This document shows positions 1 through 64,000 of a stretch of 64,000 bases of DNA, piece by piece; within the stretch, counting starts at the first letter, position 1, and the number at the start of each line of letters is the position of its first letter. Under the pieces are notes generated by a model. The model searched no databases and was not told where the DNA came from. It saw nothing but the letters and a program-made list of their open reading frames with translations. This DNA comes from Rhodothermales bacterium. Its GTDB lineage: Bacteria; Bacteroidota; Rhodothermia; Rhodothermales; Bin80. Where the stretch lies: positions 1 through 64,000 of the forward strand of contig JAJECE010000050.1 of NCBI GenBank assembly GCA_022822185.1, in the 5' to 3' direction. Both the position numbers and the translations under genes were made by a program.

Positions 1-15
1 GATAACGCTCCATCC

Positions 16-1515
16 TTATGGTGCCAGTCGTCCAAGCGTCCGGGGAAACGGGATCGTTTCCCGAATATGTTCCAGCCCGCAAACCCATGCAACCGTCCGC
101 TCAAGGCCCAAGCCAAAACCGCTATGCGGTACCGTACCGTATCGGCGAAGATCAAAATACCATTCAAATGCCTCCTGAGGGAGATCATGCCGTCTCACCT
201 GCTCTTCCAGAAAAGTTAGATCATCTGCACGCTGCCCACCACCAATGATCTCACCAAAGCCCTCCGGCGCCAATACATCCATCCCGAGCGCTAGACGGTT
301 ATCTTCGGGGTCCCGCTTCATGTAGAACGCCTTAACGGCTTCCGGATAACGATGTACAATGATCGGGCGATCAAAATGCCAGGTTAACAATGTCTCATCA
401 CTGCCGCCAAAATCTTTTCCCCATTCAAAGTTTACCGCAGATTCCCACCACTTCGGCAGATTCCGCAATTCTTCTTCAATCTGATCCAGACATGTATTGA
501 TCTCAATCTCCCGCGCATCAATACGACGCTTCTTCCACTCTTTTGAACGCGCATATACATCCCGATTCTGGGTGCGCTCTTTTTCGAGCCCGGACTGCTG
601 GCGCTGCAATACATCCTGTCGTTCCTGAACCAGAATCCTGGTTTTTTCGCTTTGAAGAAGTTCCACTGCCTCGCTGTATGTCATACGCGGGAACGGTGCC
701 TGAATACGCCGCAGTGCCTCCAGATCCCGCTCCAGTATCTCCAACTCCTCTTGACAGTCAGACACCGCATCGGAAGCAATCCGAATCAGGAAATCCTCTG
801 CCAGCGTCATATTCATCTCAAGGTCATAGAAAGCCATCTCGGGCTCAATCATCCAGAACTCGGTCAAATGCCTGCGTGTCTTTGATTTTTCCGCTCGAAA
901 AACAGGACCGAATGTATAGATCTTGTTGAACGCCATCGCCATGACTTCTCCATGTAACTGGCCACTCTGTGTCAGATATGCAGAACTCCCAAAATAATCA
1001 ATCTCAAAGAGCGTACTGGTTCCCTCCACCGCATTCTTTGTAAGAAGTGGAGCATCCATCTGAAGAAAACCACGCTCCTGAAAGAAGTTATGGATGCTCA
1101 TAATGACGCGGTTACGGACACGCATCACAGCCCAGGGACGTCGACTGCGGAGCCATAAATGGCGCCGGTCCATCAAAAACTCTACTCCGTGTGCCTTCGG
1201 CGTGATCGGATAGTCGTCTACGATCTGAATGACCTCAATACTCGAAACCTGAATTTCCACACCCCCGATCTGACGCTCATCAGCGTGGACATTTCCCGTG
1301 ACCACCAGTGATGTCTCCTGCGTTGCAGCGGATGCATTCTGCCACGAATCTACCTCTACATTCTGCTGATTCACCACGCACTGCACCAGACCTGTTCCAT
1401 CACGGAGAACCAGAAAAAACAATCCCTTGGACCCGCGTTTCTGCTGTAACCAGCCCCGTAACGTGGCGACCTTCCCAATCTGCCCTGCAAGGGATTCAAT
1501 TGTTGTTGTTTCCAT
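16..1515 (-). CDS. asnS: Asparaginyl-tRNA synthetase (class IIb)
   Basis: Charges tRNA-Asn with asparagine in the cytoplasm. The N-terminal OB-fold anticodon-binding domain (residues about 10-100) is followed by a class II catalytic core. Motif 2 is visible as FRAEKS near residue 206 and motif 3 as GFGLGLERT near residue 466. The protein has 499 residues from METTT, longer than the usual roughly 465. The surplus is a very charged, probably helical or coiled-coil insertion at about residues 289-362, between SEAVELL and FEWGKDFG. I chose the ATG at 1515 because homology begins there; an upstream in-frame ATG would overlap the neighbouring gene. The preceding GWxTD gene ends one base before this start, so the two are probably co-transcribed. 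Identity is secure; the role of the insertion is unknown. Confidence 0.96.
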   Translation of the reverse strand: METTTIESLAGQIGKVATLRGWLQQKRGSKGLFFLVLRDGTGLVQCVVNQQNVEVDSWQNASAATQETSLVVTGNVHADERQIGGVEIQVSSIEVIQIVDDYPITPKAHGVEFLMDRRHLWLRSRRPWAVMRVRNRVIMSIHNFFQERGFLQMDAPLLTKNAVEGTSTLFEIDYFGSSAYLTQSGQLHGEVMAMAFNKIYTFGPVFRAEKSKTRRHLTEFWMIEPEMAFYDLEMNMTLAEDFLIRIASDAVSDCQEELEILERDLEALRRIQAPFPRMTYSEAVELLQSEKTRILVQERQDVLQRQQSGLEKERTQNRDVYARSKEWKKRRIDAREIEINTCLDQIEEELRNLPKWWESAVNFEWGKDFGGSDETLLTWHFDRPIIVHRYPEAVKAFYMKRDPEDNRLALGMDVLAPEGFGEIIGGGQRADDLTFLEEQVRRHDLPQEAFEWYFDLRRYGTVPHSGFGLGLERTVAWVCGLEHIRETIPFPRTLGRLAP

Positions 1516-1516
1516 G

Positions 1517-2938
1517 TCAATATTTTTCAGAGATTCTTTCAGTCCAGTCAAAAAGTTTCTGCTCCCCTGCAACTGTAGAGTGAATCAGTTCAAATTCACC
1601 AAATCCATCTAAATCTGCAAATATGAATTCTGCCTGCCCCTCACCGGGGAGATGATTATATGTCCATACCTCATAGGGCTTTCGTCCTCGCTCATATAGA
1701 TTCGCTTCAATACTTTCCGGCCTGCCATACCTGAGAAGAACATTCCCCCGATCCGTCTCCCATCCTTCGAACCGCTGCATTGAATAGCGTTCATTCGCAT
1801 ACCTCATCAACCGGTAGAACTCATCTCGAAATTCATTCTGCCCTGTTCCAGGTGTTGGATCACGTACTTTCCAGAACTCCATTAACAGTCTTCTTCGCGC
1901 ATCCAGACCTTCAAGACGCTTCATCCGTCTAGACTCCTGATCGTTCAAGATCACCGCAATATACCTCCATTCCCTTTCTAGTTCTTCCTCTGACATCATG
2001 AAGGCATTGATATTCTTATCGAACGTCTCCGCACTCGCCGTTCCATTGATCGCAGAGCGCTTTACGGATGGATTGAAGACAAAAAACTTTCGCTTCTGTT
2101 CCACGACAACCTCATCATTACTGTCCAGAATTGCCATGCGTAGAAAATAGGTTCCCGATCCAAGGTTTGACAAGTCAAATGCACCATGTAGAATATCCGT
2201 CTGGTGCACATCCCGTTTCCATCGTTTCCGATAATCTGGAACCGGGGTAGCCCTGCCTGCTTCGGTCACATACGTGAACAGGGTATACATGCCTGAATCA
2301 GATGCCGCGCAACCGGGATTGTAGGCCTCGGCATAATAGAATAATTCTGCAGAATCCGCACCGTACAATTGTCTCATATTCGGGAGAATTACGAGACCAT
2401 TCTTGTAGTGAGGGGCCTCTTTGTCCCCCGAATCTACGATGCTGGATGCCAGAATGATGTCTGAAAGTAAGCAACGTTCCGGTTGATGATAATCAGGAAT
2501 GGTGACATCCCGGCTTACCTGAACTGCATCCTGCCCTGAAACCGGCAGATCTATTTGTAATTCATATTCACCGGGGGGCACCATAAACCGAGTCCGGCGC
2601 AAAAAAATCTGCCCATTGATGATTGAAGATGTATCGGGCACCGAGAAGTCTAACTCCTCTACCCAAACCGGGCGATCTTCCGTAGAATCCATATTTGTCT
2701 CTGAAGAATTCATCCGGCGTAGATACAACCCGATCACTGCATGATGCTCTGCATCCTGTGCAGCATCCATCAAAGAACGCGCCTCTACTGCCAGATAAAA
2801 CTCTACCAGGGACTCCTGCGCATCATAGGCAAATGAAACATAATCCGTCTCAATCTGGGGTAACCGTTGGCCCGCCGCGCTGGAAACCACAAAGAGCAGT
2901 CCACCGATTATGTTTAGTCTGCATATGCTTCGCTTCAT
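1517..2938 (-). CDS. GWxTD domain-containing secreted protein
   Basis: 473 residues with an N-terminal signal peptide (hydrophobic stretch ending around SSAAGQ, residue 24) and the diagnostic GWETDRG motif in the C-terminal third, followed by LLRYGRPESI, which is the GWxTD domain family (TIGR04514-like). The family is found in Bacteroidota and relatives; its biochemical role is not established. The middle of the protein looks like beta-rich domains. It is translated one base upstream of asnS. The signal peptide implies a periplasmic or outer-membrane location. No catalytic motif is recognisable. Confidence 0.85.
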   Translation of the reverse strand: MKRSICRLNIIGGLLFVVSSAAGQRLPQIETDYVSFAYDAQESLVEFYLAVEARSLMDAAQDAEHHAVIGLYLRRMNSSETNMDSTEDRPVWVEELDFSVPDTSSIINGQIFLRRTRFMVPPGEYELQIDLPVSGQDAVQVSRDVTIPDYHQPERCLLSDIILASSIVDSGDKEAPHYKNGLVILPNMRQLYGADSAELFYYAEAYNPGCAASDSGMYTLFTYVTEAGRATPVPDYRKRWKRDVHQTDILHGAFDLSNLGSGTYFLRMAILDSNDEVVVEQKRKFFVFNPSVKRSAINGTASAETFDKNINAFMMSEEELEREWRYIAVILNDQESRRMKRLEGLDARRRLLMEFWKVRDPTPGTGQNEFRDEFYRLMRYANERYSMQRFEGWETDRGNVLLRYGRPESIEANLYERGRKPYEVWTYNHLPGEGQAEFIFADLDGFGEFELIHSTVAGEQKLFDWTERISEKY

Positions 2939-3081
2939 GACCTTGTGGTTAACGGACGAACGGGCATACTGGATTTCATGTGGAAGTTAACCAGACGTGA
3001 TGTGGAGATGCTCACGGATCGGCAAATGAACACATTTTACGGCCGTTCGAAAGACTTCACTGGATAAATCTATGCCCTCGC

Positions 3082-3522
3082 CTATTGATCCTTCAACACC
3101 CCTGCGATGTCTGGAGGGGTCCAATCTGGTGGTTTCATCCACTTCCCATCTTCACGTACATAACTGCCCGGGCCGAATTTTCGCAAATTTGCCTCGTCTA
3201 CCTCACGCAGGAGTTTTTCATCCTCTATCCCAAACGCAATCAAGGTGCCGATTGTTACGACCGATATATCTGCACAGCCATCCGCAACCCCTTCTATATC
3301 CACCGGTTTGTCCGGCATAAATGTACACGAATCCATCTCCACCTCCTGCCCCTGAACCGCAACCGAAATCCCAAGGGCGTGGACGGTTTCCAGTGCTTCC
3401 TCAAGAATCAAGCGGGCGCGAAGCAGCCGCGTTCGTTCATCGGGAATAATTACTTCGGTCGGTGTGGACTGGCCAACCTTCTCCATAAAAGTTTTTACAC
3501 GCTGATAGTGCTCCGTTGGCAT
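3082..3522 (-). CDS. PRA-PH/MazG-like nucleoside triphosphate pyrophosphohydrolase
   Basis: 146 residues of all-alpha NTP-pyrophosphatase character. The conserved metal-binding acidic motif is readable as EEALE (residues about 41-45) followed by DGCADISVV (about 81-89), the E-x-x-E...D-x-x-D pattern of the phosphoribosyl-ATP pyrophosphohydrolase/MazG fold. Such stand-alone proteins usually hydrolyse non-canonical or excess NTPs; the true substrate cannot be told from sequence. It is not in a histidine operon, so HisE is unlikely. It sits in the long minus-strand run between the glycosyltransferase and the GWxTD gene, with untranslated DNA on both sides. Confidence 0.78.
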   Translation of the reverse strand: MPTEHYQRVKTFMEKVGQSTPTEVIIPDERTRLLRARLILEEALETVHALGISVAVQGQEVEMDSCTFMPDKPVDIEGVADGCADISVVTIGTLIAFGIEDEKLLREVDEANLRKFGPGSYVREDGKWMKPPDWTPPDIAGVLKDQ

Positions 3523-3624
3523 CGTAAATTTCGAGTATTTCTGGGAAAACAGGGAGTTTTGATCAGATCAGGGCATACCCGGAGCGGCCTCCTTATGGGC
3601 CACCGCTTATTTGGGCGTGGTCTG

Positions 3625-3651
3625 CCGATCTGACCGACAAGCTCAGATCGG
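3625..3651. other. Perfect 9-bp inverted repeat in intergenic DNA
   Basis: CCGATCTGA and TCAGATCGG pair perfectly across a 9-base loop, in the 269-base gap between the glycosyltransferase and the NTPase gene (both minus strand). There is no T-run on either side, so an intrinsic terminator is not indicated. It could be an operator or RNA processing site. Nothing else coding is seen in this gap. Confidence 0.4.
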
Positions 3652-3791
3652 TTGGGAACTTGCCTTGAATTCGTATTATCCGGTGCATTGGCGGTCATGT
3701 CTCCTGCAAACCTGAACGCGGTCCCGCCACCAGACAAATTCATATCCGCTGCCCCATTCCTTCGATCCTCTACAATACATCTCATTGCTGC

Positions 3792-4910
3792 TCATGCAAA
3801 TGACTCAATCAGGGCATCGTACTGCGCCACATGAACCGACCAGTCAAGATGCGCAACAATACCCCGAAGGGTTCTGGCCGGCAAGGGATGTTCCTCCCCC
3901 GTCAACATCTCCTTCAAAATGGTAAACAACTCTTCTTCGGTGTCATACAGGATGGGCGCGTGCAGTAAGGGTTGATGCAGGTTCTCTGGAATCAATTCCG
4001 GGTAACTCAAGCGATTCGGCAACAGGGGATGACATCCACAATAGATAGCCTCCATCATCGCAATGCCAAAGAATTCATGAACCGCTGTGGATACGACAAT
4101 ATCCGCACGATGCAACAACCGGCTGTACTCTTCAAAATCCTCTGCATATCCATAGTGGAGAATTCGCTCGGCATAACGCTCAAATGCAACATCAAATTCA
4201 GACGGCTGCTCCTCAAAACGCTTCCCGGCAAGGATGAGACGAAACCGGCAGCCCGCATCATCCAGGCGATTCATAAGCCGAAAGAATGCCTCCGGGTTCT
4301 TGTCATATTCCCAGCGCTGATTCCAGAGCACAATCGGTGGATCATCCTGCGTATCCCCTGTACTGGTATAACGCGCGTGTGCCTGGAGATCCATCCCCAG
4401 ATGCATCACCCGGCTCTTTGCCCGGATTTCGGATACGGTATGCAAATGCGTATAGTCTGGAAATACCCGAAGCAAGCCTGGGAGTGCATGGATAAATTCT
4501 TTGTAGTGGAACTCCGTATTGAAGACTACCTGATCCGCAGCCAGGCACGAAAGGTAGTTAATATAGGCGTACGACAAATCCCGCTTCTCCTCTGTCGGCA
4601 ACGGATACGTCAATTGGTTTTCGTGCAGGTAATAAATGACTGGCACATTGCCAATATCCTTTCGGACCAGAGCCAGAAATGCCGGCAGATTGACCATACT
4701 GGAAGCCAGAATCACATCCGGACGAAAGCCATTCGCAATCAGTTGTCTGGATTTTCGTGCAAGCGTCTGGGCCCCGCCCTGAAGCCTCCACTTCCAAAAT
4801 CTTGATGCCATGGTAACGAGTTCATATTCGTGACGGCTGTTTTGGATGAGTCCGTCCACGAAATTCCGGTGCGAACCACCATACCACGGCTCAAGTGCCA
4901 ATACTTTCAT
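3792..4910 (-). CDS. DUF3524 glycosyltransferase, tRNA-queuosine mannosyltransferase-like
   Basis: 372-residue GT-B glycosyltransferase. The start MKVLALEPWYGGSHRNF, with a following FWKWR motif (about residues 38-42), matches the DUF3524 domain of the GTDC1/QTMAN family, whose animal member adds mannose to queuosine in tRNA-Asp. The C-terminal half carries the donor-site region (VSTAVHEFFGIAMMEAIYCG, a retaining GT4-type E-x7-E arrangement) and an upstream LAGKRF. No signal peptide or membrane segment is present, fitting a cytoplasmic tRNA substrate. Its start overlaps the preceding small gene by four bases (ATGA), so they are translationally coupled. Family membership is read from the motifs; the tRNA-Q activity in this organism is inference. 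A plain polysaccharide glycosyltransferase is the alternative. Confidence 0.8.
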   Translation of the reverse strand: MKVLALEPWYGGSHRNFVDGLIQNSRHEYELVTMASRFWKWRLQGGAQTLARKSRQLIANGFRPDVILASSMVNLPAFLALVRKDIGNVPVIYYLHENQLTYPLPTEEKRDLSYAYINYLSCLAADQVVFNTEFHYKEFIHALPGLLRVFPDYTHLHTVSEIRAKSRVMHLGMDLQAHARYTSTGDTQDDPPIVLWNQRWEYDKNPEAFFRLMNRLDDAGCRFRLILAGKRFEEQPSEFDVAFERYAERILHYGYAEDFEEYSRLLHRADIVVSTAVHEFFGIAMMEAIYCGCHPLLPNRLSYPELIPENLHQPLLHAPILYDTEEELFTILKEMLTGEEHPLPARTLRGIVAHLDWSVHVAQYDALIESFA

Positions 4911-5170
4911 GAGCGCTTGGCCCTTTTCGGCTTCTTCTTCTGTCCAAATTTTTTCTGCATTTCCTTGTCTTCCTGGGCTGTGAGCGGGCGAACAATCGCT
5001 AATTCACGAACTTGAAGCAGATCCCGTAATGCATTATCCATGACTTCCTCGGAAGTAACGGGGACCTCCCCCCCGGCTGGAATTTCGAATTCACGACTTT
5101 CCAGTTTCACGGTGACCGCTCGCTTGTTCGTGTTTTTTACAATCATACCCTTACGATGTCGGGGAATCAT
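4907..5170 (-). CDS. Small conserved hypothetical protein
   Basis: 87 residues with no recognised domain. The first part (MIVKNTNKRAVTVKLESREF, then PAGG) looks like a small beta-structured domain with a proline/glycine turn; the C-terminus is a lysine-rich tail (KKFGQKKKPKRAKRS) that could contact nucleic acid or membrane. An internal ATG at residue 9 is an alternative start. It overlaps the glycosyltransferase start by four bases and follows the ABC ATPase gene by 42 bases, so it lies within a minus-strand operon. Function unknown. Confidence 0.6.
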   Translation of the reverse strand: MIPRHRKGMIVKNTNKRAVTVKLESREFEIPAGGEVPVTSEEVMDNALRDLLQVRELAIVRPLTAQEDKEMQKKFGQKKKPKRAKRS

Positions 5171-5212
5171 GATTTTATGAGTTTAGATTAGAGCAAGTGA
5201 GTAAGTATACGA

Positions 5213-5875
5213 CTATTTCGATGAAGACGATATAAAGCGTCTGGGCTTCGGTACATAATCTTCAATACAAAGAGATTGAGTGGCCATTGCGATTTCGTCT
5301 TCCGAATTGGAAGCAATCACAACCAGATGCCCCGATTCTCTGGATCGGGCGACCATATTCTTGAAAATTTCTTTTCCTTTTGGATCCAGTCCCAGCGTTG
5401 GCTCATCCAGCAGGAAGACCTTGGGTTCATGGAACAGGGCAGCGGCAAGGCGCACCCGCTGCTGCATCCCTGTTGAATAGGTTCTGATCGGTTTGTCCAT
5501 GTGCGCGGTCAATCCAACGTCCGCGACCATAGATTCTATCCGCATTGAATCGGATCTCATAGAACGGGCCCTCTCGATAAATGCAAGATTCTCCTGTAAG
5601 GTTAGATCTTCATACAAATTTACGTAAGGTGCTACAAATCCGATGTGGAGGGCATGCTGCTCTCGGGAGATGACCTGTTTGGAAAGGATCAGTTCCACTT
5701 TCCCGCTGGTCAGTCGGAGGATTCCTCCCAATGCCTTCAGCAAGGTTGACTTTCCCGATCCATTTGCACCCGTGATTGCCAGAATCTCCCCTGAAGACAG
5801 TTCCAGATTGACCCCGCTAAAAATTCGCCTGTACCCATAGCGATGCCCCCCATCCTGCACCGTTAAGTGGATCAT
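5213..5875 (-). CDS. ABC transporter ATP-binding protein, CcmA-like
   Basis: About 220 residues from the ATG at 5875 (MIHLTVQDGGHRYG), chosen over an upstream ATG because the ABC fold begins here. Walker A is GANGSGKST, the signature is YSTGMQQR and Walker B is VFLLDEPTLGLD. The small size and GMQQR signature are like CcmA, the ATPase of the haem exporter, and related single-domain ATPases. No permease gene is adjacent, so its partner must be encoded elsewhere and the substrate cannot be assigned. It lies between the TSUP exporter and the small hypothetical gene on the same strand. Confidence 0.82.
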   Translation of the reverse strand: MIHLTVQDGGHRYGYRRIFSGVNLELSSGEILAITGANGSGKSTLLKALGGILRLTSGKVELILSKQVISREQHALHIGFVAPYVNLYEDLTLQENLAFIERARSMRSDSMRIESMVADVGLTAHMDKPIRTYSTGMQQRVRLAAALFHEPKVFLLDEPTLGLDPKGKEIFKNMVARSRESGHLVVIASNSEDEIAMATQSLCIEDYVPKPRRFISSSSK

Positions 5876-6001
5876 TCTGCTTATTAAATATGACGTTGAT
5901 GAATCTCTGCCCTGCATCCCGTGATGATCTGTCTAGACACTGTGATTCCAGTTCGCATCCAAATATATCGAAATTTACTGCACTGCATGAATTATCTGGA
6001 C

Positions 6002-6745
6002 TTACACCAAGCCGAGAATGCGCAGGGCCATGATCAGTACCGCAATCACCATCACGCCCCGTATGACCTTTTCTCCCCGCCGAATTGCAACCTTCACTGC
6101 AATAAATGCTCCCGTTGCATTGCCTGCGGCCAGCGTCAGCCCAAATCCCCAGTCCACTTTTCCCAGCACTTCAAATACGATAAGGGTCGGAACCGTGTAA
6201 AGCAGCACAACCGTGACTTTGTGAACGGTTGTCGCCAGTAGATCCAGATGTAATAAGTGAAAAAAGACGGCCATAAACAAAAACCCGATCCCTAACTGGA
6301 TGAATCCTCCATAAAACCCGATCAGCAAGAGCACCGGCCCTGTCCAGGCAGATTCCCTCGCAATGCTGCTGGAGGCACCGCTTCCACGCGGAAGAAGCAT
6401 AGTCAGGACGACCACAATCAACAGCCCCGCAAGAATTTTCTCAAACAGGGCATCCTCAATCCTGGTCGCCATAAAGGCACCTGATATTGCACCCGGTATG
6501 GTCCATAACCCATACGATATACTTTTCCGTATACGCGTCTTCTTCTCCGAAGAGAATGTCAGCGTGGCCGATATATTCTGGACGAGAATTGCAACACGGT
6601 TTGTCCCGTTCGCCACACCCGCATCTAGCCCCAACAAGACGAGTACCGGCAAGGTGATGGTTGAGCCTCCTCCTGCCATCACATTCATTATCCCTGCAGC
6701 CACACCTGCGAAGAAAAGAATCAAAAGGGCCTGCAACTCCGGCAT
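6002..6745 (-). CDS. TSUP family (TauE/SafE) membrane permease
   Basis: 247-residue integral membrane protein with about eight hydrophobic segments arranged as two half-repeats, each beginning with a glycine-rich loop (GVAAGIMNVMAGGGS at residues about 14-28; GGFIQLGIGF near 150). This is the TauE/SafE/TSUP pattern, generally putative exporters or importers of sulfite, sulfonates or other small anions. It starts nine bases after the yaaA stop codon and is probably in the same transcript. The transported anion cannot be predicted. Confidence 0.88.
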   Translation of the reverse strand: MPELQALLILFFAGVAAGIMNVMAGGGSTITLPVLVLLGLDAGVANGTNRVAILVQNISATLTFSSEKKTRIRKSISYGLWTIPGAISGAFMATRIEDALFEKILAGLLIVVVLTMLLPRGSGASSSIARESAWTGPVLLLIGFYGGFIQLGIGFLFMAVFFHLLHLDLLATTVHKVTVVLLYTVPTLIVFEVLGKVDWGFGLTLAAGNATGAFIAVKVAIRRGEKVIRGVMVIAVLIMALRILGLV

Positions 6746-6754
6746 GAAGTTGTC

Positions 6755-7528
6755 TTAGCGGCGGACCATCGCGACGGACTTCTGCTTACCTTCCAGACTT
6801 GATTTTCTCCTCGACAACTTGAACCCCCCCGGGTGACGCCAGGTATCCAGGGCCTCCACATCTATCGTTGAGTCCTTTACAATGAAACTCATGAGCTGAC
6901 CACGATAGACCGCATCATCTTTCAGGATACTTCCGTTTGAGTTGTAGAAGGCGACTGTTGCCCGCACAGTATAGGATTCATTGTCATCCCAGGCTTTCCG
7001 ATGGGATTCCGGTAACAAATCCCATACAAAGCGATTTCGAACCGCTTTGTTCAGGAATGGACTGATAAAGGGCTTCCAGAACAATGCCAAGGGGCCCGTG
7101 CCAGGGAGATTCGCTGTCATGCTGAGTTTATACTCCGGCACCAGATCATCTGGACGAAGCAGTCCGAACAGACCGCTCAGTATGATGCTGTTTTCCAACA
7201 GACGCCGCTGTGCACCTGTCGGCAGTCCATCAAAGTCAACCGCACTGAAAAACGGATCTGGCACAAACCGCTTGCGTGCCGCCATCAGCGGTGCGGAATA
7301 GACGGCCTGAATCAGGCTCATCGTATCCTCGAGCGCTTCGGGGCCGAAGATCCCTTCAAGAATTTCCGTTTCGTCCTTCTGAATAAGATCCAGCAGGTGA
7401 TCTAAAATTTCCCGGCGCTCGGGGATCAACTGATGAAAATAATTGAACGTTGTCTTGGAGCGATAGTCGAAAACATCAGGCGCGAACGGATTTCCACCGC
7501 CTGCCATGATATTCGCCGATGCAACCAA
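6755..7528 (-). CDS. YaaA family (DUF328) peroxide-stress-type protein
   Basis: About 257 residues of the YaaA/UPF0246 family. Conserved blocks include LSGLFGLLRPDDLVPEYKL (about residues 118-136) and the C-terminal YRGQLMSFIV. E. coli YaaA limits DNA damage under peroxide stress by lowering free iron. This branch is closer to the shorter actinobacterial-type proteins. The start is uncertain. The given start is a TTG at 7528; in-frame coding potential (VIDDRFAV) extends upstream to a stop near 7562, with a clear GGAGG at about 7557-7562 but no ATG or GTG at a normal distance from it. Confidence 0.72.
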   Translation of the reverse strand: MVASANIMAGGGNPFAPDVFDYRSKTTFNYFHQLIPERREILDHLLDLIQKDETEILEGIFGPEALEDTMSLIQAVYSAPLMAARKRFVPDPFFSAVDFDGLPTGAQRRLLENSIILSGLFGLLRPDDLVPEYKLSMTANLPGTGPLALFWKPFISPFLNKAVRNRFVWDLLPESHRKAWDDNESYTVRATVAFYNSNGSILKDDAVYRGQLMSFIVKDSTIDVEALDTWRHPGGFKLSRRKSSLEGKQKSVAMVRR

Positions 7529-7565
7529 TACTGCAAATCGATCGTCGATAACTCTCCCTCCTCAC

Positions 7566-7889
7566 TCAAGATTCAGAGCGTACAGAAGTCGCAGATCCCA
7601 TGATTTCGTCCATCTGCGAATTTATTTCCTGTGCCTGCTCATTTGCTTTGGCTACAAGTGCTTCTCCTTCGGACTTTGCGCCTGCATTCTCTCTGGGCTC
7701 TTTCATGGTCTCCGCCAGACTTCCAACCTGCTTCGCTAATTCCTCCAGATGAAAGGTTACCCGGCGACGTAAACGACTACCCTCCTCGGGAGCAAGAAGG
7801 AGTCCCAGTGTAAAACCGACTCCCCCTCCCATCAGAAGCCCCCAGCCCAAGGCCCGGGTTACATCTCCTATGCCATAATTTTTGGACAT
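7566..7889 (-). CDS. YtxH domain-containing protein
   Basis: About 107 residues from the ATG at 7889 (MSKNYGIGD). A glycine-rich hydrophobic segment (LGWGLLMGGGVGFTLGLLLAP, residues about 13-33) ends in APEEGSRLRRR, the YtxH hallmark, and is followed by a charged alpha-helical tail. Family members are small membrane-anchored proteins linked to envelope or general stress; molecular function is not known. It stands upstream of yaaA in the same direction, which suits a shared stress theme. Confidence 0.8.
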   Translation of the reverse strand: MSKNYGIGDVTRALGWGLLMGGGVGFTLGLLLAPEEGSRLRRRVTFHLEELAKQVGSLAETMKEPRENAGAKSEGEALVAKANEQAQEINSQMDEIMGSATSVRSES

Positions 7890-7967
7890 TGTTTTCCGAT
7901 TGTATATGATAACGACCCGCAACTTTCTCCCCTAAGTTAGGAAAAAAATCGCACCAGACCGCCAAAC

Positions 7968-8063
7968 CTAACGATTTCGCTTTTTATGACGGTTTTTGCG
8001 CAGTCGTTTTTTTCGCTTATGGGTTGCGATCTTATGACGCTTCCTCTTCTTACCACACGGCAT
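7968..8063 (-). CDS. AURKAIP1/COX24 (mS38/bS22-like) mini ribosomal protein
   Basis: A 31-residue, extremely basic peptide starting MPCGKKRKRHKIATHKRKK and ending RHKKRNR. Over half of it is Lys, Arg or His. This matches the COX24_C/AURKAIP1 domain of mitochondrial mS38 and the actinobacterial small-subunit protein bS22, which binds 16S rRNA near the decoding region. The ATG at 8063 and stop at 7968-7970 are clear. It is far below common gene-calling length limits and easily missed. It is upstream of ytxH on the minus strand, 78 bases from it, and divergent from the hydrolase gene. Confidence 0.82.
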   Translation of the reverse strand: MPCGKKRKRHKIATHKRKKRLRKNRHKKRNR

Positions 8064-8173
8064 TTCGTAATTTTGTTTTGTGATTAGGTACAGCATAACC
8101 AAAAGAAGCCACTTCTACGCAGGAAAAATAAGGGGGTTCCATGACCTCTACATCTCCTATTCCATAAAATAAC

Positions 8174-8183
8174 TTATATTTCC
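8174..8183 (+). promoter_or_regulatory. Candidate -7 promoter element TTATATTTCC
   Basis: AT-rich TTATATTTCC lies 13 bases before the GTG start of the hydrolase. The same core (TTATATT) recurs upstream of several other genes in the window and loosely resembles the Bacteroidota -7 box (TAnnTTTG). No convincing -33 box is seen. Confidence 0.35.
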
Positions 8184-8196
8184 GCCATTCAAACCG

Positions 8197-9027
8197 GTGA
8201 TCTCCATTCCTGATCTAAATAATCATTCCGTTCCAGCGAATCTACAACTCCACGAATCCGGCGGATTTAGATATATTGATTCGGGGGCAAATCGTGATTT
8301 TCCGCCGCTGCTTCTGTTGCATGGGCTTCTTGGAAACCCTGAGGGCTGGTTTGATGCGGCCTCCGCTCTGGTCAACCGCGGGTACCGTGCTATCGTCCCC
8401 GACCTGAAGCTTGATGAACTCTCCAGAAAACAGTCCAACGTACAGGGGATTGTTGATTATGTGCGCAGGTTCACCACATTTCTGGAGCTGGATCAGATGA
8501 TCCTGATTGGCAATTCTCTAGGTGGACAGATTGCCATCCGCTATACGACCTGCTACCCGGAATGTGTTGCCGGTCTGCTCCTGTCCGCCTCTTCGGGGAT
8601 CTATGAGACGGAAGTGGGACACACAACTTTCCGGCGGAATGACCGCAATTATATCCGCATTAAAGCAGAGAAAACCTTCTACGACCCTGCAATGGTAACG
8701 GAAGATCTGGTGAATCGCATCTCTGATATTGCGACCAACCGGTTACGTGCACTTCGCTTTGTCTGGCTTGCTCGCAGTTCCATGAAAGACCTCGTCATCG
8801 GTGAACTTGAGAAGATTGATGTACCTGCTTGTCTGATCTGGGGATCAGAAGATCAGATCACCCCTCCCGATGTCGCCCATACATTTCAGGAGTTACTTCC
8901 GAACGCAAAATTGCGCTTCATTGAGAAGTGCGGCCATGCACCCATGATGGAGCACCCGGGAATTTTTAATCGCTTGATGCTGGAATTCCTGGATTGTTCT
9001 TTCGATCCCGTAACCACTCCGGCCTAG
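8197..9027 (+). CDS. Alpha/beta hydrolase
   Basis: 276-residue alpha/beta-hydrolase fold protein starting at a GTG. The oxyanion region is LLLLHGLLGNPEGW (residues about 37-50) and the nucleophile elbow GNSLGG has Ser at about 108. The acid is in WGSEDQITP (about 227) and the catalytic His in CGHAPMMEHP (about 255). There is no signal peptide, so it is probably cytoplasmic. Substrate is unknown; such enzymes include esterases, C-C hydrolases and dehalogenase relatives. A small lipoprotein gene follows within 12 bases, and both probably end at the hairpin near 9530. Confidence 0.88.
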   Translation: MISIPDLNNHSVPANLQLHESGGFRYIDSGANRDFPPLLLLHGLLGNPEGWFDAASALVNRGYRAIVPDLKLDELSRKQSNVQGIVDYVRRFTTFLELDQMILIGNSLGGQIAIRYTTCYPECVAGLLLSASSGIYETEVGHTTFRRNDRNYIRIKAEKTFYDPAMVTEDLVNRISDIATNRLRALRFVWLARSSMKDLVIGELEKIDVPACLIWGSEDQITPPDVAHTFQELLPNAKLRFIEKCGHAPMMEHPGIFNRLMLEFLDCSFDPVTTPA

Positions 9028-9038
9028 ATCCTATCTCC

Positions 9039-9485
9039 GTGTGCAGAAACCTTCCTGCTGTCTTGTTTTTCAGTTTGACAGTAATCAGTTGTTCTCCGAC
9101 TCTTTACCCGCTTTATCGAGACTACGAGCACAGTTCTGCGGGAAAGGTTCCGCTGTCTCAAATTGAGGAGGCCCTGATGGAAGTGGGCTGGGAACTACTT
9201 CCTTCTCCCCCACCCAATACAGTTTCCACGATGCATCGCCAGATCCGCAACTGGCTTCTGTACAAGGTTGTTGTACAGGTGGAGGCCGTCCCCATCGGAG
9301 CACAACATGTACGATTGTTTGTGCATCCGTACCGCATCTATCCAAGTGGCGCACGCAGCAAAATCCCCTTTCTGAAACGCAGTATCCGTCGCCGGGTCAT
9401 TCGTGATATTGATCGGGTTTTTGAGTCCTATGAACTCATTGCCGTGGGAACCGATCTATCCAGGGATAAGGTTCGTTCAAGGTAA
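9039..9485 (+). CDS. Small putative lipoprotein
   Basis: About 148 residues from the GTG at 9039 (MCRNLPAVLFFSLTVISC), a signal peptide ending in a lipobox-like VISC, then SPTLYPLYRDYE. The remainder is soluble, rich in Arg toward the end (RSIRRRVIRDIDRVFESYE). An upstream in-frame TTG at 8994 would overlap the hydrolase and give an unusually long pre-signal region, so GTG is preferred. It is probably anchored to the envelope and co-transcribed with the hydrolase. No recognised domain. Confidence 0.65.
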   Translation: MCRNLPAVLFFSLTVISCSPTLYPLYRDYEHSSAGKVPLSQIEEALMEVGWELLPSPPPNTVSTMHRQIRNWLLYKVVVQVEAVPIGAQHVRLFVHPYRIYPSGARSKIPFLKRSIRRRVIRDIDRVFESYELIAVGTDLSRDKVRSR

Positions 9486-9517
9486 TTCATTGCCGACGCA
9501 TCCAGACTGAATCCGCC

Positions 9518-9549
9518 AAGGTTCCAGTTCTGGAACCTTTCTTTATTTT
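9518..9549 (+). terminator. Intrinsic terminator after hydrolase-lipoprotein pair
   Basis: AAGGTTCCAG and CTGGAACCTT form a perfect 10-bp stem with a tiny loop (9518-9539), followed by a T-rich run TTTCTTTATTTT. It lies 33 bases after the lipoprotein stop and 20 bases before tmRNA, insulating the two. Confidence 0.8.
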
Positions 9550-9569
9550 CGGAGTATACGCTGCTTCAT

Positions 9570-9935
9570 GGGGATGATCAGGCTTCGACGGATGGCATCG
9601 CACAACAAGTCGCGTGTCGAGTCAATCTGACCTGGGCTCGTAAATCACGTCAGAAAACCTGTAACTGCGAACGATTATTCGTACGCGATGGCGGCATAGA
9701 CCCGCTGTCTGTCTTCTGTGCATACCCGCTCACAGGTGGTACAGGAGGCATCGCCAAATGTGAGCACCCTGGTCAGGATTCCGGCTGGATCCTGACGGGG
9801 TATTGATCAGCCTTTGCGGACACCCGGCTTTGGCCGCACGCCATGGGTGAATGCAAGATATTAAAGTGTGGCCTACACACGTAGACGCTTGTCTGTCCGA
9901 CCGTTCGGACCCGGGTTCGATTCCCGGCATCTCCA
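9570..9935 (+). ncRNA. ssrA: Transfer-messenger RNA (tmRNA)
   Basis: Rescues stalled ribosomes and tags the nascent chain for proteolysis. The 5' end GGGGATGATCAGGCTTCGACGG is the tmRNA hallmark, and GGGGATG (9570-9576) pairs with CATCTCC (9928-9934) to form the acceptor stem. The T-arm GGACCCGGGTTCGATTCCCGG is at about 9906-9927. The tag reading frame is at 9667-9699: Ala-Asn-Asp-Tyr-Ser-Tyr-Ala-Met-Ala-Ala then TAG, a typical proteolysis tag ending in Ala-Ala. Discriminator A is at 9935; the next bases are CAA, so the 3' CCA is not encoded and must be added by tRNA nucleotidyltransferase. One-piece form, not permuted. Confidence 0.97.
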
Positions 9936-9936
9936 C

Positions 9937-9971
9937 AACAGGAATGCCCGCCTTGTGCGGGCATTCCTGTT
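9937..9971. terminator. Strong hairpin terminator shared by ssrA and the convergent isomerase
   Basis: AACAGGAATGCCCGC and its exact complement form a 15-bp stem around a 5-base loop. It begins two bases after the tmRNA discriminator base and runs into the stop codon of the convergent isomerase gene. A short TTTAATT follows on the plus strand. It probably ends both transcripts and may guide tmRNA 3' maturation. Confidence 0.78.
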
Positions 9972-10828
9972 TAATTCCGCCCGGATAACCTTATCAGGGA
10001 GTCGAATAAGGAGCGCTGCTGCCTTAGTGCAGCAATCCGGTCTGGAGGATCCGTTCGGGCCTCCAGTAAAATCCATCCGGCATAATTGGACCGTGCAAAC
10101 AGTTCAAAGAGTTGCCTGTACGGATACGTGGTGCTGTTCAGTTCACGCACATGGGCGGTCTGTGCAAGATATCTCTGGACGAGTTCAAAATTGTGTGCAA
10201 GTCCCGGCGCATTTAAATCCGCCTCATTACAGTTCCAGCATACGCGAACATTATGATGACGGGTTGCCTCCATGATTTGCCGGATTACGGGGAGTGCATC
10301 CGTACGATATCCATGAACTTCCAGCCGGATTTCCTGCCCATAATCCTCGCCAAACCGGCCAAGTGTCCGCAGAGCCCGGGCAATCTGGGCAATCGTCTGC
10401 TCTTCTGAAATCCCATCCGGTAAAGCATCCGGCTTTACTTTGACCCCGCTTGCTCCTACATCGTGAGCCAGAATGATGGACGCTTTTGCCTGACTGATTG
10501 CGTGCGCCTGCCGGGCGGCTTCCAGGTGATGGAATGACCAGTTGGTTCCCAGTCCGACCAGTCTCACATCACTATCCATGAATTGCGACTGCACGGCTGC
10601 GCGTTCTGCCGCGGACAGGTGCACCTCTACACCATGTGCGTGTTCGGTCCGCAGTTCCACTCCTTCCACCCCGGTATTCTGACAGTTCCGTATCAGTGTG
10701 GAGATATCCCAGTCCCGTCCCCAAAGGTAGGTCACAAGTCCAAATCTCATATCCCCGCGTTTACTGGATATTGAATCCAGCAGTCCACCAAGCGGTCGCA
10801 TAAAAAACTGACGACGAGATGAATACAT
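9971..10828 (-). CDS. Sugar phosphate isomerase/epimerase family TIM-barrel protein
   Basis: 285 residues of the xylose-isomerase-like TIM-barrel (AP_endonuc_2) family. MRFGLVTYLWGRDWD at residue 27 is the usual beginning of the barrel. Metal-ligand-type motifs are LEVHGYR (about 189-195), WNCNEADLN and the C-terminal GWILLEARTDPP. Upstream of the barrel the frame encodes SRRQFFMRPLGGLL, a twin-arginine-like leader as in the neighbouring oxidoreductases, so the ATG at 10828 is retained; the ATG at 10750 is the alternative for a cytoplasmic form. The neighbourhood suggests a role on keto-sugars. A decayed copy of its 5' half lies about 1.07 kb upstream. Confidence 0.82.
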   Translation of the reverse strand: MYSSRRQFFMRPLGGLLDSISSKRGDMRFGLVTYLWGRDWDISTLIRNCQNTGVEGVELRTEHAHGVEVHLSAAERAAVQSQFMDSDVRLVGLGTNWSFHHLEAARQAHAISQAKASIILAHDVGASGVKVKPDALPDGISEEQTIAQIARALRTLGRFGEDYGQEIRLEVHGYRTDALPVIRQIMEATRHHNVRVCWNCNEADLNAPGLAHNFELVQRYLAQTAHVRELNSTTYPYRQLFELFARSNYAGWILLEARTDPPDRIAALRQQRSLFDSLIRLSGRN

Positions 10829-11506
10829 GTATCACAGCATAGATCCTCACCTTACACCGAAATGCAGCAGGAAGGATCCCTGACAAACTTATTTGCACTT
10901 CCGGGAAAACACAGGTTATCTCTCTTGTCTGGTAACTGTACATGGAATCCCATAGAACACATCTTTTTCAGGTGCATTAACCGCAACTGGGCGGGCCGAG
11001 CATCAGACTACGGAAAGACCATCCTAAACTACATTCGTATTCCCAGCAATAATTCAAAACGAAACATGGATGCCATGCGGGTGACCGTAACAACAGGAAA
11101 CCGGAATCAAAATCAGCAAGGAGCATAGGGGCAAATTAAACCTGATTTACAGCGAATTCATCTCCAATTGGGGCTGTAGCATCAATCCAGAAATTCACCG
11201 GCCGTTCATATGCCTACATTGGAAACCTGCCTCGTAGTACTAATAGGAGACAAGCGGAACGTTAATCCCCGTGACACCGTAGCACAGGACTATCAGAGCA
11301 TCTCTGGAAACGAAGATGGGTGGTTTATTCCTTGGCGAACCCTCGGATGCAACCGGGATGCTTCCAGTAATTGGGATTCAGTCTATGAAAATTGCATTGG
11401 GAGCGGAGTTTGATGTAGAAAACTATGGAACTATTATCTACGTGAGTAATCCAGAATGATTTTTTTCTATTCAGACGGATCAAACGGATACAATCGCGAA
11501 GGATCA
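10829..11506. other. Gene-free stretch upstream of the isomerase
   Basis: About 680 bases with only short, composition-poor reading frames. The first roughly 150 bases should hold the isomerase promoter. They are recognisably related to 11880-12010, the corresponding flank of the decayed copy. Nothing else could be supported. Confidence 0.5.
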
Positions 11507-11990
11507 TCACCTCCCCAATTGCCCGCCCAACATTATCCGCTTGATGCCATGCCCGTTAAGGATTGTCAGACAAAACCCCCCGTTGGTCCAAGAACACGGC
11601 AGTACGTGACGTTCCGCAATTGGCCCTACTGTTAGCCGGTAACACAGTCCCCTTAATAAATTCCCCTTTAAGATAGAAACAGGGGCGGATAGTGCTCCTC
11701 CACACGGTGTGCGTGTACTCCGCAGTTGCACTCCATCTACCCCGGTATTCTGGCAACTCCGTATCCGTGTGGAGACACCCCGTCCCCGAAGGTAAGTCAC
11801 GAGTCTGTATCTCATCTCCCCGCGTTTCCGGGACATTGATTTAAGCACGCCTCGAACGGACACCCAAAAACTGACAGTAAGATGCGTGCGTGCATCACCG
11901 CTTAAACACCCACGCTATACAGAACACAGCTGAAAGGATGCCGGTAAACTTGTTGCATCTCCGGTAAAGCCAGATTCTGTCTTTTGCCCC
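11507..11990 (-). pseudogene. Decayed partial copy of the sugar isomerase gene and its 5' flank
   Basis: The minus strand encodes KRGEMRYRLVTYLRGR, then CQNTGVDGVQLR, which line up with KRGDMRFGLVTYLWGR and CQNTGVEGVELR of the intact isomerase at 9971-10828. After about 50 codons the frame degrades through indels. The similarity also covers the non-coding flank (11880-11990 against 10830-10940). The arrangement is a direct tandem duplication with the distal copy truncated and eroded. No metal-binding half is left, so it cannot encode an active enzyme. Confidence 0.8.
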
Positions 11991-12177
11991 TTCGGCCTAC
12001 AAATGCTGACAAAATCCAAGAGCATCAAATTCGCCGCCTGCCACAGTCTGGTGCACAGCCCCTGAGATTCCAGTGCATTCCTGCTGATCATCCACAACCC
12101 AAGCAACAATACTGCTCCAGAAATCACTGATGGTTTCAGAAAATTTGCTCCGAATGTCAATAATATTCAAAAATTCC

Positions 12178-12186
12178 TTATATTGG
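12178..12186 (+). promoter_or_regulatory. Candidate promoter element TTATATTGG
   Basis: The TTATATT core lies about 65 bases before the first oxidoreductase gene and matches the motif seen before other genes. Assignment rests on recurrence only. Confidence 0.3.
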
Positions 12187-12250
12187 GGTTCTTAGTCCGC
12201 TTTTATGAAAGCGGTTCCACATCCACAGTTAACTATAACTTCATTCTTTC

Positions 12251-13648
12251 ATGCTAGGAGACAAGCAAAATTCTCGTCGTGACTTTATCAAGAAATCCGC
12301 CATCGGCACCGCCGCAGTGATGGCCGGTGTACAGGGTACACGAAATGTGCGTGCAACCGCACCCGCTACCGGTTCGGTATTGGGTGCCAATGACACCGTG
12401 GTATGCGGGTTCATCGGTGTAGGAGGGCAAGGCTACAATGCACATCTCCTGAATGTTACCAATCCCACAGACAATGGCCGACCACGGCACAATGTCCAGT
12501 TGAATGCGATTGGCGCAGCCGCCTGCGATTTATTCTCCAAGCGGCGTGATCAGGCGCACGCTGCGCTGGATGCCGCCCGTCAGGAAGCCGGTCGCGAAGC
12601 CGCCGTTGAAGTCCATGAAGATTACCGGAAGGTTCTGGATAATCCAGATATTGATGCCGTGTTTATTGGCACCGTTGATCACTGGCATACAAAGATCGCC
12701 GTGGATGCATTGGATGCAGGCAAGCATGTCTACTGCGAAAAACCAATGACCCGGTATTTTTCCGAAGGATTTGAGATCTATGATAAGGTCAAGGAGACGG
12801 GCCATAAATTTCAAATTGGCTCACAGTTCTGTACTCAGGGCAAATGGCACGCCGCCGCAGACCTGATTCGCGCCGGACGGATCGGCCCGTTGGTGCTGGC
12901 ACAGGATTCCTACTGCCGCAATACACCCATCGGTGAGTGGAATTATTACGCACTTGAGCCGGAACTGGAACCCGGAGTCACCCTGGACTGGGAAAAATGG
13001 CTCGGTCCCGTATCCTCCCGTGAGTTCAATGCACAGCACTACCACCGCTGGCGCAAGTATTATCCTTACTGTGCAGGGATCCTCGGAGATCTCCTTGCGC
13101 ACCGGATCCATCCTCTCCTGATTGCAACCGGCGCTCCAGAGTTCCCAAAACGCGTGTGCTCGGTTGGGAATAAAAAAATCGGAGATGCCAACCTAGGGGC
13201 TGAAGACCGCGATGTGACGGACAACTGCCAGTTGCTCGCTGAATTCCCGAGCGGCCTCTGTATGGTGATCACCGGGAGCAGTGTGAATGAGCAGGGACTC
13301 GGTCAGGTGATCCGCGGGAATGAAGGGACGCTGTACTTCAGTGGAGAAAGCCTGGAACTCCGCCCCGAGCGCCCATTCGCTGATCTGGTCGATGGAGAGC
13401 AAATGGACAACCTCCTGCCTGGTGCAGATGTGCCTGCTCATATCCATAATTTCTTTACGGCAATCCGTGAAGACGGACAGACTAACGGGAATATTGATGT
13501 GGCCATCCGGGCACAGACGATTATCTCCATGGCAGAATTGAGTGAGCGTATGGGCGAAATGATCTATTTCAACGAGGAAGAGCGGTCACTCCATACCGGT
13601 AGTGGTTCAAAAATTGAACCCATCACCTACGACACCGAAACGCACTGA
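12251..13648 (+). CDS. TAT-exported Gfo/Idh/MocA family oxidoreductase
   Basis: 465 residues. A twin-arginine signal (NSRRDFIKKSAIGTAAVMAG, residues about 7-26) precedes a Rossmann domain starting VVCGFIGVGGQG (about 50-61) and the conserved CEKPMT motif (about 163-168). The C-terminal domain is the usual Gfo/Idh alpha/beta sheet. Such enzymes carry a tightly bound NAD(P) and oxidise or reduce sugar hydroxyls. Export by TAT means the enzyme folds with its cofactor before crossing the membrane. Together with the second oxidoreductase, the DUF1080 protein and the isomerase, it suggests 3-keto-glycoside chemistry outside the cytoplasm. The exact substrate is unknown. Confidence 0.9.
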   Translation: MLGDKQNSRRDFIKKSAIGTAAVMAGVQGTRNVRATAPATGSVLGANDTVVCGFIGVGGQGYNAHLLNVTNPTDNGRPRHNVQLNAIGAAACDLFSKRRDQAHAALDAARQEAGREAAVEVHEDYRKVLDNPDIDAVFIGTVDHWHTKIAVDALDAGKHVYCEKPMTRYFSEGFEIYDKVKETGHKFQIGSQFCTQGKWHAAADLIRAGRIGPLVLAQDSYCRNTPIGEWNYYALEPELEPGVTLDWEKWLGPVSSREFNAQHYHRWRKYYPYCAGILGDLLAHRIHPLLIATGAPEFPKRVCSVGNKKIGDANLGAEDRDVTDNCQLLAEFPSGLCMVITGSSVNEQGLGQVIRGNEGTLYFSGESLELRPERPFADLVDGEQMDNLLPGADVPAHIHNFFTAIREDGQTNGNIDVAIRAQTIISMAELSERMGEMIYFNEEERSLHTGSGSKIEPITYDTETH

Positions 13649-13665
13649 ATTCGGTAAACTGCAGA

Positions 13666-13701
13666 GATCTGGAAGAGACGGAAATCCGTCTCTTCCAGAT
13701 C
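13666..13701. terminator. Perfect 16-bp inverted repeat between oxidoreductase and apbE
   Basis: GATCTGGAAGAGACGG and its exact complement flank a 4-base AAAT loop, 17 bases after the oxidoreductase stop and 25 before apbE. The stem is long enough to end or attenuate transcription, but no T-run follows. It may be a processing or stability element that sets different expression of the two parts of the cluster. Confidence 0.55.
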
Positions 13702-13725
13702 CGTCTGCCCTAGACAGAACTGCTG

Positions 13726-14691
13726 ATGCAAACCGTTCGACTGGCGCTGAACGCCATGGCGACTCGGTTTGAATTGGTGATGCATGGGGAAGATGCTGTG
13801 CTGTTAAGAGCAGCAGGCGAGGAGGCACTGTCTGAGATCAGGCGTCTGGATGAGCGTTTGAGTTTCTATAACCCAAACAGTGAGGTCAGCCATATTAACG
13901 ATAACGCTTCAAAGAAGCCCGTACCGGTCACACCAGACCTCTATTCCCTTCTGAAAATGGCATCTGAACTTTCTGACAAGACAGATGGTGCGTTTGATGT
14001 CACCGTAGGGCCACTCATGCGCTGCTGGGGATTTGTGCACGGTTCGGGGACTTGGCCGGAAGAATCCGTAAGAAAAGAAGCCCTGCAAAAAACCGGAATG
14101 AATCAGGTGCAGCTGGATGAATTCGAATGTAGTGTCCGCTTTAGACAGGATGGGATGGCCATTGACCTTGGCGCAATTGGAAAAGGATATGCTATTGAGG
14201 AAGCCGCCAGTCTGCTTCGGGAATATGGGGGCATGTCCGCCCTCCTTCACGGAGGCACAAGTACGATGATCGCCATCGGATCCCCTTCATACGACGAAGA
14301 TGGATGGACCATCGGAGTTGCCGATCCTCTAGACGAAAGCCATGTGCTGACCTCTACAGCCATTTGCGACGAAGCCCTTTCTGTGTCGGCACCGCATGGT
14401 AAAGCCTTTCAGAAAGGCGATCACATTTGGGGGCATGTAATTGATCCCCGTGTTGGCTATCCCGTACAAGGGGCGGCAGTCGCCGCAGTAATCCATTCAT
14501 CTGCAACTGTCTGTGATGCCGTCTCAACAGCACTTCTGGCCATGAACCGCACCGAAATGGATCATGTGGCACAGAAATTCGACGATATGCGTATACTTTG
14601 TGCATACCCCGACGGAAATGAACTGGAACTTGTTTCCAACGGATTCAACTCAACAGACTCAACGATTCCCGATGACAAAAAAAACGGTTAG
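13726..14691 (+). CDS. apbE: FAD:protein FMN transferase (ApbE)
   Basis: Transfers FMN from FAD to a Thr/Ser of partner proteins in extracytoplasmic redox systems. 321 residues with DLGAIGKGYAIEEA (about 146-159) and HVIDPRVGYPVQG (about 243-255), both ApbE signatures for FAD and Mg binding. Unlike many ApbE proteins it has no lipobox or evident signal peptide at the assigned ATG, so its compartment is uncertain. Its 3' end overlaps the next oxidoreductase by 20 bases, indicating an operon. No obvious flavinylation motif with a Thr/Ser acceptor was found in its neighbours. Confidence 0.92.
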   Translation: MQTVRLALNAMATRFELVMHGEDAVLLRAAGEEALSEIRRLDERLSFYNPNSEVSHINDNASKKPVPVTPDLYSLLKMASELSDKTDGAFDVTVGPLMRCWGFVHGSGTWPEESVRKEALQKTGMNQVQLDEFECSVRFRQDGMAIDLGAIGKGYAIEEAASLLREYGGMSALLHGGTSTMIAIGSPSYDEDGWTIGVADPLDESHVLTSTAICDEALSVSAPHGKAFQKGDHIWGHVIDPRVGYPVQGAAVAAVIHSSATVCDAVSTALLAMNRTEMDHVAQKFDDMRILCAYPDGNELELVSNGFNSTDSTIPDDKKNG

Positions 14692-15928
14692 CAGAAGAGC
14701 TTTTCTTATGGGCAGTGCTGCCCTCAGCGGAGCAGGTCTGGTGCGTGCAGCCAATATCAAAACCCGGCCATGGCCCGGGAACCGTGATGATGTTCATTGT
14801 GGAATTATCGGCTATGGTCCACAGGGGCGCGAAATCACCGCGACACTTGCCCGGGTACCGGGTGCGACCGTTTCGGCCATCTGTGACACCTATGCCCCCA
14901 TGCTCCGCCGTGCACAGCGGGATGTCCCGGAGGCAACTCGACATGAAGACTATCGTGAGATTCTAGACAATCCAGACATCCAGGCCGTGATCGTAGCAAC
15001 CCCTACCCACCTCCACCGCGATATTGTGCTCGATGCACTGGAGGCAGGCAAGAATGTGTACTGCGAAGCGCCGATGGCATCCTCCATTGACGATGCGAAA
15101 GCAATTGCACGCGCAGCACGGGATGTGCCTGAACAGATCTTCCAGGTTGGCCAGATTTATCGGTCCAATCCGCAACACCGCTCGGTATTTCAATTTATGC
15201 GCAGTGGTGCAATTGGGAAACCTGCCATGGCGCGGGGACAGTGGCACGCAAAAGAGAGCTGGCGACGCGCTTCCCCGAATGCCGAACGCGTTCGAGAACT
15301 CAACTGGCGCCTGGATCCCGAACTCACAACCGGGCTGATTGGCGAAGCCGCCCTGCTGCAAATGGATGTCGCCTACTGGGTGCTCGGTGAACTTCCGGCC
15401 AGAGTTCAGGGATTCGGACAGATCATGGGCTGGAATGACGGACGCGAAATTGCCGATACGATTCAGACCATCTTTGAATTTCCGAGCGGCCTGCATCTGA
15501 TCTTTGACGCAACCCTCGTAAGTTCCTATGAAGAAGCGTATGAAGTGTACATGGGATCCGAAAGTACAATTGTCTTTCGGGACCGGGGCAAGGCATGGAT
15601 GTTCAAAGAGGTGGATTCCTTGATGCTTGGCTGGGAGGTCTATGCAAGAAAAGACCGGTTCTATAAGGAAACCGGGATTGCCCTTCTTGCCAATGCAACC
15701 CAGTTGGATGCCCAGAATCTAGATCCGACCGAAGATGACCCCAATGTGGAGACTCCAATGTGGTATGCAATGCAGGAATTCATGGACAATCACGCCTTCG
15801 GCCCCTATCCGCCTGCTGCAAACTGGGAGCGGGGATTAGAGGCGGCCGCAGTTGCGATTACGGCGAATCAGGCCATTGTTGAGGGGACTGCGAAGGAGAT
15901 TGATCCACTATTGTATACGCTGGATTAG
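14672..15928 (+). CDS. Second TAT-exported Gfo/Idh/MocA oxidoreductase
   Basis: About 418 residues from the ATG at 14672, chosen because MTKKTVSRRAFLMGSAALSG is a textbook twin-arginine signal. The Rossmann start is CGIIGYGPQG (about 48-57). CEAPMASS replaces the usual CEKP motif, so the conserved Lys is an Ala here. In the family that Lys sits in the sugar/nicotinamide pocket, and its loss may change catalysis. The gene overlaps apbE by 20 bases and is followed after nine bases by the Fe-S membrane protein, so the three are translated from one transcript. Confidence 0.88.
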   Translation: MTKKTVSRRAFLMGSAALSGAGLVRAANIKTRPWPGNRDDVHCGIIGYGPQGREITATLARVPGATVSAICDTYAPMLRRAQRDVPEATRHEDYREILDNPDIQAVIVATPTHLHRDIVLDALEAGKNVYCEAPMASSIDDAKAIARAARDVPEQIFQVGQIYRSNPQHRSVFQFMRSGAIGKPAMARGQWHAKESWRRASPNAERVRELNWRLDPELTTGLIGEAALLQMDVAYWVLGELPARVQGFGQIMGWNDGREIADTIQTIFEFPSGLHLIFDATLVSSYEEAYEVYMGSESTIVFRDRGKAWMFKEVDSLMLGWEVYARKDRFYKETGIALLANATQLDAQNLDPTEDDPNVETPMWYAMQEFMDNHAFGPYPPAANWERGLEAAAVAITANQAIVEGTAKEIDPLLYTLD

Positions 15929-15937
15929 TTCAGGGCC

Positions 15938-17977
15938 ATGCTGACCCTGACGGAAAAAGTTCTCTTTGCTCTGGCGGCACTTTTTGCCGTGTATGGAACT
16001 TGCCTGGGAATTTCCGCGGTATTCAGAATCATCCGGCAGGGGCAGTCCCCTGCCCTGCATCTTGACAGCAAGCGCATACTTCGTGCAATCGGGGCCTGGA
16101 TTACAATGGGAGGCATGTGGAAGGCCCGCCCGCTGGTCACCACCATACATGCCGTACTCGCCTGGGGATTCGTGCTCTATCTCCTGGTGAATATGGTGGA
16201 TCTGGCCCGGGGGTATTTCTCCGTACCGGTTCTATTCCCGGACTGGCTTTATCACGGCTACCGCCTTGCGGTGGACCTTGCGAGTGGTGCAGTACTCCTT
16301 GCCATGCTACTGCTCCTGCTGCGACGCTTCCTTCTGCCCGGACCTGATACCCTGTCGCAACGGGATAATATTCTGCGTATCCATGAGGTACGCCTCCTGT
16401 TCCTGCGGCAGACAATTTCCCGTGACTCCCTGATCGTCGGACTGTTCATCCTGCTGCATGTGGGATTTCGTTTACTTGGAGAATCGGTCGCCATCGGACT
16501 GCATGGCCCGGATCCATGGCAGCCGCTGGCTTCCACCATCACACCTGTCTGGGCCGGCCTCAGTCCTGACCATCTCACAATCTGGCATCATGTATGTTGG
16601 TGGGGCGCTCTGGGCCTGATTCTAGCCTTTGCCCCCTATTTTCCCTATACCAAGCATTTTCATTTCATGATGGCCGGGGTTAACTTCGCCACACAGATCC
16701 ATCGCTCCTCGCCGGGCGCACTGGATCCCATTGACTTTGAAGATGCGGGTGCAGATGTTTTTGGATCACTCACCCTGGAGCAGCTTCCGCAATCCAGTAT
16801 TGCAGATACCTTCGCCTGCATCATGTGCAATCGCTGTCAGGATGTTTGTCCTGCGTATGCAACTGGAAAAGAATTGTCTCCTGCTGCGCTGGAAATCAAT
16901 AAACGCTACTTCGTCAACGAACATCTGTGGGACCTTGCTTCCGGGGAAACCCCCGATGTGAAACTGACCGAATATGCCATCACAGAAGCGGCAGTCTGGG
17001 CCTGCACCGCATGTGGTGCCTGTACCGAGATCTGCCCGGTTGCAAATGCTCCGATGCAGGATATCCTGCAGATCCGACGCGGTCTGGTGCTTATGGAAGA
17101 TCAATACCCCGCAACACTGGAACCGGTGTATCAGGGAATGGAGCGCAATGGGAATCCCTGGAACATGAGTGCACAGGATCGTATGGGCTGGGCCGAGGGC
17201 TTAGAAGTCCCTACGGTGGAGGAGAATCCTGATGCCGAATTGCTCTGGTGGGTCGGCTGTGCTCCCTCCTACGATCAACGGGCCCAGCAAACCGCACGCG
17301 CACTCGTGCGCATCCTGCAAACTGTAAATATTTCTTTTTCAGTCCTGGGAAATCGTGAACGGTGCACCGGGGACTCCGCACGCAGAAGCGGGAACGAATA
17401 TCTGTTCTCCGAACTTGCCGGGAGAAATATTGCCACACTGGATCAGATCAAGCCGAAACGCATCCTGACCACCTGCCCACACTGCCTGCACACACTGGGA
17501 AAGGAGTATGCTGCGCTGGGAGGGCATTATGAGGTGATCCACCATACGGAATTACTGGCGGAACTGGCAGGTGAGGGACGCATCCCAATGGAGGCGCTGA
17601 AGGAAGATATCACGTTCCACGACCCGTGTTATCTGGGACGGCAGAATGACATCACCGAAGCCCCGAGATCTGTTCTGGAAAATGTTGGAGCAACCGTTAC
17701 CGAGATGCCACGCAACCGAAAAGACTCCTTCTGCTGCGGGGCCGGAGGTGCCCAGATGTGGATGGACGAGTCTGCACCCAGAGTCAATGACGTACGCTAT
17801 GCCGAGGCCGCCGCTACCGGAGCGGATACCATTGCCACCGGATGCCCGTTCTGCCTGACGATGCTGCGTGATGCAGCCACGAAAATTGACACGAACGGGC
17901 CACATATCAAGGATATTGCAGAAATCGTCGCCGAACGCCTTCCCTCCAGATCAGATCACCCCGGAAAAAATCTCTGA
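15938..17977 (+). CDS. Membrane-bound Fe-S/CCG-domain oxidoreductase (EMO/HdrD-like)
   Basis: 679 residues. The N-terminal third has about five hydrophobic helices of NarI/cytochrome-b type with several His. Two [4Fe-4S] motifs follow, CIMCNRCQDVC from residue 294 and CTACGACTEIC from 356. The C-terminal half carries two cysteine-rich CCG-type domains, including FHDPCYLG and SFCCGAGG (about 597-603). This layout is that of ETF:menaquinone oxidoreductase (EMO) and GlpC/HdrD relatives, which pass electrons to quinone. No etfAB genes are nearby. Location directly after apbE and a TAT oxidoreductase hints at a role in that pathway, but this is inference. Confidence 0.82.
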   Translation: MLTLTEKVLFALAALFAVYGTCLGISAVFRIIRQGQSPALHLDSKRILRAIGAWITMGGMWKARPLVTTIHAVLAWGFVLYLLVNMVDLARGYFSVPVLFPDWLYHGYRLAVDLASGAVLLAMLLLLLRRFLLPGPDTLSQRDNILRIHEVRLLFLRQTISRDSLIVGLFILLHVGFRLLGESVAIGLHGPDPWQPLASTITPVWAGLSPDHLTIWHHVCWWGALGLILAFAPYFPYTKHFHFMMAGVNFATQIHRSSPGALDPIDFEDAGADVFGSLTLEQLPQSSIADTFACIMCNRCQDVCPAYATGKELSPAALEINKRYFVNEHLWDLASGETPDVKLTEYAITEAAVWACTACGACTEICPVANAPMQDILQIRRGLVLMEDQYPATLEPVYQGMERNGNPWNMSAQDRMGWAEGLEVPTVEENPDAELLWWVGCAPSYDQRAQQTARALVRILQTVNISFSVLGNRERCTGDSARRSGNEYLFSELAGRNIATLDQIKPKRILTTCPHCLHTLGKEYAALGGHYEVIHHTELLAELAGEGRIPMEALKEDITFHDPCYLGRQNDITEAPRSVLENVGATVTEMPRNRKDSFCCGAGGAQMWMDESAPRVNDVRYAEAAATGADTIATGCPFCLTMLRDAATKIDTNGPHIKDIAEIVAERLPSRSDHPGKNL

Positions 17978-18070
17978 CGCTGGACAATCTCTCTTCACAC
18001 GGACGATTTTATGAGCATGCCAATATGGAAGCATCGGCGCAGACAATGCCCTCCCCAGGATCCATCGTCC

Positions 18071-18505
18071 TCAAACCGATTCTGCGCCGTCTTTTAGCCT
18101 TGTGCGCTTGAAGAATGCTCCCTTTTCGCGGGGTTTACCGGCAGATCGGTATAGTATATGAATGATTGGCATCAAAATTCCAAAAGCGAACATATACTCT
18201 CCCCACGCTCTATGTACAACCGGCAGGCGCAGGAAATAAGGATCACTTATTATCCACCCACCAACAAAAAGATTTACCGAGATAAGCAACCCCAGGAACC
18301 ATGCCGGGCTGTAGTTTTCAATCTTCTTCGCTATGGGGAAATACATAAAAACAGCCACGGCTAAGACTCCCGTAACCAATCCTCCCCATAACAAGTCCAT
18401 CCCGGTGTAAGCCCCGTCAAATGCCCACCAGTAGTTATAAAAACCGATTAGAGAATATACCACCGGAATCGAAAGTCTCCCGGCAAACTCCTTTATTCTA
18501 CTCAT
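18071..18505 (-). CDS. Four-helix membrane protein of unknown function
   Basis: About 144 residues from the ATG at 18505 (MSRIKEFAGR). Four hydrophobic stretches are visible (around VVYSLIGFYNYWW, LVTGVLAVAVFMYF, WFLGLLISVNLF and YMFAFGILMPIIHIL), with a basic C-terminal tail. No family recognised. It is convergent with the Fe-S gene and lies upstream (in position) of the DUF1080 gene on the same strand. Confidence 0.65.
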   Translation of the reverse strand: MSRIKEFAGRLSIPVVYSLIGFYNYWWAFDGAYTGMDLLWGGLVTGVLAVAVFMYFPIAKKIENYSPAWFLGLLISVNLFVGGWIISDPYFLRLPVVHRAWGEYMFAFGILMPIIHILYRSAGKPREKGAFFKRTRLKDGAESV

Positions 18506-18649
18506 CTTCCTGAATTGGTCGGTCCATAGATGATACACCACCTGCCCTCGGTATCACAAGATGTGCCGAGTTTATATTCGTTCATTTTCGCTTGAACATA
18601 TTGGGCAGTCCTCCGCGCTCCTACACCCACCCGTACAACGGAACGCAGG

Positions 18650-19408
18650 TCAAAAATCAGTATCCGGCTCAATCAGATCCAGTTCGTGGATCCAGATATT
18701 CCTGTAGCGCACATCATGCCCTTCCGCCTGTAATTTCAGGCCGCCGGGCACATCGGTGATGCCACGCCCTTCATCATTGCCGCCGTCAATCCCCGAATTG
18801 GGGCCTCCCCATACCTGCTGAATGGGCACATTCTCGTGCACCTTGACCCCATTAAAATAAAGGGTCACCATGGCCGGCTCCGTCCGCTCGCCATCGGAAA
18901 AACGAGCGGCGCGGAAGACCACATCATAGGCGTTCCACTGCCCGGTCCCGTTATAAGGCCAGTAGGCCGATGCCTTTTCATTGATCACCGCCGCCATACC
19001 ATGCTTCGTGGAATCGCCATCAAGTACCTGAATCTCATAACGGTTCTGGAGATAAACCCCGCTGTTCCCGCCGGTTTCCGTAATCAGGAACTCCACATGC
19101 AACCGAAAATCGCGGAATTTCTGTTTGGTTACAATATCTGCCGCACCATAGAGTCCACCCGCCGCGGACGAATCCTTGCTGCTGACCACCGTTCCCTCAT
19201 CCACCGGGTCCGCAACAATTTCCCATTTTATGGGCAGCTCGGCCGCAAGCCGGGGGCCCTCCCAGTAGGTCCAGTTCTCGTCCAGTGCATCCCGGGTTCC
19301 ATCAAACAGGACCATTGCCCCCTCAGGCGCAGCGGTACCGACCCCGGTCTGGGCATATACCGGATGAATCATCACGATCAGAAGCAGAAAAGAAAATATT
19401 TTTTGCAT
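18650..19408 (-). CDS. Secreted DUF1080 (3-keto-disaccharide hydrolase-type) protein
   Basis: About 252 residues from the ATG at 19408. Signal peptide (MQKIFSFLLLIVMIHPVYAQ) then a concanavalin-like beta-sandwich beginning MVLFDGTRDALDENWTYWEG (about residues 31-50). The C-terminal KLQAEGHDVRYRNIWI is characteristic of the DUF1080/3-keto-disaccharide hydrolase family. Characterised members cleave 3-keto-glycosides by elimination. Its proximity to two exported Gfo/Idh oxidoreductases and a sugar isomerase supports an oxidise, cleave, rearrange pathway for glycosides. The strand differs from the oxidoreductase operon, so regulation is separate. Confidence 0.85.
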   Translation of the reverse strand: MQKIFSFLLLIVMIHPVYAQTGVGTAAPEGAMVLFDGTRDALDENWTYWEGPRLAAELPIKWEIVADPVDEGTVVSSKDSSAAGGLYGAADIVTKQKFRDFRLHVEFLITETGGNSGVYLQNRYEIQVLDGDSTKHGMAAVINEKASAYWPYNGTGQWNAYDVVFRAARFSDGERTEPAMVTLYFNGVKVHENVPIQQVWGGPNSGIDGGNDEGRGITDVPGGLKLQAEGHDVRYRNIWIHELDLIEPDTDF

Positions 19409-19513
19409 GAATTTATTGGTTTGAAGAACTTCCAAGTTAAGCAATTCTTTTCTTTCTGTCAATATGAACCGGATGCGGGATGAGCGGTAGGATTCACAAA
19501 ATCCAATCTGATC

Positions 19514-19978
19514 ATGGAACAGGCAACCTTTGGAGCAGGCTGTTTTTGGGGGGTTGAACTGGTTTTCCGGCAGACAGCCGGGGTAATTGACACCGCAGTG
19601 GGATATTCCGGCGGGGTGACCAAAAACCCCACCTACCGTGAGGTCTGTTCAAAGCGTACAGGACACGCGGAGGTGGTACACCTCACCTTTGACCCGGCCC
19701 TGATCGCCTACACGCAACTCCTGGAAATTTTCTGGAGCAATCACAACCCCACCACACTGAATCAACAGGGCCCCGATATCGGCCCCCAGTACCGTTCCGT
19801 GATCTTTTATCACTCTGATACACAAAAAACCGAAGCGGAACGATCCCTGCAGCAACAACAAACGCGGCTCACCCGTCCGATTGTAACGGAGATCGTCCCT
19901 GCAGGTACCTTCTACCGGGCAGAGGAATACCACCAGCAATATCTGGAAAAGCGCGGGATGACCCACTGCCACCTGTAG
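19514..19978 (+). CDS. msrA: Peptide methionine sulfoxide reductase MsrA
   Basis: Reduces methionine-S-sulfoxide in proteins. 154 residues with the catalytic FGAGCFWG motif (Cys10), YSGG, and GPQYRSVIFYH. A C-terminal MTHCHL puts the likely resolving Cys at 152. There is no signal peptide, so it acts in the cytoplasm. It is divergent from the DUF1080 gene and convergent with nagB, with stop codons only two bases apart. Confidence 0.96.
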   Translation: MEQATFGAGCFWGVELVFRQTAGVIDTAVGYSGGVTKNPTYREVCSKRTGHAEVVHLTFDPALIAYTQLLEIFWSNHNPTTLNQQGPDIGPQYRSVIFYHSDTQKTEAERSLQQQQTRLTRPIVTEIVPAGTFYRAEEYHQQYLEKRGMTHCHL

Positions 19979-19980
19979 CA

Positions 19981-21858
19981 CTACAGCGCGTAGCCAGTCA
20001 CAAATGCCTCGGCAGCATAAAATTCCGGCAGCCCGAGGCGGTTCAGGGCCTCCGCCGTTCCCGTATTGCGGTCACGCGCCCTCTGCCAGAATTCACGATC
20101 ATCATGCGCCCCCGGGAACATTGCCCGGTCCTTCTGGCTCTCATGCTTGAAAATCGCCTCAATCTTGCGCGCCATCTCTGCTCTTGAGATCGGTGTGAAT
20201 ACATCCGCCTGGTGGATTTCCCATTCCTGCCATGCACCGCGGTACAGCCACACCATGGGGCCCTGCACTCCCCGCTCCCGATTATAGCGCTCCAGAGCCA
20301 TCTGAATCGCAACATAACAGACCCGATGGGTGCCATGAGGATCTGAAAGATCCCCCGCCACAAAAATATGGTCCGGCTCCTGCTCGTTCATCAGATCCAG
20401 GATAATCTGGGCATCCTCTTCCCCAACCGGTTTTTTCTTGATCCGACCGGTCTGGTAGAACGGCAGATCAATAAACCGTGCATTCGAGCGGGTAAGGCCC
20501 ATCACCTCAATCCCCGCAATGGCCTCCGCATAGCGGATCGCCGACTTAATATTCTGTACCGACGGCAGATCAATCTCACCGGCAGATTTATTTTCCAGAA
20601 ATCTCAGCAACTCTTCCCTGCACGCCCGAAAACCCTCTGCTGCTTCTCCCGTAATGCCAAGTTCTTCCAGACACATCTCCACAAATCCCAGATAACGGGA
20701 TACATCGGCATCAAAAACGGCCACCGATCCATTGGTCATGTAGGCGACAATGACCTCGTTCCGGTTACGGGCCAGTTTGTCCAGCATCCCCCCCATCGAA
20801 ATCACATCATCATCCGGGTGCGGACTGAAGAGAATCACACGTTTTCGCTCCGGGAGCTGATTCTGGTAGTGGATCCTGCGGCGCAGATCTTCAAATACAC
20901 GTACACAGATCTCATCAATCTCCGGGTAGGCATACACCAGGCTATGGAGACGGTTGTTATGAAAATCTGCCTCCTCCAACTGAAGGATCGCCTTCCCGAC
21001 CCGCTCGGATAACCAAATGATTGCACGCTTAGCCATGTCCAGAGTCCATTCCACATCGAAAACCAGCCAGGGAGTCTGCTCCCGGGTCAGCCGGCCGGCG
21101 GCCGCACGATCCAGATAGACGGCACTCTTCGGATGCTCCCGCAGATAGGAGGCCGTCACTTCTTCATTGATCGGATCTTCAACGGCCCGCCGGATAATGC
21201 CTGCCTTCCCCTCCCCGGTTGCCATGAGGAGGATCTCACGGGAGTCCAGAATCGTCCCCACCCCCACTGTTAACCCCTGTCGGGGTACATGATCATCCCC
21301 AAAGAAATGACTGGCGGCATCCTTTCGGGTAATGGAATCCAAGATCACCTTCCGCGTCCGGTCATTGCGTGAACTTCCAGGCTCGTTAAAGGCAATATGC
21401 CCGCTTCGTCCAATCCGCAGCAGCACAAGATCCAGCCCTCCTGCGTTCTGGATGGCCTCCTCATAGGAGCGGCACCAGTCATCCACCTCGTCCTCCGCCA
21501 GATTACCCGGCAATCCATGTGCCTGCTCCCTGGGGACATTGATGTGATTCAGAAGATTTTCCCGAAGAAAGCGATAATAGCTTTGTATTCGACCGGGATC
21601 AATCGGATAGTACTCCGCCAGATCAAACGTGATGACACTGGAAAAATCCAGACCATCCTCCTGATGCATCCGAATCAATTCCTTGTATACATCCAACGGC
21701 GTGGATCCAGTAGGAAGTCCAAGAACCGTGTTCCGTCCCTGAGCAGTACGCTCTTTGATGAGCACCCCGATATGGTGCGCAATCTCCAGCGCCAAAGACG
21801 CTGCATCCTCGAAAATGTGTACCGGCAAATGCTCACGATAAGAATCCATCAAGGTCAA
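19981..21858 (-). CDS. NagB-like domain fused to PIG-L deacetylase domain
   Basis: 625 residues. Residues about 10-260 form the NagB/RpiA fold of glucosamine-6-phosphate deaminase (LPTGSTPLDVYK; GHIAFNEPGSS). Residues about 340-610 form a PIG-L/LmbE zinc domain with HPDDDVISMGG and DPHGTH. This long NagB architecture is known in Bacteroidota. The normally conserved NLDEYYP block reads DLAEYYP, so the Asp equivalent to E. coli NagB Asp72, the catalytic base, is Ala81. GRSGH also lacks the usual Asp. The PIG-L zinc ligands look intact. The protein may be a deacetylase with a sugar-phosphate-binding or altered NagB domain. ATG at residue 4 is an alternative start. Confidence 0.85.
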   Translation of the reverse strand: MTLMDSYREHLPVHIFEDAASLALEIAHHIGVLIKERTAQGRNTVLGLPTGSTPLDVYKELIRMHQEDGLDFSSVITFDLAEYYPIDPGRIQSYYRFLRENLLNHINVPREQAHGLPGNLAEDEVDDWCRSYEEAIQNAGGLDLVLLRIGRSGHIAFNEPGSSRNDRTRKVILDSITRKDAASHFFGDDHVPRQGLTVGVGTILDSREILLMATGEGKAGIIRRAVEDPINEEVTASYLREHPKSAVYLDRAAAGRLTREQTPWLVFDVEWTLDMAKRAIIWLSERVGKAILQLEEADFHNNRLHSLVYAYPEIDEICVRVFEDLRRRIHYQNQLPERKRVILFSPHPDDDVISMGGMLDKLARNRNEVIVAYMTNGSVAVFDADVSRYLGFVEMCLEELGITGEAAEGFRACREELLRFLENKSAGEIDLPSVQNIKSAIRYAEAIAGIEVMGLTRSNARFIDLPFYQTGRIKKKPVGEEDAQIILDLMNEQEPDHIFVAGDLSDPHGTHRVCYVAIQMALERYNRERGVQGPMVWLYRGAWQEWEIHQADVFTPISRAEMARKIEAIFKHESQKDRAMFPGAHDDREFWQRARDRNTGTAEALNRLGLPEFYAAEAFVTGYAL

Positions 21859-22158
21859 TATGGAAGATGTTAGGGAGTTATGGCTTCAGTCCGTAACCGT
21901 TTTACCCTGACATAACCGCCCTGCTCCAAAAATTGCCAAACTTTGTACCGGAACGGCGATTCTTCACAAAAAACACACAATATTCCCGAAAAACTTGGAA
22001 TTCTGGCGATTGTTCAGTATCTTGTCGCTGATGTACCCATGCCGAATTTTATATTGCATCGTCTGGACTAAATTCCGGGTTTCGATTTGGGAGATTGAAG
22101 GTTTTTGTAATCAGGCATGTGAATAGAAATTTGAGAAGATAAACCTACTTCGGTGGTT
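21859..22158. other. 300-bp divergent intergenic region with candidate promoter
   Basis: Separates the minus-strand NagB fusion from the plus-strand glycogen-synthase-like gene and must hold both promoters. A TTATATTGC element is present near 22048-22057, and a TTTTTG then TAGAAATTTG pair lies near 22111-22133. Both are similar to Bacteroidota-type promoters and neither can be proven. No reading frame or RNA gene was seen. Confidence 0.4.
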
Positions 22159-22938
22159 ATGGATCAACTAACCAATATATTGTTCGTCACAGGAGAAATT
22201 GCCCCATTTGCAAATGAAAGTGACATCGGAACGCTAACCCGCTGTATCCCCAAAGGGCTGACGGAGGATGGTTCTTTCGGAACCAGAATTATGATGCCGC
22301 GCTACGGGACCATCAATGAACGCAAAAATCGACTGCATCAGGTTATCCGACTCTGCGGCACCAAGGTACGCATGGGGAGCAAAACCGAAACGCTCGCCGT
22401 CAAGGTCGCCGCCATTCCTGGAACCCGATGTCAGGTCTACTTCATGGACAGCACACGTTTTTTTAAACGAAAAGGTTTACATCAGGACAAGTCAGGAAAC
22501 ACATTCAAAGATAATTCCGCACGTGCACTCTTCTTTGCCCGCTCCACCCTGGAGACCGTGCGAAAATTGCAGTGGAAGCCGGATGTTGTCCATGCATTTG
22601 GCTGGATCAGCGGATTTCTGCCCTTTCTTCTGGCTACCGAGTACAAGAACGATGATGTGTTCGGATCCGTCAAAACCGTGGTCTTTACGCCAGACCACAT
22701 TGATGCCGACGCAATCATCTCCCCGGATCTCATCAAAAACATGAAGCTCCATCTCAATGGAGATATTTCCGGCATGAGTTTGTCTGATCTGGGGATAAAA
22801 TTCTCGGATGTCATTGCCTACCCCCCCTCGCTCACGCCGAACTCGGATCACTCAGTCCAGTTCAGCATTGATACACAGGAGATGATCTTGCAAGCCACAG
22901 ATCTGTATCAGATGGTATGCAGTGCGGAGCCCGTCTAA
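22159..22938 (+). CDS. Glycogen/starch synthase N-terminal domain protein
   Basis: About 259 residues from the ATG at 22159. It corresponds only to the N-terminal GT5 catalytic half-domain of glycogen synthase: NILFVTGEIAPFANESDIGTL at the start and PDVVHAFGWISGFLPFLL in the middle. The C-terminal GT-B half that holds most of the ADP-glucose site is absent, and the ORF ends cleanly rather than by a visible mutation. The KVGGL motif that binds the sugar nucleotide is replaced by ESDIGTL. Such short paralogues are known in Bacteroidota and are unlikely to be ordinary synthases. It stands upstream of the DUF4270 lipoprotein. Confidence 0.75.
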   Translation: MDQLTNILFVTGEIAPFANESDIGTLTRCIPKGLTEDGSFGTRIMMPRYGTINERKNRLHQVIRLCGTKVRMGSKTETLAVKVAAIPGTRCQVYFMDSTRFFKRKGLHQDKSGNTFKDNSARALFFARSTLETVRKLQWKPDVVHAFGWISGFLPFLLATEYKNDDVFGSVKTVVFTPDHIDADAIISPDLIKNMKLHLNGDISGMSLSDLGIKFSDVIAYPPSLTPNSDHSVQFSIDTQEMILQATDLYQMVCSAEPV

Positions 22939-23053
22939 ACGGGAACTCTTCCCGGCGCTGCGGGTAACCCCTCCGCTGTGAGTCGTGCCTGACATACCAA
23001 TCCAGTCGACTCTCTCGTTCTTGGGCTGCTCTCCAGCCCATCTCAATCATTTT

Positions 23054-24166
23054 ATGCGTTCAATTTTTATTTTCTTTCTGCTTATCCCGCTGATGGTGGC
23101 CTCCTGCTCGGACCCTGTCTCCGACGTTGGACTCAACCTCCTGGGGAGTGAAGCAAACCCGCAGACGGCAACAGCATCGGTCACATCCTTCTCGCCATCC
23201 ACGCTGATTGATGTGACCGGATCTGCACCACGTGTGCTTGTAGGCGCTGTGGATGATCCACTCACCGGGCAGATTTCGGCCCACGGATACCTTGACTTTG
23301 ATGGCGACTTTTCCGGGGCACCCTCGGATGAAATCACCGGTGCTCAGTTAAAACTTTTCCGTAACTATAACTTTGGAGATACGCTGACGGCGGTTCAGTT
23401 TGAACTGCATCAAATTCTTGAAGACTGGGATCATGCCGGCCGCAGAGCCAATACGGGGCTGAAGATGGGACCTGCGATCATATCCATGACCACCAAAAAC
23501 ATCCTGACCACCATAGACCTGCCGGATACATGGATTGATGAAAATGCAAATATCCTTCGCAGTGTTGACTTTGAAACGGAATTCCACGGGTTTGCACTGA
23601 TCGAACGCGGCAGTGAGCAGGTGATTGGCTTTACCTCCGCCACGACGGTCCTGGAAGTCACTTCATCCAGTGGATTGACAACCTATAACGTAAGCAGCAC
23701 CCACACCCAGATTGCACGTACACGCCCCTCTGACACGCCAAGTGGCTTTGTGCTGTTTCAGGATGGTGCAGGACCCTCCATTGAATTTAACTTTGCGTTT
23801 GATGACTTTGCAAATCAGCCCATCCATGGTATAGAACTGGTTTTCAATGTGGATACCGTTGCCACGAAGTCTGCGCCGGTGAACTTCGTGCGCCCGCTCG
23901 CACGGACACTGCAACTGATTGCCATCCCGATGAATGATGCCGATCCTGCGGCTTTGGTTGGACAGGCCACACTTGAAAATGGTCAATATCGTTTCCTGGA
24001 GCGTGATGTGAGTGTCTTTTTTCAGCGTGTATTTTTTGGGGCGCAGGAGTATAGCCGTTTAGAATTACGTGCACCGATTGTGAATCATTCCCTGAACGCT
24101 GTCTTGTTTTACGACGCAAATGCCCAGGATTTGTCTCCCCAAGCAACCATCATTTTATCTCCATGA
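23054..24166 (+). CDS. DUF4270 family lipoprotein
   Basis: About 370 residues from the ATG at 23054. A lipoprotein signal (MRSIFIFFLLIPLMVASC, lipobox VASC) is followed by a beta-rich domain beginning DPVSDVGLNLLG, typical of DUF4270. Predicted to be anchored in the outer membrane or its periplasmic face. The family commonly sits beside the short glycogen-synthase-like gene in Bacteroidota; its function is not known. The stop overlaps the next gene's ATG by four bases, so it is coupled to the outer-membrane protein gene. Confidence 0.78.
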   Translation: MRSIFIFFLLIPLMVASCSDPVSDVGLNLLGSEANPQTATASVTSFSPSTLIDVTGSAPRVLVGAVDDPLTGQISAHGYLDFDGDFSGAPSDEITGAQLKLFRNYNFGDTLTAVQFELHQILEDWDHAGRRANTGLKMGPAIISMTTKNILTTIDLPDTWIDENANILRSVDFETEFHGFALIERGSEQVIGFTSATTVLEVTSSSGLTTYNVSSTHTQIARTRPSDTPSGFVLFQDGAGPSIEFNFAFDDFANQPIHGIELVFNVDTVATKSAPVNFVRPLARTLQLIAIPMNDADPAALVGQATLENGQYRFLERDVSVFFQRVFFGAQEYSRLELRAPIVNHSLNAVLFYDANAQDLSPQATIILSP

Positions 24167-25437
24167 GAAGGCATCTTCCACTTTTCGTGTTTGCGGCACT
24201 GACCCTTGTCCGCATCTCTTATGGCCAGGGACGTGATGACGGCTCATTCTACTCCAGATATGGCATCGGCGAATTGAGCGCATTTGCATCCAGTCAGGCA
24301 CAGGCACTCGGGGGCGCAGGCGTTGGACTTTTTTCGTACGACTACATGAATTTCAGCAACCCTGCCGCATGGAGTCGACAAACCCTGGTCCGCATTGCAG
24401 TGGGGGCCCAATTTGATCAACTGCGTGCGGAGGATGCGTCCGGGCGAAGTGAACAATTCACGCGCGGAGCCCTCAATGCCCTGCAGATTGGCGTTCCCCT
24501 GATCGGTGGGAAGCTGGGACTTGGACTGTCCTACGAACCCTACAGCCGAATGAATTACGAAGTGTCCACCAGCGGCACCCTGGAGCAGGGATCCAATACA
24601 GAACTGTTATACCAATTGAACCATGAAGGATCAGGAGGGCTGCATCTCACACGCATCGGCATGGGATTTCGGCTCCTCCCTCAGATCTCCATCGGTGCCT
24701 CCACAGACTTTCTGTTCGGGATTACGGAAGAAGTGCGCCGAACCACCTTCCGGAATGAAGATCTGCTGGCCACCAATGTGGTACGCAGTACACGCATGTC
24801 TGGTGTGACGGCATCCGTGGGGATCACCGCCTCCTTTGACGGCGAAAATCACGAACTGGTCCTCGCCGCAAGCGGCCGCCTGCCTGTGACCGTGAACGCG
24901 ACTCAGACCCGCACCCTAGGCGAGAGTCTGAACGTAGATACACTGGGAACATCCAACAGCGGTGACCTCAAGTTCCCGTACCGGCTCAGCGGCGGGGTGT
25001 CTTTCCGGTATCAGAATCGTTGGCTCCTGACTGCCGAGATCCAGCATGAACCCTGGTCAACGGCCTCCACTGCGCTCCCCTTCGCCGGATTTGATTCCAA
25101 TCACTTGCGTAACCGGACACGGTACTCTGCGGGAATTGAACTGATTCCAGCAGGTGCAGTTATGCAGGCAACCTATCTGGGCCGGACCGCATACCGTCTA
25201 GGGTTCTACCGGGACAACCTGTACGTCAGCCCCGTTGCGGAAAGGGATATTATGGTATCGGCCATCACAGGAGGGTTTGGATTGCCTACGATGTTTTTGG
25301 GGAGCCGACTGGATATTTCCTTTGAGATCGGAACCCGCGGCTCTACCAGTTATAATTTAATCCGAGACCGGTTCATTGGAGTTTCGGCCACACTCAACAT
25401 CGGGGAACGCTGGTTTGTGAAGCGAAGATTAGGGTAA
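24163..25437 (+). CDS. Outer-membrane beta-barrel protein
   Basis: 424 residues with a signal peptide (MRRHLPLFVFAALTLVRISYGQ). GSFYSRYGIGELSAF and QALGGAGVGL resemble the N-termini of PorV/FadL-like barrels of Bacteroidota, and NFSNPAAWS is the motif common there. The rest alternates aromatic and polar residues as in transmembrane strands. It is probably a transport or secretion-associated barrel. It overlaps the DUF4270 lipoprotein by four bases and may form a complex with it. The cargo is unknown. Confidence 0.75.
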   Translation: MRRHLPLFVFAALTLVRISYGQGRDDGSFYSRYGIGELSAFASSQAQALGGAGVGLFSYDYMNFSNPAAWSRQTLVRIAVGAQFDQLRAEDASGRSEQFTRGALNALQIGVPLIGGKLGLGLSYEPYSRMNYEVSTSGTLEQGSNTELLYQLNHEGSGGLHLTRIGMGFRLLPQISIGASTDFLFGITEEVRRTTFRNEDLLATNVVRSTRMSGVTASVGITASFDGENHELVLAASGRLPVTVNATQTRTLGESLNVDTLGTSNSGDLKFPYRLSGGVSFRYQNRWLLTAEIQHEPWSTASTALPFAGFDSNHLRNRTRYSAGIELIPAGAVMQATYLGRTAYRLGFYRDNLYVSPVAERDIMVSAITGGFGLPTMFLGSRLDISFEIGTRGSTSYNLIRDRFIGVSATLNIGERWFVKRRLG

Positions 25438-25495
25438 ATTGGCTTAATTGTCTTTTCTTGCTTAAATTGTTTACTTACTCAACTTCGGAACTACC

Positions 25496-26761
25496 ATGCG
25501 TCACACTCTTATTTTAAGCCTTCTGGTGATCCTCATTCTTCTGGTTCCGGTTGTTCGGGCACAAACCGCCGCCGGGGAACAGGAAACACGTATCCACTAC
25601 AGCCTCTACTACGAGAATTATAAGAACGAGAATTATCGTGATGCGGTTACCGATCTGGTATGGATACTCTACAATGCGCCCGGATTCAGCCGCAACAGCG
25701 ATGTAAACTTCCGGCGTGCAGTCGAAACCTTCCAGGCGCTGGCCGATGCCGAAGAGAATGAGGCCGCCAAACGCATCTGGCTGGACTCCGCACTGGTTCA
25801 CTATGACCGGGTCATCCCGATCCTCTCCGAACTCGAAGCAGACTTTGATCCCTTTATCTGGACCCGAAATAAAGGACGCTTTATTCAAACAAATATCAAC
25901 ATACTTACGGATCAGCAGCCCGATATGATGGCCGCCTACCGGGGAGCCTATGAGATGGATCCGAAACGGATTGACCCCTATTACCTGGATGTCATTATCT
26001 CGGATCTGTATCAGTCTGGAGATATTGGGGGTGCACTGGATTTTCTGCGTGAATTGAAGCAGGAGCGAGGAGACGAAGAGAGCATTGACACCCTGATCCG
26101 TAAGTACTTCGTCGTCATCCCGCCCGATGAACAGATTGCTTTTCTGGAAGAACAGTACGAGGCCGAACCCGACAACGCAGAAGTGGTCACACAGCTTTTT
26201 GAGTTATACCAGCAGGAAGCCTACCGTGAGGAAATGCTCGCACTGGCGGACAAAATTCTATCTCTGGAACCGAGCGCTGCGACCCTGCGGCTGTTAACGC
26301 GCATGTATGTTGAAGATGGCGACAACGAGCGTGCTATCGAAACCTTCCGCCAAATGGAAGCCCTTCCTGACATTGAGATACGTGCACAGGACTATTTTAA
26401 TCTGGGCCTCGCCTATCAGGATATGGAGGATTTTCGTCAGGCACGGGATTATTTCCGATCTGCTGTAGAGACAGATCCCGAGTTCAAGCCCGCCCAGACT
26501 GCAATCCCGAACCTCTATTCCACCGCGGTGGCCAGTTGCGGGGTAGCGGATCGTGAGCAGTCTGCTGTTTTCTGGATCATTGCAGACCAGTATGCCCGGA
26601 TTGGGGATCAGGATGGAGTCAACCGGATGGCCACTGCATTCCCGACCGCCGAAGATATTTTTTATGTTTCTGACTGGAGTACCGGGGAAAGTGCTCAGAT
26701 CAGTTACACCTGTCGGGGGATGACCATCAGCGGAACAACCACCGTTCGGCAGCGCCGCTGA
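25496..26761 (+). CDS. Secreted TPR-repeat protein
   Basis: 421 residues, signal peptide (HTLILSLLVILILLVPVVRAQ), then an alpha-helical array. TPR signatures are visible, for example YFNLGLAYQDMEDFRQARDY at about residues 299-318 and LLTRMYVEDGDNERAIETF. The C-terminus has two cysteines (ASCGVA and YTCRGM) that could form a disulfide in the periplasm. Probably a scaffold in an envelope complex. It follows the barrel gene by 58 bases and may share its transcript. Confidence 0.78.
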   Translation: MRHTLILSLLVILILLVPVVRAQTAAGEQETRIHYSLYYENYKNENYRDAVTDLVWILYNAPGFSRNSDVNFRRAVETFQALADAEENEAAKRIWLDSALVHYDRVIPILSELEADFDPFIWTRNKGRFIQTNINILTDQQPDMMAAYRGAYEMDPKRIDPYYLDVIISDLYQSGDIGGALDFLRELKQERGDEESIDTLIRKYFVVIPPDEQIAFLEEQYEAEPDNAEVVTQLFELYQQEAYREEMLALADKILSLEPSAATLRLLTRMYVEDGDNERAIETFRQMEALPDIEIRAQDYFNLGLAYQDMEDFRQARDYFRSAVETDPEFKPAQTAIPNLYSTAVASCGVADREQSAVFWIIADQYARIGDQDGVNRMATAFPTAEDIFYVSDWSTGESAQISYTCRGMTISGTTTVRQRR

Positions 26762-28388
<1,627 letters not shown>

Positions 28389-28401
28389 AAGAAGGTTCCT
28401 G

Positions 28402-28710
28402 ATGGCCAAAACCAAAACACCCTCCCCAACACGAAGACGGCTTTCCCCTCTGATCCTGATGGGCTCTGTCATTGCCATAGTGCTCCTGTTGCAGTTTGTA
28501 TGGTTTGACAGTTACAGTTGGATGCGGTACCGGGACTGGCAGAGGGAATATGAGGAACTTGTTCAAGAAAATACCCGGCTTCAGGCCGAAATCGCCGAAC
28601 TCCAAGCCCTGCTTAAGGCACCGCCAAGTGATGACATCATTGAAAAAATTGCTCGTGAGCAATACGGGATGCGGCGTGAAGGAGAAACTATTTATCGAGT
28701 AGAAGAATAA
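28402..28710 (+). CDS. ftsB: FtsB/DivIC-type septum formation initiator
   Basis: 102 residues from the ATG at 28402, 13 bases after enolase. A basic N-terminus precedes one membrane helix (LILMGSVIAIVLLLQFVWF, residues about 18-36). A coiled coil with EYEELVQENTRLQAEIAELQ and the C-terminal IEKIAREQYGMRREGE complete the pattern, which is the DivIC/FtsB family. It bridges FtsL and FtsQ in the divisome. The enolase-ftsB order is conserved in many bacteria, which supports the call. The stop overlaps the next ATG as TAATG. Confidence 0.9.
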   Translation: MAKTKTPSPTRRRLSPLILMGSVIAIVLLLQFVWFDSYSWMRYRDWQREYEELVQENTRLQAEIAELQALLKAPPSDDIIEKIAREQYGMRREGETIYRVEE

Positions 28711-29672
28711 TGCAAGCAATCGGTATTGATCTAGGCGGCACCTATATCAAAGCAGCCCTAGTGCACAAGGCCTTTGGTCTGGTGAAGACCAACTCTGTTG
28801 AGACAGGAGCCGACCTCGGCAAGGACCATGTGCTGTCTCAGATTGAAGCGGCCGTTAAGCCTCTGATGCGGTGCAGAGGACGAATTTCCGGGATTGGCAT
28901 TGGCGCTCCCGGCTCCATTGACCTTGACCGGAAAATGCTCATCCATCCACCAAATATGCCGGGATGGGGAGTCGTTGACCTGCGCCAGGCCCTGAAAAAA
29001 CGCATGGGGAGACGGATCAATGTTTTTGTGGAGAATGATGCGAATGCCGCTGCACTGGGATCTGGGCGCTATGGCGCAGCACGGAACCATGACCACTATA
29101 TCATGGTCACGCTCGGTACGGGAGTCGGCGGTGCGATTGTATTTAACAAACGTATCTTTCGGGGAGAGACGGGAGCGGCCGGCGAGATTGGACATATCTC
29201 CATTGATTACAGCGGCCCGCCGGATCAGGCCGGTGTAAACGGAGCCATTGAAGCCTACCTGGGACAGCGATTTTTGACCGGCCATGCACGGGAACAACTG
29301 GAACAGTATCCCGACAGTATGCTGTATGTGGCACCGGGCCTGGAAAACCTTACGCCAGCCACGATCACCGAAGCTGCCATGAATAAAGATCCCGGGGCCA
29401 TTGCCGTCCTCGAATGGGCGGGACAAAAGCTGGGCTGTGTTCTGGGAGGCATTGTGAATCTGCTGGATATACGCACCATTGTGATCGGGGGCGGGGTGTC
29501 GAAGGCAGGGGATATGCTGCTGAAGCCAGCCCGGGATGTCATCCTGTCCTATATCAAACCCGGCATGCACGAAGATGTGAACGTAATTCAGGAAACGCTC
29601 GGAAATGAGGCCGGGATGCTGGGCGCTGCCTGCCTTGTGTTCGACCAACTTGATGACGAGAAACAAAAATGA
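28710..29672 (+). CDS. ROK family sugar kinase lacking the zinc motif
   Basis: 320 residues. IGIDLGGTYIKAALV is the phosphate-binding motif, IGIGAPGSID the second conserved block, and VENDANAAALG contains the catalytic Asp (about 110). GETGAAGEIGHISID follows. Most ROK kinases then carry C-x-C-G-x-x-G-C-x-E; here the segment reads GPPDQAGVNGAIEAYLG, so all the cysteines are missing and only the trailing Glu-Ala-Tyr remains. It is probably a glucokinase or other hexose kinase with a zinc-free active-site lid. It overlaps ftsB by one base and the next gene by 20 bases. Confidence 0.88.
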   Translation: MQAIGIDLGGTYIKAALVHKAFGLVKTNSVETGADLGKDHVLSQIEAAVKPLMRCRGRISGIGIGAPGSIDLDRKMLIHPPNMPGWGVVDLRQALKKRMGRRINVFVENDANAAALGSGRYGAARNHDHYIMVTLGTGVGGAIVFNKRIFRGETGAAGEIGHISIDYSGPPDQAGVNGAIEAYLGQRFLTGHAREQLEQYPDSMLYVAPGLENLTPATITEAAMNKDPGAIAVLEWAGQKLGCVLGGIVNLLDIRTIVIGGGVSKAGDMLLKPARDVILSYIKPGMHEDVNVIQETLGNEAGMLGAACLVFDQLDDEKQK

Positions 29673-32334
29673 TGGTTTCTCCTCAGCCTGGCTAACCCAG
29701 ACTGTCACGGTTTTCCTGCTTACTGCACTGCCTCACCTTGCAGAGGCGCAGGAAGTGGAACCGCTCAATACTCCCATTACCTTTAGTGCACAGGATTCGC
29801 TGGTCCTGCACTTTGATGCCGTCACTGGCGACCGCGGCACTCTGACCGGCAATGCTAAGGTCTCCTACGAGGGAATTACGCTCAGCGCACACTTTGTAGA
29901 CCTGCTTCTGGAAAAGGATGAACTTGCGGCCTACGGGCTTGTAACGGATTCAGGAATGGTCGGTGCTCCCGTATTCACTGAAGCAGATGAGACCCTGACC
30001 GGCTCCCGGCTAGCCTACAACCTCGCAACCGGACGCGGACGCGTCACCGCCGCCAGAACCCAGTTTGAGGAAGGCTTCATTCAGGCGGGCATTGCAAAGG
30101 TCCGGGAGGACAGCACCATCTTCATTCAGGACGGACTCTATACGACCTGTAACTGCGGCCCCGACGAAACTCCCTCCTATTCGCTTCGTGCCCGAAGAAT
30201 GAAGATCGTTGACCAGAAATGGGTCTACACCGGACCGATCCAACTCTACATTTTTAATATTCCGATGCCATTTTGGCTCCCCTTTGGGTTCCTGCCCTAT
30301 CAGGAAGGGCGCAGAAGCGGACTTTTGCCGCCGGAATATGGCGAAGATGAGCGGGGATTCTTCCTTCGAAACTGGGGCTGGTATTTTGCGCTTAGCGACA
30401 AGATGGATGCGCAGGTCCGACTCGGCCTCTGGACGAAAGGGAGCTGGCAGATCAATCCGTCTTTTCGCTACAGCCGGCGGGATGTGTTCAGCGGAGGCCT
30501 GAACGTAGACTATCTGCAGGAACGAAGTGGCGAGCGCAATGACCCCGACCTGGTGAAGCGGAGGAGTCTCAGTTTCCGATGGAATCACAGCCAGACATTT
30601 TCCCCTAAATCACGGCTCAGCGCCAATGTGAACCTGACCTCCAGTGCCTATCTGCGAACGGTCTCCGATCAGTACAGTGATAATGTGCGACAGTCCATCG
30701 GATCCTCTATCCAGTATAACCGCACGTTCCGGGGCGGGCGCTCTATTTCCCTGAGCATGCGGCAGCAGCAGGTTGTCTCCACCGGGAGCGCGGATCTGAC
30801 CTTCCCCCAGTTCTCGTTCTCTCAAAGCACCAAATCCCCCTTCAAGCGGGAGCGGAGCGGGCGGGATCAGCGCTGGTATGAGCGGCTGCAGTACAGCATC
30901 ACCTCACGGGTGAATAATCAGTTCGAATTTCGCCCGCTTTCGGATGAGGAGTTAATTGCAAACGGGGATACGCTGGCAAATGGACAGCCGGTGGATTATC
31001 CCTGGTACGAGGCACTGTTCAGCGAAGAGAAATACCGGACCGCCACCGGAGACACCGACGGGCGGCTTCGATTTACGGCGCAACACCGCGTCCCCATCTC
31101 CGCCCCCTTTGCGGTCCGGCAAATTCCCCTCCTGGGGACCGTGCGCCTCAATCTTGCACCCAATGCAAACTATTCCGAGGAATGGTTCATTGCCTCCGAG
31201 CGAAGGCAGTTGAACGCGGACGGCAGAACCGAAAGGATCACCGAACAGGGCTTCTTTGCCCTGCGACAGTTTAATGCCGGCGTATCTGCGAATACAACCA
31301 TTTACGGACTTTTTCCCATCAGATTCAGGACCTATGAAGGGCTGCGACATACGGTGCGACCGCGCCTTGGATTTTCGTACCGGCCGGACTTTGGCAGCGA
31401 TGCCTGGGGCTATACGCGCCCCCTGCTGGATGAAATGGGGCAGCCCGTTGCCGACACCCTGGCAACGGGCATCGTTCCGCGGCGCTATCCGATTGTGCAG
31501 GGGGTCCAGTCGGGCCTGCAGAACTCGCTGAATTTCGGACTCGATAACACCTTTGAAACCAAACATGTGCAGACCGACTCCACCGGATCTGACCAGACAC
31601 GCGTACTCAAATTATTCACCGTCAATCTCTCCAGCAGCTATAACCTTGCTGCAGATTCACTCCGAATGGCTCCGGTACGGATCAGTGCACGAACGAATAT
31701 CCTGGGAAAATTCAATGTGAACTTCAGTTCCTCCTTCTCACCCTACAAACTCAGCACGGATGGCCGCCGCATGATCAATGACTATGTCTTCTCGCTCCGG
31801 GATTTTGCTCTGGCCCGCTTAACGCAGTTGAGTATCCGCGGCAGTATGCAGCTTCGCGGAAGCCTGAATACGTCCCGTTCGGAGAATACTCCTTCGACCT
31901 CCATGCCGCAATTCGGCACGAATACGCCCCCCGTCACAGGACCGGCAGCCAACCCGTTGTATTCCTCCGGCATGATGGGAGGTGGAGGTATGCAAAGCTG
32001 GTCACTGAACCTGAGCTTTGTCTATCAGATCTCCCGTCCTCAGCTGGTCCTGCGCCGCTCCGCAACCCTTAATACGGGGTTCAGTTTTACGTTAACCCCT
32101 ACTTGGCGCGTGCAGGGGCAGACCGGATACGATTTTGAACGGAAACAACTTGTCACAACAACCCTCAATCTGGCCAAGGAATTTGAATGCTGGAATATGT
32201 CGTTCCGATGGATCCCCTTCGGCGCATTTCAATCCTGGGGCTTCAATCTGCACGTAAAGAGCGGGCGTTTAGCCGAGTTTCTCCGTTTTCAGCAACCGCG
32301 TACCGACCGTAACCGGGGCTTCCGTAGAATTTGA
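29653..32334 (+). CDS. LptD-like outer-membrane LPS assembly protein
   Basis: About 893 residues from the ATG at 29653, which overlaps the kinase gene and gives a signal peptide (TVTVFLLTALPHLAEAQ). A periplasmic OstA-like domain follows (FDAVTGDRGTLTGNAKVSYEGITLSA, residues about 38-63). The long barrel region opens with LPFGFLPYQEGRRSGLLPPEYG, the block conserved in Bacteroidota LptD-like proteins. In Gram-negatives LptD inserts lipopolysaccharide in the outer leaflet together with LptE. LptG and LptF genes also occur in the window (34021 and 45518), giving three parts of the Lpt bridge. Confidence 0.85.
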   Translation: MTRNKNDGFSSAWLTQTVTVFLLTALPHLAEAQEVEPLNTPITFSAQDSLVLHFDAVTGDRGTLTGNAKVSYEGITLSAHFVDLLLEKDELAAYGLVTDSGMVGAPVFTEADETLTGSRLAYNLATGRGRVTAARTQFEEGFIQAGIAKVREDSTIFIQDGLYTTCNCGPDETPSYSLRARRMKIVDQKWVYTGPIQLYIFNIPMPFWLPFGFLPYQEGRRSGLLPPEYGEDERGFFLRNWGWYFALSDKMDAQVRLGLWTKGSWQINPSFRYSRRDVFSGGLNVDYLQERSGERNDPDLVKRRSLSFRWNHSQTFSPKSRLSANVNLTSSAYLRTVSDQYSDNVRQSIGSSIQYNRTFRGGRSISLSMRQQQVVSTGSADLTFPQFSFSQSTKSPFKRERSGRDQRWYERLQYSITSRVNNQFEFRPLSDEELIANGDTLANGQPVDYPWYEALFSEEKYRTATGDTDGRLRFTAQHRVPISAPFAVRQIPLLGTVRLNLAPNANYSEEWFIASERRQLNADGRTERITEQGFFALRQFNAGVSANTTIYGLFPIRFRTYEGLRHTVRPRLGFSYRPDFGSDAWGYTRPLLDEMGQPVADTLATGIVPRRYPIVQGVQSGLQNSLNFGLDNTFETKHVQTDSTGSDQTRVLKLFTVNLSSSYNLAADSLRMAPVRISARTNILGKFNVNFSSSFSPYKLSTDGRRMINDYVFSLRDFALARLTQLSIRGSMQLRGSLNTSRSENTPSTSMPQFGTNTPPVTGPAANPLYSSGMMGGGGMQSWSLNLSFVYQISRPQLVLRRSATLNTGFSFTLTPTWRVQGQTGYDFERKQLVTTTLNLAKEFECWNMSFRWIPFGAFQSWGFNLHVKSGRLAEFLRFQQPRTDRNRGFRRI

Positions 32335-32350
32335 TCTGCCTTGCAAAAAC

Positions 32351-32761
32351 TCACCGGGGCGCTACGATCCAGGCATCCTCCACCGCCCGCAATCCTTCGT
32401 GCTTATGAAAACGTCCCAGTGTACTTCGGAGTACCAGTTCGGTCCCTTTGCAACGCTCCTGAACATGCCGCATCAGGCACTTCCCAATCCCCAGCCCCTG
32501 CACATCCGGCTCCACAGCTAAGTCACACAGGTAACTGTACACAACCCCGTCAGTAAGCACACGCGCAATCCCGACGAGGCGTCCCATCTTCCATGCCGTG
32601 ACGACAAGCGACGCATTTTCAAACATCGCCCATAAGCGCTTCGGGTCCGAAACCGGGCGATGGAGTGGTGCCCGCCGGTAAAGAATACGGATCAATTGCG
32701 GAGACAGTCCTTCCAGACCTTCCCGAATCTCAAGCGTAGCCAGGGTCTGTTCCTGGTTCAT
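32351..32761 (-). CDS. GNAT family N-acetyltransferase
   Basis: 136 residues with the GNAT core. YSYLCDLAVEPDVQGLGIGKCLM contains the acetyl-CoA pyrophosphate-binding Q/R-x-x-G-x-G/A motif (QGLGIG, about 86-91), and a C-terminal FHKHEGLRAVEDAW matches motif B. Substrate not predictable; small soluble family members acetylate amines of metabolites or protein termini. It is nine bases downstream of sucC on the same strand and convergent with the lptD-like gene. Confidence 0.85.
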   Translation of the reverse strand: MNQEQTLATLEIREGLEGLSPQLIRILYRRAPLHRPVSDPKRLWAMFENASLVVTAWKMGRLVGIARVLTDGVVYSYLCDLAVEPDVQGLGIGKCLMRHVQERCKGTELVLRSTLGRFHKHEGLRAVEDAWIVAPR

Positions 32762-32770
32762 TCTGTTCCC

Positions 32771-33946
32771 TCATGCGGCAATCAGTGCGGATCGCACCTT
32801 CTCTGCGGCCTGCTCGAATAATACCGCCGATTCCAGAGTAATGCCGCTTTCCTTCAGGACGGCCTGTCCCTCCATTGCATTTGTCCCCTGTAACCGCACA
32901 ATAAGCGGAACCGTAATTCCAACATTTCTGGCGGCCTCCACCACCCCGCGTGCCACCCGGTCACAGCGCACGATCCCCCCGAAGATATTCACCAGTACGG
33001 CTTTTACATTGGGATCTTTCAGAATAATCCGGAACCCTGCTTCCACGGTCTCCGCGCTGGCCGTCCCACCTACATCCAGAAAATTAGCAGGATTGCCTCC
33101 GGCCAGTTTAATGATATCCATGGTGGCCATCGCCAACCCTGCACCATTCACCATGCAGCCCACATTCCCGTCAAGCTTCACATAATTCAAATTAGAGGCA
33201 TGCGCTTCGACCTCTAACGGATCTTCTTCATGCAGGTCTCGGAGATCTGCCAGATCTTTGTGCCGATACAGGGCATTATCATCCAGATTAAGCTTTGCAT
33301 CTATCGCAACGATATTGCCTTCCTGGGTGAGCACGAGCGGGTTAATCTCGGCCAGGGATGCATCCACCTCCATATAGGCCTGAAAAAGGGCCAGAATAAA
33401 ATTGGCACACTGGCGGGCCGTCTTCCCCTCAAATCCGAGTCCGTAGGCCAACTCACGCGTCTGGAATGCCTGAAGGCCATAGGACGGATCGGCCCACACC
33501 TTGAGAATTTTCTCCGGTGTTTCGGCAGCAACTTTCTCAATCTCCACACCACCTTCGGTGGATGCCATGATAACATGTTGGCTGCGTGCACGATCCAGTG
33601 TCACCCCGATATAGTATTCCTTCTCAATATTCACGGCGGGGGCAACAAGGACTTTGCGAACCAGTTGCCCTTCAGGGCCCGTCTGATGCGTGACAAGATT
33701 CATTCCAAGAATGTTTCCTGCGACCTCTTCGACCCCCGCCAGTCCGTCCGCCAGTCTGACCCCTCCCCCCTTGCCGCGGCCACCTGCATGAATCTGGGCC
33801 TTCACGACAAACAAATCGCCATGATTGGGCATCATGGCTTTTGCCGCAGCAACCGCTTCATCGACCGTTGAAGCGACCTTACCCGGCTGCATGGCAACCC
33901 CGTAGCTTTCGAGAATTTCCTTTCCCTGATATTCGTGAACTTTCAT
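32771..33946 (-). CDS. sucC: Succinyl-CoA synthetase (ADP-forming) beta subunit
   Basis: 391 residues, normal length. ATP-grasp domain beginning MKVHEYQGKEILESYG, with KAQIHAGGRGKGGGVRLA for ATP binding, EINPLVLT for Mg, and the C-terminal LDVGGTASAE and FGGIVRCDRVARGV for CoA-ligase interaction. With SucD (not in this window) it makes succinate and ATP in the TCA cycle. The gene is divergent from lptG across 74 bases. Confidence 0.97.
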   Translation of the reverse strand: MKVHEYQGKEILESYGVAMQPGKVASTVDEAVAAAKAMMPNHGDLFVVKAQIHAGGRGKGGGVRLADGLAGVEEVAGNILGMNLVTHQTGPEGQLVRKVLVAPAVNIEKEYYIGVTLDRARSQHVIMASTEGGVEIEKVAAETPEKILKVWADPSYGLQAFQTRELAYGLGFEGKTARQCANFILALFQAYMEVDASLAEINPLVLTQEGNIVAIDAKLNLDDNALYRHKDLADLRDLHEEDPLEVEAHASNLNYVKLDGNVGCMVNGAGLAMATMDIIKLAGGNPANFLDVGGTASAETVEAGFRIILKDPNVKAVLVNIFGGIVRCDRVARGVVEAARNVGITVPLIVRLQGTNAMEGQAVLKESGITLESAVLFEQAAEKVRSALIAA

Positions 33947-34020
33947 GGATGTCAGAACGATTATGATTAGACGGGGTACACCGTTACGGCCTGTTTGTTC
34001 GGACTTCCAAACGGTACATC

Positions 34021-35103
34021 ATGATTTTGACGACAATGGACCGCCATGTGATGGTACGGACGCTGCTTTCGTATGCGTTCCTGATCGTGGTATTGGTCAT
34101 TTTCTTTATCCTGATTCACTATCTGGAGCATATTGACGACTTTCTGGATCGCAGTGCGCCGATGCGGAAAATCTATCTGATCTATTATCCCAGTTTTATC
34201 CCGAACATTATTCTGCAGGTCTCCCCTCTGGCCCTCTTCCTGTCTGCCATCTTTACGACAGGCCGGCTTGCACAGTCCCTGCAAGTGATCGCACTGCAGA
34301 CCAGTGGCATTGCGCTCCAGCGTTTGGCCGTACCCTATCTAGTTGTCGGCCTCTTCGTGAGCATGCTTACCTTTTTTGCCGGCGGATGGATGGTTCCTCA
34401 CACGAATCAGACCGTGCTCTCCTACGATCAGCTTTATATCAACAGCCGGGCTCAACACCTTTATGTGAGCGAAATTCACCGCCGGAACGATCCCACCAGT
34501 GTCGTTACGGTGGGCTATTTTGACCGCCGTACCAGTACCGCGCACCGGGTTCAATTACAACGGTTCAAACCGGACGGCACGCTGCTTGAACGTGTAGACG
34601 GGCAGCAGATGATGTGGCAGGACTCGCTTTGGCATTTTACCTATGCAACCATTCGAACCTTTGATGCCGGCCAGGAAAAGCGCCAGATCGTGGCCCCTCT
34701 GGACACGGTTTTGAAGGTGCTTCCCCGGGACCTCGCACGCACAGAGAGAGATATTGAATCCATGACCATCCCGGTGGCGGTCGACTATGTGGATGCGCTG
34801 AAACGCAGTGGACTACCGGATACCGGGCGGGACATGGTAGGCTATTATTCCAAGTATGCCTCCCCCCTTACCAATGTTATTGTCATGCTGATTGCGCTTC
34901 CACTGGCCTGTAGAAGGCGGCGTGGCGGCCAGACCGTGCAGATCGGACTCGGCCTGCTGGTGGCATTCATTTATTTGGCGGCCCAGAAACTCACCGAACC
35001 CTTTGGGTACACCGGGGAGATTGCGCCCCTTATGGCCGTAATCCTGCCACACACCGCGTCTTTGACCGGTGCGCTGGCGGCACTGGTGATGGCACGCAAA
35101 TAG
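34021..35103 (+). CDS. lptG: LptF/LptG family LPS export permease (LptG-like)
   Basis: 360 residues with the LptF/G plan: transmembrane helices at about 13-35, 60-78 and 101-120, a periplasmic beta-jellyroll (about 140-250), then three C-terminal helices starting near SKYASPLTNVIVMLIALPLACR (about 278). It forms the membrane part of the LptB2FG transporter that pulls lipopolysaccharide from the inner membrane. The designation G rather than F follows its shorter length and C-terminal similarity; the partner at 45518 would be F. ATG at residue 6 is an alternative start. Confidence 0.82.
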   Translation: MILTTMDRHVMVRTLLSYAFLIVVLVIFFILIHYLEHIDDFLDRSAPMRKIYLIYYPSFIPNIILQVSPLALFLSAIFTTGRLAQSLQVIALQTSGIALQRLAVPYLVVGLFVSMLTFFAGGWMVPHTNQTVLSYDQLYINSRAQHLYVSEIHRRNDPTSVVTVGYFDRRTSTAHRVQLQRFKPDGTLLERVDGQQMMWQDSLWHFTYATIRTFDAGQEKRQIVAPLDTVLKVLPRDLARTERDIESMTIPVAVDYVDALKRSGLPDTGRDMVGYYSKYASPLTNVIVMLIALPLACRRRRGGQTVQIGLGLLVAFIYLAAQKLTEPFGYTGEIAPLMAVILPHTASLTGALAALVMARK

Positions 35104-35433
35104 CTACGCCTCTCCTAAAACGCCGCCGCCGAACTGTATGGGAAGATCCGGGCTGTCACTATCCGAAATCGGCCCATTCGTATCCTCAAACCGATCAATA
35201 TTTTCGGCCAGTGCACGCAAAAACCGCTTCGCATGCCTGGGTGTGACAATGATCCGGCTCTTGACCCGGGCTGCGGGCACGCCAGGCATCACACGGATGA
35301 AGTCCAGAATGAACTCCTCCCGTGAATGGCCGATCATGACCAGATTAGAATACTCTCCCTCTGCAATCTTCTCATTTAACTCAATATTGAGTTTTGAATC
35401 TGAATCTCCCATGTCTGTGTTTTCGTCTTCCAT
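35104..35433 (-). CDS. DUF3467 domain protein
   Basis: 109 residues. An acidic N-terminus leads to the conserved core YSNLVMIGHSREEFILDFIRVMPG then SRIIVTPRHAKRFLRALAENI, which is DUF3467. The family is small, soluble and of unknown function, widespread in Bacteroidota and others. Its stop directly abuts the lptG stop (convergent). The CBS-like gene is upstream on the same strand by about 19 bases, making a likely two-gene transcript. Confidence 0.88.
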   Translation of the reverse strand: MEDENTDMGDSDSKLNIELNEKIAEGEYSNLVMIGHSREEFILDFIRVMPGVPAARVKSRIIVTPRHAKRFLRALAENIDRFEDTNGPISDSDSPDLPIQFGGGVLGEA

Positions 35434-35452
35434 AATGGCAATATTTTTTTAT

Positions 35453-36439
35453 TCAAATGAGGTTGTGCTCTCGCATCCAGTCATCATTATACGTCTTGCT
35501 GATATATTTCATCCCCGAATCGGGCAGTAAAACGACAATGACTGAATCTGGACGGATCTCTTGGGGATGGTGTTCAAGCCATTGAAGTGCCCCCGACAGG
35601 ACCAGTCCGCTTGACTGCCCCGCAAAGATCCCCTCCTCTTTCACTAATCGGCGTGCCATCTTCATGGCATCCTGATCACTGGCCCGCGTATAATCATTCA
35701 GCATATCCATGTGCATATTCCCTGCCAGATACTCCTTGCCTGCTCCCTCAATCTGATTCGAATAGATTTCATCGGGGACAATAATCCCTTCGTGGAAGTA
35801 GGTGAAGTAGGAGGAACCGTAGCAATCCACCCCAATCACCTGAATCTCCGCATTCTGCTCTTTCAGATACATCGCACTGCCGGATATCGTGCCTCCTGTG
35901 CTTGCGGTCGCAAAAAAGTGCGTTACCTGACCTTCGGTCTGCTCCCAGATTTCGGGGCCGGTCGTCTGATAATGTGCCTGCACATTCGCTTCATTGTAGT
36001 ATTGATTGAGATAAACGGCACCGGGAGTCTCTGCTGCAATTCTTTCTGCTGTGCTGTAATAGGACTGCGGATCTTCCGGATCGACATCTTTCGGACATAT
36101 CACCAGATCTGCCCCGTAGGCCGTAAGCAGATCACGTTTTTCCTTACTGACCTTCTCGGTTGCCGTAAAGATGCACCGGTAACCTTTCAGTCTGGCGGCC
36201 TGCACAATGCCTGTCCCGGTGTTGCCGCTGGTCGCTTCCACGATAACGCCACCGGGCTTCAACTGCCCGGACGCTTCCGCCGCCTCAACCATGGCATAAC
36301 CAATGCGGTCTTTTACCGACCCCCCTGGATTGAACGACTCTAATTTGACTAAAACCGTACAAGCCATATCCTTCGTCAGCCGGTTCAATTTTACGATGGG
36401 GGTGTTCCCGATAGTCTTGAGTATATTCGGATGCCACAT
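35453..36439 (-). CDS. Cystathionine beta-synthase/cysteine synthase-type PLP enzyme
   Basis: 328 residues from the ATG at 36439 (MWHPNILKTIGNTPIVKL). PLP Lys43 is in GGSVKDRIG. EATSGNTGTG binds the substrate carboxylate and ASTGGTISG binds the PLP phosphate. LDQY-type positions (YLNQYYNEANVQAHY) and the end VVVLLPDSGMKYISK resemble the catalytic core of cystathionine beta-synthase more than CysK. There is no C-terminal Bateman (CBS-pair) domain, so no S-adenosylmethionine regulation is expected. It acts in sulfur amino-acid metabolism; whether it makes cystathionine or cysteine needs assay. Confidence 0.85.
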   Translation of the reverse strand: MWHPNILKTIGNTPIVKLNRLTKDMACTVLVKLESFNPGGSVKDRIGYAMVEAAEASGQLKPGGVIVEATSGNTGTGIVQAARLKGYRCIFTATEKVSKEKRDLLTAYGADLVICPKDVDPEDPQSYYSTAERIAAETPGAVYLNQYYNEANVQAHYQTTGPEIWEQTEGQVTHFFATASTGGTISGSAMYLKEQNAEIQVIGVDCYGSSYFTYFHEGIIVPDEIYSNQIEGAGKEYLAGNMHMDMLNDYTRASDQDAMKMARRLVKEEGIFAGQSSGLVLSGALQWLEHHPQEIRPDSVIVVLLPDSGMKYISKTYNDDWMREHNLI

Positions 36440-36580
36440 TTTTGCATTCTTTGAACGGTGTTCAACGAAAGTACAGGCCAAATGGTTACGAATCCCGCCA
36501 AATTTTTTATGGACACTTTGTCACCTCTAGCGGATTGGCCCAATTTTTGACATATTGGGAGTATCACTATTTTATATTTC

Positions 36581-39067
36581 ATGAATACTTGGCCACAAGT
36601 ACTATCCTCAGAGGAATCACCTGAACAGATTATCCTCCCTCCTTCTGTGATTGAAGAGGACGAGGATACCTTAACCATACCTGATACCCTGCCGATTCTT
36701 GCGTTGCGGAACACGGTTCTCTTCCCCGAGGTCATGCTGCCGATCACCGTAGGACGTGAGGCATCTATTAAACTGGTCCGCCATGTGGCCGCAGAAAACA
36801 ACCTGGTGGGAGTAATCTCGCAGCGGGAACAGAAAACGGATGATCCGGATCCCGGCGATCTGTACGAGATGGGGACGGTGGCAAAAATATTGAAATTGCT
36901 CAAGATGCCCGATGGTTCAAAGAGCATTATTATTCAGGGCAGGAAGCGCTTCAAGGTGAAAGAATTCACCCAATCCAAGCCCTACTTCAAGGCGCGTATT
37001 GAAGTGCTGGACGAGGAGGAAGAGACCGGCAATGATGTAGAGGAACGCGCCCTTATGCATTCCATCAAGGAATCCGCCTCTGACATGGTGAATCTCCTGC
37101 CAAACCTCCCCAATGAGGCGATTGAGGCGATTGAGGACATTGACTCGTTCCCCTTCCTGATCCACTTTATTGCCTCCAATCTGCAGATTGATGTGCAGGA
37201 AAAACAGGCCATCCTGGAAACGGAGTCCCTGATAGAGCGGGGGCGGCTTCTCATCGAGCACCTGAACAAAGAAATTCAGATTCTGCAACTGTCCGATGAA
37301 CTTCGCTCACGCATGAAAAATGATGTAAATCAGCAGCAGCGCGAATTCTTCCTCCGGCAGCAGATGAAAATCATTCAGAATGAACTCGGGGAAGGGAATG
37401 ATTCAGATGAACATGATTCCCTGTGGAAGCGTGCAAAAGAAAAAGAACTCCCCGAACACGTCATGACGACGTTTGAAAAGGAGATGAAAAAACTTGAGCG
37501 TACCAATCCATCCCTGCCGGATTACGCAGTCACACGCAACTATGTAGATTGGATCCTTGACCTGCCCTGGACGGAATATACGGAGGACCAATTGGATATT
37601 GAGCGGGCAGAGAAGATTTTGGATGAGGATCACCATGGACTTGATAAGGTCAAAAAACGGATCATTGAATATCTGGCGGTTCTGAAGCTTAAAGGAGATA
37701 TGAAAGCACCCATTTTGTGTTTTTATGGCCCTCCTGGAGTAGGGAAGACCAGTCTGGGCAAGAGTATTGCGCGAGCAGTAGATCGCAAATTTGTCCGCAT
37801 GAGTCTGGGTGGGGTCCATGATGAGGCCGAGATCCGCGGACATCGGCGAACCTACATCGGTGCACTCCCCGGCCGTATCCTGCAGGGACTCAAAAAAGCG
37901 GGATCTGTGAATCCGGTTTTCATGCTGGATGAGATTGACAAGGTCGGAGACCGCCATCGGGGGGACCCCTCCAGTGCGCTTTTAGAAGTCCTTGATCCTG
38001 AACAGAATAATGCGTTCAATGATCATTACCTGGAACTGGATTATGATCTCTCCAAGGTACTCTTCATCGCGACGGCCAATTCACTCCATACCATCCCCGT
38101 CGCACTGCGGGATCGCATGGAGACCATCAATATATCCGGCTATACGCAGGAAGAGAAACTGGCCATTGCCCAGGGCTATCTCATTCCCCGTCAGGTGGAG
38201 CATAATGGATTGAAGGAAACGCAGCTTACGATTGATGATACCGCTCTCGCCTACATCATTGACGGATATACGAGAGAGTCCGGCGTACGCAACCTTGAGC
38301 GTACGATTGGCGGGGTTGCTCGCGGGGTTGCCAAAAAAGTGGCCACCAAGGAAGTGAAGTCTATGAATATTGTGAAGGCGAATATTGAAGAATATATCGG
38401 GGCGCGTAAATTCTACAATGAGGTTGCCGAGCGTACCGAAGTGCCCGGGGTTGCCACCGGCCTTGCCTGGACTCCGACCGGAGGCGAAATCCTGTTCGTG
38501 GAAGCGTCCATTTCTCAGGGGACCGGCAAACTGACGCTGACAGGAAGTTTAGGGGATGTTATGAAGGAATCTGCCAGAGCCGCCCTCAGTTACATCCGGG
38601 CGCGCGCAGACGAACTCGAAATCCCGCAGAATGCCTTTAAATACTACGATGTGCATGTCCATGTACCTGCGGGGGCTGTTTCAAAAGACGGGCCAAGCGC
38701 AGGCATTGCACTGCTCTCCGCACTCGTTTCCATCTACTCGCAGCGGAAGGTGCGCCACAATCTGGCCATGACCGGCGAGATCACCCTCCGCGGTCTTGTG
38801 CTCCCGGTTGGCGGGATCAAAGAGAAGGTTCTGGCCGCAAAACGGGCAGGCATTAAGCATGTCCTGCTTCCTTCCAAGAACGAGAACGATATCAAAGATA
38901 TCCAATCAGATCTGCTGGAGGGGCTTGACATCAGTTATGTACGTCGCATGAGTCATGTGCTTGAGGTCACCTTGAACGATACGCCCATTCAGGACCCTTC
39001 TGAACTGTTCGCCATGCCGACCCCTGATAACGGGGTGGTTCAGGAGTCTGCCGGCGTTGCCGGATGA
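36581..39067 (+). CDS. lon: ATP-dependent protease Lon
   Basis: 828 residues, cytoplasmic quality-control protease. N-terminal LON substrate-binding domain ([19 protein letters not shown], about 45-63), AAA+ module with Walker [12 protein letters not shown] (Lys389) and Walker [10 protein letters not shown], and the protease domain with Ser706 in KDGPSAG and the dyad Lys near 747 in [10 protein letters not shown]. The C-terminus extends past the usual end with a short Pro/Gly tail. An AT-rich TTTATATTTC immediately precedes the ATG, and TTGGCCCAA lies 50 bases further up. Divergent from the CBS-like gene. Confidence 0.98.
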
Positions 39068-39088
39068 CCGGCGATGACGCGATCTGGG

Positions 39089-39343
39089 TCACGGGGTCGG
39101 GGGTGCGTCTTCCGCAGACTCATCCCCGGATATGTCTTTCTCCTCCTCACTGACGGCTGCCTGCACATCAAAGAATTCTGCACATTCTCCGGCCACTACA
39201 TCCATCAGTGTAGAGACCGCCTCAACCGCGGTATTGACCGCCTGCGTAACCAGAAAGGTTGCTTTCTGATCCAGTTCAAGCCCGCTGAACGCATCAGTTG
39301 CTTCCGCAAACGGGTCGCGGTCTGTGTCCTGTATCGTATCCAT
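39089..39343 (-). CDS. Small acidic hypothetical protein
   Basis: 84 residues from the ATG at 39343 (MDTIQDTDRDPFAEATDAF). One helical stretch (LELDQKATFLVTQAVNTAVEAVSTLMD) and an acidic tail rich in Glu/Asp/Ser, no cysteine pairs, no signal peptide. No family recognised. It lies between the lon and rsgA genes on the opposite strand, convergent with lon and divergent from rsgA. The strand and codon pattern support a gene, but this is not certain. Confidence 0.55.
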   Translation of the reverse strand: MDTIQDTDRDPFAEATDAFSGLELDQKATFLVTQAVNTAVEAVSTLMDVVAGECAEFFDVQAAVSEEEKDISGDESAEDAPPTP

Positions 39344-39425
39344 TTCAAATAATCTGATTAAACTAACCCTTTGACTTGTACGAATATGCGAACCTGCATG
39401 TTGCAATCCTCCCGTCGCTGACACA

Positions 39426-40361
39426 ATGCCCACCGGTACCGTTATTCGATCCACAGGAAGCTGGGTAGATGTTCTGGTTGGCACCCGTGTCATTCCTTCA
39501 CGGATTCGTGGTCGAATGCGGCTGCTGCACGGAAATGAAACGCAACCTGTCGCAGTGGGCGATCAGGTCGGCATTCTGTCACAGAAGGATGGGACGGGGC
39601 TTATTACCGAAATCCATGCACGGCATAACTGCCTGTATCGCCGCGCTGCGGGCCGCAGGGTTGGTAAACGCCAGATCCTGATCGCCAATGTGGATCATAT
39701 CTGGATTGTGCAGGCGGCAGTTCAACCTTCCTTCAATCCCGGATTGATTGATCGGCTGCTGGTTGCCTGTGAAGCACAGGAGATTCCGGCAGGTCTGATC
39801 CTCAATAAAATGGACTTAGCGTCCCCGTCACTTTTGACGGCCATTACAGAACTCTGTACACGCTACACAAAACTGGGGTACGAGACTCTGCTCACCAGTG
39901 TAGAACATCGAACAACTCTGAACCCATTACGCCGCACACTTACCGGCCGTGTCAGTGTATTCCTGGGGCCTTCGGGGGTTGGAAAGTCTTCCCTCCTGAA
40001 TGCCATGGACCCGGCAATCCAGATTCCCGTGGATGTGATCAGTCAGAAAACAAACAAGGGCCGCCATACGACTGCACATACCGCACTGTATCCTCTCTCT
40101 ATGGGAGGAAGCGTTGCGGATACCCCCGGCATACGTGAATTTGGATTACTTGACATTGAGCCTTGGGAACTGGCACACTACTTCCCGGAATTCTGTCCAT
40201 ATCTTGCCGAGTGCCGCTATTCCGCCTGCACCCACGACCATGAGCCAAACTGCGGCGTGAAAAAGGCATGGCGAATGCAGAAAATCAGCGATGCACGCTA
40301 CGACAGCTACCTGAATATTTTGTACTCACTTCATCTGGGCAAAGCAGATACCGGTCGCTGA
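39426..40361 (+). CDS. rsgA: Ribosome small subunit-dependent GTPase RsgA
   Basis: 311 residues. An N-terminal OB-fold (GTVIRSTGSWVDVLV) precedes a circularly permuted GTPase: G4 ILNKMD, then the P-loop FLGPSGVGKSSLLNA, then DTPGIREFG. The C-terminal zinc finger is readable as CPYLAECRYSACTHDHEPNC. It helps late maturation of the 30S subunit. Start ATG at 39426. Convergent with pssA. Confidence 0.96.
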   Translation: MPTGTVIRSTGSWVDVLVGTRVIPSRIRGRMRLLHGNETQPVAVGDQVGILSQKDGTGLITEIHARHNCLYRRAAGRRVGKRQILIANVDHIWIVQAAVQPSFNPGLIDRLLVACEAQEIPAGLILNKMDLASPSLLTAITELCTRYTKLGYETLLTSVEHRTTLNPLRRTLTGRVSVFLGPSGVGKSSLLNAMDPAIQIPVDVISQKTNKGRHTTAHTALYPLSMGGSVADTPGIREFGLLDIEPWELAHYFPEFCPYLAECRYSACTHDHEPNCGVKKAWRMQKISDARYDSYLNILYSLHLGKADTGR

Positions 40362-40397
40362 TGCGAACCGGCTTCTTTCTGAACCCGATGGAACTGT

Positions 40398-41210
40398 TCA
40401 CTTTGGCAGCACCATCAGTGCACGAACAGATCGCATCGCTGCCCGTGCCAGTCCGACCACGATATATACCAGAAGAACGGAAAGCAGCCCGATATAAGGA
40501 AGGAACCCGATCAGTGATACCGCAAAGATATAGGCACCTGAAGCGACGGGATACTGACGAAGATAGGCAAAGGAGATTCTTGGCACACCGTCAAAGCGAA
40601 TCAGAGACACCATAAGCAGCGAGAGGATGACCACAACCGGGATAAAGATCTCCAGATCCAGTACACCTGCGTGTGAAAGCCATGTTTCCTGATCAATATT
40701 GAGCACAATGGCGATCACAAAATAGGCCTGTACAGGGGTCGGTAATCCTTCAAAGTCAAGTTTCTTTTCTTCCGAAAATTGCAGATTGAATCGCGCCAGG
40801 CGTACGGCGGAACACATTACAGGGAGGGCACTGACCATTAGACCAAACATCCCGCTGCCTTCCAGTATCCGTGCATAAATCAGGTATGCGGGGGCCACCC
40901 CGAACGATACTACATCACATAACGAATCCAGTTCTGCACCGAAGAGACTGGCTCCACGCGTTAAGCGTGCCGCCATTCCGTCCAGTAAATCGAATAATCC
41001 TGCAAGAATAATTAGATAGCATGCATAGGAAAACTGTCCCTGATGAATCTGGGTAATTGCGACGAACCCGCAGAACAGATTCATCAACGTAAAAAAGGAC
41101 GGGACAGCGACGCTGGCCCTGCTCCCTGGACGGGCCCGGGAAATCCCATTGTGTCCCTCCTGCGCCCGGCGATCCGAGCGTAGCTTAACGGATCGTCTTT
41201 GCTCATTCAT
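40398..41210 (-). CDS. pssA: CDP-diacylglycerol-serine O-phosphatidyltransferase
   Basis: About 270 residues from the ATG at 41210 (MNEQRRSVKLRSDRR). The CDP-alcohol phosphotransferase motif D-G-x2-A-R-x8-G-x3-D-x3-D is clear as LDGMAARLTRGASLFGAELDSLCD. About seven membrane helices follow. It makes phosphatidylserine from CDP-diacylglycerol and serine. The decarboxylase gene psd stands 212 bases upstream on the same strand, giving the complete route to phosphatidylethanolamine. Confidence 0.93.
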   Translation of the reverse strand: MNEQRRSVKLRSDRRAQEGHNGISRARPGSRASVAVPSFFTLMNLFCGFVAITQIHQGQFSYACYLIILAGLFDLLDGMAARLTRGASLFGAELDSLCDVVSFGVAPAYLIYARILEGSGMFGLMVSALPVMCSAVRLARFNLQFSEEKKLDFEGLPTPVQAYFVIAIVLNIDQETWLSHAGVLDLEIFIPVVVILSLLMVSLIRFDGVPRISFAYLRQYPVASGAYIFAVSLIGFLPYIGLLSVLLVYIVVGLARAAMRSVRALMVLPK

Positions 41211-41422
41211 GAGACATGCCCCGACGGTCGGCCCCAAAATATAGAAATACCTGTATGCATGTGTGATGGTTGCGGCGTATGTGGTTTTATGAATCTGCAA
41301 CCCGGATCGGCCCCTTCTCGTCCATGCCGCATACCAGAAAGGTCCTCATAGGGCATGGCGGTCCTTTTTTACCGCCACATCACATGATGCTGGGTTCTAT
41401 TCGTCAAATGCTCCCATAAAAA

Positions 41423-42136
41423 CTATGGATTCCCGGCGACACCTTCATTACTCTCTGCCGATTCATCCGAAATCGGCTGCACGGCCCCTAGTATACTCAC
41501 TCCGGCACGTACCCGATCACCCGTCTTTGCGTTCACCGGTAAATCCGCCGAAAATATAATATCCATGCGTGATCCAAACCGGATCAGGCCAAACCGTTCT
41601 CCCGCCTTGACCGTATCGCCCTCGGATACCCGATAAAGAATGCGCCGGGCGAGGCTTCCCGCAATCTGCTTAAATAAAATCCGTCTCCCGGATGGATGCT
41701 CCACCCCGATCTGAGACTGCTCATTGGATGTGGAGGCCTGTGGATGCCAGGCAACCCGAAATGTTCCTGGCTTATAGGAAACATGACGTATGGTCCCGCT
41801 GGTGGGCACCCGGTTTACATGAACATCCAGTACGGAAAGGAAGATTGAGATTCTCCACACCCGCCCTTTCACAAACCGTGGTTCCTCTTCCTGAAGGATT
41901 TCCACAATCTTACCGTCTGCGGGGGATAGAATAAGTAAATCTGAACCCGGTGGTGCACTGCGTTCAGGGTCTCGGAAAAAATAGGCCGTCATCAGCCCTA
42001 GTCCGGGCAAAAAGAGCGGCACGAGCACAAATTCAACCCACCTTGGCATCCCTGGAATCATGAGTATGAGTCCCGCAATCACCAGACCTGTGGCAAATGC
42101 GGCGGCCACCAGCACCATCCCTTCGCGAGCAATCAT
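41423..42136 (-). CDS. psd: Phosphatidylserine decarboxylase proenzyme
   Basis: 237 residues, the short prokaryotic form. Two N-terminal hydrophobic segments (VLVAAAFATGLVIAGLILMI and FVLVPLFLPGLGLMTAYFF) precede SPADGKIVEI and VHVNRVPTSG. The self-cleavage site is RFGSR: cleavage before Ser189 makes the pyruvoyl cofactor. It converts phosphatidylserine to phosphatidylethanolamine at the inner membrane, downstream of PssA. Confidence 0.94.
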   Translation of the reverse strand: MIAREGMVLVAAAFATGLVIAGLILMIPGMPRWVEFVLVPLFLPGLGLMTAYFFRDPERSAPPGSDLLILSPADGKIVEILQEEEPRFVKGRVWRISIFLSVLDVHVNRVPTSGTIRHVSYKPGTFRVAWHPQASTSNEQSQIGVEHPSGRRILFKQIAGSLARRILYRVSEGDTVKAGERFGLIRFGSRMDIIFSADLPVNAKTGDRVRAGVSILGAVQPISDESAESNEGVAGNP

Positions 42137-42633
42137 TATTTTGGTGAGGATATTTTCTGGTCTTTGCCGAATGCCTGCGGCATCTTCAAATTGTTATATT
42201 CGACCAACTGCAAACCTGGGGGGAGAAGCATGTTTTGGCCCATCCACGGACAAAGGGAATACCCCCCTACGATGGATTTTATCCGAAAGAAAATGTACAT
42301 GGCCTTTTGAACGATTTCAAGTGCTCTCATCACACCGTCAGGGACGAGACGTATGGTCTGAAAATATCAAAATTTTCAACCTCCATCGTGCATTATCCGG
42401 TCAATACGGGTAGCACTGCGCCTTACCGTTAGCAAGTTATGTAACCTGAACACGGTTGCTTATTTTCCGGTGATGGTTTCCCTGTCCCCACCGCCTCCAC
42501 TCAGATGCTCATTATTTCGCTGCTGGCTATCGTACTTCATCCGCTCCAGAAATGCACCCCTTCAGGGCAGCGACCACAGCGTATCTGCGTCGACCTGCAG
42601 ATCCTTACCTGACCTTGAAACTTCAAATAATCT
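42137..42633. other. Gene-free region upstream of psd
   Basis: About 500 bases. Short frames exist on both strands, one of them (42136-42333, minus) ending exactly at the psd ATG, but none has convincing composition. The psd promoter is expected here on the minus strand. This marks the boundary of a decayed island. Confidence 0.4.
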
Positions 42634-42972
42634 CTATCCAAGTGCAATGATTGCAACCATCACTGTCATTGCTGCGAAAAGAAGTGTGATGGCCCCACCG
42701 ATAGCTCCGATAATCCAGATTATCGAGTTGTACTTACGCTCAAGCGCCTCCATCCCCACCCTCTGGGACTCGTTGAGTGTGTCCAGTTTCGCATTACTGG
42801 ACTCGTTGAGTGCGTCCAGCCGTGAACCAAATCGTTCAATTGTATTAATGGCAGCCATGTTGTAAATCTCGTTGCTTGCTTCGTGAGCGTCCTGAACGGA
42901 AAGTTTCTTCCCTTCAACCAGCTTTCGCAGGAAAGCAAAAAGCTTGTCTGTGTTGATCGTTGGTATAGACAT
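42634..42972 (-). CDS. Small coiled-coil membrane protein
   Basis: 112 residues from the ATG at 42972 (MSIPTINTDKLFAFLRKL). A helical N-terminal domain leads to an imperfect heptad-like repeat (RLDALNESSNAKLDTLNESQ, about 52-71). One hydrophobic C-terminal helix follows (IIWIIGAIGGAITLLFAAMTVMVAIIAL). The layout resembles Bdr/DUF1640-like coiled-coil membrane-anchored proteins, often found on mobile elements, but I cannot assign a family. It is the best-preserved gene of the island. Confidence 0.6.
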   Translation of the reverse strand: MSIPTINTDKLFAFLRKLVEGKKLSVQDAHEASNEIYNMAAINTIERFGSRLDALNESSNAKLDTLNESQRVGMEALERKYNSIIWIIGAIGGAITLLFAAMTVMVAIIALG

Positions 42973-43901
42973 AATATAGTTCAAATAGGGTTACATGACT
43001 TTGGTTCCCTGTTGAAACTCTTTTCCGGGAAGATTCCAGCGATATTTGGTCCTCCGTACGAAGACGAAGGAATGCATTTTCTGCCACCCCGCCAAGACCG
43101 ACATGTCAAGCCATTCCAAGCAAAATCCTCCAAACCATGACCTGATCCACTGACAATCATACTCCACTGCGAAAGGTTTCTCAAGGTACGATATTCTAGC
43201 AGTCCGTGGATAAAGTGTGACCAAAGAGTTAGACAGCACAACTGCGTGTCGCAGATGGCCAGACCATCTATTCTATGACTATCTTGAGCAGTCTGACCTC
43301 CCAAAAACCCATCCAGAAAGCGTTGCTCAGATTTTTCTGGGTTTTATCCACGGGCTGCTGGGTAATTTGAAGCTTCGAGGGAGACCTGATTTTGCTTTAA
43401 TTCTTTGGACGAATACATCCAGGGGCCCAACATCCGGCAAATGAATGTTGCCGTTATGATCAACTGATCGCTCTACCTTGACTAATTCTGTGCCTGTGGA
43501 TGTTTTCGGAAACACAGCCAACAGAGACAGCATCTGAAACCGAGAAACAAATCCTTAAATCCACTTCAATCAGTCTGGAAAACTTAAAAATACCCAACTA
43601 ATCGGGGCCATCCCCCTAACTTATTCCCTCTCTAGAAACTCCCCGCTAACAATTGGACAATGAATTTATCTTTATTGAAAAACGAGATAGGTTTGATACT
43701 CTCAGGCTAATCAAGTTTCAACCTTTTCCAGAAGACACACACATACATCTCTGTGGCATGTATTCTCTCACCGAAAGTGATGCTCAACAGCGACGAAATC
43801 TTGGAATTTGTAGCCGAGGCGACTTTCTCTATTTAGTTCCATGACACCTTATGGTGATCATGTCTTGCCCCGTTTTGAGCACCTTCATATGCTATTCTAG
43901 T

Positions 43902-44117
43902 TCATTCAGGCGCTTCCCCATCCTCACATTTATCCTCGGAAGGATGAGGCGAAGTATCACGCTCAGGTTGCACCGGCTTCTGTTTTGGAAAAGGAAAAAC
44001 AGGTTGTGGAGTCAGCCGTGTTCCTCCCCCTCCTAATACACGCTCCATATTGTCTTGTTGAATCTTCAGCAGATCACCAAGATCCAGAGGACGATTTCCA
44101 CTGTGAACAGGTTTCAT
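43902..44117 (-). CDS. Small proline-rich hypothetical protein
   Basis: 71 residues, beginning MKPVHSGNRPLDLGDLLKIQ and then rich in Pro, Gln, Lys and Asp. No domain recognised. It starts 23 bases after the serine-protease remnant on the same strand, so both may derive from one imported operon. The hydrophilic composition differs from random frames, but it could be a relic. Confidence 0.4.
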   Translation of the reverse strand: MKPVHSGNRPLDLGDLLKIQQDNMERVLGGGGTRLTPQPVFPFPKQKPVQPERDTSPHPSEDKCEDGEAPE

Positions 44118-44140
44118 TTTCTAACCTCTAACATATATTG

Positions 44141-44536
44141 TTATGCCTTTGATTTTGCCTCTGTCGAAAGAAATTGGAATCCCGAGCCATGCGACCTCGA
44201 AAATTTTGGAATGAGCGCTAAATCACCCATACACTCGGCTAGAATTCTCTCCTCATGACTTGGTTCCGCCACGGAATGAAAGAGCTTGTCTGCCTCTTTT
44301 CTGTCTATCACATAACTGTGTGATGGATATTCAGAAATGATCTTATGGAGATTTCCCGGGGTAATGTTCTGTCCATTTTCAAGAAGTTGACTGCCGTAAT
44401 CTAAAGCAATTAACATGGCTCTGCCAGCCTCTCCAATATGAAGCGGATCCACTTGGCTATAAAGGGGCGAATACAAATCGGCAGTCATCTTTGCGGCAAT
44501 TTCCCCGGCTGTCTTAAGAGTGATTGAACTTGCTCC
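44141..44536 (-). pseudogene. C-terminal remnant of an SDH-type (ClpP-class) serine protease
   Basis: The minus frame reads SSITLKTAGEIAAKMTADLY, then SPLYSQVDPLHIGEAGRAML, then a YPSHSYVIDRKEA segment. These resemble the C-terminal part of SDH-family (PF01972) serine proteases as I recall them. The frame is open upstream only to a TAA at 44537-44539; the N-terminal half with the catalytic Ser is missing. An ATG at 44488 would give 115 residues. It could still be expressed as a small protein, but a truncated relic is more likely. Confidence 0.5.
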
Positions 44537-45517
44537 TTAGGTAAGACTGTGAAAAAGTCGCCAAAAAGTTTCCGTTGCCTTATGCTGGAGGGTATTTAGC
44601 GTATCCAGATGTCTAGCGACAACTTCGATGCTCAATAGCTCCGTCCAGATGTACCGCTGTCATCGCTTCACATCTGCCATCACGAGCAGATGCGCATGAC
44701 TCTCGGAAATATGTACTCGGTCTCAGTTTCATAGCGCAGGACTTTCACCCGCTATACTTTACCAATTAATGTGGCGCAGCTGCTCCACATCTTTCAGATA
44801 CGTTGCCGAACAGCATGATAGTCAGCATAGATACGACTGCTGGCAACATTTTTCCGAACATCGAACCACAGATGAACTGCCCGATATTCTGGTGGAACAG
44901 TCAAAAAAAGAGAGTTCCAAAAAAATCAAAATGTGGGAGATATAACGAAAATAGCGTTCTATCGGGAGCTTCATCAAAAACAGGGACAGAGGGCCTCCGC
45001 AGAAAATCCATTACAACGAGACTCTAATATCTAACTTACTCGTAGGATGTCCATCCAAAAAGCACTCCAATCCTGCGCTACCAGTCAGATCAGTCTAATC
45101 GTTATGCCCCCTTTAGGCTAGATAATTCCTACGAGGCCGTTCCCTGGCTTCTCCAAACGTGCGAAGCAGTACCACTCGATCAACTTTCCTGTGAGCACCA
45201 ATATAGTCTTCGTTCCGATCAGCAGTAGGATAGGCGCAGGGTGCTCAGTCTCGTTGATCCACACAGTTCAGCCGGGTATTTCTATGCTGTATGGCACTCG
45301 GCACAATTATAGGGCATTAGAAGGTGGCCTGTTATCTATGTCTAGGATCCTTTCGATCACGCCAGATCAACGAATATGTCTGGTTCCCTGACTCGCACAA
45401 AAAATCCGGTTTGTAGCTTTTGGGCATTCCGTTGTGTGAAAGTCGCACCTACTCCATAGATTCGGAGTAGAATCATATCCAAACATCCCGGCTGACTGCA
45501 GATCGCCGCCCCGCGCT

Positions 45518-46954
45518 ATGACGCTCATTCATCGAATGGTTCTGAAACAGCTCCCTGGCCCGTTTCTGGGCTGGCTGCTGCTGCTGATGTTCCTTCTGCT
45601 GATGCAGTTCCTGATCAAATTCCTGCCAGATCTGGCAGGCCGGGATCTTCCGATAGGACTCATCTTGGAACTGATCACCTACAACCTTGCCTACATGGTA
45701 GTGCTGGCCGTCCCCATGGCAGCCCTACTGGCCATATTAATGGTCTTCGGGACACTTGCCGAATCCCGTACATGGATCGTAATCCGTAATTGCGGCATCA
45801 CACTCTGGAGTTTTACCTGGCCGGTACTGGCCGCGGCGGCCCTTCTCGCCTGGGGCATGACCTATTTCAACAATGTACTTCTTCCTGAATCTAATTTTCG
45901 GGCCCTCAATATGTGGCAGACGATTCGAAGTGCACGACCAGGATTTGATCTGGAACCAGGGGTTTTCTATCAGGAAATTGATGAGTACAGCATCCTGGTT
46001 CATCGGCGGGATGGAAATACACTCCATGACATTCTTATTTATGACTATACACAGGGAATTGCCAATGGATCAACAATTCGGGCCAGACAGGGGGAGTTGA
46101 TCCCGCAGGGAGATTTTCTGGATATGATCCTCAACGAAGGCGAAATGCACCGGCTCTATCGGCCTTCCGATATACACGGAAACGAACGCTATGAAAAACT
46201 AACCTTTGAGCAGTTTCGTCTGCGGCTGGACCTGAGCGAACTCGGCCTGCAGACCCAGGCGCAAACCAGCGGCTACCGATCTGATCGCTCCACTCCTGTA
46301 AATCGGATGTTTGAGATTGTGGATTCACTGAAGCATCGTCTCACAGAGCAAACCGCTGAATTGCAAAGCATGATGCCGCGCCCCCGTTCATTGGAGAAGT
46401 CCACCGCCATGCCACCGAGCCCCCCTGAGTATGAAGCACCTCCCGCACATTCATTTTACGGAAATTCGCATGCCGATTCCACCGCTCCCCGTCGCGTTTT
46501 AGAAGGCTTAACCACCGATCAAATGCGCCGAACCTATCAGCAGGCGCGTGATTACGGGCGGACTGCACGAACTTCCGCTGCCAGTAAAGGGCGAAGCCTA
46601 AAACAAACCGCTGTGGCGATCAGTCGCTATCAGGTAGAGATTCACAAGAAGTATTCCATCTCCATTGCCTGTTTCATCTTTGTCCTGATTGGGATCCCCC
46701 TTGGCTTGAGCATCCGCCGGGGTGGACTCGGAGTCGCCTGTCTTACAGCCGTTGGGATCTTTATTTTTTACTGGGTTACTCTGGTTCAGGGGGAGAAACT
46801 CGCAGACCGGGAATTACTCAGCCCATGGCTCGGCATGTGGTGTGCCAATATTCTGATTGGTGCAGCCGGCATCTGGCTGTTCATCCGGGTAACCCTTGAT
46901 CGGAAAGCCCGACCAGGGTATGCGGCAAGGCCTGAGACAAAGAGTCATAAATAG
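45518..46954 (+). CDS. lptF: LptF/LptG family LPS export permease (LptF-like)
   Basis: 478 residues. N-terminal helices (WLLLLMFLLLMQFLIKFLP; YMVVLAVPMAALLAILMVFG; WPVLAAAALLAWG) precede the jellyroll domain (about 145-250). A long polar, proline-rich linker (about 270-370), absent from shorter homologues, comes before the last three helices (SISIACFIFVLIGIPLGLSIR). It pairs with LptG and LptB in the inner-membrane LPS extractor. The 120-residue insert in the periplasmic or cytoplasmic loop is unusual. It follows the decayed island and stands alone. Confidence 0.85.
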   Translation: MTLIHRMVLKQLPGPFLGWLLLLMFLLLMQFLIKFLPDLAGRDLPIGLILELITYNLAYMVVLAVPMAALLAILMVFGTLAESRTWIVIRNCGITLWSFTWPVLAAAALLAWGMTYFNNVLLPESNFRALNMWQTIRSARPGFDLEPGVFYQEIDEYSILVHRRDGNTLHDILIYDYTQGIANGSTIRARQGELIPQGDFLDMILNEGEMHRLYRPSDIHGNERYEKLTFEQFRLRLDLSELGLQTQAQTSGYRSDRSTPVNRMFEIVDSLKHRLTEQTAELQSMMPRPRSLEKSTAMPPSPPEYEAPPAHSFYGNSHADSTAPRRVLEGLTTDQMRRTYQQARDYGRTARTSAASKGRSLKQTAVAISRYQVEIHKKYSISIACFIFVLIGIPLGLSIRRGGLGVACLTAVGIFIFYWVTLVQGEKLADRELLSPWLGMWCANILIGAAGIWLFIRVTLDRKARPGYAARPETKSHK

Positions 46955-47221
46955 GACATGATTCGCAGCCCAATCGCTCCAAACAAACGGCCAGTCACAG
47001 GAGTCTATCACCCTCATATTCTCGCTCACGATCATAGAAAAAGACATCTGTCGCCGGACAGGGCTGCATTTGAACCCATCTCCAGACATAGCAAATGCTT
47101 CCAGAGCCCCGATATGCCCCTCAACCCGCCTGCTGTGATTGGAGATACAATTTCTTTTTTAGAAGTTCAAGGGACGACGTAAAGACGAAGTTCGCACACA
47201 TCAGAAGATCCACGACATGGA

Positions 47222-47896
47222 ATGCTCTATCTAGTCCCTACTCCAATCGGAAATCTGGCCGATATTACATTTCGTGCCATCAATACCCTCAAATCGGTGG
47301 ACCTTATTGCATGCGAAGATACGCGGTCATCCAGTGTGCTTCTTGCACACTACGGCATCCGTACACCGACCGTCAGTTACCATGATCATAACGAACGCAC
47401 GCGTGCACCGCAGCTTATTGAGCACATGAAGACCGGCCAACAGATTGCACTGATCAGTGATGCCGGATCGCCGGGCCTCAGTGATCCCGGATTTTATCTA
47501 GCCCGCCTGTGCTGGAAAGAAATGATCCCGGTACAGGCCCTGCCTGGACCGACCGCACTGATCCCTGCCCTGACTGCCAGCGGGCTCCCTTCGGAACGCT
47601 TTGTATTTGAGGGGTTTCTGCCAACGCGAAAAGGTCGAAGACAGCGTCTGGAAGCAATTCAGACAGAGACGCGCACCGTGGTGCTCTACGAAAGCCCGCA
47701 CCGGCTGATTCGAACCCTGACCGATCTGGTCAATCTGCTCGGGCCGCAGCGGATCGGAGGGATCGCCCGGGAACTCACAAAAAAATTTGAAGAGACCCGC
47801 CGGGGAAGCCTGCAGGAACTGCTGAACTGCTACCGTGAAAAACCTGCGGTCAAGGGAGAATTTGTCATTATGATTGCACCGCCAACCTTCCATTAA
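47222..47896 (+). CDS. rsmI: 16S rRNA (cytidine(1402)-2'-O)-methyltransferase RsmI
   Basis: 224 residues with LYLVPTPIGNLADIT at the N-terminus, CEDTRSS, SDAGSPGLSDPG and ALPGPTALIPALTASGLP, all diagnostic of RsmI (tetrapyrrole-methylase fold). It 2'-O-methylates C1402 of 16S rRNA in the decoding centre, using S-adenosylmethionine. The next gene starts five bases later. Upstream 267 bases show no gene. Confidence 0.97.
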   Translation: MLYLVPTPIGNLADITFRAINTLKSVDLIACEDTRSSSVLLAHYGIRTPTVSYHDHNERTRAPQLIEHMKTGQQIALISDAGSPGLSDPGFYLARLCWKEMIPVQALPGPTALIPALTASGLPSERFVFEGFLPTRKGRRQRLEAIQTETRTVVLYESPHRLIRTLTDLVNLLGPQRIGGIARELTKKFEETRRGSLQELLNCYREKPAVKGEFVIMIAPPTFH

Positions 47897-47900
47897 AACG

Positions 47901-48542
47901 ATGTCCATTACGTACGTAAAATCTTTTACCCATAACCCGTTCGCCACCAACAGTTACGTCTGCCATAACGATTCGGAGGCGGTCATTGTGGATGCAAGCT
48001 GCTCCGATGAGCGGGAAGAGGCCGAAATTGCCGAATATATCCGTTCCAATGACCTGACCGTGCGTCACCTTTTGCTGACGCACGCCCACATTGACCACAT
48101 TCTGGGATGCAGTGCACTGTCAAAGAGATTCGACCTTTTCTGGCAGGCCCATCCGGATACATCAATATGGCTGAAAAGAGCCCCCGCGCAGGCGCTCCTG
48201 TACGGCCTTCAGATAAAGCCCGTACCCAAACCCGGCAGATGGCTCAAGGAACAGGATACCCTCACCTTCGGGCATGCAATCTGGCGCATCCTCTATACCC
48301 CAGGCCACGCACCGGGCTCCATCTGCTTTGTTGACGATGCCAGTCAGTTTGTGATTGCAGGAGATGTACTGTTTCAGCAGTCCATCGGCAGGACCGATCT
48401 GCCTGGAGGGGACAGGGGGACCCTGATGAAATCCATCTTTCAGCAATTACTCACACTCCCGGATGAAATGACCGTGTACGCGGGCCACGGCCCACCGACC
48501 CGCATTGGTCTGGAACGAATGCAGAATCCCTTTCTTCAATAG
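47901..48542 (+). CDS. MBL-fold metallohydrolase (glyoxalase II-like)
   Basis: About 213 residues from the ATG at 47901. Metal motif THAHIDHILG (T-H-x-H-x-D-H), TPGHAPGSICF, GDVLFQQSIGRTDLPGG and the final AGHGP are the pattern of YcbL/glyoxalase II-like hydrolases. It probably hydrolyses a thioester, such as a bacillithiol or other thiol conjugate given ypdA nearby; this is inference. Its end overlaps the convergent kinase-like gene by seven bases. Confidence 0.9.
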   Translation: MSITYVKSFTHNPFATNSYVCHNDSEAVIVDASCSDEREEAEIAEYIRSNDLTVRHLLLTHAHIDHILGCSALSKRFDLFWQAHPDTSIWLKRAPAQALLYGLQIKPVPKPGRWLKEQDTLTFGHAIWRILYTPGHAPGSICFVDDASQFVIAGDVLFQQSIGRTDLPGGDRGTLMKSIFQQLLTLPDEMTVYAGHGPPTRIGLERMQNPFLQ

Positions 48543-49648
48543 CCCTCGCCCGCAGTATCATCCACAAGTGCACGGACTTCCTGGTCGGTTAACCGCCCCC
48601 CTAGCCTCATAATCGACTGATAGACAAGTTCCCCCATATGATCACAGGCATGAAACCGATCTTCCCCGTGATACTCATCCAGGCTCGCCGCCAGGGTCTG
48701 TACATGGTCACGGTCTGCAATGCGATCTCTGCGCATCACTTCAAGTAATGCCTGCACACGGCCATCACTCACACGAACCCGGTTGGCCATCAATGCCCGC
48801 TCTTCCTTGCGATATTGCTCAATGGCGGCAGGCGGGAGTACGTTCGAAACCGCATCCATAAACGGTGCGTTGGCTTCATAGGCCTGCGGTCGATAAACCT
48901 GAATATTCCTGTGATGACTCTGCTGATCAAAATCAATGGGGCGAAAGCGATAATTGTATTTTTCCAAGTCCGGTGTAATGTCCACCACAAAATTCCCCGT
49001 ATGCATATCCCCTAAAAGCTGTAGCAGACAGCGGGTATCAAATTTGACAAACTGTTTGGCCAAGCGGACCAGATCAAATCGGTTCTCCGGCATCGCTGTA
49101 GTTAGAAACACATCCCCTGGAACCCCTACAATATGCTCCTCTATCGTCGTGTCATCCCGAACAAAATACTCAATCCGGCTTGGAGAAAGTAAATGCTCAA
49201 GTTCAAGCCCATAGATCCGGTTGGCATCTGTTCGTTTCACATAGTAGTAGTCAAAATTCTCATTGAGTGCATTCACAATCCGGACCCTGTAAGGAAGTGT
49301 ATTTCCATATAAACAGATGTCAACACGATCTACATAGAGATGCTGGATGATGGAAAGATCTCCGTGTGCACGCAGATCTGCATAGGTGACAAGCAGATCA
49401 TGATCAATCTCCTGCTGCTCGCTGGGCTGATAAATCACGCTCGCCCAAAGCGTATCCCTGCCATCCTCGTCATAGAGCGGCACCGATTCCACATACCGGG
49501 CCAGATCCTGATAGCGTACCCCCCTGACCTGAAGCCTTTCATAACGTTTCAAGTACCCTCTGAGATCTTCATTCAGAGAATAGAATGCTTTTTTCCGACT
49601 TACCAAGTGCCGGTTAAGACGGATTGAGACTGTATCCGTAGTATCCAT
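48536..49648 (-). CDS. Uncharacterised protein with kinase-like fold signatures
   Basis: 370 residues, not recognised as a named family. A segment FDYYYVKRTDANRIYGLELEH (about 132-152) looks like the N-lobe Lys (138) and Glu of a kinase. LLGDMHTGNFVVDI (about 211-224) gives Asp214 and Asn219 in the order of a catalytic loop (compare GDxHxGN of aminoglycoside or ABC1-type kinases). RPIDFDQQ (about 237-244) resembles the metal-binding DFD. Residues 1-120 form a separate domain. A small-molecule or protein kinase is plausible; no substrate can be suggested. The C-terminus (HACDHMGELVYQSIMRLGG) is helical. Convergent overlap with the MBL gene. Confidence 0.6.
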   Translation of the reverse strand: MDTTDTVSIRLNRHLVSRKKAFYSLNEDLRGYLKRYERLQVRGVRYQDLARYVESVPLYDEDGRDTLWASVIYQPSEQQEIDHDLLVTYADLRAHGDLSIIQHLYVDRVDICLYGNTLPYRVRIVNALNENFDYYYVKRTDANRIYGLELEHLLSPSRIEYFVRDDTTIEEHIVGVPGDVFLTTAMPENRFDLVRLAKQFVKFDTRCLLQLLGDMHTGNFVVDITPDLEKYNYRFRPIDFDQQSHHRNIQVYRPQAYEANAPFMDAVSNVLPPAAIEQYRKEERALMANRVRVSDGRVQALLEVMRRDRIADRDHVQTLAASLDEYHGEDRFHACDHMGELVYQSIMRLGGRLTDQEVRALVDDTAGEGY

Positions 49649-49784
49649 GAAATGTCAAAGCAAATACAATAAACCCCCATTTGATCCACCAAAGAGATTT
49701 TTAAACAGCACTCCTTATTTGGGGTACAATCAGGCGGCCAGAGCACATTAAATCTCCCCTATCACACGTTTGATCCCTCTTTCA

Positions 49785-50549
49785 ATGCCTGTATACGCAC
49801 TTCTACTGGAGTATGATGGCTCAAAGTACAGTGGATGGCAACGACAAAAGACACATCCCACCATACAGGCAGACATCGAAGAAGCCCTGCGAACATTTCT
49901 GCGCTGCGATCAACTCCAGATCACGGGATCCGGTCGAACGGACGCAGGCGTACATGCACGAGGTCAGGTCGCGCACTTTGAATGTCAGGCAATGGCCGCT
50001 GCGCAGTGGCATCGCCTCGTCACGGCCTTGAATGGCCTGTTGCCTCCCACCATTGCCGTACGCGCTGCGGCAAAAACCCACGACGATTTTCATGCACGCT
50101 ACGATGCAAAGCGGCGAACGTATCACTACTATATCTCCCGTGTACCGCTGGCACTGGATCGGAATCGGCGCCTGTTTCTACCCTCTGCACTGGATTATCC
50201 GCGTATGAATCATGCGTGCAGCCTGCTGATCGGCACCCATCATTTTGGGGCATTCTGCCGAACGCAAAGTGCAACGGTCAATCGTATCTGTACCGTACAT
50301 TATGCGCAATGGGAACCCGAAGCACGACCCGGATACTGGAAATTTGTCATTGAAGCAGACCGTTTTCTGCATGGCATGGTACGCGCATTGGCAGGCACCC
50401 TACTGGACATCGGACGGGGGCAGAGATCTGTTCAGGATCTGGAACATATTCTAGCCTCCCGGGATCGCCGAAATGCAGGCCCGGCGGCCCCCGCACATGC
50501 ACTTGTATTGGATCATGTAACCTACATTGTCCCCCTCTTTGACGGATGA
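49785..50549 (+). CDS. truA: tRNA pseudouridine(38-40) synthase TruA
   Basis: About 254 residues from the ATG at 49785 (MPVYALLLEYDGSKYSGWQRQ). The catalytic Asp is in GSGRTDAGVHARGQVAHF, and the C-terminal FLHGMVRALAGTLLDIGRG is conserved. It makes pseudouridine at positions 38-40 of the anticodon arm. It overlaps the next gene by four bases. Confidence 0.97.
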   Translation: MPVYALLLEYDGSKYSGWQRQKTHPTIQADIEEALRTFLRCDQLQITGSGRTDAGVHARGQVAHFECQAMAAAQWHRLVTALNGLLPPTIAVRAAAKTHDDFHARYDAKRRTYHYYISRVPLALDRNRRLFLPSALDYPRMNHACSLLIGTHHFGAFCRTQSATVNRICTVHYAQWEPEARPGYWKFVIEADRFLHGMVRALAGTLLDIGRGQRSVQDLEHILASRDRRNAGPAAPAHALVLDHVTYIVPLFDG

Positions 50550-51877
50550 ATGGACTGGGACTTATGCGAAACTGCTGGTTGATCAGTCTGATTTTCCTCG
50601 CATGTGAGCGACCATTTATAGAGGCTACCAAGCCTGAGCTGGTCGTGATTGCACCTGATTTGACGGAAGTACAGACCTCGACGATCATTACACTCAGGGT
50701 AGCGTCTATACATTTCCGTGCTGTGGAAGGAGTAAATCTGAACGGTATCCCCATGGATCCAGCTCCCCCCGGGCCCGCATATTGGCAGATCCAAATCAAC
50801 CTGCGCCTCGGTCTGAATACGTTTTTTCTGGAAGCAACCGATCAAGAGGGAATTTCCCGAAGGGATACTGCCTATGCCGTGTTCCTGCCGCATCGTATTT
50901 CCCGGGATGCACCCGCATTGCCAGAGGGGCGAGGCGGCCATTCATTGGTGCGCCTCCGGGACGGAAGCCTCATGGTGACCGGAGGCGCCCGTCAACAGAT
51001 GAGCCCTGCACAGGGAGAATCCTTTCTCTTGCTCCGCGGCTCCGATTCCTTTGTCCAAATGCAGCAGCGGCTGCGTAAACCAAGAACCGGACATACAGCC
51101 AGCGTTCTGCCAGACGGCCAGATCCTCATCGTCGGAGGCAGCCGCATTGATTCCCCCGGCAGCGTAAGCGATTTGATTGAAACCGTAGAAATTTATAACC
51201 CTGCTGACCCGGAACCTGCGTTTCATGAAGTCCCTGTACGGGGACAACCCATCCGCCGAGCCAATCATAGTGCGATCGTCCGTCAGGAGAATGGCGAATT
51301 TCTCCTTGATCTGGTCGGAGGCTATGGGGATCTGCGCTACGGCTCCAATCCCTTCTTCGGGATACGCAGGGATCTGCGTACTTTCAAGATTGAACCGGAT
51401 GGATTGACCGCCCTGAATACCGTCGTTTCCGCTCCATTTATTGAACATCCGACTGCGAGTCATACTGTAACCCGCGCCTCACCCGACTCGTACTTTATAT
51501 TGGGAAGCCAATTTGAAAATGGAACGGCCATAAATGGAAATATGCGTATAGAATATCCAAGGGGGGGCGGCCCGCGTCTATCTCAATTACCCGGGCTGCT
51601 GATTCCCCGCACCGTTCATGCAACGGCTCCCGTTCTGAATGGACTTTTTGCGGTTTTCGGCGGTCGGATAGAATCTTCCAGAGTAGCGACACAAATGGAG
51701 ATCTTCCACGAACAGACCCATCAATTTTTCTCCATGCAACCCTCACAGGCACTTGCATACCGCTATGATCATACTGCAATCTCAAGAGGAATCCGAACGG
51801 TGCTTCTGGTTGGTGGATTTAACCCGAATGGAACATCTATTCCGACATCGGAGTATTTTGTCGCACTCTCTGAGTAA
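50546..51877 (+). CDS. Kelch-like beta-propeller lipoprotein
   Basis: 443 residues. The signal ends LISLIFLAC, a lipobox, then ERPFIEA. Residues about 120-430 carry a series of beta-propeller blades with kelch motifs such as RTGHTASVLPDGQILIVGGS and RYDHTAISRGIRTVLLVGGF. The first about 100 residues after the signal form a beta-sandwich. Probably a surface or periplasmic binding protein. The ATG at 50546 overlaps the truA stop (ATGA); an ATG at residue 7 is also possible. Confidence 0.75.
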   Translation: MNGLGLMRNCWLISLIFLACERPFIEATKPELVVIAPDLTEVQTSTIITLRVASIHFRAVEGVNLNGIPMDPAPPGPAYWQIQINLRLGLNTFFLEATDQEGISRRDTAYAVFLPHRISRDAPALPEGRGGHSLVRLRDGSLMVTGGARQQMSPAQGESFLLLRGSDSFVQMQQRLRKPRTGHTASVLPDGQILIVGGSRIDSPGSVSDLIETVEIYNPADPEPAFHEVPVRGQPIRRANHSAIVRQENGEFLLDLVGGYGDLRYGSNPFFGIRRDLRTFKIEPDGLTALNTVVSAPFIEHPTASHTVTRASPDSYFILGSQFENGTAINGNMRIEYPRGGGPRLSQLPGLLIPRTVHATAPVLNGLFAVFGGRIESSRVATQMEIFHEQTHQFFSMQPSQALAYRYDHTAISRGIRTVLLVGGFNPNGTSIPTSEYFVALSE

Positions 51878-51898
51878 TTCTTAAACCCCCTTATATTC

Positions 51899-52078
51899 AT
51901 GCGGCGTGACCGAATTCTAAACTGGATTATTATTGCGATTGTGGTGTTGGTCGTAATCCTGCTGTTTGATCTGATCCTTGGATTGGTCGTAGGTCTGGCC
52001 AGAGCTACAATCCCAATCCTGATCATTCTTTTCGTGGTTGGCCTCGTTTTACGGTTCATTGGCACACGGCGCACTTGA
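51899..52078 (+). CDS. 59-residue hydrophobic membrane peptide
   Basis: MRRDRILNW followed by a long hydrophobic helix (IIIAIVVLVVILLFDLILGL), a short polar gap (VGLARAT) and a second helix (IPILIILFVVGLVLRFI), ending GTRRT. Two membrane segments with Arg caps give a hairpin in the inner membrane. The ATG at 51899 is 22 bases after the propeller gene and the stop overlaps an in-frame TTG of tadA. Too short for many gene finders. Function unknown. Confidence 0.6.
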   Translation: MRRDRILNWIIIAIVVLVVILLFDLILGLVVGLARATIPILIILFVVGLVLRFIGTRRT

Positions 52079-52086
52079 TCAGGCGT

Positions 52087-52566
52087 ATGGCACTCTCGCG
52101 GTTGCTTGAACCGGATCGCCGCTTTATGCGCTCCGCCCTTCAACAAGCCGAACAGGCAAAAGAAAAGGGGGAGGTACCTGTTGGTGCGGTCGTTGTGTAT
52201 GGTGAGCAGATCGTGGGTCGAGGGCACAATCTGGTCGAATCCCTTCAGGATCCAACCGCCCATGCCGAAATGATTGCCATTACTGCCGCCTGCGAAACAC
52301 TCCAGTCCAAAGTTCTTCGAGACTGTACGCTTTATGTTACCCTTGAGCCCTGTCCGATGTGTGCAGGGGCAATCGTACTTGCCCGGCTGGATCGTCTATG
52401 TTTTGGTGCAATGGATGCGAAAGCAGGCAGTGCCTCTACGCTCTACAATATTCCGCAGGATGAACGGCTCAATCACCAGGTAGAAGTCGTCAGCGGCGTG
52501 GAAGCAAATCAGGCAGAGGCACTGCTCCGGGATTTTTTTCAGCAACTCAGAAATTTGCATTCCTAG
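52087..52566 (+). CDS. tadA: tRNA-specific adenosine deaminase TadA
   Basis: About 159 residues from the ATG at 52087; an upstream TTG at 52075 would overlap the preceding peptide gene. The zinc-deaminase motifs are clear: PTAHAEMIAI (His and catalytic Glu) and LEPCPMCAGAIV (two Cys ligands). Deaminates A34 of tRNA-Arg(ACG) to inosine. ypdA follows after 36 bases. Confidence 0.95.
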   Translation: MALSRLLEPDRRFMRSALQQAEQAKEKGEVPVGAVVVYGEQIVGRGHNLVESLQDPTAHAEMIAITAACETLQSKVLRDCTLYVTLEPCPMCAGAIVLARLDRLCFGAMDAKAGSASTLYNIPQDERLNHQVEVVSGVEANQAEALLRDFFQQLRNLHS

Positions 52567-52602
52567 CCCCCCCGTCATCATGTCGTATCCATCATAGTAA
52601 CC

Positions 52603-53607
52603 ATGAAAGACCTCGTAATTATAGGGGCAGGCCCCGTCGGTCTAGCCTGCGGCATTCAGGCAGGAGAACACAACCTGAGTTCCATGATCATTGATAAGGG
52701 CACGCTCGTCAATTCACTGGTGGGCTACCCCACACACATGGAGTTCTTTTCCACCGCTGAACTGCTTGAGATTGGAGGCCACCCCTTCCCCGCGCTGTCC
52801 ACCAAACCTACACGCCCGGAAGCCCTAAAGTACTACCGCCGGGTTGCCGATGTAGAATCCCTTGACCTGCGACTCTACGAGCAGGTACAGCGTGTAGATG
52901 GCACGGACAATAACTTTTCAGTTGTAACAACGAAAGGAACCTACCCCTGTCGTAAAGTCATTGTGGTTACCGGATTTTTTGACGTTCCGAATCTGCTGAA
53001 TGTCCCCGGCGAAGAACTCTCAAAGGTTACCCACTATTATCGGGAGCCCTATGCTTATGCCGGGCAGCAAGTGGCGGTGATCGGAGCAAAAAATTCAGCC
53101 GCCAAAGCGGCGCTGGAGTGCTACCATTACGGTGCCGAGGTGACCCTCATCCATCGCGGCGATGCGCTGTCGGAAAAAATCAAATACTGGATCAAACCAG
53201 ATATTGAAAACCGTATCCGAGAAGGCAGTATTGCTGCACATTTTGGCACCCGGGTGACCACCATTGAATCAGAGCAATTGAAGCTTCATGGCCCCGAAGG
53301 GGCATTCTCCCTAAGCAATGATTTTGTGATTGCAATGACGGGCTACCGTCCGGATTATTCCTTCCTGGAGGCATTAAATATCACCATCCAGAAGGATAGA
53401 TTCCGAACCCCGTTCCATCATTCGGAAACCTTCGAGACGAATCGCCCCGGTCTCTATATTGCCGGGACCGTCTGTGGAGGTCTCCGTACCAGCCGCTGGT
53501 TCATTGAGAACGGGCGTTTCCATGCCGCGCAGATCATGCGCCATATAACTACAGGAACCGTAGAGCCGTTAAAACTAGGTCAGCGTTACTGGAAAACAGC
53601 CGAGTAG
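52603..53607 (+). CDS. ypdA: YpdA family bacillithiol disulfide reductase
   Basis: 334-residue FAD/NADPH flavoprotein. The N-terminal dinucleotide motif VIIGAGPVGLACGIQA is followed by DKGTLVNSLVGYPTHMEFF, characteristic of YpdA. The second Rossmann motif VAVIGAKNSAAKAALE and the C-terminal PGLYIAGTVCGGLRTSRWFIENGR are conserved. YpdA reduces bacillithiol disulfide. It suggests this organism uses bacillithiol rather than glutathione; the biosynthetic genes are not in the window. The C-terminus extends a little past the family norm. Confidence 0.92.
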   Translation: MKDLVIIGAGPVGLACGIQAGEHNLSSMIIDKGTLVNSLVGYPTHMEFFSTAELLEIGGHPFPALSTKPTRPEALKYYRRVADVESLDLRLYEQVQRVDGTDNNFSVVTTKGTYPCRKVIVVTGFFDVPNLLNVPGEELSKVTHYYREPYAYAGQQVAVIGAKNSAAKAALECYHYGAEVTLIHRGDALSEKIKYWIKPDIENRIREGSIAAHFGTRVTTIESEQLKLHGPEGAFSLSNDFVIAMTGYRPDYSFLEALNITIQKDRFRTPFHHSETFETNRPGLYIAGTVCGGLRTSRWFIENGRFHAAQIMRHITTGTVEPLKLGQRYWKTAE

Positions 53608-53723
53608 ATGTCCGCTACCGATCATGCCGCTGTACAGAGCCGTGAACTCGTATGGGCCTGTCCAACCCGGCCCCTCAATGTTCGATATCCCGGACTGAAC
53701 CGTCAATAACCGAAACAATTCTC

Positions 53724-53733
53724 TTATATTTCC
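53724..53733 (+). promoter_or_regulatory. Candidate promoter element TTATATTTCC
   Basis: Identical ten-base element to the one before the hydrolase gene at 8174, here about 95 bases before the large repeat protein. The identity of the decamer at two unrelated loci supports a promoter, with position relative to the start codon variable. Confidence 0.35.
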
Positions 53734-53826
53734 CTGTCTTGCAGAATCTTTGTCGCTTTTCCTGAGAGCGGTCATTGAACTCAATTCCCGCATCCTTTTA
53801 CATTCTGGACATTTCTCTAACTTAAC

Positions 53827-56800
53827 ATGAGAGTACCTTTGATCGTCTGGCTGGCCCTTCCCTTTCTAGGAATTCCCGTATTAGGCTCTACATCCCCGAT
53901 GCCCGAACTTCCCAAACTACTGCCCGCAATGGATTCTACATTTGACCATGGTGAAAGCGATTCTCTGGCCGCGAAAGTCACCGGCAAAGATACCCCGGAT
54001 CCATCCGAACAGGATGAAGATCGTCAGCGCCTTACCTTCACAATCACGCCAGACATCACCATCGTCAACGAGGACGGCGGAGCAACCACGATCACCCTTA
54101 CTGCAGAGGTGAATACCGGCTCTCCATATGCCACCCAACAGATACTCCCCATCACGATAGAAGGCTCGGGACGAGCGGATGCGGTTGATTTTGAAAATAT
54201 CCCGGGCTTTGACATCATCATCCCGGCAAACACAAGGAGCGGATCTGCAAGTTTTACGCTGACTCCCGAAAATGATGATGTGGATGAAGTGAATGAAACG
54301 ATTACCATCCGCAGCACGAATCCTCTGTTAAATACCACGCCCACCCCGATTACACTGCAGGATGACGATGCACCTCCGCGCGGTGTCGTTCTTCGTGCCA
54401 GTACGAATGCACTTTTTGAAGAGTTCGGAGAACAGGAAGTCACAATCTTTGCAGAAATCAATCCCGGCCCCCCGCATACAACCTATGCGGTTGATCAGGC
54501 GATTCCTATTACCGTTAGCGGATCACAGGCCCCTGGAGTGGTTAAATTTGCACCTGTCGCCGACTTCACGATCACGCTTCCTGCAGAGACCGCAAGTATC
54601 GGGATGACCATTACCATCATTCCAGAGAACAACTTCGTGGATGAGGCGAATGAGACGATCACCGTTGCAAGCACATCTCCAATTTTGTCTGGCGGGGCTT
54701 TCATTAATCTTGTTGACGATGACCCAACCCCTTCCATTATCCTGACAACGTCCCCCTCCTCCGTTATCGAATCCCGTGGCTCAACACAAATCACCGTCAA
54801 TGCAGACTGGGACGGTCAAGTCGTTTTTCCCGCTGATCAGACGCTCCCCCTCACCGTTCGCGGATCGGGGATCGTCCCGGCGGTGGACTTTTCACCTGTG
54901 CCGGATTTTAACTTAATCATCCGGCAGGGTTCATCTAGCGGCACGGCGACCTTTACCCTGACTCCGGTCAACGATACAGAAGATGAAAACGACGAAACGA
55001 TCACCATCGGCAGTTCCAGTGCACTGGTCAGCGAGCCGGCAACCCTCATACTGGAAGATGATGATGACGCGCCCGGCAATATCCGGCTTGCAGCGGATCC
55101 ATCTACAATCACAGAGGGGGATGGGCCAACCTCCGTGACCGTTACGACAACGATTGGCAGTGGCACCACCTTCGCGGAAACAAAAACATTTTTGATTGAT
55201 GTCTCCGGGTCCGACAATGATGATGTGGTTGGTTTTACATCCGTATCCAGTTTTTCTATCGTTTTTGCACCTAGTCAATCGGTCAGTACCGCAACCATTC
55301 AAATAGTGCCGCTTGAGGATGACGAAGATACTAAAGATGAAACCATCACGCTTTCCGGTACCGATCCATCCATATTCCAGCCCGCTGTCATTCAATTACT
55401 GGATAATGATACCGCCCCCATGATCCTGCTGAGTGCTGATCCAGGTTCGGTACGGGAAAACGACGGAGAGACCGACATTACGGTCGCTGCAACACTGCAA
55501 AATACCCCTTCTATAGAAGAGGATTATACGATTCCCATTACGGTCCGAGGATCCGGCATAGACGAAGCCGTTGACTTCATGCCCGTACCCGACTTTGATC
55601 TTGTTCTGGATGCCGGCAGATTGACGGTATCCGCCACCTTTACGCTCACACCGATAGATGATACACTGAATGAATCCGATGAAATCATCACAATTGCCAG
55701 TACCCAGGAATTCGTCGCCAACTCCCCCACGGTGATGCTCTTGGACGACGATGAAACCCCGGATATCCGCCTTACCGCAACCCCGGTCTCAATCCGCGAA
55801 GATGACGGTGCCACCGAGATTACCGTCACCGCAACCGTAAACGGCTCCACACAGTTCGGTGCAACTCAGGTACTGCCTGTGACGGTGACCGGATCCGGCG
55901 TGGCTGAAGCAGTTGACTTCATGCCCGTACCCGACTTTGATCTTGTTCTGGATGCCGGCAGATCGACGGCATCCGCCACCTTTGTGCTCACACCAATGGA
56001 TGATACACTGGATGAATCCGATGAAATCATCACAATTGCCAGTACCCAGAAATTCGTCGCCAACTCCCCTACGGTGATGCTACTGGACGACGATGAAACC
56101 CCGGACATCCGCCTCGCCGCAACCCCGACCTTAATCCGTGAAGATGACGGTGCCACCGAAGTTACCGTCACCGCAACCGTAAATGGTGCTACACAGTTCG
56201 GGGCAACTCAGATGCTGCCTGTGACGGTGACTGGATCCGGTGTGGCTGAAGCGGTTGACTTCATGCCCGTACCCGACTTTGATCTTGTTCTGGATGCCGG
56301 CAGAGCGACGGCATCTGCCACCTTTGTACTCACACCGATGGATGATACACTGGATGAATCCGATGAAATCATCACAATTGCCAGTACGAAGGAGTTCGTC
56401 GCCAACTCCCCCATGGTGACGCTACTGGACGACGATGAAACCCCGGATATCCGCCTTACCGCAACCCCGGCCTCCATCCGTGAAGATGACGGTGCCATCG
56501 AAGTTACCGTCACCGCAATCGTAAATGGTGCTACACAGTTCGGGGCAACTCAGATACTGCCTGTAACAGTGACCGGATCCGGTGTGGCTGAAGCGGTTGA
56601 CTTTTCCCCCGTAGCAGATTTTAACCTTGTACTGAATACGGGCACAACGAGGACATCCTCAACCTTTACGCTTACCCCCGAAAATGACAATGAGGACGAG
56701 ATTGATGAGTCTGTACTCATAGAAAGCAGCAGTTCTCTGGTCACGCAAACTGCAACCGTGATGATTCTTGACGATGACGATCCCGGACAGGTGCAGCTTT

Positions 56801-59523
56801 CCGTAAATCCCTCAACAGTTTATGAAGAGCGCGGGACGCAAACCGTAACTGTGACCGGAATGATTGCTAGCGGGCAGGCCTTCTCGAAAGAACAGGTGAT
56901 CCTGCTTTCAATCCGCGGAAGCGGGCAGGCAGACGCAGTGGATTTTACACCCATTCCAGATATTGAATTGGTTTTCCGGGCAGATCTGATTACTGCCGCC
57001 ACAACGTTTGACCTAACGCCGGTGGATGATCAGGAATTTGAAGTGAATGAAATACTCACGGTATCCAGCACGAACCCCATCATTCAGGCACCGGTGGTGA
57101 TTCAACTGCTCAATGACGATGAGATCCCAAAAGGAATCCTCCTGACCACATCGCCCGAACGCATCCATGAAGACGCTGGTGCGACAACCGTCACCGTAAC
57201 TGCCACGGTGCAAGGCAGCACCCGCTACAGCACCAACCAGCAAATCCCGCTGAGCATCACCGATAGCGGCGACCCGAATTCGGTAAAATACCTGCCCGTC
57301 ACCAACCCCGTTCTGACGATCCCGTCAGGACAGGCAACAGGGAGTGTTGAATTGGAAATCACCCCCGTAAATAATCAGTCTCATCAACCGAACGGAGTGA
57401 TCACGATTGGCAGTCAGAGTGATCTCGTATTAGAGACAATCACGATTATTCTGGAGAATGATGATGACGAGCCTGCAGGAATTAGCGTGTCCCTGAATCC
57501 AACGATCCTCCCAGAGGATGCCGGTAAAACAGAGGTCGCTCTGACCGTTCGCGTGAATGGAGACACACGCTATGGAGTAGACAAAATGCTGCCCCTTGCG
57601 GGCACCGGATCCGGTATGCCCGGTGCGGTTGGATTTTCGCTGGACCTACCGCCGGCATTGTCTCTTCCCGCAGGGGAGGAGTCCGCTTCCATCACGTTTC
57701 TTGTGACCCCTGTGGACAACCGCTTAGATGAGAGCAATGAGACCTTAACGATCACCGTAGGAGGTGATGATCTTCGTGCTACAGCAGAGCTTTCTCTCAC
57801 AGATGATGATGCCGAACCGGGCGGATTTACATTAACCGTCATGCCGGAGATCGTCACGGAGGGGGATGGGCCGACAGTTGTGAATATTCTGGCTTCCATT
57901 GCAGGAGATACGCGCTATGCAGGCCCGCAAATGCTTGATCTTTCGGTTTCTGAGCCAACCGCCGGGGCAGTCGGTTTTGAGCGCATCCAGGATTTTCAGA
58001 TTGAAGTTCCTGCCGGCGCAGGATTCAGCAGCGGCAGTTTTACCCTGACCCCCGTGGAGAATATGATTGCGGAAACGGATGCAACGGTCACAATTACGGC
58101 TGTGCATCTGGGGATGACAATTCGTGCGGATCTCTTGATCCAGGATGATGATTACGCTACACAGCGGGCCGCAGATGTGAACACCGTCGTGTTACCCGAG
58201 GCAACCCGGGCCATGATTGCCAGCTCTGTCGGAGCAATCAGCGGTCGTATCCGAACCTTCCGAGATGGTGCATCCCAGCGCTCAGGGTTCTCCCGTGGCT
58301 TATCCAGTATTGCAACGCGATTGCAGCACGATCAACTCCAGAGATATCCAATGGCATCTTCGTGGGCATCAAGGCTTGATCAGACGAATCTGGCGACCCG
58401 CATCAAAGATCGGATTACGGTTTGGGCGCAGACAGACTATCGTTCCCTCGCTGGAAACAACCGTAATTACCCTCTCCGTTATGACGGTAACCTCACCGCC
58501 CTTCACGGCGGGGTTGATGTATCGTATGGCCGCTTTCTCTTTGGGCTGTCGGTCTCACGGTTCAGTGGCGATCTGGACTATGATCATCACGGAGTCAGTA
58601 CGAATCGGCTGGCACCGACCACTTCGGTCGAAGGGGTCTATCAGGTCAATGCTGGTATGCTGACCCCTTACGTAAGTTGGTCATGGAATAAAGGTGCCAG
58701 TGTCTGGGCAATGGCGGGGATCAGTTCTGGAGATGTGACGATTTTGGATGTCAAATTAGCACTTGAGGAGGCCAACACGACTCTGGGCGCCTTTGCGACA
58801 GGGATTGATCTGGAGTTAATTACGACCCCGGATGGGATTTCGCTTGCAGTCAAAGGTGCCGCATGGGGCGGACAAATGGACCTGCATGAAAATGCCGGCC
58901 GCATTCGTGAACTGGACCTCGGCGTGTACCGCTTCCAGTTGTCTCTTGAGGGGGCATATCGAATTGAGCTTGCGAACCAAGGGATGTTTCAACCCTTTGT
59001 TGAGACTGGGCTGCGTGGCGACGGTGGAGATGGACAGACAGGGCCCGGGTTGGAAATGGGTGGCGGTGCACGCCTTTCGTTACCCTCTGCGGGGCTTCAC
59101 ATTACAGGACGTGGACAGGTACTTGTTCTGCACGGAAGCACGATAAATGAATGGGGCTTCAGTGGAGTATTGCGTTATGCACCCTGGGGAAACTTCGGCC
59201 CTGATATGGAAGTACGCTCATCAACCGGTCAGCCATTTGGATCCCTCCATGAAATCTGGCAGGAGACCAGATGGCATCAGCAAGGCGCATACCGAATGGC
59301 AGGGACACGGATTCAATCCCGGCTCGGATATAGTTTCCAGGTTCATCACGGATCGGTGATCCCCTACACTGGAATAGAACTGGGACACGGGTCTGCCGCC
59401 CGGATGGGAGCAGAATATCAAATTGGATCAAGGCTCCGTATTCGGGCGGAAGTTGCGCATCAACTGCAATCCACCCTCTATCAAGGTTCGCCCACATTAC
59501 GTGGACGGGTGATTCTCCGGTGA
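53827..59523 (+). CDS. Giant Calx-beta repeat surface protein with C-terminal beta-barrel
   Basis: 1898 residues. A signal peptide (PLIVWLALPFLGIPVLG) and a linker are followed from about residue 70 by about twelve repeats of 105-114 residues. Each has the pattern E-D-G-G-A-T-T-x-V-T-x-T, then G-S-G-x-A-V-D-F, then TLTP-x-D, D-E-x-x-E-T-I-T-I, and ends in LxDDD, the Calx-beta (Ca2+-binding) pattern. Repeats 5-8 are nearly identical. Residues about 1530-1898 (WAQTDYRSLAGN, then alternating strands ending RGRVILR) look like an autotransporter-type barrel. It would place the acidic repeats outside the cell. Probably an adhesin or calcium-dependent surface protein. Confidence 0.82.
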   Translation: MRVPLIVWLALPFLGIPVLGSTSPMPELPKLLPAMDSTFDHGESDSLAAKVTGKDTPDPSEQDEDRQRLTFTITPDITIVNEDGGATTITLTAEVNTGSPYATQQILPITIEGSGRADAVDFENIPGFDIIIPANTRSGSASFTLTPENDDVDEVNETITIRSTNPLLNTTPTPITLQDDDAPPRGVVLRASTNALFEEFGEQEVTIFAEINPGPPHTTYAVDQAIPITVSGSQAPGVVKFAPVADFTITLPAETASIGMTITIIPENNFVDEANETITVASTSPILSGGAFINLVDDDPTPSIILTTSPSSVIESRGSTQITVNADWDGQVVFPADQTLPLTVRGSGIVPAVDFSPVPDFNLIIRQGSSSGTATFTLTPVNDTEDENDETITIGSSSALVSEPATLILEDDDDAPGNIRLAADPSTITEGDGPTSVTVTTTIGSGTTFAETKTFLIDVSGSDNDDVVGFTSVSSFSIVFAPSQSVSTATIQIVPLEDDEDTKDETITLSGTDPSIFQPAVIQLLDNDTAPMILLSADPGSVRENDGETDITVAATLQNTPSIEEDYTIPITVRGSGIDEAVDFMPVPDFDLVLDAGRLTVSATFTLTPIDDTLNESDEIITIASTQEFVANSPTVMLLDDDETPDIRLTATPVSIREDDGATEITVTATVNGSTQFGATQVLPVTVTGSGVAEAVDFMPVPDFDLVLDAGRSTASATFVLTPMDDTLDESDEIITIASTQKFVANSPTVMLLDDDETPDIRLAATPTLIREDDGATEVTVTATVNGATQFGATQMLPVTVTGSGVAEAVDFMPVPDFDLVLDAGRATASATFVLTPMDDTLDESDEIITIASTKEFVANSPMVTLLDDDETPDIRLTATPASIREDDGAIEVTVTAIVNGATQFGATQILPVTVTGSGVAEAVDFSPVADFNLVLNTGTTRTSSTFTLTPENDNEDEIDESVLIESSSSLVTQTATVMILDDDDPGQVQLSVNPSTVYEERGTQTVTVTGMIASGQAFSKEQVILLSIRGSGQADAVDFTPIPDIELVFRADLITAATTFDLTPVDDQEFEVNEILTVSSTNPIIQAPVVIQLLNDDEIPKGILLTTSPERIHEDAGATTVTVTATVQGSTRYSTNQQIPLSITDSGDPNSVKYLPVTNPVLTIPSGQATGSVELEITPVNNQSHQPNGVITIGSQSDLVLETITIILENDDDEPAGISVSLNPTILPEDAGKTEVALTVRVNGDTRYGVDKMLPLAGTGSGMPGAVGFSLDLPPALSLPAGEESASITFLVTPVDNRLDESNETLTITVGGDDLRATAELSLTDDDAEPGGFTLTVMPEIVTEGDGPTVVNILASIAGDTRYAGPQMLDLSVSEPTAGAVGFERIQDFQIEVPAGAGFSSGSFTLTPVENMIAETDATVTITAVHLGMTIRADLLIQDDDYATQRAADVNTVVLPEATRAMIASSVGAISGRIRTFRDGASQRSGFSRGLSSIATRLQHDQLQRYPMASSWASRLDQTNLATRIKDRITVWAQTDYRSLAGNNRNYPLRYDGNLTALHGGVDVSYGRFLFGLSVSRFSGDLDYDHHGVSTNRLAPTTSVEGVYQVNAGMLTPYVSWSWNKGASVWAMAGISSGDVTILDVKLALEEANTTLGAFATGIDLELITTPDGISLAVKGAAWGGQMDLHENAGRIRELDLGVYRFQLSLEGAYRIELANQGMFQPFVETGLRGDGGDGQTGPGLEMGGGARLSLPSAGLHITGRGQVLVLHGSTINEWGFSGVLRYAPWGNFGPDMEVRSSTGQPFGSLHEIWQETRWHQQGAYRMAGTRIQSRLGYSFQVHHGSVIPYTGIELGHGSAARMGAEYQIGSRLRIRAEVAHQLQSTLYQGSPTLRGRVILR
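55430..56790 (+). repeat. Four tandem near-identical 342-bp coding repeats
   Basis: Within the Calx-beta protein, matching sites recur at 55571, 55913, 56255 and 56597, exactly 342 bases (114 codons) apart. The middle three are almost base-identical over 300 bases; the fourth diverges in its second half. Flanking repeats are far more diverged. This is recent tandem amplification, likely variable between strains and prone to assembly collapse. Confidence 0.88.
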
Positions 59524-59688
59524 GTATGCGCATGACCATAATCAAGACAGCACATCTGACACTTTATCCCATAAGGCTCAACCGGCACATGTATCATATC
59601 CAGCCAAGGTCTTACGCCGGGAAATTTCATACATTCTCCGTGCTGAATCCATAAACATCTAACTTCTTAAACCTTACTCTCTACGAAG

Positions 59689-61392
59689 ATGCGGTATTAT
59701 CGTGCAATCCTGTTTACCGTTCTGATTGCAGTCTCGGGGACTGTGCAGGCACAATCCGGCCGAATCCCGGTGGCCTCCGACAGCGGCATGGTGGTTTCCA
59801 GCCACTATCTGGCTTCCGAAGTGGGAATGGAGGTCCTCCGAAGCGGGGGCAATGCAGTAGATGCTGCCATCGCGACGGCGTTTGCACTCGCCGTCACACT
59901 TCCTTCGGCCGGAAATATTGGAGGTGGGGGATTTCTAGTCTATCACAGTGCAGACGGAGAGGTGACCACCTTTAATTTCAGGGAAAAAGCACCTTTAGCT
60001 GCCACGGAAACGATGTTTCTTGGGCCTGACGGTGAAGTGCAGGATAATTCCAATCATGAGGGGCCGCTTTCGGTCGGTGTTCCCGGCACAGTCGCCGGGC
60101 TCTGGCTTGCCCATCAGCGCCTGGGGACGGCCGACTGGGCGACTCTAGTGGAGCCGGCAGTTAAACTGGCCGCAGAGGGCTTTCCCTCCACACGTGCCAT
60201 GCAGTGGTTTCTGGAGCAACTTGCGCAACGGTCGGATCCTCTCTACACAGCGACCCGTCAGGCTTTTCTAAAGGGTGGCACCGAGGTCTTCAAGCCTGGA
60301 GAGATCTGGACGCAGCCGGATCTGGCCGGTTCACTGGCCCGCATCCGGGATCATGGACATGATGGATTCTATCAGGGGGAGACTGCCCGGCTTTTGAGTG
60401 AATTCATGGCCCGCCACGGCGGCCTGATTACCATGGAGGATCTCGCCCTGTATGAAGCGGAGGAGTTACCCCCGGTGCAGGGAAGCTTCGGTGACTACGA
60501 TATCTATTCCATGAGTCCTCCCAGCAGCGGAGGCGTGGCAGTCCTTACCATGCTCAATATTCTGGAAGGATATGACCTTGCATCACTCGGCCATAACTCC
60601 GCCCAGTATCTGCATCTGTTGACGGAGGCAATGCGACGGGCATTTTCTGATCGTGCAGAACATCTTGGGGATCCGAATTTCAATCCGGACATGCCCGTGG
60701 AGCATCTGATCAGCAAAGCACATGCGAATCGACTTCGGAGTACCATTCACGATGACATGGCTTCCGAGAGTGATCCCGGACGGTTCGGCAGCCTGTACCT
60801 GCCGGCCGAAAGCGAGGAAACAACCCATCTCTCAGTCGTGGATGCAGCGGGAAATGCAGTTTCGCTGACCTACACACTTGAGCACAGCTACGGTTCACAG
60901 ATTGTCGCAGATGGAACCGGATTTCTTTTGAACAATGAGATGGGGGATTTTAATCCAGTTCCAGGGAATACGAATGTATCCGGCCGCATCGGCACGCCTC
61001 CGAACCTTGTTGCCCCCCAAAAACGTATGCTGAGCAGCATGACTCCCACGATTGTTGCGAAGGACGGGAAACCGTTCATCGTCGTGGGAACTCCCGGCGG
61101 CCGTACAATCATCAACACGGTCCTTCAGATCATTCTCAATGTGACCGTGTTTGAGATGGACATTGCACAGGCGGTGGAGGCCTCCCGTATTCATCACCAG
61201 TGGCTGCCGGACATCACCAGTTTTGAGTCGTGGGGAATCTCCCCTGACACCCAGGTACTGTACGAGGCCAAAGGTCACCGGGTACGGTATCGCACCTCTC
61301 AGGGGCGTGCGCATTGCATTATGATCCGAGGCGGCACGCTTTACGGCGCAGCCGATTCACGCAGCTATGACGGACGAGCCATTGGATTCTAA
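59689..61392 (+). CDS. ggt: Gamma-glutamyltransferase
   Basis: 567 residues with signal peptide (AILFTVLIAVSGTVQAQ), so exported. Conserved NAVDAAIATAFALAVTLPSAGNIGGGGF near residues 55-82. Self-cleavage and nucleophile Thr378 in EETTHLSVVD. Subunit-2 motifs EHSYGS, MSSMTPTI-like LSSMTPTIV and GTPGGRTI are present. It hydrolyses or transfers gamma-glutamyl groups in the periplasm. Its end overlaps the start of the permease gene, suggesting uptake of the released amino acid, now broken by the insertion. Confidence 0.95.
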   Translation: MRYYRAILFTVLIAVSGTVQAQSGRIPVASDSGMVVSSHYLASEVGMEVLRSGGNAVDAAIATAFALAVTLPSAGNIGGGGFLVYHSADGEVTTFNFREKAPLAATETMFLGPDGEVQDNSNHEGPLSVGVPGTVAGLWLAHQRLGTADWATLVEPAVKLAAEGFPSTRAMQWFLEQLAQRSDPLYTATRQAFLKGGTEVFKPGEIWTQPDLAGSLARIRDHGHDGFYQGETARLLSEFMARHGGLITMEDLALYEAEELPPVQGSFGDYDIYSMSPPSSGGVAVLTMLNILEGYDLASLGHNSAQYLHLLTEAMRRAFSDRAEHLGDPNFNPDMPVEHLISKAHANRLRSTIHDDMASESDPGRFGSLYLPAESEETTHLSVVDAAGNAVSLTYTLEHSYGSQIVADGTGFLLNNEMGDFNPVPGNTNVSGRIGTPPNLVAPQKRMLSSMTPTIVAKDGKPFIVVGTPGGRTIINTVLQIILNVTVFEMDIAQAVEASRIHHQWLPDITSFESWGISPDTQVLYEAKGHRVRYRTSQGRAHCIMIRGGTLYGAADSRSYDGRAIGF

Positions 61393-61575
61393 GCCCCGTA
61401 CACTCCGACGTGTCCTGACGACCGTGGACACCTCTGCGGTTCTGATTGGCATTACCATTGGAGCAGGCATCTTTGCTGTACCACAGCAGATCGCATTGAA
61501 CATGAGTTCATTCAGCCAGATCATCTGGCTGTGGGTAGGCTGTGGGGCACTGGCTTTCGTTGGCTACCTTATTTA
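61367..61575 (+). pseudogene. APC amino-acid permease, 5' part, interrupted by an IS
   Basis: Encodes the first 70 residues of an APC-family permease: a hydrophilic N-terminus, then TSAVLIGITIGAGIFAVPQQIA (first helix, with the substrate-backbone loop GAGIF) and LWVGCGALAFVGYLI. The reading frame stops artificially at 61574 inside the inserted element. Joining 61563-61575 to 63519 restores GYLIYAELGTR, the normal continuation of the second helix. Its start overlaps ggt. Confidence 0.88.
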
Positions 61576-63512
61576 GTGCTTGGACATGAACTCCAGATTT
61601 GAGCAGTTGATTCGCTAGAATGTGGTTTTAGATTGTTTCTTTGCGGGTTTTTTCGTTAACATTTTTGCTGGAGATTTACAATGGTCAGTTGAAGAATTTT
61701 CAAAAATTTTGGCAAAAACGGGAATCAATCTTACAATGGTGCGTTCCAGCCCTCACAGGGCCGGTTTCCGTGAGAAACGAGTCTCGAATTCTTAAAATCT
61801 TCATTTTCTATTTTACCATGAGAAACCTATGGTGGAAAGATCCCACCCTTTTTACCGTTCCAATTGAGGACATCCTGATTGACTCGGATTCCCGTGACCA
61901 TATTCCCCGCGTTCTGCGTGCCTTGCAGGCGATTTGGATGCGGCCGGAGATCCGAGACCGGATCTTGACGATCATCCAGGGTCAGGTAGGGAAAGGGATC
62001 CGTCAAGACACCGGCCGTCCAGGGATGACCTATTGGAGCATTCTTGTGCTGTTGCTTTTGAAGCAATCCATGAAAGCGACGTTTGATCTGGTGACCGAAT
62101 TGTCCAATCAGCACAAAAACTTGCGGATTATGCTGCAAGTGGAAACCGAGTACAAGGATGAGTTGCGTTTCAAGCGGCAGACGATTACCCAAAATGTGGG
62201 TTTGATCAGCGAAGCGAGTTGGCAGCAGATCAATGAGATCGTGGTGGAGATGGGCTACAACCTGATGGCCAATTCAAAGGCGACTCCCGAACAAGGGAGT
62301 TGCGATTCGTATGTGGTGGAAACCAATGTTCGTTTTCCCACCGATGTTCGCCTGCTCCATGATGCCACATGGAAATTATTGCGGCGTTCGTACAAAGCCT
62401 GGAAGGTCCTGGAGTTGAGGCAGGTCTGCAGTCTGAAGGGATGGCGACAACTCGCCCATCTGAGGAAATCCTTGTATGCGGCCTACCTGGTGGTGAGCAC
62501 CACAAGGAAGTGCAGATCCAATCCGGATGCGGTTCTATCGTATCTAGATCTCTGCATGCTCCGCATCAACAAGTGTCTCATACAGTTGGAATGGATCCAG
62601 AAGCGGTTTCCCGACTCGGAGTGGGTGCAGGAACTTCAAATCCTCTCCGAACAGGCCCTGAAACTTCATGATCAGGTTCGGCGACGTTTAGTGGAGGGTG
62701 AGGATATCCCGAATGCGGAGAAGATTTACTCGTTACATGCCCCGCATACGCGCTGGATCCGCAAGGGGAAGTCTCGTCCGAAGGAGGTGGAATTGGGGGT
62801 TCCGGTCACGATTTGTCAGAGTCCGCTCGGTCTGATTTTATGGTGGAAGATCATGTGGACGGAGGTGGATGTGGCCATCACCGAGGAGGTGGTACGAAAA
62901 ATCCTGGACCGCTATCCGACGATCCACACGCTCAGTTTTGATCGTGGCTTCTCTTCGAAGGAGAATCTGGAAGCGATCCAGTCCCTGTTGCCGCATCCGA
63001 TCCTTCCAAAGAAGGGCCGTCTCAGCAAGGCGGATCGGGAACGCCAATCCACGCCGGAATTCAAGAAGGCACGCAAGCAGCATGTTCTGATTGAATCCCG
63101 GATTAACTGCTTGGAGCATCATGGCGGCGACCGGGTTCGCACCAAAGGCGGCAAGGATGGATTTGCGCGAACGGTGGGCGCAAGTATTGTTGCGACCAAT
63201 CTGTGTCAGATTGGAAGGTTCCTGATGGCGCAGGATCGGGAACAGTTGCGGAAGGCAGCGTAAGCGACTCCCCCCGCAATTCTTAAAATGCAGATCGGAC
63301 TCCATTGACCGGAGGGCCCGAGGTGTGTCCAATTGTAGTGAAAATGGGCGTACAGTCCCTTTTTCCTGCTCTCGAAGAGGCCAAATCTCCCGATTTTTAG
63401 ACTCACCAACCCACGCTGGACCGCAAATCGACAAAAATCATCGGAAAATTGAACCCGAAATCTGCCCCGGAAAATTCGTTCGTGAAAAAACACGTAGTTT
63501 TCAGCCTGACAC
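61576..63512 (+). mobile_element. 1937-bp insertion sequence, probable ISNCY type
   Basis: Bounded by direct repeats TATTTA (61570-61575 and 63513-63518), which form the target duplication, since the permease frame is restored when one copy is removed. The ends are weakly inverted: GTGCTTGG at the left and GTGTCAGG on the complement of the right. It contains a single transposase gene. A 6-bp duplication suits the ISDol1-type group of ISNCY; this subgroup call is inference. Confidence 0.85.
61818..63263 (+). CDS. DDE transposase (ISNCY-like)
   Basis: About 481 residues from the ATG at 61818 (MRNLWWKDPTLFTVPIEDIL). An upstream in-frame start would extend into the IS left end and is not favoured. 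Acidic triad candidates: Asp in VRFPTDVRLLHDA, Asp in LSFDRGFSSKENL, and Glu in HVLIESRINCLEHHGGDR. A helical insertion lies between the first two. The frame is intact, so the element may still be active. Confidence 0.82.
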   Translation: MRNLWWKDPTLFTVPIEDILIDSDSRDHIPRVLRALQAIWMRPEIRDRILTIIQGQVGKGIRQDTGRPGMTYWSILVLLLLKQSMKATFDLVTELSNQHKNLRIMLQVETEYKDELRFKRQTITQNVGLISEASWQQINEIVVEMGYNLMANSKATPEQGSCDSYVVETNVRFPTDVRLLHDATWKLLRRSYKAWKVLELRQVCSLKGWRQLAHLRKSLYAAYLVVSTTRKCRSNPDAVLSYLDLCMLRINKCLIQLEWIQKRFPDSEWVQELQILSEQALKLHDQVRRRLVEGEDIPNAEKIYSLHAPHTRWIRKGKSRPKEVELGVPVTICQSPLGLILWWKIMWTEVDVAITEEVVRKILDRYPTIHTLSFDRGFSSKENLEAIQSLLPHPILPKKGRLSKADRERQSTPEFKKARKQHVLIESRINCLEHHGGDRVRTKGGKDGFARTVGASIVATNLCQIGRFLMAQDREQLRKAA

Positions 63513-64000
63513 TATTTATGCTGAACTCGGCACGCGCCTGCCCGTCACGGGCGGGGAATATGTGTTATCCGCCGTGCTTTCGGCCCGCTAGCCGGATTCA
63601 TCTTTGGATGGGCCCAGATCTTTATCATCCGGTCCAGCCCTCTGGCCGGTCTTTCGATGGTTGCCGTTGCCTACTTTGAGTTTTTTGTGGACCTGCTTCC
63701 CTGGCAGGAAACTGTGATGGCGCTCAGTATTATTGCCGCTCTCTGCTACCTGAATTACACCGGGATCCAGCGTGCCAAAATCTATCAGAATTTTTCAACC
63801 GTCGTGAAAGCGGGCGGTCTCCTGCTTTTGGTGATCATTGCGCTGATCGCCCTTCCAGGCAGCGAAAACAAACTTGGCGAGACAGCAGCCAGCCAAAGCA
63901 GACTTGGATTCACCGGGAGTATTGCCGACTCGTTACTTCTGGTTCTCTTCACCCTGATTGGATGGGAGCGCCTTGGTTACGCGGCGGGCGAGATGAAAAA
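63513..64000 (+). pseudogene. APC amino-acid permease, 3' part, with a frameshift, cut by the window end
   Basis: Resumes as YAELGTRLPVTGGEYV (63519-63564), then shifts frame near 63560-63575: GEYVLSAVLSAR then stop, whereas the next frame gives AFGPLAGFIFGWAQIF, the normal continuation of APC permeases. One base lost within TGTGTTATCC would explain it. The rest is an open APC frame (helices LSIIAALCYLNYTGI and LLLLVIIALIALPG, then IGWERLGYAAGEMK) to the window edge. The gene carries two independent lesions and is not functional unless recoded. Confidence 0.86.

Follow-up and report, generated by a model that had tools for sequence, protein, structure and literature searches.

The mycobacterial ETF dehydrogenase EtfD (PDB 9ojn), EMO and their relatives FadF and DgcB combine a five-TM b-heme domain with two [4Fe-4S] clusters and two CCG domains. 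ApbE proteins, such as Vibrio ApbE and the cytosolic ApbE of Klebsiella, are FMN transferases, and a Ser-His-Asp triad has been described for the Vibrio and Listeria enzymes (PMC12052999). The known classes of flavinylation-based extracytosolic electron transfer, with which we compared the present genes, pair an FMN_bind, DUF2271 or DUF3570 carrier with a transmembrane class (eLife 2021). Among Gfo/Idh/MocA oxidoreductases, BT2158 provides a periplasmic precedent (PMC11300592).

Here we describe a gene block from a Rhodothermales bacterium in which, unlike in the EtfD system, the EtfD-type gene is located behind a Gfo-ApbE-Gfo cassette and not beside etfBA. The reading that we favour, with fair confidence, is that the block joins an EtfD-type ETF:menaquinone oxidoreductase to an OxA-ApbE1-OxB cassette that would oxidise sugars or glycosides in the periplasm and be matured by a flavin transferase acting in the cytosol. 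Both EtfD and ApbE belong to known kinds of protein, whereas the OxA-ApbE-OxB gene set appears to be undescribed; the literature searched yielded no description of an ApbE-Gfo/Idh/MocA association.

Architecture and conservation of the gene block

The window, that is, the whole stretch of 64,000 nucleotides analysed, is contig G000:C50 of a draft genome that totals 3.7 Mb and consists of 132 contigs. The initial annotation had recognised an apbE gene, an oxidoreductase gene overlapping it by 20 bases and, nine bases further on, a NarI/Fe-S/CCG membrane protein of EMO type, and Pfam and NCBIfam domain matches confirm all three identities. ApbE1 (apbE, 13726-14691, + strand) matches PF02424 (E = 1.2e-62), lacks a signal peptide and carries Ser221-His237-Asp264. 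OxB (14672-15928, +) matches GFO_IDH_MocA (E = 1.2e-21) and has a Tat motif, SRRAFL, with an EAP tripeptide (residues 132-134; 15065-15073, +) where EKP is expected. The NarI-like/Fe-S/CCG gene (15938-17977, +) encodes an EtfD/EMO-type membrane Fe-S oxidoreductase of 679 residues with two CCG domains (E = 1.4e-33) and Fer4. The 20-base overlap holds with OxB starting at ATG 14672, most likely the correct start (the longer start of the open reading frame list, 14564, falls within apbE), and the nine-base gap follows from the OxB end at 15928. The domain search also revealed a fourth gene of the block directly upstream of apbE, OxA (12251-13648, +), a Gfo/Idh/MocA protein (GFO_IDH_MocA) with a TAT_signal_seq match, the Tat motif SRRDFI and an intact EKP.

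A perfect 16-bp inverted repeat with a 4-base loop (13666-13701, no strand) separates OxA from apbE. Most relatives have stem-loops at the corresponding position, with differing sequences and in several cases T runs, and the hairpin probably serves to terminate or attenuate OxA transcription. Scanning the operon for promoter and terminator consensus sequences returned nothing useful.

Conservation was assessed in a family of 16 genomes from six genera, comprising the source genome and other Rhodothermales MAGs (named relatives are Rhodothermales/Rhodothermaceae MAGs and Roseithermus). The order ApbE-OxB-membrane protein, whose conservation the initial annotation had proposed to check, is kept in all 15 other genomes (16/16 overall), with ApbE identity down to 53%, and OxA lies upstream of ApbE in most. 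Since the flanking genes vary among these genomes, the order is not due to chance. The nine-base gap is exact to the base in most of the source genus, and throughout the family the EtfD gene has stayed in place behind OxB at a nearly constant distance, which could reflect a functional tie of some kind. The opposing reading, which we rate as possible though short of an even chance, is that EtfD behind the cassette is a frozen operon accretion, a co-location without functional meaning. It would explain why the arrangement is restricted to one family and why the closest membrane-protein orthologue outside it (56%, genome G037) sits near an acyl-CoA dehydrogenase gene on a contig without OxA, ApbE or OxB; it fits less well with an order kept across six genera while the flanks rearranged. 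More distant EMO homologues in the order presumably adjoin etf genes, going by gene names that we read from the sequences.

Elsewhere in the window, a 3-keto-disaccharide hydrolase gene (PF06439; 18650-19462, -) lies just downstream of the block (only some relatives have it next to the block), followed by a PIG-L deacetylase fused to glucosamine-6-phosphate isomerase (19984-21858, -). Upstream are a tmRNA gene (9570-9936, +; tag ANDYSYAMAA), a TIM-barrel gene (PF01261; 9974-10828) and a degraded partial copy of the latter (11510-11863, -).

The membrane protein compared with EtfD

The membrane protein matches the PDB 9ojn chain with E = 9.2e-102. Judging from its length and residue numbering, the chain is the EtfD of M. 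smegmatis described in PMC13083937, the paper whose list of redox ligands was used for the ligand check. The EtfD ligands of the linear [3Fe-4S] cluster D1 (C503, C538, C581 and C584) correspond to C441, C476, C513 and C516 of the window protein; these and the ligands of the noncubane D2 and the cubane D3 and D4 are all kept in the window protein and the family. The heme b His pair (H71, H242) and the menaquinone-site Phe pair (F78, F231) are likewise kept in the family. Cluster, heme and menaquinone-contact residues are identical to those of EtfD, whereas the long C-terminal extension is missing. The D1 cysteines are gone in two distant homologues (G033 and G040), which in this respect resemble FadF and DgcB, where they are also lost (PMC13083937).

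The protein comprises about five TM helices and two CCG domains, and it carries two heme-ligand His residues and two [4Fe-4S] clusters. Hydropathy and the positive-inside rule are consistent with five TM helices and a cytosolic Fe-S domain; scanning located four of the helices, and homology served to assign the fifth, near residue 218.

Each family genome has a single EMO-type gene. ETF, encoded elsewhere than the cassette, and acyl-CoA dehydrogenase are found in 16/16 family genomes, ETF-QO in none of the 16; in the source draft only etfB is seen, at a contig edge (C37). The earlier remark that etfAB is missing is correct within the window but not at genome level, and the membrane protein therefore has its normal partner. 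Together with the EtfD ligands and the single copy, this distribution indicates that the protein is most likely the ETF:menaquinone oxidoreductase of the cell. Cytosolic ETF would then deliver electrons that travel by way of the CCG and [4Fe-4S] clusters to the b heme and on to menaquinone.

The initial annotation had instead suggested that sugar oxidation could be wired to the quinone pool, with OxA and OxB oxidising sugars outside the cytosol and an ApbE-attached flavin passing the electrons through the EMO-type protein. The tight order conserved in 16/16 genomes, the 15 of 16 genomes lacking an FMN_bind carrier that would give ApbE another use, and a b-heme membrane domain that could in principle reach both faces are in its favour. 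Nonetheless, we regard this route as improbable. The genomes contain ETF but no ETF-QO, and the EMO protein is their sole candidate for an ETF dehydrogenase; its Fe-S/CCG domain is predicted to be cytosolic, as in EtfD, while the oxidoreductases carry Tat motifs; it has no flavinylation motif; and outside this family the ApbE-Gfo cassette, which is spread over seven phyla, has no EMO gene beside it. Electrons from exported OxA or OxB would miss the cytosolic entry of EtfD, so that direct flow from these proteins to EtfD is unlikely.

ApbE1 and the search for a flavin acceptor

ApbE1 begins right at the ApbE domain in 16/16 genomes, with no signal-like N-terminus, and in the window an in-frame stop precedes it by a few codons. 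Accordingly, ApbE1 should be cytosolic and not itself extracytoplasmic. A periplasmic location is common among ApbE proteins without being universal, and the Klebsiella enzyme is a cytosolic precedent (PMC12052999). ApbE1 shows clear homology to solved FMN transferases, and its triad (S221, H237, D264) is invariant in the family. It differs from Vibrio and Klebsiella ApbE in having SVSA/HGGTS signatures, with SVSAxxGK where SGDY is expected and divergent residues around the triad, and in its partners, which are Gfo/Idh/MocA genes; neither an FMN_bind nor a fumarate reductase partner was found.

Of the three carrier domains, the search covered FMN_bind, which is absent from 15/16 family genomes, the source genome among them. 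Only G002 has it, as a weak match beside its own third ApbE. The possibility raised earlier that apbE serves an Nqr- or Rnf-type system was therefore discarded for lack of an FMN_bind subunit.

The initial annotation had also drawn attention to DLASGAV in the membrane protein (residues 113-119; 16274-16294, +), which lies inside TM helix 3. The heptapeptide is present, but the family alignment rules it out as a flavinylation site, because Val occupies the acceptor position in all aligned rows covering it and S-G-A is genus-specific, becoming FSA, FSV, FSG or LSA outside the genus. The canonical motif D-x-x-[ST]-G-A-[ST] occurs in none of OxA, OxB, OxC, OxD and EMO, so any target of ApbE1 is a guess. 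Another stretch, MVITGSS in OxA, was discarded since it aligns with a strand that we read as the serine strand shared by Gfo proteins. A whole-genome DNA scan for the motif, in which serine AGY codons were not covered, gave 20 matches, a number not clearly higher than the 15 of the backward control. The in-frame matches, which we dismissed as coincidences, include what we take from their sequences to be EF-P-like, glutamate synthase-like and cytochrome-type proteins.

These results raise the alternative that the ApbE1 subfamily is no longer an FMN transferase and serves exported Gfo enzymes in some other FAD- or nucleotide-linked capacity, such as handling their bound cofactor. The missing canonical motif and FMN_bind partner and the replacement of SGDY by SVSAxxGK are as it would predict, but the conserved triad and the homology to solved FMN transferases are not, and we consider it unlikely. 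A further point concerns ApbE2, a second ApbE present in every family genome, with a signal sequence in the source-genome copy. In the genomes inspected, ApbE2 mostly has Tat-type Gfo genes on its flanks, namely OxC (which has a Gfo Pfam match) and/or OxD. That this canonical, signal-bearing ApbE of the same genomes also has Tat Gfo neighbours argues for ordinary flavinylation. In the source genome, ApbE2 and these Tat Gfo genes lie within L053 9523-16959 (G000:C129), where OxC precedes ApbE2 and OxD follows at a greater distance; some relatives have OxC-ApbE2-OxD side by side.

The OxA-ApbE1-OxB cassette across phyla and its proposed role

A contig search with the family ApbE alignment returned 80 relatives. 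In the resulting tree, the window ApbE falls in a 36-row ApbE1 clade (SH-aLRT 99) that spans seven phyla according to record titles: Rhodothermota, Bacteroidota, Verrucomicrobiota, Gemmatimonadota, Armatimonadota, Planctomycetota and Acidobacteriota. OxA/OxB-type genes stand beside 28/36 ApbE1 rows as against 7/50 outside the clade (Fisher p = 2.2e-9, with rows that are not independent and the window ApbE2 counted as adjacent). EMO adjoins ApbE1 only in the Rhodothermales family; elsewhere, the cassette occurs without it. An OxB orthologue (E <= 1.3e-66) was found in 21 of the 22 ApbE1 genomes tested, even where not adjacent, and in 0/3 control genomes. In 56 kb of source-genome DNA chosen regardless of these genes, no Gfo match to the cassette queries was detected, and so sheer Gfo abundance does not explain the adjacency in this genome; Verrucomicrobiota genomes have many Gfo genes.

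In Verrucomicrobiota, genes for 3-keto-disaccharide hydrolase, ThuA and YceI are among those next to OxB, the YceI-domain genes being directly 3' of OxB at L218, L222, L225, L227 and L228. YceI relatives bind isoprenoid or quinone lipids. Separately, in Armatimonadota (L125, L133, L135 and L137), an ApbE of another clade is directly followed by Gfo genes with EKT or EKM for EKP, which is a separate ApbE-Gfo pairing.

OxA and OxB share the Gfo/Idh/MocA fold with the periplasmic glycoside 3-dehydrogenases of the BT2158 family and with levoglucosan dehydrogenase, and both are predicted from their motifs to be Tat-exported. The nearest named family of OxA is glycoside 3-dehydrogenase BT_2158, and OxA keeps the EKP catalytic motif. 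The scores of the cassette proteins nevertheless fall far below the cut-offs of these families, OxB is without the EKP Lys, and the genes are linked to ApbE. The Lys is missing in every OxB orthologue whose motif was read (EAP, ESP or EVP). The window OxB has the NAD-binding Rossmann and C-terminal domains. The AlphaFold model of OxB (mean pLDDT 78) has a Gfo fold, is nearest to levoglucosan dehydrogenase (Z 37.5, rmsd 3.3, 341 aligned) and matched only ordinary Gfo enzymes in the fold search. Residues 320-346 have low model confidence, yet are well conserved and contain an invariant WEVYA. The surrounding stretch, residues 303-350 (window about 15578-15721), reads KAWMFKEVD..LGWEVYARKD.FY.ETGIAL.ANAT and is nearly invariant across phyla.

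As with the BT2158 family, genes for 3-keto-disaccharide hydrolase and ThuA accompany the cassette in some phyla, and this, with the distant similarity, suggests a 3-keto-glycoside role. In the two-part reading that we favour, OxA would be the likely dehydrogenase, holding a tightly bound nicotinamide cofactor and acting outside the cytosol to oxidise a sugar or glycoside, and OxB would be a Gfo-fold partner without the catalytic Lys. ApbE1 would act in the cytosol before Tat export, most likely attaching FMN to a protein of the pathway, with OxB as the first candidate acceptor. EtfD would have joined the cassette only in the Rhodothermales family, perhaps for co-expression in catabolism. A more specific version, in which FMN is placed at a non-canonical site of OxB before export and OxB then shuttles electrons to re-oxidise the NAD(H) bound to OxA, is a long shot.

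The published flavinylation survey required a signal peptide (PMC8238504), and ApbE-Gfo cassettes without one on any key gene therefore fell outside it. The EtfD identification gives these bacteria an ETF-menaquinone link, and implies that EtfD need not adjoin etfBA. To our knowledge, how the bound nicotinamide of exported Gfo/Idh/MocA dehydrogenases is re-oxidised outside the cytosol is not settled. A cassette of Gfo enzymes and a flavin transferase in seven phyla provides a concrete, testable lead on this re-oxidation, and an OxB flavoprotein shuttle, if true, would amount to a novel mode of operation for nicotinamide dehydrogenases that work outside the cytosol.
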